From: Thuidium tamariscinum
Lineage: Eukaryota > Streptophyta > Bryopsida > Hypnales > Thuidiaceae
Assembly (NCBI GenBank): GCA_947034885.2
Contig: OX344758.2
Span: 13,295,067-13,359,066, forward strand
Length of the DNA stretch: 64,000 bases
Reading direction: 5' to 3'
Within the stretch, counting starts at the first letter, position 1. The number at the start of each line of letters is the position of its first letter. A program made the translations under genes and the position numbers. Under the pieces are notes generated by a model. It saw nothing but the letters and a program-made list of their open reading frames with translations. It did not search any database and was not told the DNA's origin. Shown here in pieces: positions 1-64,000 of this stretch.

Positions 1-2431
1 GTTCCCCAAACTGAAATGACTATGATTTTCGGAAGCCATAAAGTTGTCCAGATTAGTAGCCAATGTTTAGACTCTTCTAATTCCAACCATATACTACGTA
101 CTTTCTTGCTCATTACTTTGAGATATGTGTCATGATCTTATTGAATCCAACTTTGAAATGGAGGAATAAACTCATTCCAAGCTTTGGTTGGAAATATGTT
201 CTAGCTGCACTCTACAAGTTGGGTATGAGTCCTTGTTTGAGAATAGGTACCTCTACCTTAAGTATTGACTTGACGGAGTTAGCAACAACATGAAAAAGAA
301 TTCCAACAATAAGAATAAACACTCTTTATCCATCGCCGTACATGCATCGTGAGTACACTCCGAAAACTCTTAATTCCCTCGCAGTCATCAATGCGCAGCA
401 GTGCAGGCTGTGCGCACCGTCTGCCTCACGTACACAGGCAGGAGTCTTCCAGTGGTGACGGAGCCTGCACGCTGGCTGACTGTGCTTTATTTGCACATTT
501 GCACTTTTTTTTTCCCTCAACAACTGCTGCAGTGGAGTTGGAATGACGGAGTCGGTTACAACCCTTCAGGTGCAGGCAATTGCAAAAGAAATCCGCTTCA
601 GGTGTTACCATGGTTGATTAGAAACCCATTTTCTGGTGAGTGCGTGATCGAGTGGGTACAGTCCTAGATCTAGGGTAGAAGCGAGCTACAGTAGGAGTCC
701 ACGCTAAATGACACTCTTGTTAAGTTCGCAACAATCTCGTCGACTTGCTTTTCCAACTCATTGCACCATCTCCACTTCGTCTTTCGTTTTTTGCGTGTTT
801 TTTTTCTTCTCTCTCTCTCTCCGGTGGAATCTGTTTTAGTGGACCTCGAGTGAAGGGGTTGAGAGCGAGGATCCATTTGATTCACAGTTGCATGTTGGGT
901 TCTCGATCTATTCTTGTTTGTTTGCAGCAGTTGTCGTCAACACATGGAATTGTCGCTTTACTTTCTGCCCGATAGATAGTCAGCGTTCCTCGCCTCAGCA
1001 GGTGTGTGATCGAATTCCCTGTTTTCATTCGTTGCGTCGTTTTAATTTTCTTCAAGTTTTGTGTGGAGAGAGTGAAGAAGATCTGTTGAATGCTCGGTGG
1101 TTCGGCGTGAAGGTTCAAGAGCAGAAGCAGAAGTTTTGGGTGTGATTGTTGAGAGCTACAATGGCAAATGTTGGTAGTGGAGGGCGAGATCTTTAGTTAG
1201 AATGATGATTTTATGACAATGTCGGCGTTAGTGAGAGTCGTGTCCAGTTTCAACTATGGAGTATAGCCAACTTGGTTGAATTTGGTGATTTTTGACCAGC
1301 TGAAATAGACTTCCTGGTTGGAACGAGCTGAGTGTTGGTTTGGGGGGGTCTTGGCATTCTCTAAAAAGTTAACTTGCGCATTTTCTAAGGGCTGCTGAAC
1401 TAGACGGTTTGTGTCATTGCTATTATGAAACTCGTCTTTGGGTGACAACGTCATTTCCTTGAAGTCGTGAGGAGTGCTCCTCCTTCCGCTCAATGGTGTG
1501 ATGCTGAAGTCCAAAAAACACACCCAAAATCCTTTGTAAGAAGATCGAAACCCACAGAGATAAAAGAAACTCATCTGGTTAAGCAGTTGTAAGTAGCAGT
1601 TGTAGCTGATTATACATCCGTTCCACCCTCTCAAAGAACCCACCCTCTGTAATTGCGCATTTTCTGTTGATATCGAATCATGTTGCTTATGCACATGTGA
1701 TTCACCGGCCCATGTCAAGCTATGAAAAGAGAGTTTAGTTATGTCAAGTCACAAGAGCGAGGGTCATCTGGAGTCGTAACAAGAAAGGGTCACGCAATTA
1801 ATAAGATCGACATTCTTTTGAACTCATGTCTTAACGCGTTTTGGTGATACTCCCAGGCCACCACCTCCACAGCAGATGAATCATTAATGGCAAGTCGCAC
1901 CACCAGCTAGAAATTCACTCAACAGTAAGCTTTCATTCCACCAGTACTGAAAGATCCCCAAACCAACTGAAGAATGAATCTGGAACTCAGTTGGCACGGA
2001 TACCAACCAATGAAACCCTCGCCATAGCTTGCAGCAGGTGAGCACTCCCACTCAGATTGCAATTGTTTTTTCGCAAAGGTTTTGCAACGACCCGCCAGAA
2101 ATCGATTAACTTAAACAATTTTCAGGCAATGGTTGAATTAGTGCTCGTGACATTGTGCAATGTAGTTGCAACTCTTTTTGTTAGATTGCACTTGTTTTTC
2201 CAACAGTTTGGGCGTGATAGATAGATATGCATCGGTTCCGTGATCCAGACTTTTGCAGCAAGTTTGCAATGGTTTGCAATAGCCCATGAGGCAAAGTACG
2301 AAATCGCTACAAAGCCATTGCAAAATAATATCAGTGTAAACGATGTGTTGCAACGTAACTTACCGCTTCGTCCTGTTGTTGTGTTTGATCACTGCAGTTG
2401 TTGCGACACGCGCAAGCTTCCATTTTGAAGT
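1..2431. other. Upstream region of the seven-exon gene
   Basis: No coding exon is recognised here. The stretch at about 780-1150 is pyrimidine-rich (TTTTTTTTCTTCTCTCTCTCTC at about 798-821 in broken form) and GC-richer than the flanks, as expected for a promoter or 5' leader of the gene starting at 2432. An open reading frame of 154 codons on the minus strand at 1254-1718 has no recognisable domain and is treated as chance. Confidence 0.4.
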
Positions 2432-5400
2432 ATGGGACACCCGATCTCAAGTTCTGGACCTACAGAGCAACATTTGCCAACGGCTTTAGTGCAACCGAAG
2501 GCAGCTACTGCGAGAGCCAGCCAGCACCGGCCGTCACGCTCGATCTCCTCCCTGCCAGGGGAAAAGCTTTCGAGAATCAACTGCGAAAAGCGGACTTCCG
2601 TGAGTGCATTAAACAGCCCATCACCAAGAGCGCGGGACGAGACTGAGAAAGGGATGAAGCAAACGTCCATTGGTTCTATACTTGCACAAGACTATTCTGC
2701 AAGAAGGAAAGGAGTTCGGCGAGACCGTGGTGATGCGCCGAATTTGAGTAGTGCGGAGAGTGGGTGTGAATCTGACAGGAAGCCTTCAAGCTTCAACCCG
2801 TTCCGAGGTTTGCACTCCTTCAGCTTTTTTTCTTCCAGACGCCTCTTCTATTACTTCTTTTCTGGGGGCGACATGACAGTGTGGTATTGTGTGGTAACCC
2901 CATTCTTCTCTCATTCTTTTTGAGAGAGAGAGAGAGAGAGAGCTGTAGATCTCCAAGATTTGATGGTGTTGATCTTGTTTGTGGGAGAGTGTCATGTTTG
3001 ATAACGGGCTCTCATTGAAACGCAGCTCGTTACTTTGATTGTCTAGTACACACGTTTACTACCATGAGGTAGAGTTCGCACTTCCAGCATTTAAAATTCA
3101 TTGCGAGATCACCCGATTCTCCACTCACTGGAGAGATCACTTCGGTTGTTTCTAGAGCTAGCCAAACTCTCTGTGATCACATATTTTGTCACTCGTTGTA
3201 TTTTTCTTGAGATCTGTGTCTTGATTTAATGTAATTAAATTGTGCGACTTCTCTGGACATTCAATGCGAGGTCCCGAATGGTTTTCGTATCCTCTAGATC
3301 GTTATAGGTCGTTCTTATTCCTTACGAGCCAAATCCAATGTTTTAGGAGCATTCATGACCTTTGTTTTCAATGAATACAACCAGACGAGACTTCGCGCAC
3401 TGGTCTGCATTTGTTGCTATTTTCATCATTGTTTATGTTCGACAACACTTCGTGGCGGGCACATGTTATTGACTCTTGTCAAACACAAGAGCATCTTAAC
3501 AAGAGCTTGAAGCATGTTACTCACAACTGATGGGTTCCATGTGTACCAATTTCAGGACACAGGAGAGTCGGATCCGGCGGCAACATCACCCACAAAACTC
3601 CCACGTGGGACTCTTCCCCTCGAGCCAAGCCGAATGCGACCTCCACTACTGCTACTCGAAGTGCAGCTGGTTCTCCGAAGAAGCTCGACAAGTACGCCGT
3701 GGCCAAGATCGCCGCTTCGTTGTTCCACTCCCCGGGGACGAATTCGAAGCTAGAGCGTTCCCAGTCACAAAGGCTGTCCTCCCCCCGCCGTCGTGTGGAG
3801 AAGAAACGGAATCACCATAGCCACGCTCTCACGGCAGGGGAGCTCATCGTCCCTGTGAACCACCCGGGCGGGTCGCCATTCCCGACGGGGTCTGTGCCCA
3901 GGAGAAGCTCCGTGGAAGGTACGAATTTCAATTGCAACTCTTCTCCATGGAATATGAAGTCTTTAGAGGTGAACTTTGAACCCAAATTTTTTGGCTTGTA
4001 ACCATTTTGAAACTCTTGTTGTCTGAAGGTTTGATCATTCTCTTGTTTTGGTAGTTAAGGGCTCAAACATCAATTCATTTGCAAAAAACGTAATGACTGT
4101 CGATCAATAGATTGTGTGATTTCGCACTTGGCACAAATCAAAGTTCACTTGTATCCATGATCAATGGAGCTTCTCATGGGACTGTTTGGGATTTAATGGA
4201 GATTTATTCCGCTTTAGATTCAATCTCTTGTAAGGTAGAGGATACTGTTTGGATGCCGTTTTTTCAGCATTTTATCATCAGTAGGCAGTGGAATTTGAGA
4301 GAAACCAGCCAGTACCTGAAGGGCTCAATGAAATTTGTTCTCATAGATAACTATGCTTTGGTTTAGTCATTGCATTTTTAAACTTTGAAATGATAATTTT
4401 TATTGGAAAACAGATTGGTACTTGAAGTACAGATTAATCAGATTGTCATTTTGTAGATAACCCCATGATTTCTATTCAACGATGAGTGGACTTAGATATT
4501 AAGTTTGGAAGTCATGCTAACACCCAACGGTTGCTCTTTGAAGGCTAATTGGAAGAGATAAGTTGCTGTGGGTAATTGTTAGGTGATTTTGCGTTGACTT
4601 TAAACACATTTAATCTACATCTGTTTACTATGTTTTTGCATTTTTTTCTCCTAACACCAAGTGCAAGCATACCTTCTGGGAAAATTTCGCAAGCAGAGTT
4701 GTCAAGTGTTGTTATTAGTTCACAGTTATTAACCCTGTGTGATTCCGTTTCTATGTTCTCCAGACTCGACCTCCGCCATCCCATCGGCATCAAAAACACC
4801 ATCCGTCCAAATCCATGTCATTCACGACACAAAACCGGAAGAAGCTCAGGCTGAAGGGTCACCACCACCACTACCACTTGCCAGCACTCCGATTGAAGAA
4901 TCTCCTCCGCCTTGCATTCCAGAACACACGATCCCTTCAGAATCAGCCACATTCAATTCACTTGCTCCGGAGACTGCAGCTGAGACTCTCCACGAGAGTT
5001 TCTACCAAACTTCTCCGGAAGATACAGAATCAGCTCAGCCTTGTGGGATGCCAGATACCAATATGGAGGTCTTCCCTGATTCTCCGACTGTATCTATTGC
5101 AGCATTGTTTGAAGATACTGTCGTTGCTGAAGAAGAAGTCGAAGAAGAAGCGCATGGAGTGGGTGATGATGGGGGGTCGACGACGGGTGCTGCTGGAGAT
5201 AATAACGCTTTTCTTCAGATTGAATCGGAACATTCGGATCGTGGAGATCGACGGGGATGTGAGAGTGGTGGCTTCGGAGACGAGAGCTCTTTCCCAACTG
5301 CGGCAATGAAAGAGACGAGAGAGGGGGATGGAGGTGAAGATCCTGCGGCGGAGAAGATTGGCGATTGTCAGGTGACTAAGATCTTGCACTAGGATAATAA

Positions 5401-8400
5401 AGGATTGTTTTGCACTTGATTTCGGTTCAAGAATAGTTATGCTGGGTTTTCAACAACTGAACTAGTATTCTATTCCAGATTGAAGTGCCGGTCTTTATGC
5501 ATTCTTTGGAGCTTTGAAAATGAAAGCTGTCTGATTTCCCAATGAGAAAATGTGTACATTAAACTAGTCTAGCTATAACACACTAATGGCAATCACCTAA
5601 ACTGATCCAGAATGAAACCCTCCAACTTCGATGAAACCTTTAAGATTTCGGTGATTAGGGCTCCTTTCTAGTACCTTAAGAACTGCAGAATGTTTTGAAA
5701 AACGCTCTTGATACCTGTCTTTAATTCCTGCTCACATCCCTGCCTGTGGGATAACAATCAGTCCACTCAAGCCCTTCTCTTCCCCACTGAAAAGCTCCCC
5801 AGCGAGGACACCGAAGCATCAGCGCCGTGCGCCATTTCCCCCATTGACGGAGAGGTCCCAATCCGGTCGCCATCCCCACCACAAGAGCATCGACCTTCAC
5901 CACCACCACCACCAGCATCACCACTCCCAGTGGACGGTCATTCTCCTGAACGAGACTTGCCGATGAAATTATCGGCATCGGTATGTGAGGAGCCGGAGAC
6001 GTTTCCTGGCCGAGACTTGCCGATGCTCCGAGTGTCGCCTACCCCACGACTGATGGGGATGTTGTTGCAGCCGCCGCCGCAGCTGGCATTGGAGGAGCCT
6101 TCCACTTGTTTCAAGCAGCAGGTGAAGGTGCATCACGTGGTGAAGCCGACGCTACGGAAGAGGAGACGAAGCGCTTCCGGGTCGGGCTTGTCGGCCATGT
6201 TGCTGAAAGTGGTGAGAGTGCCGGAGGAAGGGACCATTGTCACCAGAAGGTTTGTGGAGTCGCCGGAGTGGGGGCAGCAGCAGGTGGAGAGTCCGAGGGG
6301 AGGGGATGGCGGCTTGGGAAGGGAGAACGGCTCTGGAAGGGAGAATGGCTCTGCGAGGGAGAACGGCTCTGGAAGGGAGAATGGCTCTGGAAGGGAGAAC
6401 GGCTCTGGAATTTGTGAATCGGAGTCTGAGGATGCGGTAAGTACGTGTTGAATCTTCAGTCGTAAGGGAGCAGTTGTGTATGAATTTTTGGGTTTTGGAT
6501 CTTCCACTCACAGCTAGAATTCAGTACATGAAGTTTGGGAAAATTTTGCAATGGGGGGAACCTGGATTGCATGGATTTCTCACTCACGGTTCGAATCCAT
6601 CACACGAATATTAGGGGTTGTCAGACCTCCTTCAACACAGCTGCAATTCTTCAAGAATGTGCACGCAGCACTTCGTGGTAGGTAGTTGTGACATGCTCGG
6701 GTCAGATTCTTTGAGAAATGAGTGCCGTTTCTTCTCCTCTGGAGACGAAGAAACAACACAAGGAATTTTTCAAAGTGCTTGGCCGAGCGCAAGCTGTGGA
6801 GCTCCCACCTAGCTTTGCAGGTCAGGAATTCCTTGAGAATTACTCCGAACAGCAGAATGGGGTGCACACCTCCTTCACAGGGAATGGCTCACGATTAGCT
6901 CCACTTTTCTCTTGCTGATTTCTCCGAGTTCAAAGAAATCCAATTCTAGCAAGAGGTGTGACTGCCTCTATGGAGACAAATTTCTACCACGGGGAGAATG
7001 GTATTGATTTCTTGATGCAGAGCTCGAATTCATCCAGTACATGAAATCGACAATACACTTGTCTTTGTTTCCCATCGTACAAGAATTTTGCGCAATTTTC
7101 AGACAAATTCTTACCAGTAGTGTGAGAATTGCGAGCCAGCCAGTATGGAATCACCACAAGCATTAAACTCATTTGTAAAATTGCTTGAGCTTGAGATGGA
7201 AAGCAAATTGAGGTCACTATTTATTTTGGTTCAAAGAATCTGTTGAAACCTAGTTTGACCTTTGAAATAATCTCTAATGAGTGATTCCTTGTTTTGGATG
7301 GATTAGGTCAAATCAACATACTCTAAGTTTGTTGACATTGAGATTGACCCTGGACATGGTTGTGTGGAGCTTGTGCAACATCCTAAGGACATCTATCTTG
7401 ACAACACCATGGATAATAATACAGGTGGGCTTGTTTTCAACATGTACAAAAAATTTAATGCATTAACTAATAGTTAATCAATAGTAAGTGCATAGCTTCC
7501 ATTGTTGATTTCATAAGAATAAGTAACCACTTATTGTGACAATCTCATTAAAGTTTTGTGGATCATGTATCCAACCTCCTACAAAGAGTGTATAGATGAA
7601 ACCCCCCAAAAGGTGACATGAAAAAAAAAGAATGTGCCAAAAAGAATTAGAAACTAGATAGAGGTTGTGTTCAATTCTTGATTTAGAAAAAACCAACCTT
7701 GTTTAATAGCTTTCCAAATCAATCAAAGAAAAGTAATGATAATACTTCACCACCTCCTACCATGTGGGAAGAAACCATTAATGAGATGTGTGATAAATAA
7801 TTTGTTGAAGATAGCTTGATATGATGGTGTGTGAAACTTGTCGATCATTGTCAGTAGGCAATGAAGGTGTGAATTCATTAATTTGCATTGCTCTTTTAGA
7901 AGATGAGGAATAAGAAGGATAGTTTTGGATCAATATGCTAAGTCAGTGATTGAAAGGAATGAATTGTGTGTGTAACTTTGTCATTAATTGACATTAATTT
8001 CTCCTTTTGTGGCAATTTGGGTGTGAAGGGTGGAAACGACATCCACAGGCAGCTTTCTTTGAGAGGCAATTCAAAAACAGTAGCAGACGTCTGCCTCCTG
8101 TGAAGATCAATACTTGTTCACTATATGAAGGAAAAGCAAGAGCAAGGAGAAGCAAGACGATTCGAAGAGGAAGGATGAACTCCTACGATTTGGACACTTT
8201 GAAAGGTGAGTCCTCGGACCACCATCTTGAGTCTCATCTACTGTGACTGGAAAGGAATTGCAAACACTTTGGACCCAACTTCTGAATAATAATAATAATA
8301 CAACGAAAAGAATCGCTAGTATTCCCAAAAAAAAGTGTCCGAATTTTCTAGTTTTGAGTTAATCCACACTGGAAGAATGTAGGTTTGCAAAATAAAAGGC

Positions 8401-10791
8401 ATGTACTGTACACTTGAGAGCTGTACCCTCCTCACATGCAATTGCAAAATGTTGAAAAGACCTTGGAGAAACATTCCAATTGACATTAATCTAGAAAGCA
8501 AGACGACTTTCAGAAACAGAAAACAACACCAAGAAACTCTTCGATGATTCCCAGACAAATTCTGCGACGGAAATGTGATTTCAGATCAATTACCGAGGAG
8601 AAACCCTAAGAAAATCCATACTTCCATCGCGGAATTAGAGAAACGTCTCCCATGTGAGAAGTTCACATGGGAGTTCACGTTGCGTTAAGTTAGAAAACCA
8701 CTTCCTCATGAGGATATCTGCCAAGAAATCGCCTCCTCGTTGGGCTTCGCCATCCTCAGCAGGTGTCCTGCTTTGCAGAGATTCCAATTTTGTTGGTCCT
8801 GCACCAAAGCGAAGGAGACTTTGTATCAATAGAAACTTGTTACCCTGCGGAAGTTTGAGTCATTGTCTTTGGTATTGTTCCTGTGTGCAGAGTATTTGAA
8901 AACGGCAAACTCATTTAGAGCGCTTGCACAAACAGACGCAACTACAGAAACCACAGAAACCCCCAAAGTACCAATAGCACCAATAGTACCAATTATAGCA
9001 CCAATAGCACCAATAGCACCCAAAGCACCCAAAGCACCCAAAGCAGTGGCATCACCACCACCTCTTACTCCTCCTGCTCAAGCCAAAATGAATCCCATTC
9101 TCAGCACTCGGGAGACCGAGAGACCGCGCACCTACGTATCCCGTCTCCAAGCACCAAGCTCCGGAACGTTCTCTTACGTCGACGTCGACGTGTACCGGCC
9201 TTGCTCGGTGTCCATTCTTTCCCACCCTTCCTTCTCGGGTTCCCACCAAGACAGGCTTTGGGAGGAGCAAGCCGAAATCTACTCGAGCGGCGGACGCGGA
9301 ACTCCGGGGCGGGACGACGAGGACGACGACGAGGACGGCGGGGGCAAAGTTCGGGTGAGTGAGCCTCGATCTTACTCGCCATGAAGTCCATAAACAAGAC
9401 TCACTGTATTGATTATTCTTCGTGATTCTTCTTTGAAATCACAACATGACAATCACGGTAGTATTGGCAAGGTCTCTCTTTTGTTTGTAGGTTTATCCCT
9501 TAACCCTTGAATGTCACAGGGGATGTTTTTCAGACTTTTGATTCTGGGAGACTGGGTTCATCAAATCTTATAATGTTTACATCTGTACAATGGATTTCCC
9601 CCAAAGAAATGAGTCTAGATTGATGAGGTTGTTGGCTATAAATTTGTATGGTCATGAATGCAATAATCAATTCAAATTCAAGTTATGTTGCTTTTTTTAG
9701 AATGGTCCAGTCTGTAGAGCTGTTTGGTTTGTGACGCTTAGGGGTTAAAAAAACCTAGGACCAACTCCTCTCTTGTATCTCATTAGATTTTCAATTGAAT
9801 TGAAAATCCTTTCTTAAATCTCACATGACCATAGATGAAATAAAGTGAAACACATCTGTGGTGATGAGGTTCAATTTTGGTAAAGCCACTTTGAAATAAA
9901 TCCTTAAGTACTTTGATGTCCATATTTTGGATGATGAATGAAGTGCTTCATGTCAACTTTTCATCTAAAATATCTTTCCCATTTATCTCGAGTATTTCTT
10001 GAATCCTTAAAAAATATAATCTTCCTTTACAATTGATTTGATAGTTCAAAATACTATATTTGAACAAAGAAACATGGATTGCAATAATGCAGTTTGTAGA
10101 GTTTTTATATAGGTTAATACTAACTCTAAACATCTTGTATTAAACCCCAAATTTTTAAGGCATCATAAAGTGTGTGCAATGTAGGATCAAGAGCCGGAAT
10201 TCAAGAAACTACAAGATGAAACTCTAAGAAGCACCAATGTAACTAAAGTCTAATGGAGTTTGATGCTATATTTCTTTTGTCTTATTCTTAGTTAAACCTT
10301 CCTCTAATACTACCATTCCAATTGGAGATGACCTTCAATTTATGATTATCTCTATTATTTTCTCCAAAATCCTTCCTTATACAATGTTATTTTTTTGCTT
10401 TCAGGCAGGAGACAAGGCTTCCACCACACGGCGTGCACGGTCCGCACCCCCACCTCAAACGCTCTTATTCAATCTCCACCACCAATCTCCATTGCCTAGA
10501 TACGGAATAATTCATCATCAACAACATGAAGAACATCCGGGTTATAACCCATCGTTGCGACGATCTGCATTGGGGAGTGGCAGCTTGAGATCGCCATCAG
10601 AGAGTGGCCATTTCATGCACCAAATCATGTCAAAAATCCGCGGGAGTTCTCCCAAACGAGTTCCGTCGTCATCAGCAACAACAACAATTGCACGAGCGTC
10701 GCCAGGGTCGTACCCCACATCCCAGTTGGAAATCGCCAAGCGACGCAATCCGTGGAGCAGCTGCATCTGTTTCTCGGTCAAGTCTTCATGA
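2432..10791 (+). CDS. Seven-exon gene for a large disordered protein, family not recognised
   Basis: Coding exons read as 2432-2807, 3556-3918, 4764-5371, 5762-6436, 8049-8205, 8891-9354 and 10405-10791. Every junction is GT/AG and phases match (1,1,0,0,1,0), giving 1009 residues ending in TGA. The ATG at 2432 is the first in frame after a stop at 2426. The product is Ser/Pro-rich and basic at both ends, with acidic stretches in the middle: E-rich near residue 370, and DDEDDDED near 875. It has a short conserved-looking segment SPKKLDKYAVAKIAASLF (about 165-182), a poly-proline tract, a GRENGS hexapeptide repeat near the end of exon 4, an APK/API repeat in exon 6 (about 748-770), and a C-terminus with WSSCICFS. 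No enzyme, signal-peptide or membrane motif is visible, so no function is proposed. Exon structure is well supported, but exon 5 and the first exon are the least certain. Confidence 0.75.
2922..2942. repeat. (GA)n microsatellite in intron 1
   Basis: An uninterrupted run of about ten GA units lies about 115 bp after the exon-1 splice donor, inside the first intron. Confidence 0.9.
6640..6960. repeat. Dispersed ~300-bp repeat in intron 4, relative of 49660-50040
   Basis: Shares several blocks in the same order with 49660-50040, including TTTCTTCTCCTC and CACACCTCCTTCA, then CACTTTTCTCT and TGATTTCTCC. The plus strand is open at 6718-6915 and contains EFFKVLGRAQAVELPPSF, which loosely resembles the start of a plant B3 DNA-binding domain. 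That resemblance is too weak to call a gene. It may be a decayed captured exon carried by a repeat. Confidence 0.4.
7307..7424 (+). other. Exon-like open segment inside intron 4
   Basis: A 118-bp open stretch follows an AG at 7305-7306 and precedes a GT at 7425. It reads VKSTYSKFVDIEIDPGHG and then CVELVQHPKDIYLDNTMDNN. It looks more protein-like than its surroundings, but its length is not a multiple of three. Inclusion between exons 4 and 5 would therefore break the frame. It could be an alternative or poison exon, a fragment of another gene, or chance. Confidence 0.25.
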
Positions 10792-11158
10792 GGATTTTGA
10801 TGATAATTAGAATGGGTTGATGGCAAAAGGACTTGGAATGGATGCCAATATATGTTGGGAATTTGGATGTTGGACTCTGAGGCACTTGTATATTTAAAGC
10901 ACTTGGCATGCTTCGGATTGTGTACTTTTAATTAGATATGACCCATACTGGACAGTGGCCCGTAAGAAAGTACACAGATTTTATCCTACAATTAGTGTGT
11001 GCGTGTCACACTAATTTTTTAACATCACATGATTATGTTAAATTAGCATAGGGTGAAATATTACTGTGTTGCTGTGTTCCCAGACGGGCAGAGCGAGGCT
11101 GATGAGGTTCACTTTGTAATTTTATTTGCAATGAATTTTATGTGTCATTTGTGTAAAA

Positions 11159-11164
11159 AATAAA
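11159..11164 (+). terminator. Candidate polyadenylation signal AATAAA
   Basis: AATAAA lies about 370 bp after the stop codon of the seven-exon gene, in a T/A-rich stretch typical of plant 3' ends. Plant signals are loose, so this is only a likely site. It lies just before the first piggyBac-like element. Confidence 0.35.
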
Positions 11165-11294
11165 GTAAATTATAGAAGTGCATTGTATGAATTTCCATGT
11201 ACTAGAGTTTATTAAGTGACTCTTTTTTTTGGTAATGCAAATTTTGAAGCCTTCACTGGTAGGAAAAGTGGGTGAAGTGAAGAGTGTATGATGC

Positions 11295-12216
11295 TTAACC
11301 CCTAAGGAACCAAGGCCATTTTTTACCCCAAAACCACTCCAAATTGTCATTTTTGTTGTGTTCATCCAAGAGAACAAAAAGAATATATTTTTAGAACCTA
11401 ATCGTAGGTTCTTGTACTATACTTATCTAAGACCATGTGGTAAAAAATTTATGAAGTTTGACTACATAGATTGGAAGATATTAGCTTTCAAAGTTGAAAA
11501 AAGAAGTTTTTTTGAACACTTGCAATTTTATATGACTTTGATTGCCACTTGTAGAAACTTTTTGCACTATAGACCTTGAACTAAAAAAAATTTGTGTTGA
11601 AGAATTGAGTTGAAAGACTCAAAATTCTTTTTTGAAGAATAAACACTTCATTTTCATTCCTTAAAAAACTAATGAGTAGAAGTAGGTTCAAGATTGAAAA
11701 AAACACTAAATTGTTAATATCTCCAAGATGGAATTGAAATTTAACAATCCCAAAAGTGAGATTGTTCTAGCAAACAAACTTAACCTTTTCAAATTATTAT
11801 TTTTTTAAATTGTAAAAATTGCATTTTGAAATGAGTCTTATACATTATTTTTCAAGAAGATGCTCAAATTGCCTAGAAAATAAGAATGTTCATAATTCTT
11901 ACATCACTAATCTAAATTGAATGAAGAAAAGATTCACATATAGATAAAAATAAGGTTTATAAGGAAAAAATTTGACATTTTAATTTCAAATTTTTGTGGA
12001 TTTTTTTTCTGCCCCATGACATGAAAATTATGTTTAAGATGGCATAACTTTTTCTACCATGCACTAATTGAAATATAAATTATATTCCCACAAAGTTAAT
12101 AAGATTTTCTATCTTACAAAAAAGTTTCAAAGAAATTCATTAAAAATTGAGGTCATAGGGACTTGCCGGAACTCTTCAAAGTCCTTCAAAGGGACTCTTG
12201 GTCCTTTAGAAGTTAA
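11295..12216 (+). mobile_element. piggyBac-like non-autonomous element, copy A
   Basis: Starts TTAACCCCTAAGGAACCAAG and ends with GGTCCTTTAGAAGTTAA, the most diverged ends of the full-length copies. Length is 922 bp including both TTAA sites. The interior aligns by eye with the copies at 39363, 42491 and 45422: the ACCACTCCAAA block, the GACTTTGATTGCCA block, and TTTCAATTGG-type motifs near the far end. It has no transposase, so it is a MITE-type derivative. It lies between the convergent genes at 10791 and 14403. Confidence 0.75.
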
Positions 12217-13264
12217 GAGCCTCTTGCCATATATTAATGGGTGGATGTGTTCATTGATACCAAAATATACAAAGTCACATTGTTATGTTCTTTTTGTAGT
12301 GTGGAATATATTGGTGTCAATGGAATTTTTTCTCCTACTTCCAAAGTCATTGATGATTATTTGGTATGATTTTTCTCGTCTTTCAATACATTCACATAGT
12401 AGGAGATTCTAAGACCATGGTGGTTTTTAGTAATTTTATGTAGTAGATTTGCTTTGGTAGTAAGGGTCAAATATCTTAAGCAATTTTCTAGAGTAGTAGT
12501 ATTTGTTTCTTTGTAAAGTCTTTAGGTGAGATAAGTTAGGCACCTCTAAATGTACCATTGACCCAATAACACCATCATCACTCTATGTATAGTCAAGTCC
12601 AATTCCTATGTATAACAAACCGTTGACTTGAGGCATTCAAATTTTTTTGTACAATGTGTAGTATAATTGATATAATTGGTAAAGGTTGTTGTAAGAAACA
12701 CTTAGTGGTTTTGGCTCAAATTGGCCTATATTGATGAGCACCCTGACTTTAGGAGTAAATTTTTTTTAAATAAAATAAAATATAGATAATTTGTGAAGCA
12801 TTAAAAATAGAGTGTTTCTTATAATTCAAACCTAAAAAAAACTTATTTCTAAAAGTTATGCACAAAAAAAGGTTGATTGAAAATTTCCACAAAATAGTCA
12901 CCTTGATGTTTGAGAAAATATTTTAAGAAGTCTAAATAAATATTTTCCTAACTTAAAATCGCTCTTTCTCAACCATTATTGTCTTTGGAAAAAAAATATT
13001 ATGTGCTTTGCACTTGCTCAAAGGTAATATACTTTAAACACATGCGGAAGATAAATAGTTTATTGTTTTTGTAAAATCTCTTGTGAAATTGTTTAAATAT
13101 AGTCAAAATTCTTGTAAATCAATTAAGACCTTCAAATTTTCATTTCTAAGTCAAAAATGATATTACCTCCCCCTTCTAAATGGCCAAGGTAGACATCTAC
13201 TAGGGGGCTATTTAAAATAATAAAATAAATTCAAAAAAATGCAAAGAATTATTCAATGTCTAAA
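12217..13264. other. AT-rich intergenic DNA, nothing recognised
   Basis: Low-complexity A/T-rich sequence with no credible open reading frame, RNA gene or repeat boundary that I can see. Confidence 0.6.
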
Positions 13265-13590
13265 ACTACCACATGTACATTCATTCCAAATTTTGTGTAA
13301 AATTGACATACAATGTAAAAGTTATGAGCAAAAAATCCACATATCCTAAGCCAAAGGGACAAAAAATAGGACAAGTGTATCTTGCATTCACTTATAAGCA
13401 TGAACATCATTGCATCTTTATATTGTCCCAATCAAGCATACGAAATTTCAATTTCAAATACAATTGACATACAATGCAAAAGTCATGAGTAAAAAACCCA
13501 CATGTCCTAGGCGAAGGGGACAAAAAATAGGACAAGTGTTTCTTGCAATCACCATTGAATCCTTGTCTTATACCAATGAAGCATACCAAA
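13265..13590. repeat. Tandem duplication, period about 161 bp
   Basis: Two adjacent copies share ATTGACATACAATG, GGACAAAAAATAGGACAAGTG and a CAA-CAAGCATAC tail at a spacing of 161 bp. The copies differ by scattered substitutions, so the duplication is not recent. It encodes nothing recognisable. Confidence 0.75.
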
Positions 13591-14225
13591 ATTCAATTTC
13601 AAAAAAACAAAATTTCATTTGGGGTGAATTTCTAAAGGCAATTTTCATGATTTTATAAAAAAATTCTTTGAAAACAATTGGTGATGAATTTTTTTGATTC
13701 GATCACATGAGAACATCCATATGTATATCTTTCCTTCAACAAGCATCTCCAAAAAATGCTTATTATTCCCTCTATAGAGATTTCAATGTTGAGGTGACTA
13801 AATCCAAAAAAAACTATCTTAAAACAACACTTTCCAAATCTTGCATCTAATCACTTGGCAAGGAATCCTCTTCTTAAAGATTTGTGGTTTAGCAAAGTAC
13901 GCTAATTTGTAATCAAGTACTTCTGCGCTGTAAACTAGGAGTCGGTATTATCGTTGCAGGCCAGGCTCATAGTTAGGCAATACATTCAAACTTGTGGAAG
14001 ATACTGGCTCTGTATTCTGAGCGATTATCCCCTTCTACCCATTCCCGATTGTTTTGGTCAACTTCCTCAGGATTAGCGATGAGAATTTCAGGATCACATT
14101 TGTGATGATCACTTGCTTTCTCTGAGGTTTGCTCTGAGATTTGCTCTGAGATTAGAGGCCATGGCAGTGGTGCCAGACACTCGAGATAACTGAGTTGACA
14201 TTTGCTTTACAGGAATTCGAATTAT

Positions 14226-14538
14226 GAGGCGGTTGTATATACATCCTCAGCAGTGACCCGGCTTCTCGTTTAACCGGCCTCAACATTTCGAGCATCAGGA
14301 TGCTTGCCATGATGCGTCGTGGTTCAATTCGTATTCGGAGCACAGATTCGGTGCTAAATTTTTTGTGGGTTCTGCGGAACGAGGCGGTTGTTTACACAAT
14401 CCTCAGGCAGCAGTGGCCCGGCTTCCCGTTTGACCACCCTCAGCATTTCGTGCATAAGGATGCTTGCCATGATGCGGCGTGGTTCCCTTCGAATTGGGAG
14501 TATAGACTCGTCTGTGCCGAATCTTTTGCAGGTTCTGC
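14226..14538. repeat. 155-bp tandem duplication at the 3' end of the CPSF30-like gene
   Basis: Units 14226-14375 and 14381-14538 share GAGGCGGTTGT, GTGGCCCGGCTTC/GTGACCCGGCTTC, GATGCTTGCCATGATGCG and GGTTCTGC. Read on the minus strand, the gene-proximal unit starts inside the CPSF30 reading frame (at QNLQKI) and supplies its last ~40 codons and stop. The second unit is a diverged copy downstream, with stops in that frame. Confidence 0.8.
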
Positions 14539-14993
14539 TCGAAGGATGGTGGCGGGCCGGGCAATTTTTGGTGCCGATATCGACAGGCAGGTCCTCTAGG
14601 GCAAAACCCTAATTTATACATATGACACTCTTTGATGTCTTCAATGGTGTGTTTGTAAATGCAATCTGGTTCTTGACACTCTCCAAATTTAGCAAAGAAC
14701 TGGCACACGGGCATCCGCGTCTTATCAAATTGGTGCAGAAACTCGCAGGCATCATCGCCCTTCATGCACAAACCTCGCAACCAATGCCGGCACACGGTTT
14801 GCCTGTAACTCTTGGAAGTCCGCGTTTGCTGGTTTTGGGGCGCAGCAATCGACGACGACGGAGGTTGCACATTATTATTATAACTCACCGTTCCGGGCTG
14901 CCGAGCAGCGCTCCCACCTCCTCCCGCGGGCACAGCAGCCGCCTTCAAGCCTCCCTCAAAATCAAAACTCAGATCTACGTCGGCGTCCTCCAT
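14403..14993 (-). CDS. CPSF30: Short CPSF30-like three-CCCH-finger protein
   Basis: CPSF30 binds RNA in the nuclear cleavage and polyadenylation complex. The intronless 196-residue frame starts MEDADVDLSFDFEGG, the plant CPSF30 start, and has three fingers: C68-C76-C83-H87, C97-C106-C111-H115 and C123-C131-C137-H141. These are followed by the family signature KLPGPPP and a LQKI match. The upstream ATG at 15038 is less likely because MEDAD is the conserved start. Finger 1 has one extra residue between its second and third cysteines (six instead of the usual five, GDDAC against GDAC). After LQKI the sequence is unlike CPSF30 and lies in a tandem duplication. No YTH exon is seen between here and the convergent gene ending at 10791. 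It could be a functional short form, a partial duplicate or a young pseudogene. Confidence 0.8.
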   Translation of the reverse strand: MEDADVDLSFDFEGGLKAAAVPAGGGGSAARQPGTVSYNNNVQPPSSSIAAPQNQQTRTSKSYRQTVCRHWLRGLCMKGDDACEFLHQFDKTRMPVCQFFAKFGECQEPDCIYKHTIEDIKECHMYKLGFCPRGPACRYRHQKLPGPPPSFEQNLQKIRHRRVYTPNSKGTTPHHGKHPYARNAEGGQTGSRATAA

Positions 14994-15134
14994 GATACCA
15001 CAATCAATCAATTGAAACAGACTCCGATTCGCAATCAATCACACTCCTAGCCACTGACGATCGACAAGGGAAGTTGTCTGCAAGTGTTGCCGAGGTTTGG
15101 CAGAGAAATTACAACGCTTCAGCCCTCGATGAAG

Positions 15135-15142
15135 AATTTATA
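15135..15142 (-). promoter_or_regulatory. Candidate TATA box of the CPSF30-like gene
   Basis: TATAAATT on the minus strand, about 142 bp upstream of the ATG at 14993. This fits a plant core promoter with a leader of roughly 110 nt. Support is sequence and position only. Confidence 0.4.
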
Positions 15143-15274
15143 GGAAAGGGAGTGGCCGAGTTTTGGCCGTGGGCGCCAAGTTTCTCCGCGTAAAGTAGGC
15201 AGCACGTTTCCCGGTGTAACGAAGGCGACACTGCTTCTTCTGTGTCTGTTGGTAACTGAAGTTTCTCGGTGTTA

Positions 15275-15294
15275 AGTAGAAGTTAACTTCTACT
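15275..15294. repeat. Perfect 20-bp palindrome upstream of CPSF30-like gene
   Basis: AGTAGAAGTTAACTTCTACT is its own reverse complement and lies about 280 bp upstream of the ATG. It could be a dimer-binding site, but nothing else in the sequence shows a role. Confidence 0.5.
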
Positions 15295-15614
15295 CCGTAC
15301 GCAAAATAAAAGTTACGTAAAATAAAAAGTGAATTTTTTAATCCTACAAAAAGTAAAAGTTGACTTTGACTTAAAGTGAGCCATTACCTTTCTTTATTAC
15401 TGGATGTCAACGAAAGAGATTCGGAAACTAGATGCACTGGAGCAAGCGTTGCATCCAAAAGCATCTGAAAAGCAGCCCAATCGTCTGAGCTGCAACCATA
15501 CCCCACACTCGAGACTTTGAATCCACTAAAAAAATGGCGTCAATCACCAAAAGCACTAAGGTAGACCAACCTATTACCACCTTGACTAGGGTGGCCTGTG
15601 CCGTTGCCACGGTC

Positions 15615-16030
15615 TAATTTTTTTAATATATAGAAACTTCAAAATTCAATAACTTTCATGCCGTAGGTTGGAACACCATGAATCAAAGCCCGTGCACCCC
15701 TCCTCACCGAGGGCTTTCCGACGGTACCAAACACACACCCGAGGGACTCATGGTCCAGGAGATCTCAACGTAACAAAAAAAAAAAGAAGAAGAATATACC
15801 ATGCTAATTTAATGTATAGAAATGTATAGAAAATTCAAAATTCAATAACTTTCATGCCGTAGGTTGGAACACCATGAATCAAAGCCTGTGCACCCCTCCT
15901 CTCCGAGGGCTTTCCGACGGTACCAAACACGCACCCGGGGGACTCACGGTCCAGGGGATCTCAACGTAACAAACAAACAAACAAAAGAAAGAAAAAGAAT
16001 ATACCATGCTAATTTAATGTATAGATTTGC
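15615..16030. repeat. 196-bp tandem repeat, two copies plus a partial third start
   Basis: AATTCAATAACTTTCATGCC, GTAGGTTGGAACACC, GAGGGCTTTCCGACGGTACC and GATCTCAACGTAACAAA recur 196 bp apart. Each unit ends in an A-rich tail followed by AATATACCATGCTAATTTAATGTATAG. The A-rich tail suggests a retroposed origin with later tandem duplication. A diverged relative is at 55377-55510. Confidence 0.75.
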
Positions 16031-16299
16031 ATTCTAACAATCTTGGGGCCAATTCCAAGAGGGACACATATTTTTCAATGGTGTGCATGTTTCACAAATC
16101 AAACCCAAGTGGAATTATAATTTTTTGATTAAAATTGTAATTTTTTTGAATTTTTGAAGTGTGCAGCCCTAAATTACAAAAGTGCCCAAGATTAGGGTCA
16201 TGAACACCCTAATAACAACCCATAACCACCTTCTTATGTCCCTATAAGCATCTAGATATTCACCAATCAACTATTGCCATGTTATCCTAAATGACATAA

Positions 16300-16404
16300 A
16301 TACAAATAATGGTTAGTATTGAACCTCCAGGGATTCACGAACACTCAAAGACCACAAAAATACAAATAATGGTCAGTATTGAACCTCCGGGGACTCACGA
16401 ACAC
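16300..16404. repeat. 60-bp tandem duplication
   Basis: ACAAATAATGGTTAGTATTG, GAACCTCC and CACGAACAC recur exactly 60 bp apart with few differences. Confidence 0.8.
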
Positions 16405-19400
16405 AAGAAAAAATGGATAACCAAACAATTTAAATTACCAAAAGACAACATTTTTTGCCAAAAGGACCCCAACATCCTTTGGTAGAAGCTCAAAACACAA
16501 AGAGAAGTGAGCAAGAAGGCTCTAGATGGAATTCAAACATGTGGCTTTGGCAAATGACCAAATACCAAAATAGTGCCAATATATATGGCAGAAACAAAAA
16601 ACAAGTAGAAAGGGTGCAAAAAGAAAAGAGAGCATGAGGCCTTTTATACTTTTTTAAGGCCTCCTTCCCCCTCAATGTACTTAACTACCTACTGAAAAAT
16701 AAAAATTAACTATAAAAAATCTATCCTATTGTTGTAATCATTCTAATTCTTGGATAAGTGATTTAAGTGACAAACAAACTATGTTATTGTCTTTAAAAGA
16801 CCCAAATTTGTCCAAGAGACCCTCTACCCCCTACTTTTAGGCCATCTTGCAAGCAAAAGCTATTGATTTGTAAACTAGTAAAAAAGATAGAAAATCCAAC
16901 TATTGAAATTTGCTCTTTTGCAAAGTTTTGACTAGCCAAGGTTTTTTAAGAGGTTCAAGAATGTAGAAAAAGAGTTTAGGTAAGCTTCATTTGGATACCA
17001 TATGTTCTTTGTACATTGGTCAATTTACAAAGAATTTTATAATTTTGTTAAAAGTCGTTATCACCGCTAGTTTTAGTACAAGTCTATATTGGAATGTCTT
17101 GAAACTTAGTGGAGCATTTATTTATGCAAAATTATACTACCTTAATTTTTAGTGGGATTTTACCATTATTGGGGAAGTTTCTATGAATTTTCAAATGGTA
17201 GTAAAGTGGTTGACTTCCTTTAGAATCATTTTTTGCAATTCAAAAAATTATGAATATTTTTGGAAAACTTTTAAAAAGATTTCAAAAGCTAAAAGCAAAG
17301 TTTCCCTTATAACTTGCACTTTTTAATTAAGGCATTAAATTCATATCTATCAAATTAATTCTTTTGAAAAATCATTCTATATTAGGAAATCTTCACAATT
17401 TGACTATATTGTTGTGCTCTTTACATGTTTTTAAGTAAAGAACACTTTTCTCCAACTTGTGGTCACAAATTCTTCATGGTTGTTAGATTTTATCTACAAA
17501 GTATATGAAAGTGCCATTTTTCCATTTTTGTGAACAAAACAATGACCTCTACAAGGTCAATTCAACTAAGTTTCTAAGACCTACATGGACAATTCATACC
17601 TTGACTTTTGAACTCCTCTCATCTAATTGTCTAACACCTCACTAAAAGGATTTTTTTTTACCTATATCAAGTATCACAGTCATCAAGCTTAAAACCACTC
17701 AAATTCCTATTTGACTTGACTAATACCTAATTTCGACACTAGAATATAGAAATAAAAGTGTTTGATGCACTTTTTGGACTTTTAGGGCTAATACACCATA
17801 TTTGTAGGGACATCTACAAAATATGATGTAAATACACTTTTACTATCATATACACTCAAAATACTAATAAAATTGATCAAATAACAAAAATAAACTGAGG
17901 CCCAAGTGAGAACTACAAGGCTCATAAGTGGTGGTAGTGGTGGTGGTGGTGGTCTTTAATTTTGGCAGGGTCAATGTCTTGAAGCATTATTGGCAAAAAA
18001 ATGTTGTCTTGTAGAGTCACAATCCTACAAATTGGACAATTGGACGGGTCCTATGATTTAGGATGGTTTCCATGTCAAGACACATGGGTTGAAATCACCT
18101 TCAATGTTAGGATTTAATATCCAACTAGAATTGATATCCAAATTGGATGTTGGGTGATGTTAGTTTTTTGGTTTGCTTAATAATTGGTCCTTAGCTAACT
18201 TAGGCAAACTCATTTAGATTTCAAAATAGTTTATTAATCAATCACTTCAAATTCTGTAAAAGACTAGGAAGAAAAAAAAACCATGTGAAACAACCTAATG
18301 TAAACTATCCTATTGTCTAAGTGTAGCCACAATTTCTGATTTTTATCCCTTGGAAGGTTGAAGAAGTATTTATTTTTTTACAAGTTTATTTATTTTGAAG
18401 GGGGTTAGTTGACCATTGAATTAAAAGAAAAAGGAGCAACCCTCCAAAAAAAAAAATAGCTAGTCCAGCTCTTACAGACAATTCAACACAAGAAGAAGGT
18501 TGATTGTTAAGTATCCCCTAGGATGGTGGAAAGTGCCACAATAGTAAAACCTAGTTTTTACACCACGAGTTGAGGAAATTTTAGTAGATCTATCTCTTCC
18601 TATTGTTGCCACATTGATTATAGTAAAGATATGGTTCTTGTAGGCCATCCCTACATGAATGGAATTGGTCTTGGAATTTTTATTTTTATTTTACAAGGTT
18701 TTAAACAACAATAATCTACAATGCTTTGACACCCTAAAACTATAAGCCCTTATTTCAACTACTAAGGTTTTACTTGTAGACCCTAAAAAGTGTGACTATA
18801 CCATTCCAAGAATGCACATTACTTACATTGCAAAAAAATAGTTTCATGGCACACTTGTCACGACATCCAAAGTTACGTCTAGATCTCCGTCTATAGACAC
18901 TAACATTGCCCCTCTTGATGTTTAGTGACATTCACCAATTTAAATTTATTAGGGGCCTATAAAGATGATTTTTATTATCCAGCTTGTAAATTGGTGTCCA
19001 CCGTACCTAATGGCCACAACTTAGTGGACTATTTAGCATGCACTTAGTTAGACGTACAATAGAGCATCTACCTACCCCATTTGTCCAATTGGATAGATGG
19101 CTAAGCTTCGGCTCCAGCCAAGTTGTCCATCCATGTGCCTACCTACTAAACAAATGTCTATGCTTTACCTACTTGCAATTTAGTGTGCATTAGGCCCAGA
19201 CATCTCCATCTTCAAATGTTCGGATTCTGGAAGTGATCTTGCCGAAGATTTTAGTTTTCATTTACCAGTTGCTTCATGGGTAGTTATAATTATAGGGCCA
19301 TTCTCAAGTGTATGTGTATCATTCTAATTAAAGTGTTGTAGCCTTTAATGAAGAAAAACTTGATTAAATGTAAATGTGCAATTGGTAACAAAAAAAACCC

Positions 19401-19479
19401 CAAGCAACCCGATCTAAGTAGCAAAATTGCAAAAAACACTTGTAAGAGCAAAGGTAAGTTGGTTTCTAAGGGTTAGCTA
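16405..19479. other. AT-rich intergenic DNA, nothing recognised
   Basis: No credible gene, RNA or element boundary. A short (GGT)n run lies at about 17930-17953. Confidence 0.6.
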
Positions 19480-19665
19480 AATCAAATCTTCCAATCTATA
19501 TTGTCAAACTTCATGAAAATTTCATTACGTGATTTCAAACAAGTCAAGTATAAGATTCTATAGTTAGATTTTTTTTAAAGCGTTTTTTTCCTCATATGAA
19601 CGCAACAAAAATTACAATTTTGAGTTGTTTTAAAACCAAAAAATGGCCTCGTCCTTTAGAAGTTA
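19480..19665 (-). mobile_element. piggyBac-like element, terminal fragment (copy G)
   Basis: Matches the left-terminal part of the ~0.92-kb family in reverse. It has CTTCATGAAAATTTCATTACG and AGATTCTATAGTTAGATT, then TTTTGAGTTGTTTTAAAACC, and ends GGCCTCGTCCTTTAGAAGTT. The rest of the element is absent or too decayed to see. Confidence 0.55.
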
Positions 19666-21289
19666 GGTATAGGACAATCTCTCAATGGATGGAAAAAAGC
19701 ATATTTTTTCTATAGCATGATGCTATTTTAGCAATACAATACCCTTCTTGTAGACCCTTGATTGAGCATTGTTGACTAAGATAAATTCTAGTAGTACCAT
19801 CTAAATAGCAAAAAAGTGATTATGATTTGGAAACAATGAACACATTCTAAAAACGTTGAAAACACATTTATTGTCCATCTATTCTTCTTTGGAAACTCCA
19901 TATTGGTGATCCATTCACGGTGGGATCACTATGCTCACCATCATGACGCTAAAGAATGAGGCAAGTAGCATTGTGAGAGCAAAAAAGAAGTCCTCTTAAA
20001 TAAAGATGTATACTTCAAAGATGTAGAGTACGTGTATGTACATCCCTCAACTCAACGCATATTCTTAGATAGATGCATTATAAAATCCCATTGTAGACCA
20101 TAGATGTGCACAAAAAGTTATTGCTCATTGGAAACAAGATGGGCCAAATACAATTGGATCTTTAAAAATCAAGTTATCTATTTAGTTATTTTATTTTAAG
20201 GCATTCAATATAGAAAACAAATTGCCCACCCTCCAAATCAACCACAATCTTTAATGGGTTAAAGCAACCTAATTATACTACCTAATTTCTCTATTTAGTA
20301 TAGTCTATAATTTTTAAATGACGTGGGGGTCGCTTTGGAAATTATCCTTTCTAAAACCATCAGAATCATTGGTTTAAAAAGTTTAAAAAGTGTACATTAG
20401 AAGTGAAACTATTGTTGAAGATCTTCCCTTTCTACACCTAATTCTAAGGGTGAATAGTTGGGCTTTTGTTCTATAAAAGAAGATGCTTTGTCATTCATTG
20501 ACTAGAAATTGGCCTTGATGTCATTTATGAGTTAACAAAAATTGATATTAATTTTTTTGATAGATAAATGGAACCCCAAATGCCTCACCATAGGTGTGGT
20601 AAGCATGACCTTAAATCCTACCAACAAAAGTAGGCCTAGCAAGATAGATTTACTTCAAGAAAAAATTCAAGAAGTTTTTTTGGAAGTTTTTTATTTCTAA
20701 AAATTCTCAGTTCGTACTTGCAATTAGAGGCCTCAAATTATCATAAAGAAGTCTAGAATGTACCTTAGACATGGTACAAAATAGGGGGCTTTTTTCACTC
20801 TTAAGTACTTTAAAGAACCCCAAATTCATCTTGTTGGATCCACCTTTGTTGGTAGGATATAATGTTGCATGTGTAGTAGTACATACATTGGTTGTGATGG
20901 AGGTCACTAGGTTGGAGTGGACTAACTAAAGGTACTAGAAGTACCTATTTCAAACAACCCTTACCTACTCTAATCAACACTTAGATGCACTATTTTTTTT
21001 AAAAGAATCTCTAATTGTACCTTCTTATCCAATTATTTTTCTTCCTTTATTGTTTAGGGAGAAGTGCCAATGCTAATTGTAATAGGTGAGTCTATAAAAC
21101 TTGAATAGATCATAATGAAATTTTTATATTTATATTGAATAAATTTTTTTTTTTGAAGATTAATTTTTTTTTTTGCATTTTTCTGAATTCATATTTGCAA
21201 TCAAAAAAACCAAATTAGCAAGTAAGGGTCAAAAATACACCTAAAAACATGGCACAAATAGTTTGTTTTTTTACTTTTTATCCCCAAGT
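19666..21289. other. AT-rich intergenic DNA, nothing recognised
   Basis: No credible gene or named repeat seen. Confidence 0.6.
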
Positions 21290-21960
21290 AACTCAAGTCT
21301 TACCCTGCTAGGCCCACGGGCCCACCCTCAGTGATAGGATTTACCAACAAAACGTTAAATTCTGCATTCAAAGGTGGGTCCAACGGGGTAAAACTTGTTT
21401 TACTAGGGGTTGACAAGGGTTTTGGGTTTATTTTTGTGTTGGTTTTTTTGGTTTGGTTTGACCCTCCATAGCTAATTTGGGGTCTCTAACTATGAATATG
21501 AATTCAGAATTCAAAAATAATAATAAATAAATAAAATAAAAACTTTCAAAAATAATAATAAATAAATAAAATAAAAAATTTCAATGTTTTTCCTAGGATA
21601 AATTCAGCGTGCGGGGCCCACCTTCAAATGCAGGATTTAACACTACCCAATTTACTGTCCTGCGTGTGCTAGAGTGAATTGGCAAGACGTTAAATCAGTC
21701 CCACGAAGGCGTAACAGAGGTGTAGAATGCAGCTCCAGTAAGGTAAAACTCATTTTCCAAGGGGTTGATTGAGGTTTGGGGTTTATGTTTTTGTTGGGAT
21801 TTTTGGTTGTGTTTCGGTCTCCTTCCACTAAATCAGGGTCTCTGATGCCAAATATGAACTCAGAATTTGAAGAAAAAAATTTATGCAAAAAATAAAAAAA
21901 TTCAGCGTTTACCCCGTGGTAAACTCAGGGACTTTGTGGGACTGATTTAACGTCACGCAG
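21290..21960. repeat. Diverged direct repeats, about 355 bp apart
   Basis: Two blocks (about 21400-21530 and 21755-21875) share AGGGGTTGA, GGTTTGGGGTTTAT or GGTTTTGGGTTTAT, GTTGG-TTTTTGGTT, GGGTCTCT and AAATATGAACTCAGAATTT-like text. A CCCACCTTCAAATGCAGGATTTAAC block also recurs in part. The region probably derives from an old mobile element, family not identified. Confidence 0.5.
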
Positions 21961-21962
21961 TG

Positions 21963-22007
21963 AATTGGGCTTTCAGATTGAAGCCCAATTAATTAATTTC
22001 TATAAAG
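21963..22007 (+). promoter_or_regulatory. Candidate promoter: paired AAGCCCAATT boxes and TATAAAG
   Basis: AATTGGGCTT (21963-21972) and AAGCCCAATT (21981-21990) form an inverted pair 8 bp apart. TATAAAG follows at 22001-22007. AAGCCCA resembles the GCCCA/site II motifs common in plant promoters. A start of transcription near 22030 is inferred. A splice-donor-like GCGGTAAGT lies at 22052-22060. No protein exon was recognised downstream. Confidence 0.4.
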
Positions 22008-22045
22008 CCGCAGAGCCGGATCAGAGCATCAGACTTCACGTACTA

Positions 22046-22159
22046 GCTACTGCGGTAAGTTATATCCTCCCGAGTCCCAATTTTTTCTTATGTCCGGCCT
22101 TGGAGTCTTGACTCTCGAGCCGAGTCTCGAAATCCAGCAATCGAGTATTCCGCAGTAGC
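22046..22159 (+). ncRNA. Possible structured RNA closed by a 10-bp perfect stem
   Basis: GCTACTGCGG (22046-22055) and CCGCAGTAGC (22150-22159) are exact reverse complements 94 bp apart. They lie just downstream of the candidate promoter. Inside is a small GAGTC-TT-GACTC hairpin. I recognise no known RNA family, and the plant snRNA upstream element was not found. The pairing may be chance. Confidence 0.2.
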
Positions 22160-25100
22160 CAGGATTGAAGCAATGCATGCAGTAACTTATTAACCCAAGG
22201 CTCCCTGCCAGTGGCATCAATCATGAATCCTCCACCTTACGTTGTGGGAACCTGGCGGAATACAGGCAGATGCAGAACTCTCTGAACTTAAGGTGTGCGC
22301 ACCCATAATCACAGATCACAACTTCAGGAGCGTAGTTACTAGGAAGAAACTGAAAGTTGTTTTCAATTATTGGATCTCATTGGCAACTGGGAGAGGATTC
22401 TAATGCATTTGAGCATGCATTCTTTGGACACCATATGAGGAAGTAATGAATTTTCAAAGTGTCATCTCAAAGTGGGCTTAAAATCTGCACTAGACTTTCA
22501 TTGGCTCCCATGTTTTGATTGTGTTCATCTTGTGTGATCAATCTCAGTCTGGGAAAATGTGACGTTGTAAACTTGAAATGTAAGGTAACTACATTTAAAA
22601 TAGTGCAATTAATCTTAGTGGCATAATCTATATGTGGTAGAAAATGAACAATAGTTTTGCATGTTGGTGAAGGACTATGAAAATCAAAATGCAAGTGGTT
22701 TCATAATTTTTGGATGCATTAGTTATAAATTAGCTACAAATTTTCAAAGATGGAAGTTGTAGGGTGCTAAAAGTGTCATGTGGGTGATGCCAAAATGCAT
22801 TTGATGGGCACAAAGAAATGTCATGAGTAGTATCAAAATTCAAAACATGTCACAAAGAAGAAGGAAATGAAATAACACAAAGTGCACTCAAAATGGACCA
22901 CTTACGAGGTTGTCACCTCCACAGTTTTAAAAATAGAGCTGCACAAAACTCAAAATGGCCCTTAACTCCACCTTGCACTTGTTTATGTAATGCAAAGTAT
23001 GCACCATTTGGGGCATGCTCCCTGATTCATTTTCCCTCCAAAATAGGGGTTGATTTTGAGGAGTGCTCCATTTTTAGGTGTCCTTCCTGTAGGTCGGTGT
23101 CCCATTTTGGGGCAGTGTTATCTTATTATTATGGGTGTACTGAATTGGTGCTGGCTGCCTGTTAAAAAGGCTAAACTGAATTGGGGTCCTTAATTTCATA
23201 ATTATCTTCCAGGCTTCAGAAAATTGTCAGTTTTCGGTTGTGTTTCTGCACCTGACAAGTCAACGACAGACCAATTGCAGCAGTGGCTCTGCACTTGCTT
23301 GCTGCCATGGATTACCTGCCATGTCTGGGGGACGTGATTTCAGGCATCCCCCACACTTGTTGGACACCTTGAAATCGATCATGAGATATATCAAGCCAAC
23401 TTAGAATTCGACCAGGAAAAGTAAGCTTAGTTAGAGACAAAAACTTGGAAGGGTACGTGTAACTCTTGAAAGAACTGGCTTTCAAAAGCAACACAAGGCG
23501 GGTTGGCACAGTTCCGCACATTTTTCAGTCAGATTTCCCGCTCGGAAGATAGCCTGAAGATGGTGAAAACCCCGCAATCCACTTACTGTATCTCACTTTA
23601 TTTTGTTATTTAATTATTCTTATTTTTCTGACTCTTATGAAATTCGTTAAATGAATGTTTGAAGTTGGAATAGGGATGATCTAAACGTGCACGCATTCAT
23701 TCAAGAATTTGGAGGGTTTAGCAGCGTTTTAACGACGTTTGAAACATTCCTAGCTAGCAGAATCTTCGCAATGTTTGAAACAGTTGTAGCAACATTCGGA
23801 AGTTGCTTTCGCATTGTATTGATATTGACCAGCAAAAATGAAATTTTGGAAACCTACTTCCATAAACGAGGAATCTTTTTCACCAAACATGTTCACAAAC
23901 AAACGTTGTTCACATTTCACAGAGTGAAGGCTGAATGTCAGTATTGAAATCACGTTTTCGTGCGCCACTTTTAATTAAACGTTGCTACAAACGTTGCTGT
24001 ATGATGTGAATCGTAGCGTTTACTTTGCTGTTAAAGGACACCATTGGCAGTTTAAATTACGACAATTTCATAGTCTAGAACAGTTTTCACCGTTACTTGT
24101 GGAATTGACAGTTCGATAGAAGTTGAAATGTTACAAGTCATGGGGACTTGGTCGGTCGGTCGGTCTCTGTCCCACAGGCGTGCGTTAATCAATTTCGTTG
24201 AGCTCGCTTCACTTGAACTTAACTCAACGTGACCATGCACATTAAATGATCATGGGTCGGGACTTCGGCGGCATCAGCTGCGGTGACTGTGTCGGATAGG
24301 CGTTGTCGCAATCCCCACGATGTCTCTGCCTTGCCTTGGAGTTCGTACATTTCGGTGTGTGTCTCATCCCAATTGTCCCTTCCTGCTCTTCGAATCACTG
24401 CCTTCAAATTATTTACAGCGACCTCCGAAACTTGCGCATAAATCGATCACATACATGTGCTTGCATTGCAACGGTCGGTCGTTGGATCGAGTTCAATGCG
24501 ACTCACCATAACTTGTATGTATATTCTACCATCATTTCTACCAGTCCATGATGCGTGCAGTAAAATATTCTCTCAAACATGTGCGCTGCAAACACAGTAT
24601 ATTTCGACATGCACAGAAAATGGTAATTTTACGAGCGGAGTTCGCTAGTTCACCGCCACAAGATGCAGTACCGATTCACCTCGCTCTCGCTCTGTTAGAT
24701 TACGTACAAATTAAACGTCTGAACAAACGAAAGATAGCTAGCACCGTGGAAGTTGTACTCAATTGTTAGCACTGATTTACATCATTAATTCAGGATTTCA
24801 TCCGATCCCAAATGCCAAAGGCAGGACATGCATTGCGCTTGAATGTTTTGTATCAACTCAGTTCTCGAGATCTGCAACCGACCTAAATCTAATCAAAAAT
24901 TAGTTACGCACTCCCTAACTTAGCTCTAAGGTCCCTTGGCCGGCTAGTGAAGTAATATAATTTAACCCCAACCCTTCGACGATCAGTTCACACTATAAAG
25001 CAAAGTACTTTTGAAAAACTTCCCGGCCGGTTCGGTTCAGGCACGCCTTGGGCTCTACGCCCAGACTATACATGTCAAAACACCCGCGGACGGATCGGAT

Positions 25101-25798
25101 CGGACGGTCCCAGCTAGCTTTCTCCCTGGGCTTGGTGGATGGATGGGTGGTAAGCTAGTAAGTTAAGTAAGTTACTTTGCATGCTGCAACTCCGGTCTGT
25201 CGATCGATCAGATTCAATCTCGATCAGCGTAATTTACTGAGAGTCACAGGATTTCAATCAGAGTCCATGCCACTATAATTGTACAATCCAATACTACCTG
25301 CATATCTATCTCTATCTATCTCTGATGCAACCCTACGGAGGAGCTTTTTAACTTAACGTAGCCTAGACTGATGATCCAATATATCGATCCTCCCCCAGCT
25401 AGTACTGTCAACCACGTTACGATATCGTCTGTGCTAGCTGATGATCCAGAGGTCGGCTGGTTCGAGATTTGTGCTGCAGATCATGGGCCTGGTCCATAGC
25501 TAGCTAGTAATATTCGATCTTCCCAAGCTGTACCTTGGATTTGGCTGTCAGGCTGTTCAACTTCCTTCTTTTTCAGAAAACGCCATGGCCAGCCTATCTA
25601 ATGAAAGCGCGGACTCCAAGGGCCGGAACATCAGAAAATAATCATGTGCAGGCTAAGATAAAGATGTTTTCTCTCTTGGGAATAACAAGGGATTATCAAT
25701 CCACGTCAACCCAGTTTTCGATTCGATCTCGATCTCATCCCAGTCGGTCGATCATCGGTGCAATTGGACCTCGCTCGCTCGCGCGCTCGATTGAGTAT
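22160..25798. other. GC-richer intergenic DNA downstream of the EPFL gene
   Basis: No exon recognised. Contains simple repeats: (GGTC)n at about 24148-24166 and (TCTA)n near 25305-25322, plus clusters of CTAGCTAG and GATCGATC. The plus-strand frame at 25535-26068 overlaps the EPFL exon in antisense and is treated as its shadow. Confidence 0.5.
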
Positions 25799-27410
25799 TT
25801 AGGGCATGAAAAACCTGTTGCCACATTTGCATCTCCAAGCCTCTGGGTAATACTCTTGTTGTGTCAACGAGCCGTGCGGCCCTCCCAGGGAAATGTGAAT
25901 TGGACTGCAAGGGACACAGGTTCCGCACTTGCCTGCGCAAGAAGGGGGAGCCGAACCGAGGAGCAACCGGTGTCCTTGGATCGGTTTCAGGCTTGCGGCT
26001 CCTTCAACGTTGCCCCGGATAATGTTGATGTGAGGGGGCGGCAAATCCTGCAACATACACAATCATGACAATGAATGTACTGTTGTTATCGAATGTTGAG
26101 CATCAGTGATCTTTCATTAATTCACCAGTGAAATCTTAAGCTTAAATCGCGTTGTAACTAGGTTCCGATGTATATGAGTCCGTTTTCAAGTGGAATCGGC
26201 ACTTAATTCCAACATTCCAATGCTAAGTTGCATCCATCTGGCAAATAAGATACAAGCGCTCATTGCATTCACTTCACCAAATCATTTCCTCCTGATTTAC
26301 AAAAGAAATATAGACTCCTTAAAAGTTTAGAGATTTTCTAATCTGTATCATTGCAACAATATATGACCAATCACTCCAACTGTAGCACCGTACACTAGGG
26401 GAACTCATGTCCTGTTCCAAAGTGAGTGTCGGACACCATCTTGACACACATGGGTTCCCTAAAAATTTACCATAGCAGAACAATCAATTAAATTAGTGAC
26501 CAATTTGAGACAAGTTGGATGAACTCCCAGGACATCATCAATTCCTCTTTCGATTAGCAAGCTGGAACCACGGGAACACCAGCACCTCGCAAGTCGCAAC
26601 GAGGCTGGAATGCTGGATCGATCAGCTTGCCAATTTGGACACACCTAAAAATTAATTCTGGGGTTCACTTCCATTGGAATCCAGCTTACCAGACTGAGTT
26701 TCATCCAGCAAATTTTCACATGAAACAGACCCCCCAACTGAAGGCAACCTGTTAATTTCATCGCAACTATCCATGACCGAGCACTCCAACTTCAATACAC
26801 TCGTGAGTGTCCACCCAATTTCACTCAAATTTGTCACTACAAATACCACAAGCACAAGAATATAAATATTTTAGTGACTGGTCAGTTCCAGCCAAGTCGG
26901 ATGGACGAGTGTCTGGTACCATGAAAGTACAAGATATTGGGCCAAGATATGTTTACCTGATAGTGGCGGCCACGTTTCCACGTTATCACTGCAAATTCCA
27001 TCTCTTGATCTGCAGTTAGGGCCGCAGCAGCAGTAGCAGCAGCAATGCTTAACTCGATTTGTGGCGTGGGTGTAAAGCTCGCAGCACTGACCGCTGGCGC
27101 AGCTGCTGAAACAAAGTCATGTATGGAAGAAACACAACAACGAAGTTACAATCCAATCCACACAACCCCACCGATCTCTCTCAGTACGTCACAGGCAAAG
27201 CAAGCAGGCGTCCTTACTTCAACCTCAAAACTTTGAAACTGCCTGAGACTGAAGCTGCTGTACGTGTAGACTGACGACGTACTCACCAGGAATATGTCGA
27301 CCAGCAACGGCAAGAAACGGCTGCACCATAGTCAGACTGAGAACCAACAGTCGGTAACTGAGAAGCCCGCTGAGAAGTGGCATTCTTGGAGGAAGACTAC
27401 TCCAAACCAT
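25799..27410 (-). CDS. EPFL-family secreted cysteine-rich peptide precursor (EPFL4-6/CHALLAH type)
   Basis: EPFL peptides are secreted ligands for ERECTA-family receptor kinases that shape stomatal spacing and organ growth. Exons on the minus strand are 27410-27287, 27105-26957 and 26047-25799. GT/AG ends and phases (1, 0) match, giving 173 residues. Residues 1-36 form a hydrophobic signal peptide ending AVA. Residues 37-121 are a variable, Ala-rich propeptide. The mature domain starts at GSAPPSC and carries six cysteines (128, 132, 135, 138, 164, 166) in GKCGTCVPCSPI and AWRCKCGNRFFMP. The NP-type end of the family is here MP. The pattern fits EPFL4-6 better than EPF1/2 or stomagen, which have eight or differently spaced cysteines. 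A further N-terminal exon cannot be excluded. Confidence 0.88.
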
Positions 27411-29805
27411 TCCTCGCGTCTCAGTCTCTGAAATTTCTTGCTCACTGAGTCCCACGATACCCTATGATCACAGAAGCTCCTAGTGAAGTGCAAACTACGC
27501 CACCGAAGCTAACTTAGCCCTGATTAATTCTCGAGGAACCCCACCAGGCTCCACTAATGAATACTAGCTAGCTGAGAATCAAATCGAATTGAATCTGCCA
27601 ATTCAAATCACTGTAAGGAGCTGAAGCCACTGGGCAGTACGTGGTTTCTCAATTTGGAAGATTGGTCCTCAGCTAGCTAAGATATATAGCTACCACACGA
27701 GGTTCCGTTCAAACACAGAAACGTGTTGCAATCGACACGGAGAGCAAGCTAAGCTTATCTTATAGCTAGAAAACTTAAGGTCGATGATAGTGGTTCCGTA
27801 GTTGCAAAAAGCAGTTGACGTCTACCTTAACTTAAAACAACACTCAGCTAAGCTTATGCAATAATAAGATACTCCCTTGAGCCTCCCTGCAGGCGGCTGA
27901 AGCTCCAGGGTCTTCATAGTTCTGCCCTAGCTAGCTAGACAGACCAGGCCAGGCCAGGCCAGGAGTCGCCTGGAGTACTCCAGTAGCGAGCTCTCAGTCA
28001 GTGCCGTCCTGCCTTTCATGCAATTCAGTGCAGCGTCTTGCTGCGCGCTCCAGCGCCACGTACTAACGTAAGTGAGACTGGAGTCGTCTGTGACTCTGTG
28101 TGTCTGTCTGTCTCTCTCCCTCCCTCCCTCTCTGGGTCTGTCTGTCTGTCGATCTCAATTGATGCAGGTGCCTGCAGGAACGTTTCCCTTATCACTAAGC
28201 TTAAGTTAAACTGCCCTCCACTCTCCGTCTCGCCAAGTTCCACCTTCGTCACGACTCACGACTCCCGCTGCTGTCAGTTGGCGCTCCTTGCGCAGCACCT
28301 GCAACTTAAGTACATTTCCAGACTCGATCGCCATTCACTTATTTGCATGGCAGGGGTAACATAACTTGACTGAAATCGATCTTGTGAAGTTGCAACCCAT
28401 AGCGCAATGCCACACCCAAGTTAGTTTAACCTAGACATATAAGCTTAATTACAATTCAAGCGTACGTAACTTAACTGATGATGTCAACTCACTCAGAACT
28501 TGTCTGCCTGATCGACTGTAAACTGTAAACGGAGAATTCCGTTTCATTTGTTTCAAAAAAATAAAAAATAAACTGGAAATAGTAAACCCTAGCTAGCTAG
28601 CTAGCTGGTGCTCCGTTTCCCAACGCAAGCAGGTGGTCCTTCTTTGGCATGCAGCAGCTGAGGTGATTAATTAAGTTATGTTAAGTTCAGAAGAACTGTC
28701 TGGTGAACCACTGTAAGCTTCGCTTGCTTCGGCTGTTTGGCATGTGCGGAAGGGACACGCAGGAACTGAAGCAAGTTGGGGTCCGGCCTTTCAGTCCGAC
28801 TGCGGTGGCAGGATTGGTGCAGATCGACAGTGAGAGTTTTTTTGCCTTGGGAGAAGGGGATGGCCGGTCCGCCAGGAGGAGCAGATTTCTGGCTCGTTGC
28901 AGGGATATGATTAATCAACTGAACTTCGTGAGAGGTCTGGTACTAACGTAAGGTAAATTCTCATCGAAAAAACAAAAAAAAGGTAAGAATCAGCTCAAGC
29001 TTCCCTCAACTTCACTGGCTGTAATGGGAAATGTTCCTGCAGCACTGGGAGCGTAAGTTAATTACGGAAAGTAGGAGGCATGGAAGCCTTGAATGAAAGC
29101 GGCGATCGAGGACAGGTTGAATCAGGTTCGACCTACTGGGGACAGTCTGACATCAGGGCAAAGGATGCCGCTTGTACCTGCGCTTTGCTTGGTGGCCTTG
29201 GACTGTACTATCCGTCCCTTTCCTTCTCCTGTTCCCTACGCCTTGGCCTTCATGGAGTTTCCCCTCCCCGGCCCGGCCCTTCCTTGTCTGTCGCTCCACA
29301 ACATTTTACTGCACTGGTTTTGATTAGCCATGATGCGTATGGAAGATCTGACTGACTGCTGCTTAATTAGGTTTTGTGGAGGTTAAATGTTTTCTGTAAG
29401 TGTTTGTGACTACAGAAATAAGTGCAGCATGCAGCTGGATGAAATGCCCAAGTTAGAGCATCTCCTGCAGCCAGATAACTTCAGTTACCCCAATCTCTTC
29501 TGTTTCATTTGTGCCCAAAGAAAAAATAAATAAAAAGGAAAAGGAAAACATTCTCTTTGGTTTTTGGATGACAAGCAATCAATTTTAGCATGTGTCAGTC
29601 TCTACCTTCACTTTAATACACTGAATTAGCCATATTTGAAGGAGTCACTAATCCCTCTACAATCTATATTTTTTTTAGGATTAGCAAGTCATCTTTATGA
29701 ATGATAGCTTACTTTATACTTTTGCAAGTTATGTAACTTGTCATTAGTTGAACATATATTTTAGTGAGTCATATTGTTGGAGATACAAGTGGCCATCACT
29801 TCTAA
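27411..29805. other. Upstream region of the EPFL gene
   Basis: No coding exon recognised. TATATA on the minus strand at 27683-27688 could be a TATA box about 275 bp before the ATG. Simple repeats include (GGCCA)n near 27948-27962, CTGT/CTCC runs at about 28098-28150, and (CTAG)n at about 28588-28605. The CTAGCTAG and AACTTAAG motifs scattered here are also frequent downstream of the gene. Confidence 0.45.
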
Positions 29806-30112
29806 GGGCCAGACTCCATCGGGCCCCGGAGATCCGATTATCGGAGCTCCGGGAAGGCTCCATCGAACACACGGTTGACCACTAGACCTCCGGCTCGGAC
29901 CTCCGGCCTCCGATGCGTGCAAAGCGGATTTGCAATCCTGGAGGTGCCGGAGGGTTGCCGGAGGCACTACACAACAAAAAAGGTCCGGCAGGGTGGCAAA
30001 GTGCAATGGAGGCACCCTGGAGGTCCAGCCACGACCTCCGGCCCCCTCCAGGAATCGGACCTCCGGCCCCCTCCAGGAATCGGACCTCCGGGTGCCCGAT
30101 GGAATCTGGCTC
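29806..30112. mobile_element. PIF/Harbinger-like MITE (Tourist type)
   Basis: The 307-bp GC-rich element is flanked by TAA on both sides (29803-29805 and 30113-30115). Terminal inverted repeats are GGGCCAGACTCCATCGGGC on the left and, read inward, GAGCCAGATTCCATCGGGC on the right. Similarity continues through CCGGAG-TCCGATT. A 3-bp TAA duplication with GGGCC-like ends is typical of PIF/Harbinger. Inside is a 25-bp direct repeat (GACCTCCGGCCCCCTCCAGG) near 30033-30082. No transposase, so non-autonomous. The clear ends suggest a relatively young copy. Confidence 0.8.
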
Positions 30113-31866
30113 TAAATTGGACACCTATTGGTATTCCAACTTTTTTTTTTTTTTTTTTTTTAACAAATGAAACAGAAATTTCATTGCAAGGGGCTAGTAT
30201 TCAAACTTCAAACTTTTGGGTTCAAGATACTAATCATATGAACATACAATGGATCCTTTCTAATTCAATAGGTCTAGGACTTGTTTGACACATTGGCTTA
30301 TATAAGTTTATTGGTTTACAAAAGCTCAAATTTAGTTGTAACTTTTGTAATGTAGGCCATTCTGGGACTAGTCTAGCTCATTAACTTACATGAGTTTTAT
30401 GGGTAATAGAGGTATTGTCACTTAGAGAGGTTCTACTATATTTAGTGATTAAATGGTCCTTAATTTATATCATTATGATAACTAGTAGACAAGTAGGCCT
30501 ATTACCATGCAAACTACCAATTTGAATATCTTTGGTCCAACTCAAAGAGTACATAAGTGTGCATAAGTTTCCATAAGCGTGCATTTGTTTCAAGAATCCA
30601 ACACAAATAAAGCTATAGTTTTTTCATTAAAATTGTAAATTTTGTAAACTTCTAAAGAAATTTGCCTTTACATTACCACTACAATAATAAAGATATAAAT
30701 GACTTGTCTACAATGACTACAAAGGATAACAATGTTTGCAAAATGATTGTTATGCACTCATTGTGGACAAGTCATTTATACTCTTGCCACTCTACATTTG
30801 TATAAAAATAAAGTCATTTTGTATTCACTCTTTTAGATATCTATTGGTATCTAAAGTAATGACCATTAAAGGATTGATAGGTTATGCCTTTTTAATATTA
30901 ATATTTTATTAGAAAATGAAAAAAATTGGATGTTTTTTCGACAAAATTGGGACTCAAAGTAGGATAATTAAACTAGGTAGCAAATAGAAATGGATTGGTC
31001 TACCTTAGCCAAGTCTTAATTTATTTAATTCTAATGTTAATTCCAAGTCTAAACTTGGTTGTTCTAAAAATTAAACCTACATTCCATAAGAAATTGCTCT
31101 TTTTGATCCTTGAAGGCCTATGAATTAGTGATTTGTTTTTAGATTGAGAAAAATAGAAATAACTCATAATTTATTTTTAAAAATCTAGAAGTGAATTAAG
31201 TAAAATTAGAGGTTCCTAATTCTTTTTATAAAGAATGAAGTAGAGCTATTCGATCTAGAAAATATAGTTGCATGCAATAATTATGTGCATTAATTTATGC
31301 ATTGAAATGTTTGCCAATCTCTATATATTTCATGGAAAACATGGGGAAAAAATTGCAAAAGATGTGTTGTTTTTGCATCTTGAAGAATATTGGTGGTATT
31401 TAGGGGCATACAACAAATACAAAGATGGCACAAGTGGGTAGGCAATTTCTACAAAGAAGGTTAACGTAAGAAATATGGTAGAAAATATAATTTTGTATAG
31501 CTCGTTGAGTGTTTCTCATATTAAATATGTATTTTCACACATAGGAGGTGTATTTTTAGTGTTGATTGCTTTGTATGATTTATAAAAGCAATATCTATTA
31601 AATCCAAAGGTCCTTGAAATAAACCTTTTTGTAAGGTTGCTAGTAATGCAAGCTTGTATTTGTGCACTTATCATATATTGACGTCAACAATATTGTATAC
31701 ATTGTCAAGAATTTGCAAACTTGCACAATAGCAACAATAAATTGTCTAAAGTTTTTGTACACCCATTGTCTATCACTCATTCTTCAATTTGGTACCATTA
31801 CCTTTTTGCACTAGGTCTCTTCAATTCTTAATAATCCTTCATTTGCTATAGATTTCATTAGAATGG
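30113..31866. other. AT-rich intergenic DNA with a long poly-T tract
   Basis: A run of about 22 T lies at 30140-30161, close to the preceding MITE. It could be the reverse A-tail of a retroposed sequence extending toward 30290. Nothing else recognised. Confidence 0.4.
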
Positions 31867-32440
31867 ATTTAAGAGCATTAGAAACCTACAAGTTATCTTA
31901 AATTCTTGAATTGTAGGAATGTGCCACATCAAAAGTTAGATGTGGTCAAGAGACTCATATGTTAAGAACTTAAAATTTTTTTTAATTTAAAAAAAATATT
32001 TTCTTAAAATTATTCTTAAAATATTTTTTGAAAAAAATAACAAATTTTTGAATTTATTCTTATTTTCATTTTTTTGAAAAAAAATTAATTTAAAAATTCA
32101 GACATTAGGAAAAATTTGAATCCTATAGAAGGCTATTAACTATTGTCTAATTTTTGGCCATAGTGCAATTACAGGAAAAAAAAATTAATATATCTTTTTA
32201 ATAATATAATTTAAAAAAAATTTAATTGCAAATCTAACATGGACACTAGTAGTGCCATGTCATTTCTATTTTTTCAATTAGTTTCTTTTTTGTCATTGCA
32301 TTGCTAGGGCAACAATCTTGTGGCCTTCTTCAAGATTCAAATTTTTCTTACTGCTAGCAAGTGGTTGGTCTACAACATTGGAAATAGTTGCAAGGAACAT
32401 CCTTGAAACAATCTCATAAAGGCCTTAAATCCTCTCTAAT
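31867..32440. mobile_element. Diverged member of the CATTAGAGGGGATTT-ended element family
   Basis: The left end (GCATTAGAAACCTACAAG, then GAATTGTAGGAATG and GTGCCACATC) and right end (AAGGCCTTAAATCCTCTCTAATG) match, loosely and in inverted form, the ends of the elements at 38129-38412 and 35983-36243. The middle is very A/T-rich. Boundaries are approximate. Confidence 0.4.
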
Positions 32441-34678
32441 GTTCTTATTCAATCCAAAACACCTCTAGGGCCTAGTTCCTTGAGGATCAAAATTCTAAAG
32501 ATGTATTATAAAATACAATACAGAAGAATAGTTCAATGATGACTCTCAAGCAATAGTTGCAAAATATGATCCACAAGTTACATCAACATGGTTAAATTAA
32601 CTAATACAAAAACCAATGTTTTTCAATAAAAATTTGAAGTTATTAATTAAAAAATTCCTTCTAAAATCGATTGTTATTGAATATTGGTAATTTACACAAT
32701 AATCTTTCTTTTCAAAATTCAAAATGTTAACTTCAAATTTAAATTATTTTTGAAGATTTAGATTTTACTTCTTTTTATTCAAGTAATGTTTGAGGGATAA
32801 TTTTTTGAATTGAAAAGATTACTTCTTGAAGCCAATACTACGAATACTTAATGAATAATACAATATTTTCAAATTAAAATCTTCAAAAGTTATACTATGC
32901 ACATGTTAAAAAAAATTCATATAAGAATCTTTACAAAAATGATGGATGAAAATATTTATTTTGAGTGTTTTAGAATGTATTTGCATTCAACTATCGTTCA
33001 AAATTTGAACTCCTAGTACTTTATACATCAAAAGATTAACACCAAATTTCTCTTCATCAAAAGAATAAATTGATTTCAACCATCTTAGCACCTTTGTATT
33101 TCAACATAATTCAATTTAGAACCTTTTATTGAATGTGTTATAAGAACTAGTTTAGCTTTACTACAGTACACCTTATTTGTTTGTTGACCAAGATTGTATT
33201 GTACACCAAGAATTTTATCCTTAAGGATATGGTTTAGGTTTGATTGTGTCTAAATTAGCTATTGAGCATTGCTCCTATTATCAAATGGTTTATTTTTTGA
33301 TTGGATCATTTTTTTGGAAGTCACAAGTATACTTAGAATTTTTTAAATTCCTCTTTGGACTTAATATAGTTAAATTGTGAATCTAATAATGCTAAAATAA
33401 ATGTATTTAGGGGCAACCTTGGGCTCTCTAAAATAGAAGCAATAGATTTTAGGCAAAAATCTTGAGGAGTCAATTTTAGAAAAGGGTCACAATTAGGTGC
33501 AATTCTTTCTAAGTTTTCATTGACAATGTAAATTCTTGCCTCTATTCCTCAAGAATTTTGTTAGTTGGTTAATGTGCCTTGTAAACTACATATATTTTTC
33601 TTTAATTAGGCTATTTTAGATCATTTTTATTTTTGGATCTTTTAGTCCACATAAGAATTCAAAAACTAATAGTTTCGTGTTGTATGGAAAAAAATAGTTG
33701 AAGTTGTTTAATTGATGCCTTTTCAATATAGAGGTTGAAATTACATTTAGAGAATGTTGTGTGTGTGTGTGTGTGTATATATAGACAAGATTAAAATCTA
33801 CCCACAAAATAGATTTTACATTACAAAAAATTATGTAAAAAAAAGATTTGAACTTAGAATTCTACCAATTTTGTACAATTCAAATTCTTGTCCAAATCTA
33901 TAAACAATGTCAATTTTTCAAATATTCATTTTAATAGATATTTGGAATTGTTTAAATCTATCATGTTTATAGATCTCATTGTGAGACTAGAATGTTTTTA
34001 AACAATTAACCACTTACACTATGTATTTCTCCTACCCACCCTCCTTTCAACGATTGTGATGGGACATTTGTTTCTTCTAAAAACTACCAAATTTGCTGAT
34101 AGAAAACACCACTTTAAAAAAAATAAAAAATATAATCAAACCAAAGTTTTAGTTGAAACAACATTTATTAAAATCTATAATTTTTTGGGTCAAAACCATT
34201 TTTTAAAAATGTCATTTTAGTATGTAGTTTCAACTAGAATTTGCACTATGGACCATTGTAGAGCAAGGTTGGTGGAAAATAATAGATGTTGGAATAGATG
34301 TTTAAAAATAGATGCCAAAATTTTAGGAATTTATTTTCAAGAAAAAAAAAAATTGTATGGTGAAAAAAGAATATTAGCAAATTTTTTTTAATTTTTAGCA
34401 ATTGCCAAAGGCTTTTTGTGAAAAATATAAGTATTTGGCAAAGAGGTATTGACCATGCCTTACACTTATGGCAGTGGGACTTCAATTGGATTCCCCACCC
34501 CATTCACTATCCTCTCAAAAAATGCAGCTACCCTAGTTTGCATTTGCCCCTCCTCCCTTCTCCCTCTTCAAAAATTTATAGGTTGTTAATAGTTTTAAGA
34601 AAAAAATGGTGACCTTCGAAATCACTACTATGTAAAGGGGCAGAAATGAGGGCACCTTCCATTGCAATTGAATGAGGT
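32441..34678. other. AT-rich intergenic DNA, nothing recognised
   Basis: Includes a (GT)n(TA)n microsatellite at about 33759-33782. No gene seen. Confidence 0.6.
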
Positions 34679-35246
34679 CTTAAAGGATTGTTGTCTTCTT
34701 GAGGGACAAAATGAATTTTGGATAGGTTCCTATGACTACAATTTTTGGTGAAACTTTTTGAAAGTTTCTTGTAAGAAAGAAAAATTGATTTACAATGTAG
34801 AAATGTAGTTTTTATTTCAATTGGTGCCTAAAAACAAAAGTTATAACACAAAAAGTCCAAAATTGAACCTGGTAGGCAACAAATTTTATTTTGCAAAAAG
34901 ACAAAATTAAAATTAAAATTTTTTTCTCCTAAAAGCATATATTTTTGTTTACACTTGAAGCTTTGATTCATTCTACATGGACTAGTAATGAGAAAGTTAC
35001 AAAAAATATTTTTTTCAAGGAGTTTTAGCATTTTCTTAAAAAAATAACTTTGATTGCTCATATCTATCAATCTACACAATCAAACTTCATGAAATTTTTA
35101 CCGCATGATCTCAAACAAGTTAAATACAAAATTTTGTTGTTAGATTCTAAAGAAATGTTTTTTTTAATTTTCATGGATGAATGCAATAGAAATAGCAATT
35201 TTGAGTGATTTTGATGGAAAAATGTCTTCAATTCTTTGAGGGTTAA
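34679..35246 (-). mobile_element. piggyBac-like element, internally deleted copy F
   Basis: Begins TTAAAGGATTGTTGTC, decayed from TTAACCCCTAAAGGA, with GAGGGAC and AATTTTGG-TAGG matching the right end of the family. It continues with TTTATTTCAATTGGTGCC and AAAAGTTAT. It ends TTTTGAGTGATTTTGATGG and CTTTGAGGGTTAA. At about 570 bp it has lost the middle of the 0.92-kb element. Orientation is the same as the copy at 42491. Confidence 0.6.
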
Positions 35247-35325
35247 GGTTGATGGCATTTGCTTCCAACAATCTGTCAATGAGTGATTGTGCATCTCCTA
35301 TAAATCCATTTTTTTCATTGGTCAC

Positions 35326-35482
35326 ATGAGATGAAATTTGAGGGCATTAGGAGACTGCGGGTTCTTGGACTGCGAGAACGCATTTTTTTATTAAAGCCGG
35401 CCTAACAGCAGACAACGGCATTGGGAGCCGTTTCAAGAACAGACCCGAAACCGCTTGTAACGCCCTCAGATTTCTTCTAATG
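35326..35482. mobile_element. ATTAGATGAAAT-ended MITE, short copy (157 bp)
   Basis: Ends ATGAGATGAAATTTGAGGGC with CCCTCAGATTTCTTCTAATG, an inverted pair. The interior has GGACTGCGAGAACGC, AGCCGGCCTAACAGCAGACA and CATTGGGAGCCGTTTC, shared with the copies at 35983 and 38129. It lacks the AT-rich middle. Confidence 0.7.
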
Positions 35483-35982
35483 AATTAAACCCTACTAGGA
35501 TGAGCATCAATCTATCCACTATTTTATGGCATTTGACTTATCACTTGATGCCAAAGTGTACTAGTTCCATTCTTTGCACACTCCCAATGAAACCACCGTT
35601 ATGTTTTTCCCTCGCGTCTCTTTGTGAAATCATTGTCAATCGTGTTCATAATTATACATTATTCTCATTGTTTTGAGCAGTTTCCTTTCGATCAGTCCGC
35701 AGGATTGCGGGGTGGTTGGGTGAACACCATGTTTCAATCTGTGATTGTCCATCATCCCAGGAAAGGCCAGTCAGTAAGTTAACACCTTTTGGGAGAATTC
35801 ATTTGGAAGAAGGAGGCTAGTACGACTTGGATCCTTTGCCATCCAATTCTGCTTCGTACATCACAATGGAATTCAACATGATCACTATTCCGTGAATTGA
35901 ACCCATAAATGACAATGTGGCCATTTTTTGGTTTATAAAATGACATGCACAGAATCTTTTTGTCTATAGGATAGAAATGCAC

Positions 35983-36243
35983 ATTAGATGAAATCTGAGG
36001 GCATTACAAGGCCGTTTCGGGTCCTACGTGGTCCTACGTGCTACTCGAATCTTATATGGTCGCGCCCCTGCCATGTAATTTATTTATTTTTTTCAAATTT
36101 ATTTTTGGACTCATTTTCATATTTCAGGACCCAAAATTTTTTTTTTTTTTTTTTGGGTTAAAAATCGGCCTGACAACGGAGAGCGGCATTGGGAGCTGTT
36201 TCGGGAACCTGCAGTCTCCTAATGCCCTCAAATTTCATCTAAT
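35983..36243. mobile_element. ATTAGATGAAAT-ended MITE (261 bp)
   Basis: Starts ATTAGATGAAATCTGAGGGC and ends with the inverse GCCCTCAAATTTCATCTAAT, a ~24-bp terminal inverted repeat. The interior includes a poly-T run of 18 and CGGCATTGGGAGCTGTTTCG. No clear target duplication is seen, so the superfamily is left open. Confidence 0.7.
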
Positions 36244-37227
36244 GACTAAGGGAGAGGCATCTAATGGCGTCCCTATACCCAATGCCGTCCGTTTCTATAG
36301 CACACAATCATTTCAGGCTATAAAATGTAGGTAGGCAATACATGGCTTATTTCTTTGACCTAAAACAATAAGCAATCTATAGTCCCGCTACATTTCTATT
36401 CTAGAATGAATGACTGATTTAGAAACAGACAACATTGGATACAGGGACGCCATTGGGTGCCTCTCCCTTATTCATCTTGGGAATTTTGTATGAAAAGGGG
36501 AGGTCTTGTACACTAGATTGACTTCTAACGAGTCCATTTAGAATTTCTTAAACCAACTATTCACGCAATGCTAAAAAAGATGATTTCATGATCACTATTG
36601 TAATTTGTTCTTTGAGTGTTAACTACAGTTTTAGCATCCTTAGTTGAGACTATATTGGTGTAGTGTGGGCTTCTTGGTGAGTCTCTAAAGCTAATAAAAG
36701 TGATCTACGATGTACCTCCTCACCAAGTCGAACAAAAGCAGTGGGATGGGGTGGCAAAGCCCCTTGAGAGTACAAGGCAAATAGGATTACAAAAGTTGCA
36801 AAGGGACCGTGAATTGTTAGGTCCCTCGAGGAAAATTACAAAAGAAAAAACACCACTCTTCTTCAAATCTCATCTAGACTAAAGCTTGTTTTTCTTTACT
36901 ATGAATTTGAGTTTTAATCTAAAACGAGATAGCCATACTTGTGTGAATCGTGGCTAACTACATAGCACTAATGACTTTGTTAATATAGAAAACAATTTTA
37001 TTGTATTTTGAACTACATCTATCCACCCATATTTGTCTTTAGAAGCAAGAAGGATCTCATCAAATCCTTAGGATGATCCTTAGGATGATCCTTATAAACG
37101 TATTTTTGAGTATCAAGCAATTCGACCTCCTCACCAAGCAAATGATACTCCAAACATTAATTATACTAATAGGATGTTGGTTGTTATAACTCTGTCATAA
37201 TAGCTAGACTAGATGACAACTAAAGAG
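36244..37227. other. Intergenic DNA, nothing recognised
   Basis: A short frame at 36700-36882 has no recognised domain. A small GATCCTTAG repeat lies near 37070-37095. Confidence 0.5.
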
Positions 37228-37338
37228 AGGGATGGAAGAATAGATGGTTACCATTAAGGTGGTTTCAACCCGACAAGCATGAAACATGCTTGTCAGGTTG
37301 AAACCACCTTAATGGTAACCATCTATTTTTCCATCCCT
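37228..37338. repeat. Near-perfect 54-bp-arm inverted repeat with a 3-nt loop
   Basis: The left arm 37228-37281 and right arm 37285-37338 are reverse complements except at two positions, 37238/37328 and 37271/37295, with AAA between. One of the two is a G-U wobble in a plus-strand transcript. It could be a foldback MITE, a hairpin-RNA source or an assembly/sequencing fold-back artefact. No terminal motif of a known superfamily is visible. Confidence 0.85.
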
Positions 37339-37904
37339 TTGTTCTCATGCACCTTTAAAGGTCATTGGAAGAGATGTTGTCTCTCTTGCAACCTCTTGTC
37401 TATTTTTTGAATGCTCATTGTATTGATTATGAGCATCAACAGGCTTTACGAATTCTGTGATTCATGAACTCTGACACCGGCTTTCTACAATCACAATGTC
37501 AGTTTGAAATGCAGTAGTAGAAAGAAAGAACAAAGTCCTTCTTCCACCCTTTGGCATCTTATAGGACCAATTGTTGCCATGATGTTGTTGACTAGTTGCA
37601 TGTAGAGTTTCTTTACTAACACAATAAATACATTGAGTTTGAAATGTGAGGGTGTTTGAATGTTGAGCCCATTGAAAGTAAATAATGTATTACTACATGT
37701 ATTGGGGCTATGTTTTGGTGACTACGTAGTTTGCGTATTGTTGCCAAGCAAATTGTGAGACCAAACTAAAGATGTTCTTAGTGATCAAGAGCAAACTTCT
37801 ATTCCCCCTAAAGATACTTGTTTCAAAAACATTGTTCATAGGTTGAATTTAACAAAATGAAGTGTTGGGATACATTTTTTTTTCCCTTTATCTTCTAGAA
37901 CCTT

Positions 37905-38127
37905 TCATGGTTAAGATACTCTTTTATGATATAAACCTTAAATCCTAACCCCAAACAAGCAAAATACACTTTAGAAGTTTATACATGAAATGGACAATAA
38001 AAATGTGATCCATGGTTAGGATTAAGATACTCCCTTTGAGTATAAATCCTAAACCCTAAACCCTAAAAAGAAGCTTGCTACGAATTGGAAGTTTACACAT
38101 CGAATGGATGATAAAAATGTGATCCAT
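37905..38127. repeat. 111-bp tandem duplication with telomere-like motif
   Basis: TTAAGATACTC, TATAAA-CCTAAA, GAAGTTTA-ACAT-GAATGGA and AATAAAAATGTGATCCATG recur 111 bp apart. The second unit carries AAACCCTAAACCCTAAA, two plant telomere-type repeats, abutting the next MITE. Confidence 0.7.
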
Positions 38128-38128
38128 G

Positions 38129-38412
38129 CATTAGGAGATTTTTGAGGCCATTGGAAGACTTTGAGTTCTCGGACTACGGGAATGCAGTTTCTACCACGTG
38201 AATAGGAATCCTATGTGGTTGAGAGGGTGCCACATCATCAAAAAAAAAATTGAAATTTTTTTTGGGCTTTTATTCATATTTCAGGAATCCAATTTTATTT
38301 AAATTTTTTTTTTTGGGGTAAATGCTGGTCTAACAACAGCTAGTAGTTACGGGAACAATTTCGGGGAACAACCCAAAAACAGCCCTTTGGAGGCCTCAAA
38401 TCCCCTCCAATG
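38129..38412. mobile_element. ATTAGATGAAAT-family MITE relative (about 284 bp)
   Basis: Left GCATTAGGAGATTTTTGAGG and right GAGGCCTCAAATCCCCTCCA form diverged inverted ends. The interior shares CTCGGACTACGGGAATGCAG, a TTCATATTTCAGGA block and GGTCTAACAACAGCTAG with the copies at 35326 and 35983. No coding capacity. Confidence 0.65.
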
Positions 38413-38946
38413 GTTACAATAAAAGCTGAAAGCCCGTCTGATGGCAATGACAATGACGAGAAGATTGCTGTGCTGCATCCGTCAACTGAAGGACCACCAA
38501 TTTATGGCTTTGTGTTTTTGATTCCAATGATAGGGCTCCTACCAACCCTCGCTTTCGTGACAGAGGGCTGGCTGTGAGGCCTACTGCCCTCCTTGTCCGC
38601 GTCCCTCCCTCACAGTCAGCTCTTCACCTCATGAAGAGATAATTCTCATGTCCAGTCTTAACTTAGGGTAGGAGGAAGGAAGGGTACCTTAACTTACCAG
38701 GCAAAAAGCAGACCTTACCACCAGGACAAGGGACGGATGGGGGCCCAAAAGCAATCATTTAAGAGCTAATTGCTTTTGAGAGGAAGCTAAACTCCTTGAA
38801 CCAATTTTTAGTCAATTTTCATAGGAAGGAGAATAGAATTGGCATCTAACTCAAATTATTTCGTCTTTTTTGGACATGTGTAGAATTAGTTATGAATTTT
38901 TAAAGTTCAAACGCAGTGGTCACTAACCTGCTGAAATATACACCAC
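38413..38946. other. Intergenic DNA, nothing recognised
   Basis: Slightly GC-richer stretch without a credible exon. Confidence 0.5.
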
Positions 38947-38948
38947 TA

Positions 38949-39221
38949 AGGTAGGTACACCCAAAAGCGCCAGTTTTTCATACTGTGCCTAGTTCTTGTT
39001 ATTATGTTGTTTAGATTTTTTTACAGTCTTGTTGGTGAATGAAAGCATGTTCCAACGCACCAAAGAACAGTGGATTTGGATACCATATGCAAAAGTTATT
39101 AACAGTCAAAGTGTGTTTCTGAAAGTGCCATCTACAATCTGGGTACATGACTGTTTTCGAAAATGTATGCATGTTGTACAGGGCGCTTTAAGGTCAGGTG
39201 CCATTTTGGGTGTACCTACCT
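38949..39221 (+). mobile_element. 273-bp TA-target MITE, copy 1
   Basis: Starts AGGTAGGTACACCCAAAAGC and ends with its inverse TTTTGGGTGTACCTACCT, flanked by TA on both sides. The interior AAAGCATGTTCCAACGCACC, AAAGAACAG and CAAAAGTTATTAA is shared with copies 43453 and 46562. TA duplication points to a Tc1/mariner (Stowaway-like) origin. Non-coding. Confidence 0.85.
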
Positions 39222-39362
39222 TAGTACATTGCAGAAACCAAAATGTACCCCTGTGTCATGATCATTTTTACAACAACACCCACTTTTAGAGCATAGTACC
39301 TTAGTTCATTTTTGGCCACCATTTTAACATGGACAAAAAAAATCACAATGGACCCATCCAAC

Positions 39363-40876
39363 TTAACCCCTAAAGGATTGAGGCATTTTTTGGCTTGAAA
39401 ACCACTCAAAACTGCCATGTTTGCTACTTCCTCCCAAAAAAACAAAAAAAATAATTTTATTAGAATCTAGGGGAGGAGGCTCATAAACCACTCATCTAAG
39501 GGCTGGTCCGCCTTTTCCATGTATTTGTTTGGATGGTAATATTTTCACTCATTTTTCAGTGAAAGAGAAATAAACGAGGAATCTAACACAAGTTGTTTCA
39601 TATTTTTTGAAGCATTATTGAATTAGTTATGAATTTTTAAACACACTCTGGCAGAGGGCCCTATCTGTGATCAGTAGGCCTTGCAAACCCATACATGCAC
39701 AGTTTGAAAAAAAATCTGGCTTGCTTCGAAAACTAGCACTGCAACATGTAAAAAGTAATAGCACTTGTTTCTAAAAGCATTCCTTTCTAAAATTGAAATG
39801 AATACTTGAATAAATCATTATTTCAGATTTTTGAACACTTGAAAGAAGGTACTTCAACAACTAATTCTTATTTTAAATATAATCAGGAGACACCTAACCA
39901 CTTAGTTGAGAATGAAGCCATTGGGACTTTGAAACCATCCATTCAATTAGCAAAAACCAAATCTTAGTATGCTTCAATGTAATCCACAATTCATTTTCTC
40001 ACAGTAAATGATCCATTTCAGAGCCTCCTAATGGAGAGGTGCAAAAGCCTCAGCGATTTATGAGCCCTCTCCTATAACCATAGGATCTTGTAAATTACTT
40101 GTCTGAGATTATGTGGTAAAAATTTCATGAAGTTTGACCATATTGATTGGAAGATATGAGCATTCAAAGTTGGAAAAATTTTTTTTTTTGAACTTTGACT
40201 TGCAATTTCAAATGACTTTGATTGCCATTTGTTGAATTTTTTTGCACTATGGACCATAAAGTTAAAATTTTTATGTTGAACATTTGAGTTGAGAATTAGG
40301 GAAAAACATTTCAAAAAAAAACTACTTGATTTTCATTCATTAAAAAATTGTTAAGTAGAAGTAGGTCCAAGATTGAACAAAACACTAAGTTGTTAATAAC
40401 TTTAAGATGTAATTGGAAAACCATGATCTCAACGGTGAGCTTGTTCTTGCAAACATCCTAAACCCTATCAAAAAAGAAAAATTGAAAAATTTGAAAAATT
40501 GCATTCAAAAATGAATTCTATAAGCTATTTTTTGAAAAAGGTGCTTAGATTGCCTGAAACACAAGATTGTCCGTAACTTTTTCATTATTAGTCCAAATAA
40601 AATGAACCAAAGCTTCAGATGTAGAACAAAACATAATCTTTGAGAAGAAAAAAATTGTTTTTTTTTTTTCTTCCCAGTGAACTGCTTTTTGGACTTAGAA
40701 TGGCATAACTTTTGCTTACAAGCACCAATTGAAATAAAAATTATATTTTTGGAAAGATAATTTGATTTCCTATCTTCAAAAAAAGTTTCAAAAAATCATA
40801 GCAAAAATTCAGGTCACACAAGCCTACCCAAAATTTCAAGTGTCCCTCAAGGGGACTTTAGTCCTTTAGGGGTTAA
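39363..40876 (+). mobile_element. piggyBac-like element, copy B, split by a nested element
   Basis: Starts TTAACCCCTAAAGGATTGAG and ends AGTCCTTTAGGGGTTAA. Span is 1514 bp, of which 607 bp (39468-40074) is a later insertion, leaving 907 bp of family sequence. Near the right end, GTCCC-TCAAG-GGGAC is a subterminal palindrome seen also in the copies at 42491 and 45422. It is closely similar by eye to the inverted copy at 42491. Confidence 0.85.
39468..40074. mobile_element. 607-bp TIR element nested in piggyBac-like copy B
   Basis: Left TAGGGGAGGAGGCTCATAAA and right, read inward, TAGGAGAGGGCTCATAAA are inverted repeats. Joining the flanks gives GAATCTAACCATAGGATCTT, which matches the uninterrupted sequence in the copies at 45422 and, inverted, at 42491. 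The insertion is therefore real. The target looks like TA. No coding capacity or named superfamily. Confidence 0.75.
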
Positions 40877-41259
40877 TTTAGGGCCTCTGATTACAAATAT
40901 GAATTCAAAGCTTACAAATTTTATCAGGCATGGATTTTTTTTTTTTAATTTAGGGTTTTCCCAAGCAGCGGAGTGAGGGGCTGTCGGTTCACCCTTGCCA
41001 CATTAATGTTCAATTGTCCAAATCAAGCATTTTGGGGTTGTGCTCTCATCTTTCAGCGAGATGACTTTGCAATTAGCTCTATTGGATGGTTCTCCCCACC
41101 TTTGGTGCTCTCTCCGGTGTCTGTTTCTCTGTTCCCCACGCCTTTTGGCTGCTCCTCTCTCTGCCCTCGGGCATGTAATTCCGCCCTCGCGTTTTCTCAG
41201 TAAAATCCACCCTCCACGGGTTTTCTCAAAAAATTAGCTCTATGGATCCTGTTGCTTTA
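40877..41259. other. Intergenic DNA between two elements
   Basis: GC-richer, with short frames on the plus strand (40973-41237) that resemble no known protein. Confidence 0.45.
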
Positions 41260-41810
41260 GACCATCCCCATCCCTGCGCAAGATAAGAGTCAACCTAGCT
41301 ATGAAGCTGGGTTGGGCAACAAAGAGTTCCCCACGGCATGCAAAACTCAATGTGGATAAGACCAACCACGACCAATTTTCCTGGAGAGACAACGAAATGG
41401 AAAGTGGAGGGCCGAGCATGGTATGTGGTGTAGCTCTCTTCCCAAAGTACATTCGTCAGCTTTTGTAGCAGCGCATTCAAATAGGTCAAAGCAAATTCAC
41501 AAAGAAGACAGGAGAGAGGGCTCCAAGCACACACACCCACATCAAAACCTGTCAAAATTGCATTCAAACCACCATGACATGGCCAAGGCTTTTTTGGGGA
41601 GAACATATTGTTCCCCTTCCCATCCATTTCTCTGAGTTTGAGTTTGGGGTGGGGCAGCCTGACTCCAGACACCTTCTCCCACATCAAAATGCAACCTTCC
41701 TGAGCCTCTTCCTGATCCATGCGGTGGGGCAGCCTGACTCCAGACACCTTCTCCCACATCAAAATGCAACCTTCCTGAGCCTCTTCCTGATCCATGCGGT
41801 GGGGATGCTC
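41260..41810. mobile_element. PIF/Harbinger-like MITE with a long open frame
   Basis: 551 bp flanked by TTA on both sides (41257-41259, 41811-41813). Ends GACCATCCCCATCCCTGCG and, inverted, GAGCATCCCCACCGCATG give a TTA plus GAGCATC-type terminus typical of plant PIF/Harbinger MITEs. The minus strand is open for 166 codons (41795-41295), almost the whole element. It includes two copies of a 25-residue repeat containing MDQEEAQEGCILMW. The frame shows no transposase motif and is probably incidental. Confidence 0.7.
41648..41797. repeat. Exact 75-bp tandem duplication inside the MITE
   Basis: Units 41648-41722 and 41723-41797 read identically by eye (GGTGGGGCAGCCTGACTCCA and so on). A third partial start is at 41798. 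Being 75 bp, it keeps the minus-strand frame open. Identity implies a recent event. Confidence 0.9.
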
Positions 41811-42490
41811 TTATGAATCATTGAAAAATCAAGGATGGGATCTAGAATATAAATTAATGAACTTGAGAATGACTGACATGGACAAGCCAATACAACTAAG
41901 TTAAGTGAGAGGGAATCAAAGAGAAGACTTTCAACACGGGGACCGTATTTTCATTTAATCTTTGGTGAAGGACCAACCTAAACTGTCTCACGTGGATTCC
42001 AATGACACTGGAGTGCCTTGGTTCCATTGCTAAGGCTAAATAATGCCCTGTGTAGGTTGAGTAGTTAATAGATTTCCAAGCCAATCTCTGCACAGTCAGG
42101 TTGCATTTGCTCAGCTTAGAGCCACTAACTTATCTACTCAAAAGACTTAGGCAACCCATTTCAATTAACCATGCCTCCCCTTGTAAAAACAAATGAAAAA
42201 AACAAACAATTTTAGAGATGTATTCAAAGACAAATGTAAATACAAGTATGAATAAAAATACAGATGTTGAATACATACATGGAGTACATATATGTACTTT
42301 CCATTTTTTTTTTAACAATGTTTGGATGCTAGAAAACCAAGAGAGTCTTAGGTTGAGGAATTTTTTGAAAACACTGTCACTATCACAGCAATCCATTTCA
42401 ATTCCCCCCTTTCCAAAATAATGAAAAAAACCAACGAGCAGGCACTCCCATTGCTATACCCTGCTCACCAAAAAGAATAACACTATGGCC
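41811..42490. other. Intergenic DNA, nothing recognised
   Basis: No gene or element boundary seen. Confidence 0.5.
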
Positions 42491-43406
42491 TTAACCCCTA
42501 AAGGACTAAAGTCCCCTCGGGGGACACTTGGAATTTTGGGCAGGCTTGTGTGACTTGAATTCTTTTTTAAATTTTTTAAATTTTTTTTTGAAGATAGGAA
42601 ATCAGATTAGCTTTCCAAAAATATAATTTTTATTTCAATTGGTGCTTGTAAGCAAAAGTTATGCCATTCTATGTCCAAAACGCAGTTCGCTAGGCAGAAA
42701 AAAAAAACCACAAATTTTTTTTTCTTTTTTCTTGAAGATTTTATTTTGTTCTACATCAGAAGCTTTGGTTCATTTTGTTTGGACTAATAATGAGAAAGTT
42801 ACAAACAATCTTGAATTTCGGGCAATCTAAGCACCTTCTTCAGAAAATAACTTACAGAATTCATTTTTGAATGCAATTTTTCAAATTTTTCAAATTTTCT
42901 TTTTTGACAGGGTTTAGGATGTTTGCAAGAACAAGCTCACTGTTGAGATCATGGTTTTTCAATTACATCTTAAAGTTATTAACAACTTAGTGTTTTGTTC
43001 AATCTTGGACCTACTTTTACCTAACAATTTTTTAATGAATGAAAATCAAGTAGTAGTTTTTTGAAATTTTTTTCCCTAATTCTCAACTCAAATGTTCAAC
43101 ATAATAAATTTTAACTTCATGGTCCATAGTGCAAAAAAATCAACAAATGGCAATCAAAGTCATTTGAAATTGCAAGTCAGAGTTCAAAAAAACTTTTTTT
43201 TCCAACTTTGAATGCTAATAGTTTCCAATCGGTACTGTCAAACTACATGAAATTTTTACCATATGATCTCAGACAAGTAATTTACAAGATCTTACGGTTA
43301 GATTCTAATAAAATTGTTTTTTTTTGTTTTTTTGGGAGGAAGTAGCAAACATGGCAGTTTTGAGTGGTTTTCAAGCTAGAAAATGCCTCAGTCCTTTAGG
43401 GGTTAA
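42491..43406 (-). mobile_element. piggyBac-like element, copy C (inverted)
   Basis: Starts TTAACCCCTAAAGGACTAAA and ends CAGTCCTTTAGGGGTTAA. It is 916 bp, opposite in orientation to the copies at 39363 and 45422. Just inside the first end is GTCCCCTCGGGGGAC, a perfect palindrome with a 3-nt centre. The interior matches copy B block by block and shows the empty site of the 607-bp nested element. No open frame long enough for a transposase. Confidence 0.88.
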
Positions 43407-43452
43407 ATAAGACAACCCAATGTTGTCAATTACCCAATTCTAACATCTACTG

Positions 43453-43725
43453 AGGTAGGTACACCCAAAAGCAACCTATTCCTAAAAGCGCCATCTACAG
43501 TGCACATACATTTCCGAAATCAATCATGTTCATAGACTGTAGATGGCACTTTCAGAAATAGACTTTCTCTGTTAATAACTTTTGCATACGGTATCCAAAT
43601 CTTGCGTTCTTTGGTGTGTTGGAACATGCTTTCACTTGCCAACAAGACTACATAAAAATTTGAACTAATTAATAGCAAGAACTAGGCTCAGTATGAATAA
43701 GTGGCGCTTTTGGGTGCACCTACCT
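43453..43725 (-). mobile_element. 273-bp TA-target MITE, copy 2 (inverted)
   Basis: AGGTAGGTACACCCAAAAGC at the left and GCGCTTTTGGGTGCACCTAC at the right. The interior reads as the reverse of copies 1 and 3 (GGTGTGTTGGAACATGCTTT). The right TA is present and the left flank is slightly changed. Length equals the other two copies. Confidence 0.85.
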
Positions 43726-44580
43726 TAAACCCTCCCATTTGTATCATTTACCCATTCATTACTACAACCTTAGCATCCTTTTTGCATTAAGGCAATGCAC
43801 TTGTGAGGGGACACATTGCTGTGTGGATAGCATGGGTCTATCTACAATTTAGTCTCAACTAACTTTAAAAAATCATAGAAAAATCATTTCTTGTCAAAAT
43901 GTTATAATTCTAGTAGAAAGAAATAGCAAATGATGGTAGGGCCCATCATTGATGGTAGGATTTTACGTCTTCTTTCCCAAACTTGGAGATGTTTATTTCA
44001 ATATCTGTATCATAAAACAATGTATTGCACACAATGTGTTTTGCTTTGTTATGTGGTACTGTGACACACAAAGCTAGCCTTTTCAATGGAAAAATTTGTC
44101 CATTTGTTTAAAACTGCAAAACAAAGCTAGCCTTTTTTTTTTCTTACCAACTTGATTAAGTGTGTTTACCTATAAGTCAATAATGTTCAATTTTATTGAT
44201 CCTGAATGGGCTTTGCCCATTATTCTGCTCAGGGGCTGAAAACTGGGCTCCTTCATGCCTAACCCACACCCTGTGTATCTTTCAAAAGTGCATCATTTAA
44301 ATTTATTTATTTATTTATCTACTTTTATTTTTATTTTTAATTTTACAAAAGTGCATCATTCATTTCTTGCAGACCGCTCACATACAAATGACTACCCCAG
44401 TTTCTCATTACACAATGTGACACACAATGTGACAATGCAATGTGACGAAAAGAGGCAGTCACTGCTGTTTGATTAATTTTCCTACCCCCTCATCAGAAAA
44501 ATCAACAGCCGTTGAATTTAAATTTAAAAAAATCTCGCCCCCCTCCAAGAAAAATAAAAAACCGTTGGATATCGGATACA
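43726..44580. other. Intergenic DNA, nothing recognised
   Basis: Contains ATTTATTTATTTATTTAT near 44300 and repeated CACAATGTGACA near 44411-44440. Confidence 0.5.
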
Positions 44581-44780
44581 AATACGAATATTGAATACAA
44601 ATATAAAATATAAATATTGAATATGAATATAGAATATGAATATAAAATATGAATATAGAATATGAATATAAAATATGAATATAGAATATGAATATAAAAT
44701 ATGAATATAGAATATGAATATAAAATATGAATATAGAATATGAATATAAAATACTAATATTGATTCTGAATATATATACC
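44581..44780. repeat. ATATGAATATARAAT minisatellite
   Basis: A 12-bp motif (GAATATAGAATAT / GAATATAAAATAT alternating, effectively a 24-bp unit) repeats for about 200 bp. The 107-codon minus-strand frame across it is a by-product of the repeat. Confidence 0.9.
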
Positions 44781-45421
44781 AATACTTAAAATTGATGCAA
44801 ATACGAACACTGAATATGGATATGATATATAAATTATCATATCATTTATGCCATATCCTTTGTCTCCAAGCCCACTTTCTGAGAATTATAAGAGGGGGTG
44901 GGGGGAGGGGATTTACAAGTTTAAAAAATTAAAAAATTAAAAAATAATATTAGATTGGGAGGAAAGGGGAGGGAAGGGGGTTTTAAAATATTTAATATTT
45001 AAAATTTAATGTTTAAATCAGATTGGGAGGGGGGACGTGCAAATTTTTTAAATCTTTATAGTTTTTGAGCTCATTGTGACAGAGTTGAGCTCAACTGTCT
45101 GTCAATGGGTGAAATTCCCGGTCTCATTTGTTTCAGAAACAAAAACAAATGTCAATTGGACGGAACCACCATCGAGTGCTGGGAAGGAAGGAAGGAAGGA
45201 GTGTGTTGATTAGAGAATCCAGATTGTACACAGTATAGGAGAGGGGTCAGGATTTTGTTAGGCAATTAAATGCCCAATTTCCTAAAAAAAAATGGGCAGC
45301 TTCAAGCCCATAAAAAAAATGAGGATAAATGTGTTAAAAAAATGCTAGACTGTAATTATGGCCCTCTACACTGTTGCCAAAATGTTTCTAACTAAAGCCT
45401 CATTTCATCTGTTATACAAAG
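44781..45421. other. G-rich and (GGAA)n intergenic DNA
   Basis: Purine-rich, G-run-rich stretch at about 44890-45040 and (GGAA)n at about 45181-45200. No gene. Confidence 0.6.
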
Positions 45422-46352
45422 TTAACCCCTAAAGGATCAAGGCCTTTTTTCTGTCTAAAACCTCTCAAAACTGCCATTTCTATTGCATTCGTCCAAGAAA
45501 ACAAAATATATTTTTTTTTTAATAATCTAACCGTAGGATCTTGTATTTAACTTGATTGAGATCAAGTGGTAAAAATTTCATGAAGTTTGACCGTACAGAT
45601 TGGAAGATATGAGCATTCAAAGTTGGAAATACAAGTTTTTTTGAACTGTGGTTTGCAATTTCAGATGACTTTGACTGGAATTTGTATTAAAAAATTGCAC
45701 TATAGACTTTGAATTTATAATTTTTTGTGTTAAGAAATTGAGTTGAGAGTCTAGGAAAAAAATTTCACACAAAAAACACTTGATTTTCATTCTTTAAGAA
45801 ATTGTTAAATAGATGTAGGTCCAAGATTGAAAGAAAAAATAAATGGTTAATAACTCTAAGATGGGATTGAAATACAATAATCCCAATGGTGAGATTGTTC
45901 TAGAAAGTAAACATAACCTTGTCCAACAATGTTTTTTGAAAAATTGTGAAAATTGCATTCAAAAATGAATCCTATAAGTTATTTTTTCAAGAAATTGTCT
46001 AGATTGCCCGAAAAACAAGATTGTCCATAACTTTCTCATTATAAGTCCAAATAGAGTGAATCAAAGCTTCACATGTAGGCAAAAATATATTATTTTAGAA
46101 AAAAAATTAAAAAATTAAATTTTGACTTTTTGCAAAAAAAAAATTCTGCCCGCCGAATGAAAATTTGGGCTTTTTGTGGTATAACTTTTGCTCCCGGTCA
46201 CCAATTGAAATAAAAATTACATTCCCATGAAGCTAATCAGTTTTCCTATCTTATGAGAAAGTTTCAAAAAGATTCATTAAAAATTGAGATCTACAGAACC
46301 TGCCCGAACTCCAAATTGTCCCCCGAGGGGACAATGGTCCTTTAGGGGTTAA
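45422..46352 (+). mobile_element. piggyBac-like element, copy D
   Basis: Starts TTAACCCCTAAAGGATCAAG and ends GGTCCTTTAGGGGTTAA, 931 bp. Carries GTCCCCCGAGGGGAC near the right end, the subterminal palindrome. Intact at the site where copy B carries its nested insertion. Non-coding. Confidence 0.88.
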
Positions 46353-46561
46353 TAAATACAAAAATTGCATACAAAACTTACATACTGAGAATTGGCCTCT
46401 TTCAATTAACCCTGGACTGTCACCAATGCCATTTTATGGCGTTTGGATGACAATCCGGGGTCATAAGAAGAGGTAAACAATAGTTTTTTCATCCACTTTT
46501 TTTTAAATGACCTTTCATGTTGAGTTACGAAGAGAATATAATTGAGTTTTTAGTCTAACTA

Positions 46562-46834
46562 AGGTGGGTACACCTAAAAGCGCCACTTATTCTTACTGTC
46601 CCTAGTTCCTGTTATTATGCTATTCAGATTTTCATGCAGTCTTGTTGGCGAGTGAAAGCATGTTCCAACGCACCAAAGAACAGAGGATTTGGATATCATA
46701 TGCAAAAGTTATTAATGGTCAAAGTCAGTTTCTGAAAGTGCCATCTACAGTCTGGGTACATGACTGATTTTGAAAATGTATGCACATTGTAGATGGCGCT
46801 TTAAGGTCAGGTGCCATTTTAGGTGTACCTACCT
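46562..46834 (+). mobile_element. 273-bp TA-target MITE, copy 3
   Basis: AGGTGGGTACACCTAAAAGC on the left and TTTTAGGTGTACCTACCT on the right, with TA on both sides. Same orientation and interior order as copy 1. Confidence 0.85.
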
Positions 46835-49659
46835 TAATGTTTGTTTTCATGTAGTTGAAAGGTAATTAGAGAAAATAGATGGCAAAATTTGCCATTTAAG
46901 TGTACTTTGAGAAATTGAGTAAATCTGGAATTTCTCCTTGGAAACAACATTTTTTGAATTTGAGGCCAACTAATGAAATGGAGGTCCTATATTCTAGTTT
47001 GTTCTCTAATTTGAATTTTGGAAAAATTCGTAAAATTGAATATTTTATTGCAGTTTAAACTTTGGCTGTATTTTTAATGTCCACTGCATTCTAATCATAG
47101 ATGTATGTGGCAAATCAATTTACACCATGATGTTTTTCACTGTAATGTTCACACATAGTGAAATTTTCAGATTATTTTCAATTTGATATGATTTTTTCTT
47201 CAATTTTTCTTCAAAAAAATTCAAAAAATACAACTTTCCTCAAAAAAATCTGAAATTTTAGTGAAGTACAGAGGACATGTAGTTTCATCTTTGGAAAATA
47301 AAATTAAAAATTTTCATACATATCTGGTTACAAAATAGCAACAAAGTGAGTGACGGACAGTAAGCCCTAAAACCAATGGTTATAGGCCTGGTGTTTTAGG
47401 GTTAAAGCTTGAATTTAAGATTTTGCATAGTGAAGTAGTCTTGATTCATTAGAAAGAAAGAAGTCCCTTCCCTTGAGGTATCAAAATGTCATGTTAAAAT
47501 GTTTAAGTTGTACAAATAATCTATTGTCCTTTAAACTACAATATTCCATTGCTTTGGCCATTTCCACTACCATCAAAAAAAGAATAATTATATTAGTTGG
47601 TTTTTTTGTATCATCAATTAATATTCATCTTAATAAAAAACAATTTAAAAAAAAGCTTGATTAGATTTTAATTCTACAAATACAAAACACGTAGATTCAA
47701 CTTTCAAATAGTACACAAGAAAATTCAAAATGAAGATTGAAAAGGATATTTCATTATTAAATAATAAAATCAGTATTTATGAAATTTGAAAACTCATGTA
47801 TTGAATTTTGTAAAAATATATGTAGAAAGAATACACTTGATCAAGGTGCTAAGTTTTAAAATTTGGAAAAAGATATTTCCAAAATTTCCAATTTTAGACA
47901 TGCTTAAAGATCCTAAATAATTCAGATAATTAGAGTTGAGGATGTGGTCATATATGTTCTATATATATAGTGTATCTCCACACATAATGTCGTACTATAA
48001 CCACATGTCTTCTGTATGTATTATCTATATAAATTTTTTTTGGTCTGGTATTGGTTTAGAAGGTAGGCTGGATGAATAAGATGTTTCCTAGTATTTTTGC
48101 CAACGTTTATTTTATTTTATTAATATTGAATCAATGGCATTGGGAAGAGGGGATTTTTTTTCTACTCAAATTATTAGACAATTAAGTTTTTTTTTCAATT
48201 GGAGAGAGGCAAAGGTAGTACTTGCCTACTACTTTTTAGTGGATAGATTAGGTAAGGCTTCAATTCTTGACACTTCAAATTCCTAACATCTTGAGAATGC
48301 AATAGAGAATTGAAGTTTATCAAATAATTCCTAATTATTATGAATAAATCTTCATAATATCATGCAAATAAATGCTCAATCTCTAAGAGGTTTTTAAACA
48401 TCTATCTCAAAAATCTAAGTGTGCTTTCAAATTCCCTATTTTTTAAACAAACTTGAGTATTTGAAGTTAAGAATTCTATTAAAATGAGGCAAATTTAAAA
48501 GCTTCATTCAACCTACATTTTGATATCAATTTAAACAAAAAAACTTTCAATCTTAATAATACTTTCAAGAACTTCTTAACAACCCTACATTCATTTTCAA
48601 TAGATATTTGCTTCCTTCTTATCTTTACTTGAAAGAATGTTTTAAGATACTAGAAGCTTAGTGCCAAAGACCACCTTTTAGTAGTCTTTGCACTTCAAAT
48701 GAGCATTTAAAGTTCTTTAATACTCTTTGATCATTTCATGCTTCAATTTTTTAAGGATCTATCAACCAATAGGCATCTTCAAATTTTCGACAATAATATC
48801 ATAAGGATTGCTAATATATGAGCTTAAGATCTTCAACCTAGGCACCTATGTTATAGGCACCTTTCATAGTTATGGGATACCTATGTTATAAGCTCATGTG
48901 TTATAGGCACCTTCTATGATTATAGGATACCTACTTATATTTAGAGTAAAGGCTCATAGGCACATTTCTAGGCTTATGTGCACACTAGTGTTGCTAGGAA
49001 CTTTTGAATGTGTATTATTCATTTTTTCATGTTTTTAATTTGTGAGCTATTTTTTATTTTAATAAAATATCTTATCTCTTGGTCCTTAAATGTAATTCTT
49101 CAAAGCAATGAGAATTCATGATTTCAAATTGAAAACTTGTATATAGATATAGATATAGAAGATATGATCTAAATAGACAATGTCTTGTTCTTTTATTATT
49201 AGCTTGAGTAAAAATATGTTTTGGTTTAAAAAAATAATTATTCAAATAACAAAAATCTCCATATGAATTCTTAAAAATTGATCACAAAAACGTGAGGCCC
49301 AAAGTAGGTTCCTAAGTACTTTAAAATGTTAATTTTATCAAAATAGTATACTTATTATAGGCAAATGAATGTCTATGAAGCTTCTATTTCTATAACAAAA
49401 TTACTTCAAATTAAACTTAGTATATTGATGTCTAGAATAGTAATGATACCATTCAATTTGTTATAAAACAAATAGCCTTTTCACTTACTCTCTACTTTTT
49501 AAGCTTAGATGATAAATAGAGTAGAAACTGCACTTCATCCGATTAATATTCCATTTAATTACAATATTCTTTGGTTTCTTTCTATCAATCATCAAACTTT
49601 GCATACGTCATCTTGCAAAAGTAGGGATTGTCACAACACTTCCAAAGCCCTTTACATTC
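46835..49659. other. AT-rich intergenic DNA with an element fragment near 48830-48990
   Basis: No gene recognised. At about 48830-48990 GGCACCT-ATGTTATAG and TCTATGATTATAGGATACCT recur. They resemble the long terminal repeat region of the inverted-repeat element at 58125-59067, so this may be a solo end of that family. Confidence 0.4.
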
Positions 49660-50040
49660 TCTAAGAAAGTGCATGTGGCGTACAGTGGGGGACTATGAGT
49701 AGAAGGTGAAGCTAAAATTCCCGAAGAATTTCGAGTGTTGTTTCTTCTCCTCCGGTGGTGAAGAAATGGCACTTGCTCCCAACTTTCTTGAAGAAATTTT
49801 TATCTCTTGCTCCCTCTATTTCACATTCCTAGTTCATTGTCACTCATGTAGTAAGATTTATGTCCTACATTTGATTGGGCCTCAATTTATACAGAGGTAA
49901 ACTAATTTTCTAGTTTTGATTGTACACACTCAACCCACCAAAAAGGTGTCACACCTCCTTCATGTGCAACAAGTTGCACTTTTCTCTCAATGATTTCTCC
50001 AACTTTAGAAAAATCTACTTCTAAGAGGAGCAGTGACAAC
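49660..50040. repeat. Dispersed repeat, relative of 6640-6960
   Basis: Same ordered blocks as the intron-4 copy: AAGTGCATGTGGCG, TTTCTTCTCCTCCGG, CACACCTCCTTCATG, then GCACTTTTCTCTCAATGATT and AAGAGGAGCAGTGAC. No intact frame. Confidence 0.45.
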
Positions 50041-50599
50041 CCCTAATGCTTACTTTCTATAAGACATCTTGCATATTCTTTGGTTTCTTTCTGTCAATCA
50101 TGAATCTTCACATAAGTCATCTTGCAACAAGGTTGAGACTCTCAAGATCCAAGATTGAATATTCTGGTTTATTCACATAGGCCTACTAATGGTTTGTTTC
50201 ACAAATATCATCCAAATTGGTCAAACATGTTATGGTTCCAAGTTTCAACAAATGTTGTCACTCCACAAGGCTACAATATCATGCCTTTTCTTCCCAAAAC
50301 ATATCTTCCAACAATATCCAGATTTATGTTCCAACAACTTGACGATTCAATATTTAACCGTGGAATGATTCAAGCTGTAACGTGATAAATCCCAATCATT
50401 CAATCAGTGACTGTTCCGAGAAAATTAAACGTCAATCCTCTGCGCCCTAATCGTGAGAACATCCATGTCTAAAAACAGTGTTAGAATCTTATATCATAAA
50501 ATAGAAACAAAATCTTCCAAGTCAGCACATATCATTCAGTGGGAATTACCATACTCATATCAAACATTCAAACCCTCATACAAAGGCGACATCAAGAGG

Positions 50600-51284
50600 A
50601 TCGATATCATATTACAATGCCAAAAAACGAGCGCAGAGGCAATCCAAAGCCACTTAAATCAAGTCAATCACAAAACAAACCCGAAGCAACGCCACTGAAG
50701 CCATGAAAAAAATCTCAAGCGTTCCAAATACAGACCCCAATGCAGACCACACCACAGATAGCACAAATTTATCAGCGTATCCCAAAAGCAAAGTCCTACA
50801 GCACATACTTAGAAAAGACAAATGAGAGTGCAATCCAATGCCACTCAAATCAAGTCGAACACAAAACAAATCTCGAAGCTATGTGTCACTGGAGTCATGA
50901 AAAAAATTTCAAGCATTCCAACTACAGGCAACCAGTTCTTCAAGATGACAACACAGACAGCACTAAAACTCGCAACGCATTCCAAAATCAATATCCTACA
51001 ACACACACTCTCACAGAAGCAGCGAGCAAGGATCCAGACGATCAAGCCAGACGCTCACTCACCCCAACTTATACGAATAACAATGGGCACAATGTGTGAG
51101 ATCAAGATCACGTGCATATTGAATATTCGGCTAATTGACACGCGATCAAAGAAGTAACGAGCAAGGATTCATACGATCGAGTCATACAATCAATCACCCA
51201 AACGATACCAATAACACTGAGCACAATGTGTGAGATAAGATCATGTACATGTTGAATATTCGGCTAATTGACACACCACGAGCA
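50600..51284. repeat. Two tandem duplications (191 bp and 134 bp) downstream of psbW
   Basis: CCACT-AAATCAAGTC, CACAAAACAAA and GTCATGAAAAAAAT recur 191 bp apart (starts about 50641 and 50832). Then CGAGCAAGGAT, GCACAATGTGTGAGAT and TTGAATATTCGGCTAATTGA recur 134 bp apart (51087 and 51221). Both lie just beyond the psbW stop and may be partly in its 3' untranslated region. Confidence 0.75.
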
Positions 51285-51308
51285 CCACTACATCCTCCAA
51301 ACCAACCT

Positions 51309-51846
51309 CTACAGGTCCAAGCCCGAGTCATCCCCGGTCTTCGGCAACGTGGAAGCGTAAGCAAAGTACAACGCCCAGATGAGCGCCGTCACTCCCACCA
51401 AAATCCACGTCAACTTGGGGTTGCTCACCCCCAATCCAAGTCCTGTCCCCTCGGTACTCAACCGCTCATCCACCAGGGCAAGAACGGGATGCGCGTACGC
51501 CATCGTCGCCGCGGACGTCACCGCGGCCGCCAGCTGCGGCAGACCATTCAACTCCTCGCTCTTCTGCTTCTTCTCCGCCGAGCACACAATCTTGCTCATC
51601 CGCAAGGCCGGCAAACCTGAACAAACCCGAGCTCACCCAAATGAGTCCCAATTCCAACCACCCCAACAAAACCCAACACCGATTAAATTCCAATTTCATA
51701 TCCCAAATCCCAAATGCAACATACGTACTGTGTCCCGCACCTGTGATGGGGCGTGCTGAGGCATTGCGGAGGTTGTTAGTAGCGAAGCTCTTGGTGTGCA
51801 AGAGGCACGAGGAGGTCACTGCGGATGTGGAGGCGACGGCGGCCAT
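51309..51846 (-). CDS. psbW: Photosystem II reaction centre W protein, nuclear-encoded
   Basis: PsbW is a small one-helix subunit of photosystem II in the thylakoid membrane, linked to supercomplex stability. Exons on the minus strand are 51846-51741 and 51616-51309, with a 124-bp GT/AG intron in phase 1, giving 137 residues. The Ser/Ala-rich start [14 protein letters not shown] is a chloroplast transit peptide. A second hydrophobic stretch ending AHPVLA is the thylakoid signal. The mature part (about 83-137) begins [18 protein letters not shown]. It spans the membrane at about 104-124 ([20 protein letters not shown]) and ends acidic DDSGLDL, all typical of the family in length and order. The longer open frame starting at 51939 is not needed, since the ATG at 51846 gives the expected transit peptide. 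Confidence 0.95.
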
Positions 51847-52002
51847 GGCTGCAGACTGGACTATTGTGGCGATGGCGAAGGTGAATTGGGAATGCGAGCG
51901 AGCAGATGGCAAGCAGGGGAGCTTGAGATTTAGGAGCAATGGAGTGGGGGACAGTGGGTGGGGAGTGTTTTGGATAGGGGTTGATCCTTGGCGGGGCGTT
52001 GG

Positions 52003-52007
52003 CCAAT
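52003..52007 (-). promoter_or_regulatory. CCAAT-box candidate upstream of psbW
   Basis: ATTGG on the gene strand, about 157 bp before the ATG at 51846, in a GC-rich patch. No clear TATA box was seen close by. Position only. Confidence 0.25.
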
Positions 52008-52049
52008 GAGGGGGGCGTGCTTTACTTTGGATTTGGGGAAATCTCTTCT

Positions 52050-53724
52050 TCCTGTGAGGTTCTCGACGGATGGTCTAGTGAGGTCGGGGAACGAGCAACT
52101 CTACGAATTCTGGAAGGAAATGTACAGCGTCTGAACATGTGAGACTTTCAAGGTGGAGACACCCAAAACCACCACATCGAGAGCAGTATTCATTTTATTG
52201 TGGAGCTCCAAATCTCAACTTTCATCCATATATTGAATAGAAAATATCATATTAGCACATAATACATATCTATCATTCTATTTTCATCTATTATTTGGCA
52301 ATTTCATCCTATATTTTAAGAAAATTTGAAGTTTGTTGGTAATTTCATTTAAAATTTTACTATTTATTTTTTATAGGCTTGGTGCTGAGCCAAAAAATTT
52401 GGTACAATTTTGCACCAAATCATTAGAAAAAAAACATTGATAGAGAGAGAGAAATAACTCTAATTTTTTGTTTTGAATTAGCATACATTAACCCTAGAAT
52501 AGTAGATTGGTCACTATTGAAATCACCTACAATGTACATATTTGTACATAGTTGATGCAATGTGAAAGTGAAATGAGTCTCTATTAGAGATCGTTCTTGG
52601 AATCTAAGTGCTTCATGGACCTTTTACCTTTATAGTTTGTTTGTTTGAGGTCCCACAACTAGATTTACAAAATACAATATGTGGCATAGACACTAGGTGT
52701 TGTATCTTTGTTACAAAATAGACTCTATGCTAAGTAATAGAAGATTTTGTCGTATTTGTGGTTTTATTGTATCATTACAATTTTGTTTTTTGTATTAAGG
52801 TTGAGCTTAGTTTTAGGATATAGGATGTTTGTAAAGGTTGAAAGTTACTTGTGCATTTTATTAGTGATTATATATTTATATTTGATGGTTGATTTTTTTA
52901 TTTTTTTATTTTTTAATAATTGATGTATGAGTGTATATGTCATGTTTGTGTTCTTTAGATGCATATATTGTTTTAGTATTTAATGTTGAACATCCGAGGT
53001 GTTTTTTGTTTTACAAAGTATGGATTTATGATTTTTTTTAAAATTGAAATTGGTTTGGGTTTGGGTTAGGTTAACATTTTGTATCTTTTGTATGTTTTAA
53101 TATCGTAGTACATATATATTGCTAGAGATTTGTAGGAGTTTGAACGCGTTGCAAAGTTTCATGGGTTTAATGGTATGCGTTCAAATGCATGTATTTCACT
53201 TTTGAATGTAGTTTTGTAGTTTCATGGGATAACAATGAGAAAGGGTGCACATTTTGACAAGAATATTTATGTAGGCTGAGCATGTAGGTGTGTGCTCCAT
53301 GGGATTAAATGGCATGGATGTTACACATACTACGCTAGATTTGATTGAACAAATGGACAAACGGATAAAGGAAAGTGGCTTCAATAAACTATGATTTTAT
53401 TTTCTATTGTGCATCAATTTTTCTATTTTCAATAAGAATAGATCCTACGTGTAATATTCTTATGTTTATTTTATTATATTGAGAAGTTTTGCTTTTTATT
53501 ATGAATATATTTGATTAAGATATTATGCAAGTGAATTATAAGTTTATAATAGATCTAAAAAGGTAGGTGGATACTAGTTGTTTTCTAATTTTTTTAGATT
53601 ACATCAATATTACCACTATTGGTCATCTTTTAGCAATGGACATCTTTTTAGTTGAAAAGTTATTTCAATATTATTTTTTGACCTTTGATTTGGACAAGTA
53701 GAGTAGAAAACCCATAAGAAGATT
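52050..53724. other. AT-rich intergenic DNA, nothing recognised
   Basis: No credible gene or element end seen. Confidence 0.6.
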
Positions 53725-54325
53725 TTGGGGCCTCCAAGAGACTATTTGAGGTTTGTTCCCTACTTGATTCCTTGAAACTATTTCTAGTGCTAAAAATCAG
53801 CCCTTATTGATCTGAATTTTTGAATTTAAGAAAAAAAATTAATTTCAAAATTTATCAAACAGCAAAAAAATGATTTAAGAAAATTCAATAATCAATTTAG
53901 TTAATTAATTAATATTATATGACATGGCAATCGCTTAACCATGTTAGCCTACTGATGTGGCAACGTTTAAAGGATTCTTATAGCGTTTACAATGTTTGGA
54001 AACTCGCACTCTTCTAAAATGGCCATAAATCTTTTTATGAATAGATGAATTTGAAGGCAAGAAGAAATTGTTTTGGCATTGTTCCCCTTGTAGTTTCCTA
54101 TACTAACTAGGAATTACTAACCAACCTTGACAGCTTGATTTTTAAAAAAAAATTTAAATACTAAGAGATTGAAAATTGAATTTAAAAATAATAATTAAAT
54201 GATTAAATAAATATCTAATATAGCATAGTCTTAGCCATGTCAAACTTTTGATGTCGCATTGTTCTTAGAGTTCCCACAATTTGAGAACTTGCAATCTTGT
54301 AATCCCTTCAAATCTCCCCTAATGT
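53725..54325. mobile_element. Two decayed members of the ATTAGATGAAAT-ended family, side by side
   Basis: Within about 53725-54025, GGGGCCTCCAAGAGACTATT and GGAAACTCGCACTCTTCTAA mark one copy. Within about 54110-54325, CATGTCAAACTTTTGATGTC, AGAGTTCCCACAATTTGAGA and CCCTTCAAATCTCCCCTAAT mark another. They match the family's CCGAGAACTC and GGCCTCAAATCCCC motifs in order but are diverged. Boundaries are approximate. Confidence 0.4.
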
Positions 54326-54329
54326 ATCA

Positions 54330-57300
54330 TCCAAATTTCTTCTTGAATTGGGGTTCTAGACAAATAAGAAGTCTTAAGATATTTTTACAAAGTAGAATTT
54401 TAATTATAGGGTTCAAAAGTTTGACAATGCCATATTGTCAATAGCTTAGTATGAATATATTATTTCTCTTTTTCTGGTCATATTGCATACATACAATGAT
54501 TTTAGCCCCTAATTTTGTTTTAGGGAAGATACTTGAACTAATCAAGAGAAAGATTATATAGTTTTGTATTCTAAAAAATGAATGAATTTTAATTTTGAAT
54601 CTATATTTTAAATTTTAATATTTTAAAAAATATTTCCTAATTTTTGATCCAAAAACTTTACAAGTTAAAGGTCCAAAAATAAAGATTCAAAGCAAAAAAT
54701 CATCCCTCATATGACTTAGAGATAATATGATGTCCTATCTTTTGCAAGAACATTCCTTCTCAAATACTTTGATTTCTTTTTAATTAAATGGGACTATAAA
54801 CAATTTGTAAACAATTGTTATGATATATTATGATCTTTTTATTGGTTCTATCTTTTTGGACAGAGTTCATGGCATTGACTAATCAATTGTGGTGGATTTA
54901 AGATCTCTATTTTCAAATCTTATCTATAATTCTATTCACACTTCAACACAATGACATAGATAATTGGTCAAGGAGGGAGGCCGCCTAGAACCTAGGTAGC
55001 CCTCTAGCTAGCCAAGGAAGGTTGCTTAGGCAAACTTTATTGAATTCACAATTCATTTCATTTTAATAATTTTGTTTAATTTTTTCTCTCATCAATATTG
55101 TAGTAGTTTTAACAATAAAATTTATATTATTGTTGAAGGCTTCACAATCACACCGTTCCTATGAATCTATTACTATATTGCTCCAAGCCCAAGCAAGTTG
55201 GCCTTTGAATTTTTGTAAAAAAAATGTCATTAATTTATTTCTTAAGGCATTTTCATTACCAAGGACTATTTCAAATTCTAGCAATCAAATTTCTCTAATA
55301 AATACTTACAATATCCCTTGTATCATTGCTACATAATAGTAAACTACAAGCAAAAATAAGTATTTAATTTTTTTTTATTCAATATCTTTTATGCCATGAG
55401 TTGAAATGCTATGAAACAAAGCATGTGCAGTCTTTTTCATTAAAATTTTTTTGAGAGTACGAAGAACACCATTGTAGGATATATATTGTAGAAGATCTCA
55501 CTATGACAAACAAAATAAACCAACTAACTAAATTAAGTTATTGATAGGAAGTTTATGCAATGCTTCTAAGAGAATTTAATCAACCTTTAAATATTCCAAA
55601 GGTCAAAAAGTATCTCATAAATGACTTTCAATGTTATTGTAAGAATAAACAATGCATTTATTCATTTAAGAATCTAATAATTTTTGGTTGAATACTACCT
55701 CAATGACAAGCTTTCTCTTTCAAGGACAAAACCTACTACTATGATCACTAACAATAAATGATCCAATTCTTGATTTGATAGGTATATTTTATTTTTCCAG
55801 GGAATTTTTCTAGAGATTGTAGGGTGAAGGTCAAATTTGGCATAAATTAAGTCATTATAGTTAATTTGTCATTTTTAAAAAAGTGCCACATGTCATCTTG
55901 TGAATGGTGAAGGATAATGTGCCTTCCTTGAAAATGTGACCAAAAAATTCAATTCCATTAGTTGAGTATTGAATTGTTCAACTTTCTGACATAGGGTAAT
56001 TCTAAAATTCATTCATTGGTTATACATGTTTGTATTTTTACTTTTGTTAATATAGAAGTTTTGCAATGAAGTTGTCAATGATTGTGTTTGCAATTAAGGT
56101 GGGCGCCCAGAAGTGCTAGAAATTGGGCTATGGGTATTTTGAGTGCTCCGTGGATATTGAATAGAAAAAAGAAAGAGATGTCGAGAGAATGAATGGAACC
56201 ACAAAATATTTTACTTTTTTGTAAATTTCAGACTACAGTAGGGGCAAAAAGTTATGATTGTAGAGTCTTTCAAAGTGCTCATAGGCTGCATTCAAAAAGA
56301 GGTGTGACATTGAAGAACTCCCACTCCTCAAGTAACAAAAGTGATAGAAAAATTAAAAAAAACTTCTTACAAAATTCAAGAAAACTATGTAGTGTATGTC
56401 CTTCACTAGGCTTATTAGAGCTTTAAGTTGTCTTTCTCTGTAACCTTAGAAGCTCTTTTTTTATTAGATTTTATAAAGAGTTTAATGACTCTGCTAATGA
56501 CTTTTCTTTAATCTTGAGCATGTACCTCAAAAATGGTTTTCTTTTAGCATGTTCATTTCTACTTTTCTTCCTAAAATCATTCAGCCATCAACTTAACAAT
56601 CTTTATTAAGCACCTGATTAACATTTGTACTAACTTGTAAATGCACTATTGTCATCAATAAGCGTCAAATACCAATCATTGACAACTTCTACCATCACTT
56701 ATAGCTATTTTAGGGTTTCTTTTAGTTGGCGCTTTCAAACATAAGGCAATTTTGAGTGTACCCACTATATACTTAGTAATAACAATGTATATTACTTGGA
56801 TGTTCTTGCTACAAAAGTACAACTCCAATTGTTGGTCAAAGTGATTGGATTTATTATCTTTGAAGAAAATCAATTATTGTTAAATCTTTTCTCATATTCT
56901 CTCCTTCCAACTTTTAGACTCTTCTAGGACATAATTTCAAAAATGTGCCAAAAATCAAAATAAACATAATTCAAGTCATTGCCAATTCAACTCCATAAAA
57001 TTGAAATCATTTTGTCATCTTTTTCAATTTAGTTTACCATATTTCAATAGTTTATTGTTCCAAAAAATTTGTTATTGGAAGATACTATCAAGTTGCAATG
57101 TAGTTTGCGTTGAAGTAAAATAAACTAATCTCTACCAAGTAGAGAGATTGGTTTGCCTCGTTGGCATTGTTGAAACTTTGTAATTAATAAACATTTCATG
57201 TAGAAACAAATGTGAGAAATGGAGAAAGCAATTGAAGTTTTATTCTATATAACATTTTAACCAATAAAGAGTGTATACATGATAGGTCATCTTACTCACC

Positions 57301-58124
57301 TAAAGTAGTCACGCTATTTCCTAGCTAACTTGGCCACTATAAGAAAGCCAAAAAAAGTGACTCCTTGTAATAAATTTACACTCAAAATGTAGAAGTTCCT
57401 ATTGCAATCAATAATTACTCCATCACTATGACCCAAAACATTGATTGTGGCCACTAATTCAAACTAACATAGCCCAAATCTCATTTTTTGAAAGAAATTT
57501 ATCATGGTTTGAATTCAAATTGTAATGGGTCTTTTTTTTGGCACTTGCCGTGGACTGATTTATCTTATGCTTCTTTCATAAAGAAGTTATTACATGTTTT
57601 TGTAAGCTAGATGGCTATTAAAATAATCACATGAGCAAAATGTTGAAGGTAGACTTTTTAAAGCTTAAGGTAACTTAGATCTCATATGTAATATTTAGAA
57701 AAATGTGATCTAAGTTGTGAAAAAGTTCTACTATTGGAAAGAGAAACACAACAATTTTTCATAACCTTCACACATGTATCTATATTTCAAGAATTAATCC
57801 TAAAATGAAGTTGTAGATAAAATTGAGTGATGAATGACTTTGGTTCTTGTATAGTGGATAGAAAAACAATTTTTCATATGTTCTTTTTAGAGAATGGATA
57901 GGGGCATGTACAATTTTCTAAAACAAGAGCTGAACTTATTGAAGACCTTTGGAGGGTACAAAGATCAATTGTAGCAAAATAAATCTCTTCTACAACGACT
58001 TTGGAATATAATTTTTCATTTCAAATACTAGGTATGTAGGCATGTGTATTTTTGACTAGCAACATTTGAGAAAAGTAAAAGTATTAGTAGAAGCAAGGAT
58101 CAGTTTTGAGGATTGCTATTATAG
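54330..58124. other. AT-rich intergenic DNA; relative of the 15.6-kb repeat at 55377-55510
   Basis: Only one unit stands out: ATTCAATATCTTTTATGCCA, GAGTTGAAATGCTATGAAAC and AGATCTCACTATGACAAACA at 55377-55510. It parallels the 196-bp unit at 15640. No gene seen. Confidence 0.5.
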
Positions 58125-59067
58125 GAGCATAGAAGCATGAGCCTGTGAGCCTAAAAGACTATACATTTATATTAAAGGTGTCTATATTATATAAATCTTC
58201 TATGATTATATGTTGTACCTATAATATAAATACCTATATTAGGGTGAGTTCAAGAAAGACCGAAAGGTTTTTGTATACTTTGGCCATAGTACTCTTGATT
58301 TTTCGGGAGTACTTTAAAAATAGAAAAATAATTTTTAAAAAATATAAAAAATATGCTTGATGTATATTTCTTGAAGAAGAATATATCCTATGAAGGAAAA
58401 ATGTAGGAAAATTTTCTAAGTAGATGAACTAGAAAAGTGCTAAATCTCATGAAAATAGACACTGTTACATTTTAATTTGTAAAAAATAGGAAAAGAAACT
58501 TTTTGAGAAACTAAAAATTTTCCATTAGGAAATAGTTGATGATGATTATATTTTACCAAAATAATTATCTAAAAACCATCTTCAATGTTAAAAATTTGTG
58601 CGCAATGGAAGTGTTGTTTGTACTCATGTGGAGGGCATAAAATAATATATTTTCAAATTTCCTTTGGTGGATACATGATTCCCTACTATGTAAATATAAC
58701 AAGAAATTTTGATCTCTAAATCATTAAATTTGGGTACTCCTAACATAGTAAAAACCATGAAACTCCTAATTGTGATAAATTAGCTAAATTAAAAATTAAT
58801 TATGAAATTATTTTTTTTAAATTTCAAAAATAAGGGATCAGATTAACATCAAGTTAGGCATCTCCAATAAAAATTTCAAAATTATAGGATTCATGCATCA
58901 AAAGTTATTGCCAAAAATAACATTATCACTTTGATTGTGATGTGAAATAGGACCGATCTTTCTTGAACTCACCCATTATAAGTATTTACATTATAATCAC
59001 CTTCATTTGTTGTAGTATATCTACTTATACATATACTCAAGGTTCACATGCTTGCATTTTTATGCTC
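58125..59067. mobile_element. ~0.94-kb element with long (~125-bp) terminal inverted repeats
   Basis: The left arm (58125-58262) ends GGGTGAGTTCAAGAAAGACC. The right arm (58951-59067) starts GACCGATCTTTCTTGAACTC and reads inward as the reverse complement of the left, with moderate divergence outward to GAGCAT. Long inverted ends suggest a Mutator-like origin, but no 9-bp target duplication was visible. The interior is shared with 60117-61132. Non-coding. Confidence 0.6.
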
Positions 59068-59577
59068 ACACACTAATATCGTAGAATCATCATGCCACAT
59101 GAGTATGGAAGGCTTGTCTGCCTAGAAGGACAACCTTCCAACAGGTAGTTGTTATAGTTTGAAAGGTATTCACTATAATTGGAAATCCTAGGATTCAAGA
59201 GCAATTGAAATGAAATTTTAGTGGTTGCCATTACTCTTAGTGATGATGGTCACAACCACCTTCAAATTCTAGGTAATTCAATGTAAATCTATCTAACAAA
59301 AAATTCTTTTGCATAAGAGTAGAGTGAGAATTTTGATGTGAGCAATCTTCACTTTAGCCACAAAGATAGGCAAAAAGAAAGTATGCATCAATTTGACCAT
59401 TCTTCTCTACACACCTTGTTGATGTCACTTTGAAATCCAACCTCTTTTACAACATTTGATAAAAGCTTTCAATGTTGAAGTTTGGTAGCCATTGAATATA
59501 TTATTGCACCTATGATTGAAAGTTATAACATAGACAAATCAAGATTTAGTAAAGATAGACATGACTACTCCAAATGG
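59068..59577. other. Intergenic DNA, nothing recognised
   Basis: AT-rich, no gene. Confidence 0.5.
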
Positions 59578-59702
59578 AGTAGAAAATCTGCTCGATTTTG
59601 TTGTTTTGGTCGCGTTGAAGATCAATAGATTTCTATCAATTAACAAAAATCTATTGATCATCAATGTGACCAAAACGACAAAATTGGGCAAATTTTCTAC
59701 TA
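59578..59702. repeat. Imperfect hairpin, ~55-nt arms (CACTA-like MITE or miRNA-type foldback)
   Basis: The left arm starts AGTAGAAAATCTGCTCG (59578) and the right arm ends CAAATTTTCTACT (59702). The arms pair along about 55 nt with roughly eight differences around a ~10-nt loop. Read from the right, the end is CACTAGTAGAAAATTTGCCC, which resembles a CACTA terminus. The left end is not a clean CACTA. A microRNA precursor of this size is also possible. Confidence 0.7.
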
Positions 59703-60116
59703 GTGTAACAAGTGTCTATAATGCTTGCATTGGCTATTTTATTGTTGGTGCATATTGTAGATATTAAGTTGGAAATTTTGATGGCATACAATTTTCAATT
59801 TTTAAGTTCTAATTTTAGTATCTTAGCCTTATAAATGAGTCTTGAAATGCTCAATCGGTGTTACTCACAATCTAATTGAAGTTTGATTCATGGAGAATTG
59901 AGCAAGTCACTAATTTGGATCATCACATGAAAAGAGATGGTAATAGTTGCGTGGTTCTCTTTTGCCAATTTAGGAATTAAAATCGTGTTAATGGTTGGTA
60001 TTTAGCTTTTTTCCAAATTGATTTTTGTCACCTATTGCAAGAGATACAATCACAAGTCTAGCCACTAAATAGATTGTTTGGGGTCATTGCAAGAAACAAC
60101 ATGCATTTTGTGTAGC

Positions 60117-61132
60117 ATTTTGACATTGAGCTCTTTTTTCCCCTAAGAGTGTTGTATAAATAGAATAATAATTTTAGAAAACATGAAAAATATATCCAAT
60201 GTATACACGTCAAAGAAGAAGGTACCCTATGTAGGAAAAGCTTAGGAAAACTCTCTAAGTAGCGGAGCTAGAAACGTGCAAAATCTCATGAAAATGGGCA
60301 TGTTAACATTTTAGTTTTTTTTAAATAGATTAATTTTTTTCCTAAAAAACTAAAAATTTCAATTAGGAAAGAGTTGATGGTGATGAGATTTCACCAAATG
60401 AGTAATCTTAGAATTGTCACCAATGTTCAAAAATTGCTCACAATTTGTGCTCACAATAGAGTGTTGATTGCATTCTTGTGGAGGATATAAAATAATGTGT
60501 TTTTGAATTATCTTTAGTAGGAATATGCTTTTCTACTATGCAAATATACCATGAAAATTTCAGCTCTAGATTGTTAAATTTCAGCTCTAGATTGTTAAAT
60601 TTATGAACTCCTAGAACCATGCTCCTAACATAGTAGCTAGGGGAGGACACTTCCCGTTTTTTAATAACCTACGTGCGGCGGAAGATAGGGTACATTTAAA
60701 TAATCTTGGGTAAAATTTATAAGAAATTTATATATAAAATAGGGGACATTAAAAAGGCAAAGTGTTTTAAAAATAAAATAGGGATGATAATATGGCTGAT
60801 TTTTCCGCTTTATGGTAAAATAGGGGCTCTTTTAATGTTGCCAAGTAATGATTACAAGTAATTGATAGCCCTTTTAAAAACACCCCACCGCCGCACATGG
60901 GTCCCCCAAATACACAAGAAGTGTCCTCCCCGGGCATAGTAGAAAACTCTAAACCTCACATTGTGTCAAATTAACAAAAATGAATTTTAAATATAAAATC
61001 ATCTTTAAAATTTAAAAAAAATATTGGATGTATGAACCATTGATTGAAAGAGGTATTCAAATTTTAGATGTCTTTAGGACTTCATATTCAAAAAAATTAG
61101 TGGAAAAGAACAATGTCACTCCAATTGTGACA
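60117..61132. mobile_element. Second copy of the 58.1-59.1 kb element interior, with nested insertion
   Basis: AGGAAAA-TTAGGAAAA, AAATCTCATGAAAATGGGCA, CTAAAAATTT, TTGTGGAGGATATAAAATAA and CTCCTAACATAGTAG follow the same order as 58365-58830. After the 298-bp insertion the match resumes to about 61132. The long terminal repeats of the first copy are not recognisable here. Confidence 0.6.
60637..60934. mobile_element. hAT-like MITE with 8-bp target duplication
   Basis: 298 bp flanked by CATAGTAG on both sides (60629-60636, 60935-60942). Ends CTAGGGGAGGACACTTC and, read inward from the right, CCCGGGGAGGACACTTC. The sister repeat at 58740-58755 has AACATAGTAAAAACC, uninterrupted. The 8-bp duplication and YAGGG-type ends fit hAT. 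GC-richer than its host, no coding capacity, and probably young. Confidence 0.88.
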
Positions 61133-62301
61133 AGGAATAGTACCAATGCTTCTTCTAGTGATCTTTTTGTTTAATTTCTTTGCAATTAATGCCAAGCATA
61201 GTTGCCTAATTGGACATGTATTATGTTACACGTGTAAATAATGTAGATTGTTGTATTATCTTATATGTATATCTTGTGCTAATTTTTCAATGTAGAACTA
61301 CAAATGTGTGCCATATTGCTTGGTACAATTGTATTTTGTGATTTTCTTTTATGTCTTGAGATTGTGTGAGCAATGTTTAATCAACAAGAATGTTGTGGCT
61401 TTGTGTGTTTTGTATCATATTCATTGTTTCAAAGTTGTATTGTGTTATAATTGATGCCATTTGTGAATGTGTGTATTTACGTTCATTTGGAAAGTACATT
61501 GTAGTTTGTGTGTACACCTAATTGGAATTATTGTGATGGCTTAAACTAAATATTTGAGGTTTAATGTCACTAAATTCTGGAATATTTGTTGTATCTTGAT
61601 GAATGGTAGAAGAATTATTGAATTAGATTGTATGTGCATGGAGCAAATGTAGTTCAACTAGTGCTCCCGAGCTAGTGCTTAGTAGAGTATGAGTTTATGT
61701 GTGTAACAAAAAATTGACATAAATTAGATTAGTGAATAAGTATAACGGTTATAGAATTGTGTTGTAATTGAAGATAAAGGCCTATTATTGCCAAATCAGG
61801 AAGTTTAGATTATCAAAATTAATGATACGTGTGAGTGTTTGTAGTCTTTGTAGTCTAATGAATATTTTAGTGGTAGAGTTAAAAAGGAATTTGAAGAAGT
61901 TTTCTTCTCAAATTAAGACATGCAAGTGAATGCTTCTATTGAATGGGAATTACCAAAAAAATTTATACTGAGTAGAAGTAGAAATGCAAGGTTGATGGAA
62001 GTTATAGGAATAAATGAAGCAAAATCCAAGTTGGTAAAGGTTGTTGTTAATATTGTAAAGGTAGAAGTTATAGTAGTCAAAGCTATGGTGACAAAAGCCT
62101 TAAAGCCAAATTGGAATAAAATGTCTTTATCATTCTAAAAAGACAAAGCAATTAGTTGAAGTAAAAGGATTAAAGACAAATTATTTACCAAGTTGGAACA
62201 AGTGTGAATTTGAGGAATGTTTGCTTACCCTTGTAGCCATTGAAAGTAGAGCATAGATGCAACTAGGCCTAGTTGGTGAAGCAAAATCCTATTCAACGCC
62301 T
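61133..62301. other. AT-rich intergenic DNA, nothing recognised
   Basis: A 72-codon frame at 61920-62138 shows no recognised domain. Confidence 0.5.
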
Positions 62302-63170
62302 TTAACCCCTAAAGGATTAGCCTACCAAATTTGGCAACAAAGCACTTTGGGGTAGGTATGTGTGAGTGGATATTTCTATATATTAAGCCCAAAATTTAAT
62401 AGAAGGTGGGGACAAGGAATATCTTCAATGTGTACAAAAAATTTGGAAATTTGGAAATACGAGTCAAAAGATATGATCTAATATGTTCCTTTTTTGAAAC
62501 TAAGCAATTAGGGCAGATTGAAAAAAAATCACTTTTTTCCAAAACAAAAACTTGAAATTAGTTTTCTTCATGCATAGAAAGCATAAAAAGTAAGCATAAA
62601 AAGCTTTGAATCTTTCCATTTTGATCAATGAGTCAAAAGTTATGATGGTTTTTTGTTTGCAGGTAGTTATAGATTTTCGACTCTAAAATAAACTTTGACA
62701 TCTTTTATTTTACTCAATTTTCAATATTTTTTGAAAAAAAAATGAAAGTATAGGATGTAGATTGTTTATTACAACATTCCAACTATTGGGATTGGCATTT
62801 TTCAATTCCACAATTAAATTCTTAACAATTTTGTATTTTGAATCATTTGCTAATTCTTTTTACTTACTATTTTCTTCCTACATGTTGTACAATTCTAAAC
62901 AATTTGAATTTCTTCAGGCAAGTACCCTACTTGGCCTCAACAATGAATCCAAAGAGGTACAATCATTTGGACATATGATTGTCACCATTTGAAGTGCAAC
63001 TACCTTGTTTTCCGCACAATGAAAAAAATGATTTTTGAGCATTCAAATGCTAATGTTTTGCAATCTATACAGTGAAAAACTTTGAAATTTTTTACACATG
63101 TTTTCAAACCAATTTACTACAAGACCCTACAACAACAAATTTCAAAAAATATTTTTGAAAAGTGTAGAAT
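62302..63170 (-). mobile_element. piggyBac-like element, diverged one-ended copy E
   Basis: Starts TTAACCCCTAAAGGATTAGC, with GGGGTAGGTATGTGTGAG near it as in the right end of copy C. It continues with GAGTCAAAAGTTATGATGG and GAGCATTCAAATGCTAATG blocks in the C order. The opposite end with its TTAA is not found, so it is truncated or decayed. Confidence 0.5.
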
Positions 63171-64000
63171 GAGATTTTTACCCAATTGGGAAATCACTCG
63201 AAAAGTATAAAAGTTCGTTCTAGGGAGAATCCAATTAGGACTTAAGAAAATTAGCTGGTTTCAATCCAAAACCCAAGTAGCACAACTTAAAGCTTTAAAA
63301 CCCAAATTATTATACCAAATAGGACTTAATATACTAATTAATTAATTATTTTATTTCCTATAGGTCGTGAAAACTTTATCTTCAAATTGGACTTTGCTTC
63401 GAATCCGAAAATTAACACTTGATAGCAAGCCAACTGGATTCAACTTCCAACTGGTTCATAGCAACCCTCCTAATTGGCTTTATACGGCAACCAACACTTT
63501 CACCATTCTTCTCCAATTTGGCTTATTAATTTTACCATTCAAATTCTCACCAACTCAGTTGTTTTTATGCTCTTGCTTCCACTTCTGCATCAGTTCCAAT
63601 TTGGTTTTAATTGAACACATTGTACACTCACTAGCTGCACCACTAAATTTCGATTTGTTTTATATTTTCATTTATTATCAATTCTTTCATATACTCCAAA
63701 TTGGGATTTATATTCTCTCCATTCAATTAATTTAATTTCTCAACACTCACATTACATTAAGTAGACTTTCTATTTGGATTCTCACTTCTCCAAATTGCTT
63801 CCACTCCACTCTGAATCTAGCTTCCATTCCAATTTGGCTCAGACACACACATACATAAAATCTCAAATTTATTCAATAGTAACAACTCCTATTTAGAATT
63901 ATGGATTCAACAATTATAACACATGATTTCCAACTTGCAAACAACCTCATACAATCCAATAGGCAATTCACACATTCATACAGACATCATCTCCAATTAA
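63171..64000. other. Pyrimidine-rich stretch with recurrent CCAATTTGG motifs
   Basis: From about 63360 the plus strand becomes C/T-rich, with TCCAATTTGGCTT-like phrases recurring at irregular spacing (63512, 63593, 63690, 63829). The 122-codon frame at 63367-63735 is Leu/Phe-rich without a recognised domain. Nothing can be named. Confidence 0.35.

Follow-up and report, generated by a model that had tools for sequence, protein, structure and literature searches.

Several related sequences bounded by TTAA recur in a 64,000-nucleotide stretch of Thuidium tamariscinum DNA (the window), and an earlier note, made from its letters, assigned them to the piggyBac superfamily. This raises the question whether the assignment holds, and why the copies are so alike in length. 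We consider it likely that they are ~930-bp non-autonomous piggyBac MITEs that are moved by resident transposases into TTAA sites, and whose spacing is selected through binding at fixed distances.

Copies in the window and in the genome

The 17-base end occurs nine times in the window at three or fewer mismatches (0.48 expected), a count reached in 0 of 100 shuffles. This end search and profile matches together recovered all seven copies and fragments that the earlier note had listed:

11295-12216, plus strand: complete MITE, A group, 922 bp, degenerate ends (profile 1-930, E 1.7e-196)
19484-19665, minus strand: left-end fragment, A group (profile 2-188, E 1.9e-29)
34681-35246, minus strand: A-group copy with internal deletion (profile 1-202 joined to 554-923)
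39363-40876, plus strand: A-group copy whose ends resemble subfamily B4, interrupted by a nested insertion at ~39470-40073 (profile 1-138 and 105-931; insertion edges read in the sequence)
42491-43406, minus strand: complete MITE, A group (subfamily B4), 916 bp (both ends exact; E 5.5e-259)
45422-46352, plus strand: complete MITE, A group (subfamily A5), 931 bp (end search and profile match; the host repeat supplies empty sites)
62302-63156, minus strand: E-group copy that lacks its left end (profile 85-933; E 1.2e-187 for the E profile vs 3.1e-30 for the A profile)

The copies at 42491-43406 and 45422-46352, described as bounded by inverted ends, have ends with 0-1 mismatch. Those at 11295-12216 and 39363-40876 had likewise been described as bounded copies, and both are real, but the first has two mismatches at either end, and the second is a ~930-bp element interrupted by another insertion of ~600 bp. 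The fragments noted at 19480, 34679 and 62302 are also real, with the coordinates given above, the last being a member of the deeply diverged E group. All copies had been called non-coding, and the MITE copies indeed appear to be without coding capacity, stop-to-stop frames in the consensuses of the nine families reaching 108 codons at most.

The high copy number expected from the window was borne out genome-wide, since the exact 17-base end was found 5,803 times in the 363-Mb genome (2,972 + 2,831) and its reversed-pattern control 0 times. First-look candidates for two subfamilies numbered 6,596 and 9,220, two sets that possibly overlap. The copies thus have what defines a MITE: they are short, non-coding, present in high copy number, and have ends in common with a transposase-bearing element.

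The consensuses represent nine families in two groups (A and E), six of the nine being built on one or two copies. Of the 39 candidate end pairs, which do not include window copy 11295, 28 entered the alignment; ten of the eleven left out lay outside 840-960 bp, and the last was part of a nested element (849 bp). Unfiltered plus-to-minus spans below 3 kb, taken from the first 100 listed genome places, measured 915-934 bp in 17 of 19 cases, the others being 704 and 1171 bp.

Ends and target site

Most consensuses carry TTAA followed by CCCCTAAAGGAC at both ends, which is a terminal inverted repeat of the CCC/CCY type. Empty sites show a single four-base target, and this is TTAA in the clearest case, a nested insertion (L052): the arm of the host fold-back element that lacks the insertion has the sequence GTTAAATG, with TTAA present once. 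For copy 45422, all 18 paralogous empty sites likewise have a single copy of the four target bases, which read CCAA (14), TCAA (3) or CTAA (1). The claim of a TTAA target therefore stands with respect to a single four-base target and to L052, but TTAA itself is found at 0 of the 18 paralogous sites. Searches with joined flanks of the three remaining window copies yielded self matches only, and none across the junction.

The A5 consensus contains a 19-bp palindrome at bp 15-33 from its 5′-type end. This palindrome is strong in the A-group consensuses (8, 6, 7 and 7 of 9 pairs) and weak in those of the E group (6, 5, 5, 5 and 6 of 9 pairs, at differing places). A right-end palindrome was rejected as a general rule, because it holds in the A group and in transposase element T18 but fails in the E group.

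Resident transposases

An autonomous partner had been predicted, and a DDD transposase bounded by the same ends had been named as the thing to look for. The PF13843 profile yielded 659 first-look candidates, and 116 of the 116 that were scored exceeded the cut-off; in control genomes, the count was 0 of 14. The transposase matches the profile with E 2e-79, and a 774-codon open frame aligns with the solved piggyBac transposase 6x67 (E 9e-33), such that D429, D518 and D636, the catalytic triad, fall on D268, D346 and D447 of 6x67. A Cys/His-rich tail, a candidate for the cysteine-rich C-terminal domain of the superfamily, is visible by eye in the three transposases inspected. Furthermore, eleven PF13843 matches contain a 1023-codon frame, and ten of these are identical over the 991 codons fetched, which is a sign of recent activity.

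Three transposase-bearing elements of 5.1, 5.9 and 7.1 kb have MITE-like termini, as do five of eight additional transposase 3′ flanks; in the remaining three of the eight, a matching end was not found within the stretch fetched. The resemblance covers the terminal ~180-530 bp of the transposase-bearing elements: the first part of the MITE (up to ~530 bp) matches their 3′ end, and its last ~220 bp match their 5′ end. To judge from these sequences, the MITE looks like an internal-deletion derivative of a transposase-bearing element. Longer aligned stretches are only ~63-82% identical, so that none of the transposase elements examined is the exact partner of the youngest MITEs. A partner of the predicted autonomous type nonetheless exists in the PF13843 elements, which end in the MITEs' own terminal sequences, and with its triad and its termini in common, the DDD transposase that had been proposed was found. 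Membership in the piggyBac superfamily is upheld by this transposase, the common termini, the CCC tips and the single four-base target.

Length and block spacing

Consensus lengths are 929-934 bp, with one family at 941 bp. Families of the A group are 49-56% identical to those of the E group, and conserved blocks, seven of which were tracked, lie at near-equal positions in both. All 8 of the 8 transposase elements whose 3′ end matches have the first of them, block a, at position 108. Measured from the other end, block g lies at 171-172 bp in most MITEs and in T18 and T33, whereas four transposase elements, two of which are near-copies, have block d displaced inward by 9-11 bp. A span of 120 ±1 bp was found at 86 of the first 100 listed genome places with a pattern that allowed 105-135 bp, and one of 172 ±1 bp at 91 of the first 100 with a pattern that allowed 157-187 bp. 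The middle spacer has two length peaks, one of 155 bp and one of 165-166 bp. Within one land-plant genome, end spacing has been retained over a divergence of the transposases to ~50% identity.

As far as aligned sequences go, the block spacing at both ends and through the MITE body is shown to be conserved better than the letters, with an effect size that depends on the method. In one joint alignment, copies differ from their own consensus by 722 substitutions and 47 gaps (15.4:1), whereas family pairs give 170:0, 198:1, 217:1, 191:1, 239:3 and 410:4, with 240:9 as the lowest; this amounts to ~15 substitutions per indel in copies vs ~27 to >170 between families. In ungapped windows, one register shift is seen per 20 substitutions in copies vs one per 113 between families within a group, a deficit of about 5.6-fold, and the latter figure falls to one per 84 if the single-copy family E2 is included. 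Stricter pairwise scoring (1,-1,-5) leaves the copies at 15.3:1 and puts family pairs at 18:1 to 191:1 within a group, but at just 16:1 to 18:1 across groups. With cheap gaps (5,-4,-10), the deficit is gone (copies 9.0:1, family pairs 2:1 to 9:1), and a separate cheap-gap run placed 18-154 gaps per family pair.

Could length and register be unselected, with a few masters, the sampling of intact ends and the choice of alignment creating the effect? Searches by exact end do favor intact copies, the deficit is lost under cheap gaps and, across groups, also under the stricter pairwise scoring, and equality of length between two families is by itself weak (P 0.02-0.09). We nevertheless regard this reading as unlikely: at 49-56% identity between the groups, their masters are not recent relatives, the deficit persists in ungapped windows, the peaks at both ends are narrow although the patterns allowed a 30-bp range, and block a keeps its position in the transposase elements as well. 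Six family lengths fall within 4 bp, for which P is about 5e-4 under a neutral star model at the copies' substitution:indel ratio.

Three other sources of such a pattern were rejected. A coding body is contradicted by the lack of a long frame and by gaps mostly of one or two bases rather than threes. C-to-T hypermutation does not account for the indel-free substitutions, as transversions outnumber transitions in 7 of 7 family pairs. For an internal repeat unit, the best direct match (604 and 759) scored -6.3 and the best inverted one -8.1, against null maxima, each the largest of 20 column-shuffled, of -7.3 and -8.7; the margin is slight, and no unit is claimed.

It is improbable that the body is a structured RNA or a source of small RNAs whose function holds the register. 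Single-strand folding beats that of shuffles (z -4.0, -1.2, -2.2 and -2.6 for two copies on both strands, 20 shuffles each), but part of this excess would come from pairing of the inverted ends. Loops in RNA normally tolerate indels, Rfam gave no match at its gathering threshold for the window, nor any up to E 1 for copy 45422-46352, and the spacing of blocks a and g also occurs at the ends of transposase-bearing elements.

By analogy with piggyBat, whose low activity is ascribed to subterminal inhibitory sequences in the excerpted text of PMC11707139, the spaced sites might be bound by the transposase and restrain transposition, over-active copies having been lost. We give this little credence, for the high-scoring copies of two numerous subfamilies keep their full length and all sites, which would make more sense if the sites helped. 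Finally, TTAA sites alone are not unique to piggyBac, but that the MITEs belong to another TTAA-targeting superfamily (e.g., Sola3), with the piggyBac transposases as bystanders, is hardly tenable and largely refuted for the families examined, since tips and ~180-530 bp of subterminal sequence are common to MITEs and piggyBac-transposase elements, and all three complete elements examined carry PF13843 genes.

Proposed explanation

We favor a reading in which resident piggyBac transposases would cut the MITEs out and paste them into TTAA sites. The transposase, perhaps with a host factor, would bind several sites at fixed distances, a paired-end complex would thereby be assembled, and mainly copies with correct spacing would seed new copies. 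We infer that the spacing is selected for transposition, perhaps through a long assembly of transposase or host factor. More tentatively, and with considerable doubt on our part, transposition might depend on an assembly by which several sites at set distances are read over the full element, ends and interior alike, such that selection would favor spacing over letters, with allowed lengths perhaps in steps of about one helical turn, because of the two spacer peaks, the 941-bp family and the shift of block d. A helical period was not detected in the conservation (396 of 500 permutations were as strong).

piggyBac is a main tool of genome engineering, and the extent to which its ends are required is still under study. 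In a plant lineage, the experiment has been run thousands of times, which may offer a natural map of the piggyBac sites and spacings that count. It follows from our data that a land plant, too, can contain abundant, diverse and recently amplified members of a superfamily whose descriptions come mostly from animals, and the idea that non-coding mobile DNA is selected for distance, not for sequence, becomes testable.

Comparison with known systems

Land-plant records of piggyBac, as far as the excerpts of the sources go, comprise 1,230 entries (122 kb) in C-fern (PMC6890710) and one entry of 75 bp in Stipa (PMC8319324), and piggyBac is listed among the superfamilies present in all groups studied (PMC4438587). 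A review of land-plant transposable elements gives six TIR superfamilies in plants (PMC9033089), and according to the search listing the word piggyBac has 0 occurrences in it. Those annotations are table rows, whereas here there are open frames, complete elements and thousands of ends. Among the literature matches listed, no paper reports piggyBac elements in a moss; a Niphotrichum paper was discarded, as the word used there is "piggybacking".

With piggyBac of Trichoplusia ni, our elements share the TTAA target, the CCC tips and the PF13843 DDD transposase. In the available part of PMC7351741, piggyBac has a palindromic 19-bp internal repeat, bp 17-33 of which are bound by a dimer of the C-terminal domain, and the A5 palindrome at bp 15-33 is close to it. 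LE35 and RE63 suffice for certain piggyBac activities (PMC7351741), whereas in our elements blocks with constant spacing extend inward to at least 108-177 bp at one end and to 171 bp at the other, and continue across the MITE. piggyBat, a bat element, also has several transposase binding sites, to about bp 120 of one end, but its subterminal sequences are reported as inhibitory, not helpful, and no length-locked MITE body is mentioned in the excerpts (PMC11707139).

The coral CMITEs come close as well, being piggyBac-linked MITE families with TTAA sites, a homogeneous size and an interior conserved between families, which their authors suggest matters for transposition (PMC2872659, in the part available). 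They differ in that they are ~100 bp long with less conserved tips, while here the tips are near-constant, the body is ~930 bp and spacing is conserved better than letters; moreover, most of the CMITE interior has no known source, whereas the ends described here were traced to transposase elements. The piggyBac superfamily was thus already known, as were piggyBac MITEs of animals whose interior is conserved; what is new is a large piggyBac MITE radiation in a moss-like plant, with ruler-like spacing.

Copy number, target site and neighbouring repeats

Within the window, a single element type, the ~930-bp non-coding piggyBac-type MITE, is represented by four copies that are complete or almost complete, plus three fragments, in agreement with the seven that the earlier note had reported for 64 kb. 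Its suggestion of a high genome-wide number was likewise borne out, since an exact pattern search of the 363-Mb genome with the 17-base end gave 2,972 + 2,831 occurrences, and the reversed-pattern control gave none. Full-length DNA queries with two subfamilies returned 6,596 and 9,220 first-look candidates (the sets may overlap), of which 40 per subfamily were scored. The amplification is recent, because the 40 best copies of family A5 are 98-99% identical to the A5 consensus.

With respect to the target site, the copy at 45422-46352 is inserted in another repeat, and when its two flanks are joined at one TTAA, the resulting sequence can be aligned across the junction to 33 other genomic places. 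Exactly four bases occupy the TTAA position in all 18 of the places that were fetched, reading CCAA (14), TCAA (3) or CTAA (1), and never TTAA. The simplest reading is that this copy of the host repeat first mutated to TTAA and was then hit. At locus L052, an E-type MITE lies within a fold-back element whose opposite, uninterrupted arm reads GTTAAATG at the insertion point. Both cases fit a duplicated four-base TTAA target. Of the TTAA target proposed earlier, the single four-base site thus stands; the letters TTAA were seen at L052 and in none of the 18 fetched sites. For the remaining three copies in the window, flanks joined in this way matched nothing but themselves. The fold-back variants L041 (704 bp) and L052 of contig C1 carry an E-group 5′-type end on both sides, rather than one end of each type.

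Other repeats in this part of the window are:
38947-39229, 43445-43711 and 46560-46836: three copies of another repeat, ~280 bp, 82-90% identical
39470-40073 (approximate): nested insertion of ~600 bp, dividing the piggyBac MITE at 39363-40876

The inverted ends of the ~280-bp repeat are approximate copies of AAGGTAGGTRCACCCAAAA, and each of its copies lies close to a piggyBac MITE. The nested insertion has GGCTCATAAA common to both ends in inverted orientation. A direct tandem duplication with a ~75-bp unit (tggggcagcctgactccag...) is visible by eye at ~41650-41800.

The window also contains a PsbW-like frame, matching chains named photosystem II reaction centre W (E 7e-23), and a frame that we take from its sequence to be CPSF30-like. 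For a PsaD exon of the genome, the best PDB chains are 7ksq, 8htu and 6l35 (185-188 bits), presumably all from the moss Physcomitrium patens, followed by 9lut (180) and 8wgh (170); other single-copy chains among the matches listed reach 166.5 bits or less, and 9vfj heads the list only by summing three repeats of ~115 bits each. Judged from such sequences, the host is a land plant, probably a moss.

Transposase-bearing relatives

Profile PF13843 (DDE_Tnp_1_7) yielded 659 first-look candidates in the genome, all 116 scored ones exceeding the curated cut-off, and had no match in 14 control genomes. Among 30 fetched loci, the transposase families are ~27-71% identical to one another, and ten loci encode an identical protein over 991 fetched codons. 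These ten piggyBac-type loci (L021-L030), with 3′ ends TTAACCCTGAAACGCCGGGC, constitute a separate, apparently very recent family. The 774-codon frame of locus L018 aligns to the solved piggyBac transposase 6x67 (E 9e-33), such that its D429, D518 and D636 align with the catalytic D268, D346 and D447 (piggyBac residue numbers from a section of PMC7351741).

Three complete elements carry transposase sequence:
T18: 5.1 kb, TTAACCCCTAA at start and end, transposase gene between
T31: 5.9 kb, TTAACCCCTAA at start and end, transposase frame with one in-frame stop
T33: 7.1 kb, TTAACCCCTAA at start and end, transposase gene between

The T18 transposase is 55% identical to that of T33 and 52% to that of T31. 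The ends of T18 match the MITE profile over 310 and 214 columns (E 1e-55 and 1e-26), those of T33 over 527 and 227 columns (E 5e-22 and 3e-30), and the 3′ end of T31 over 178 columns (E 2e-14). Related transposases supplied eight more 3′ flanks, five of which also have a MITE-like end, namely L070 (a near-copy of T18 and not independent), L073 (where the fetched sequence ends three bases before the element end), L074, L076 and L077; none was found in the fetched 3′ stretch of L071, L072 and L075, L072 having a weak internal match only. The MITE thus combines a 3′ and a 5′ end from transposase elements of this kind, with ~530-710 of unproven origin. Over the longer aligned stretches, the ends are ~63-82% identical to the MITE consensuses, and the transposase elements are therefore relatives of the MITEs, not their immediate source. 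The autonomous partner anticipated in the earlier note is thus found as a type: PF13843 genes with a DDD triad, inside elements ending in MITE-like sequence.

Conserved spacing

After 11 of 39 candidate pairs were dropped, 28 complete copies remained, which form nine families. These belong to two groups, A and E, that are 49-56% identical to each other. The consensus lengths are 931, 930, 929 and 931 in the A group and 932, 933, 941, 932 and 934 in the E group, six of the nine consensuses being built from one or two copies. In an ungapped test with 62-base windows, 12 of 15 windows of A5 versus subfamily E1a lie at shift 0 or +1, including stretches with identity near the shuffled level, 40%. 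Seven conserved blocks (a-g) occur in both groups at ~108, 177, 383, 456, 604, 638 and 760-761; in single copies that carry indels they are off by up to ~22 bases, and among 20 A-group copies block c was either not picked up or placed elsewhere in six, and block d in four.

Block a is at 108 in all eight transposase elements with a matching 3′ end (for L073 after adding its three missing bases), with up to three of its 13 bases differing. Four of these elements (T18, L070, L073 and L077) have block b at 177; in the remaining four it was not found. The distance of block g from the 5′ end is 171 bp in T18 and 172 bp in T33, and in T31 no block g was found. In genome pattern searches allowing a 30-bp range, the distance from the end to block a was 120 ±1 bp in 86 of the first 100 matches listed, and that from block g to the end 172 ±1 in 91 of the first 100. 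The middle spacer (blocks d-e) has two peaks among the first 100 matches listed, at 155 (28 places) and 165-166 (35 places), the remaining 37 places being scattered across 140-169. The 941-bp E1c copy at L050 is consistent with the longer class. The gap between the peaks is about one helical turn.

Indel deficit

In a joint alignment, 17 copies differ from their own consensus by 722 substitutions and 47 gaps (15.4:1). Family pairs in the same alignment give substitutions to gaps of 170:0, 198:1, 239:3, 273:4, 217:1 and 198:3, and further pairs 205:4, 191:1, 240:9, 408:7, 410:4 and 411:5; for the pair 170:0, 11 gaps are expected at 15.4:1 (P 2e-5). Register shifts counted without gaps amount to 36 per 722 substitutions in copies versus 15 per 1,691 in eight within-group family pairs, which are not independent, a 5.6-fold deficit; adding family E2, a single copy, gives one shift per 84 substitutions. 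Under a neutral star model at 15.4:1, a length range of ≤4 bp in six families has P ~5e-4 (5e-5 at the ratio first used).

Strict pairwise scoring preserves the deficit within groups and shows none for cross-group pairs (16:1 to 18:1 versus 15.3:1 in copies), and with cheap gap costs the deficit disappears. It is present by alignment-free measures and moderate in size; since it is moderate and scoring-dependent, the claim is weakened.

Probable mechanism and comparison with known systems

The MITEs share their ends with piggyBac elements, have a TTAA-type target, have amplified recently and keep a conserved spacing. A resident piggyBac transposase most likely cuts them out and reinserts them. 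Copies with disturbed site spacing would be poor substrates, such that indels would be lost and substitutions retained. Conservation along the MITE shows no helical period, so that a face-of-the-helix model is backed only by the double peak of the middle spacer and by block d lying at +10.

The piggyBac superfamily is already known, and plant repeat tables in excerpts of PMC6890710, PMC8319324 and PMC4438587 include piggyBac rows. Among the papers listed in literature searches on piggyBac in mosses and other land plants, none described a moss-like genome with a large radiation of recent amplification and with MITE bodies keeping their spacing better than their letters.

One end of piggyBac carries, at ~bp 17-33, a 19-bp palindrome to which the C-terminal domains bind (from part of PMC7351741), and the A5 consensus has a comparable 19-bp palindrome at bp 15-33 of its 5′-type end; T18 reads GTCCCCTCGGGGGAC at that place. 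The E-group consensuses have no palindrome comparable to that of A5, and in that group the role would therefore have to fall to other sites. For piggyBat, a portion of PMC11707139 describes several sites up to bp 120 and subterminal sequences that inhibit. The coral CMITEs, as presented in a part of PMC2872659, are piggyBac MITEs from an animal whose interior is conserved from one family to another and thus already known.
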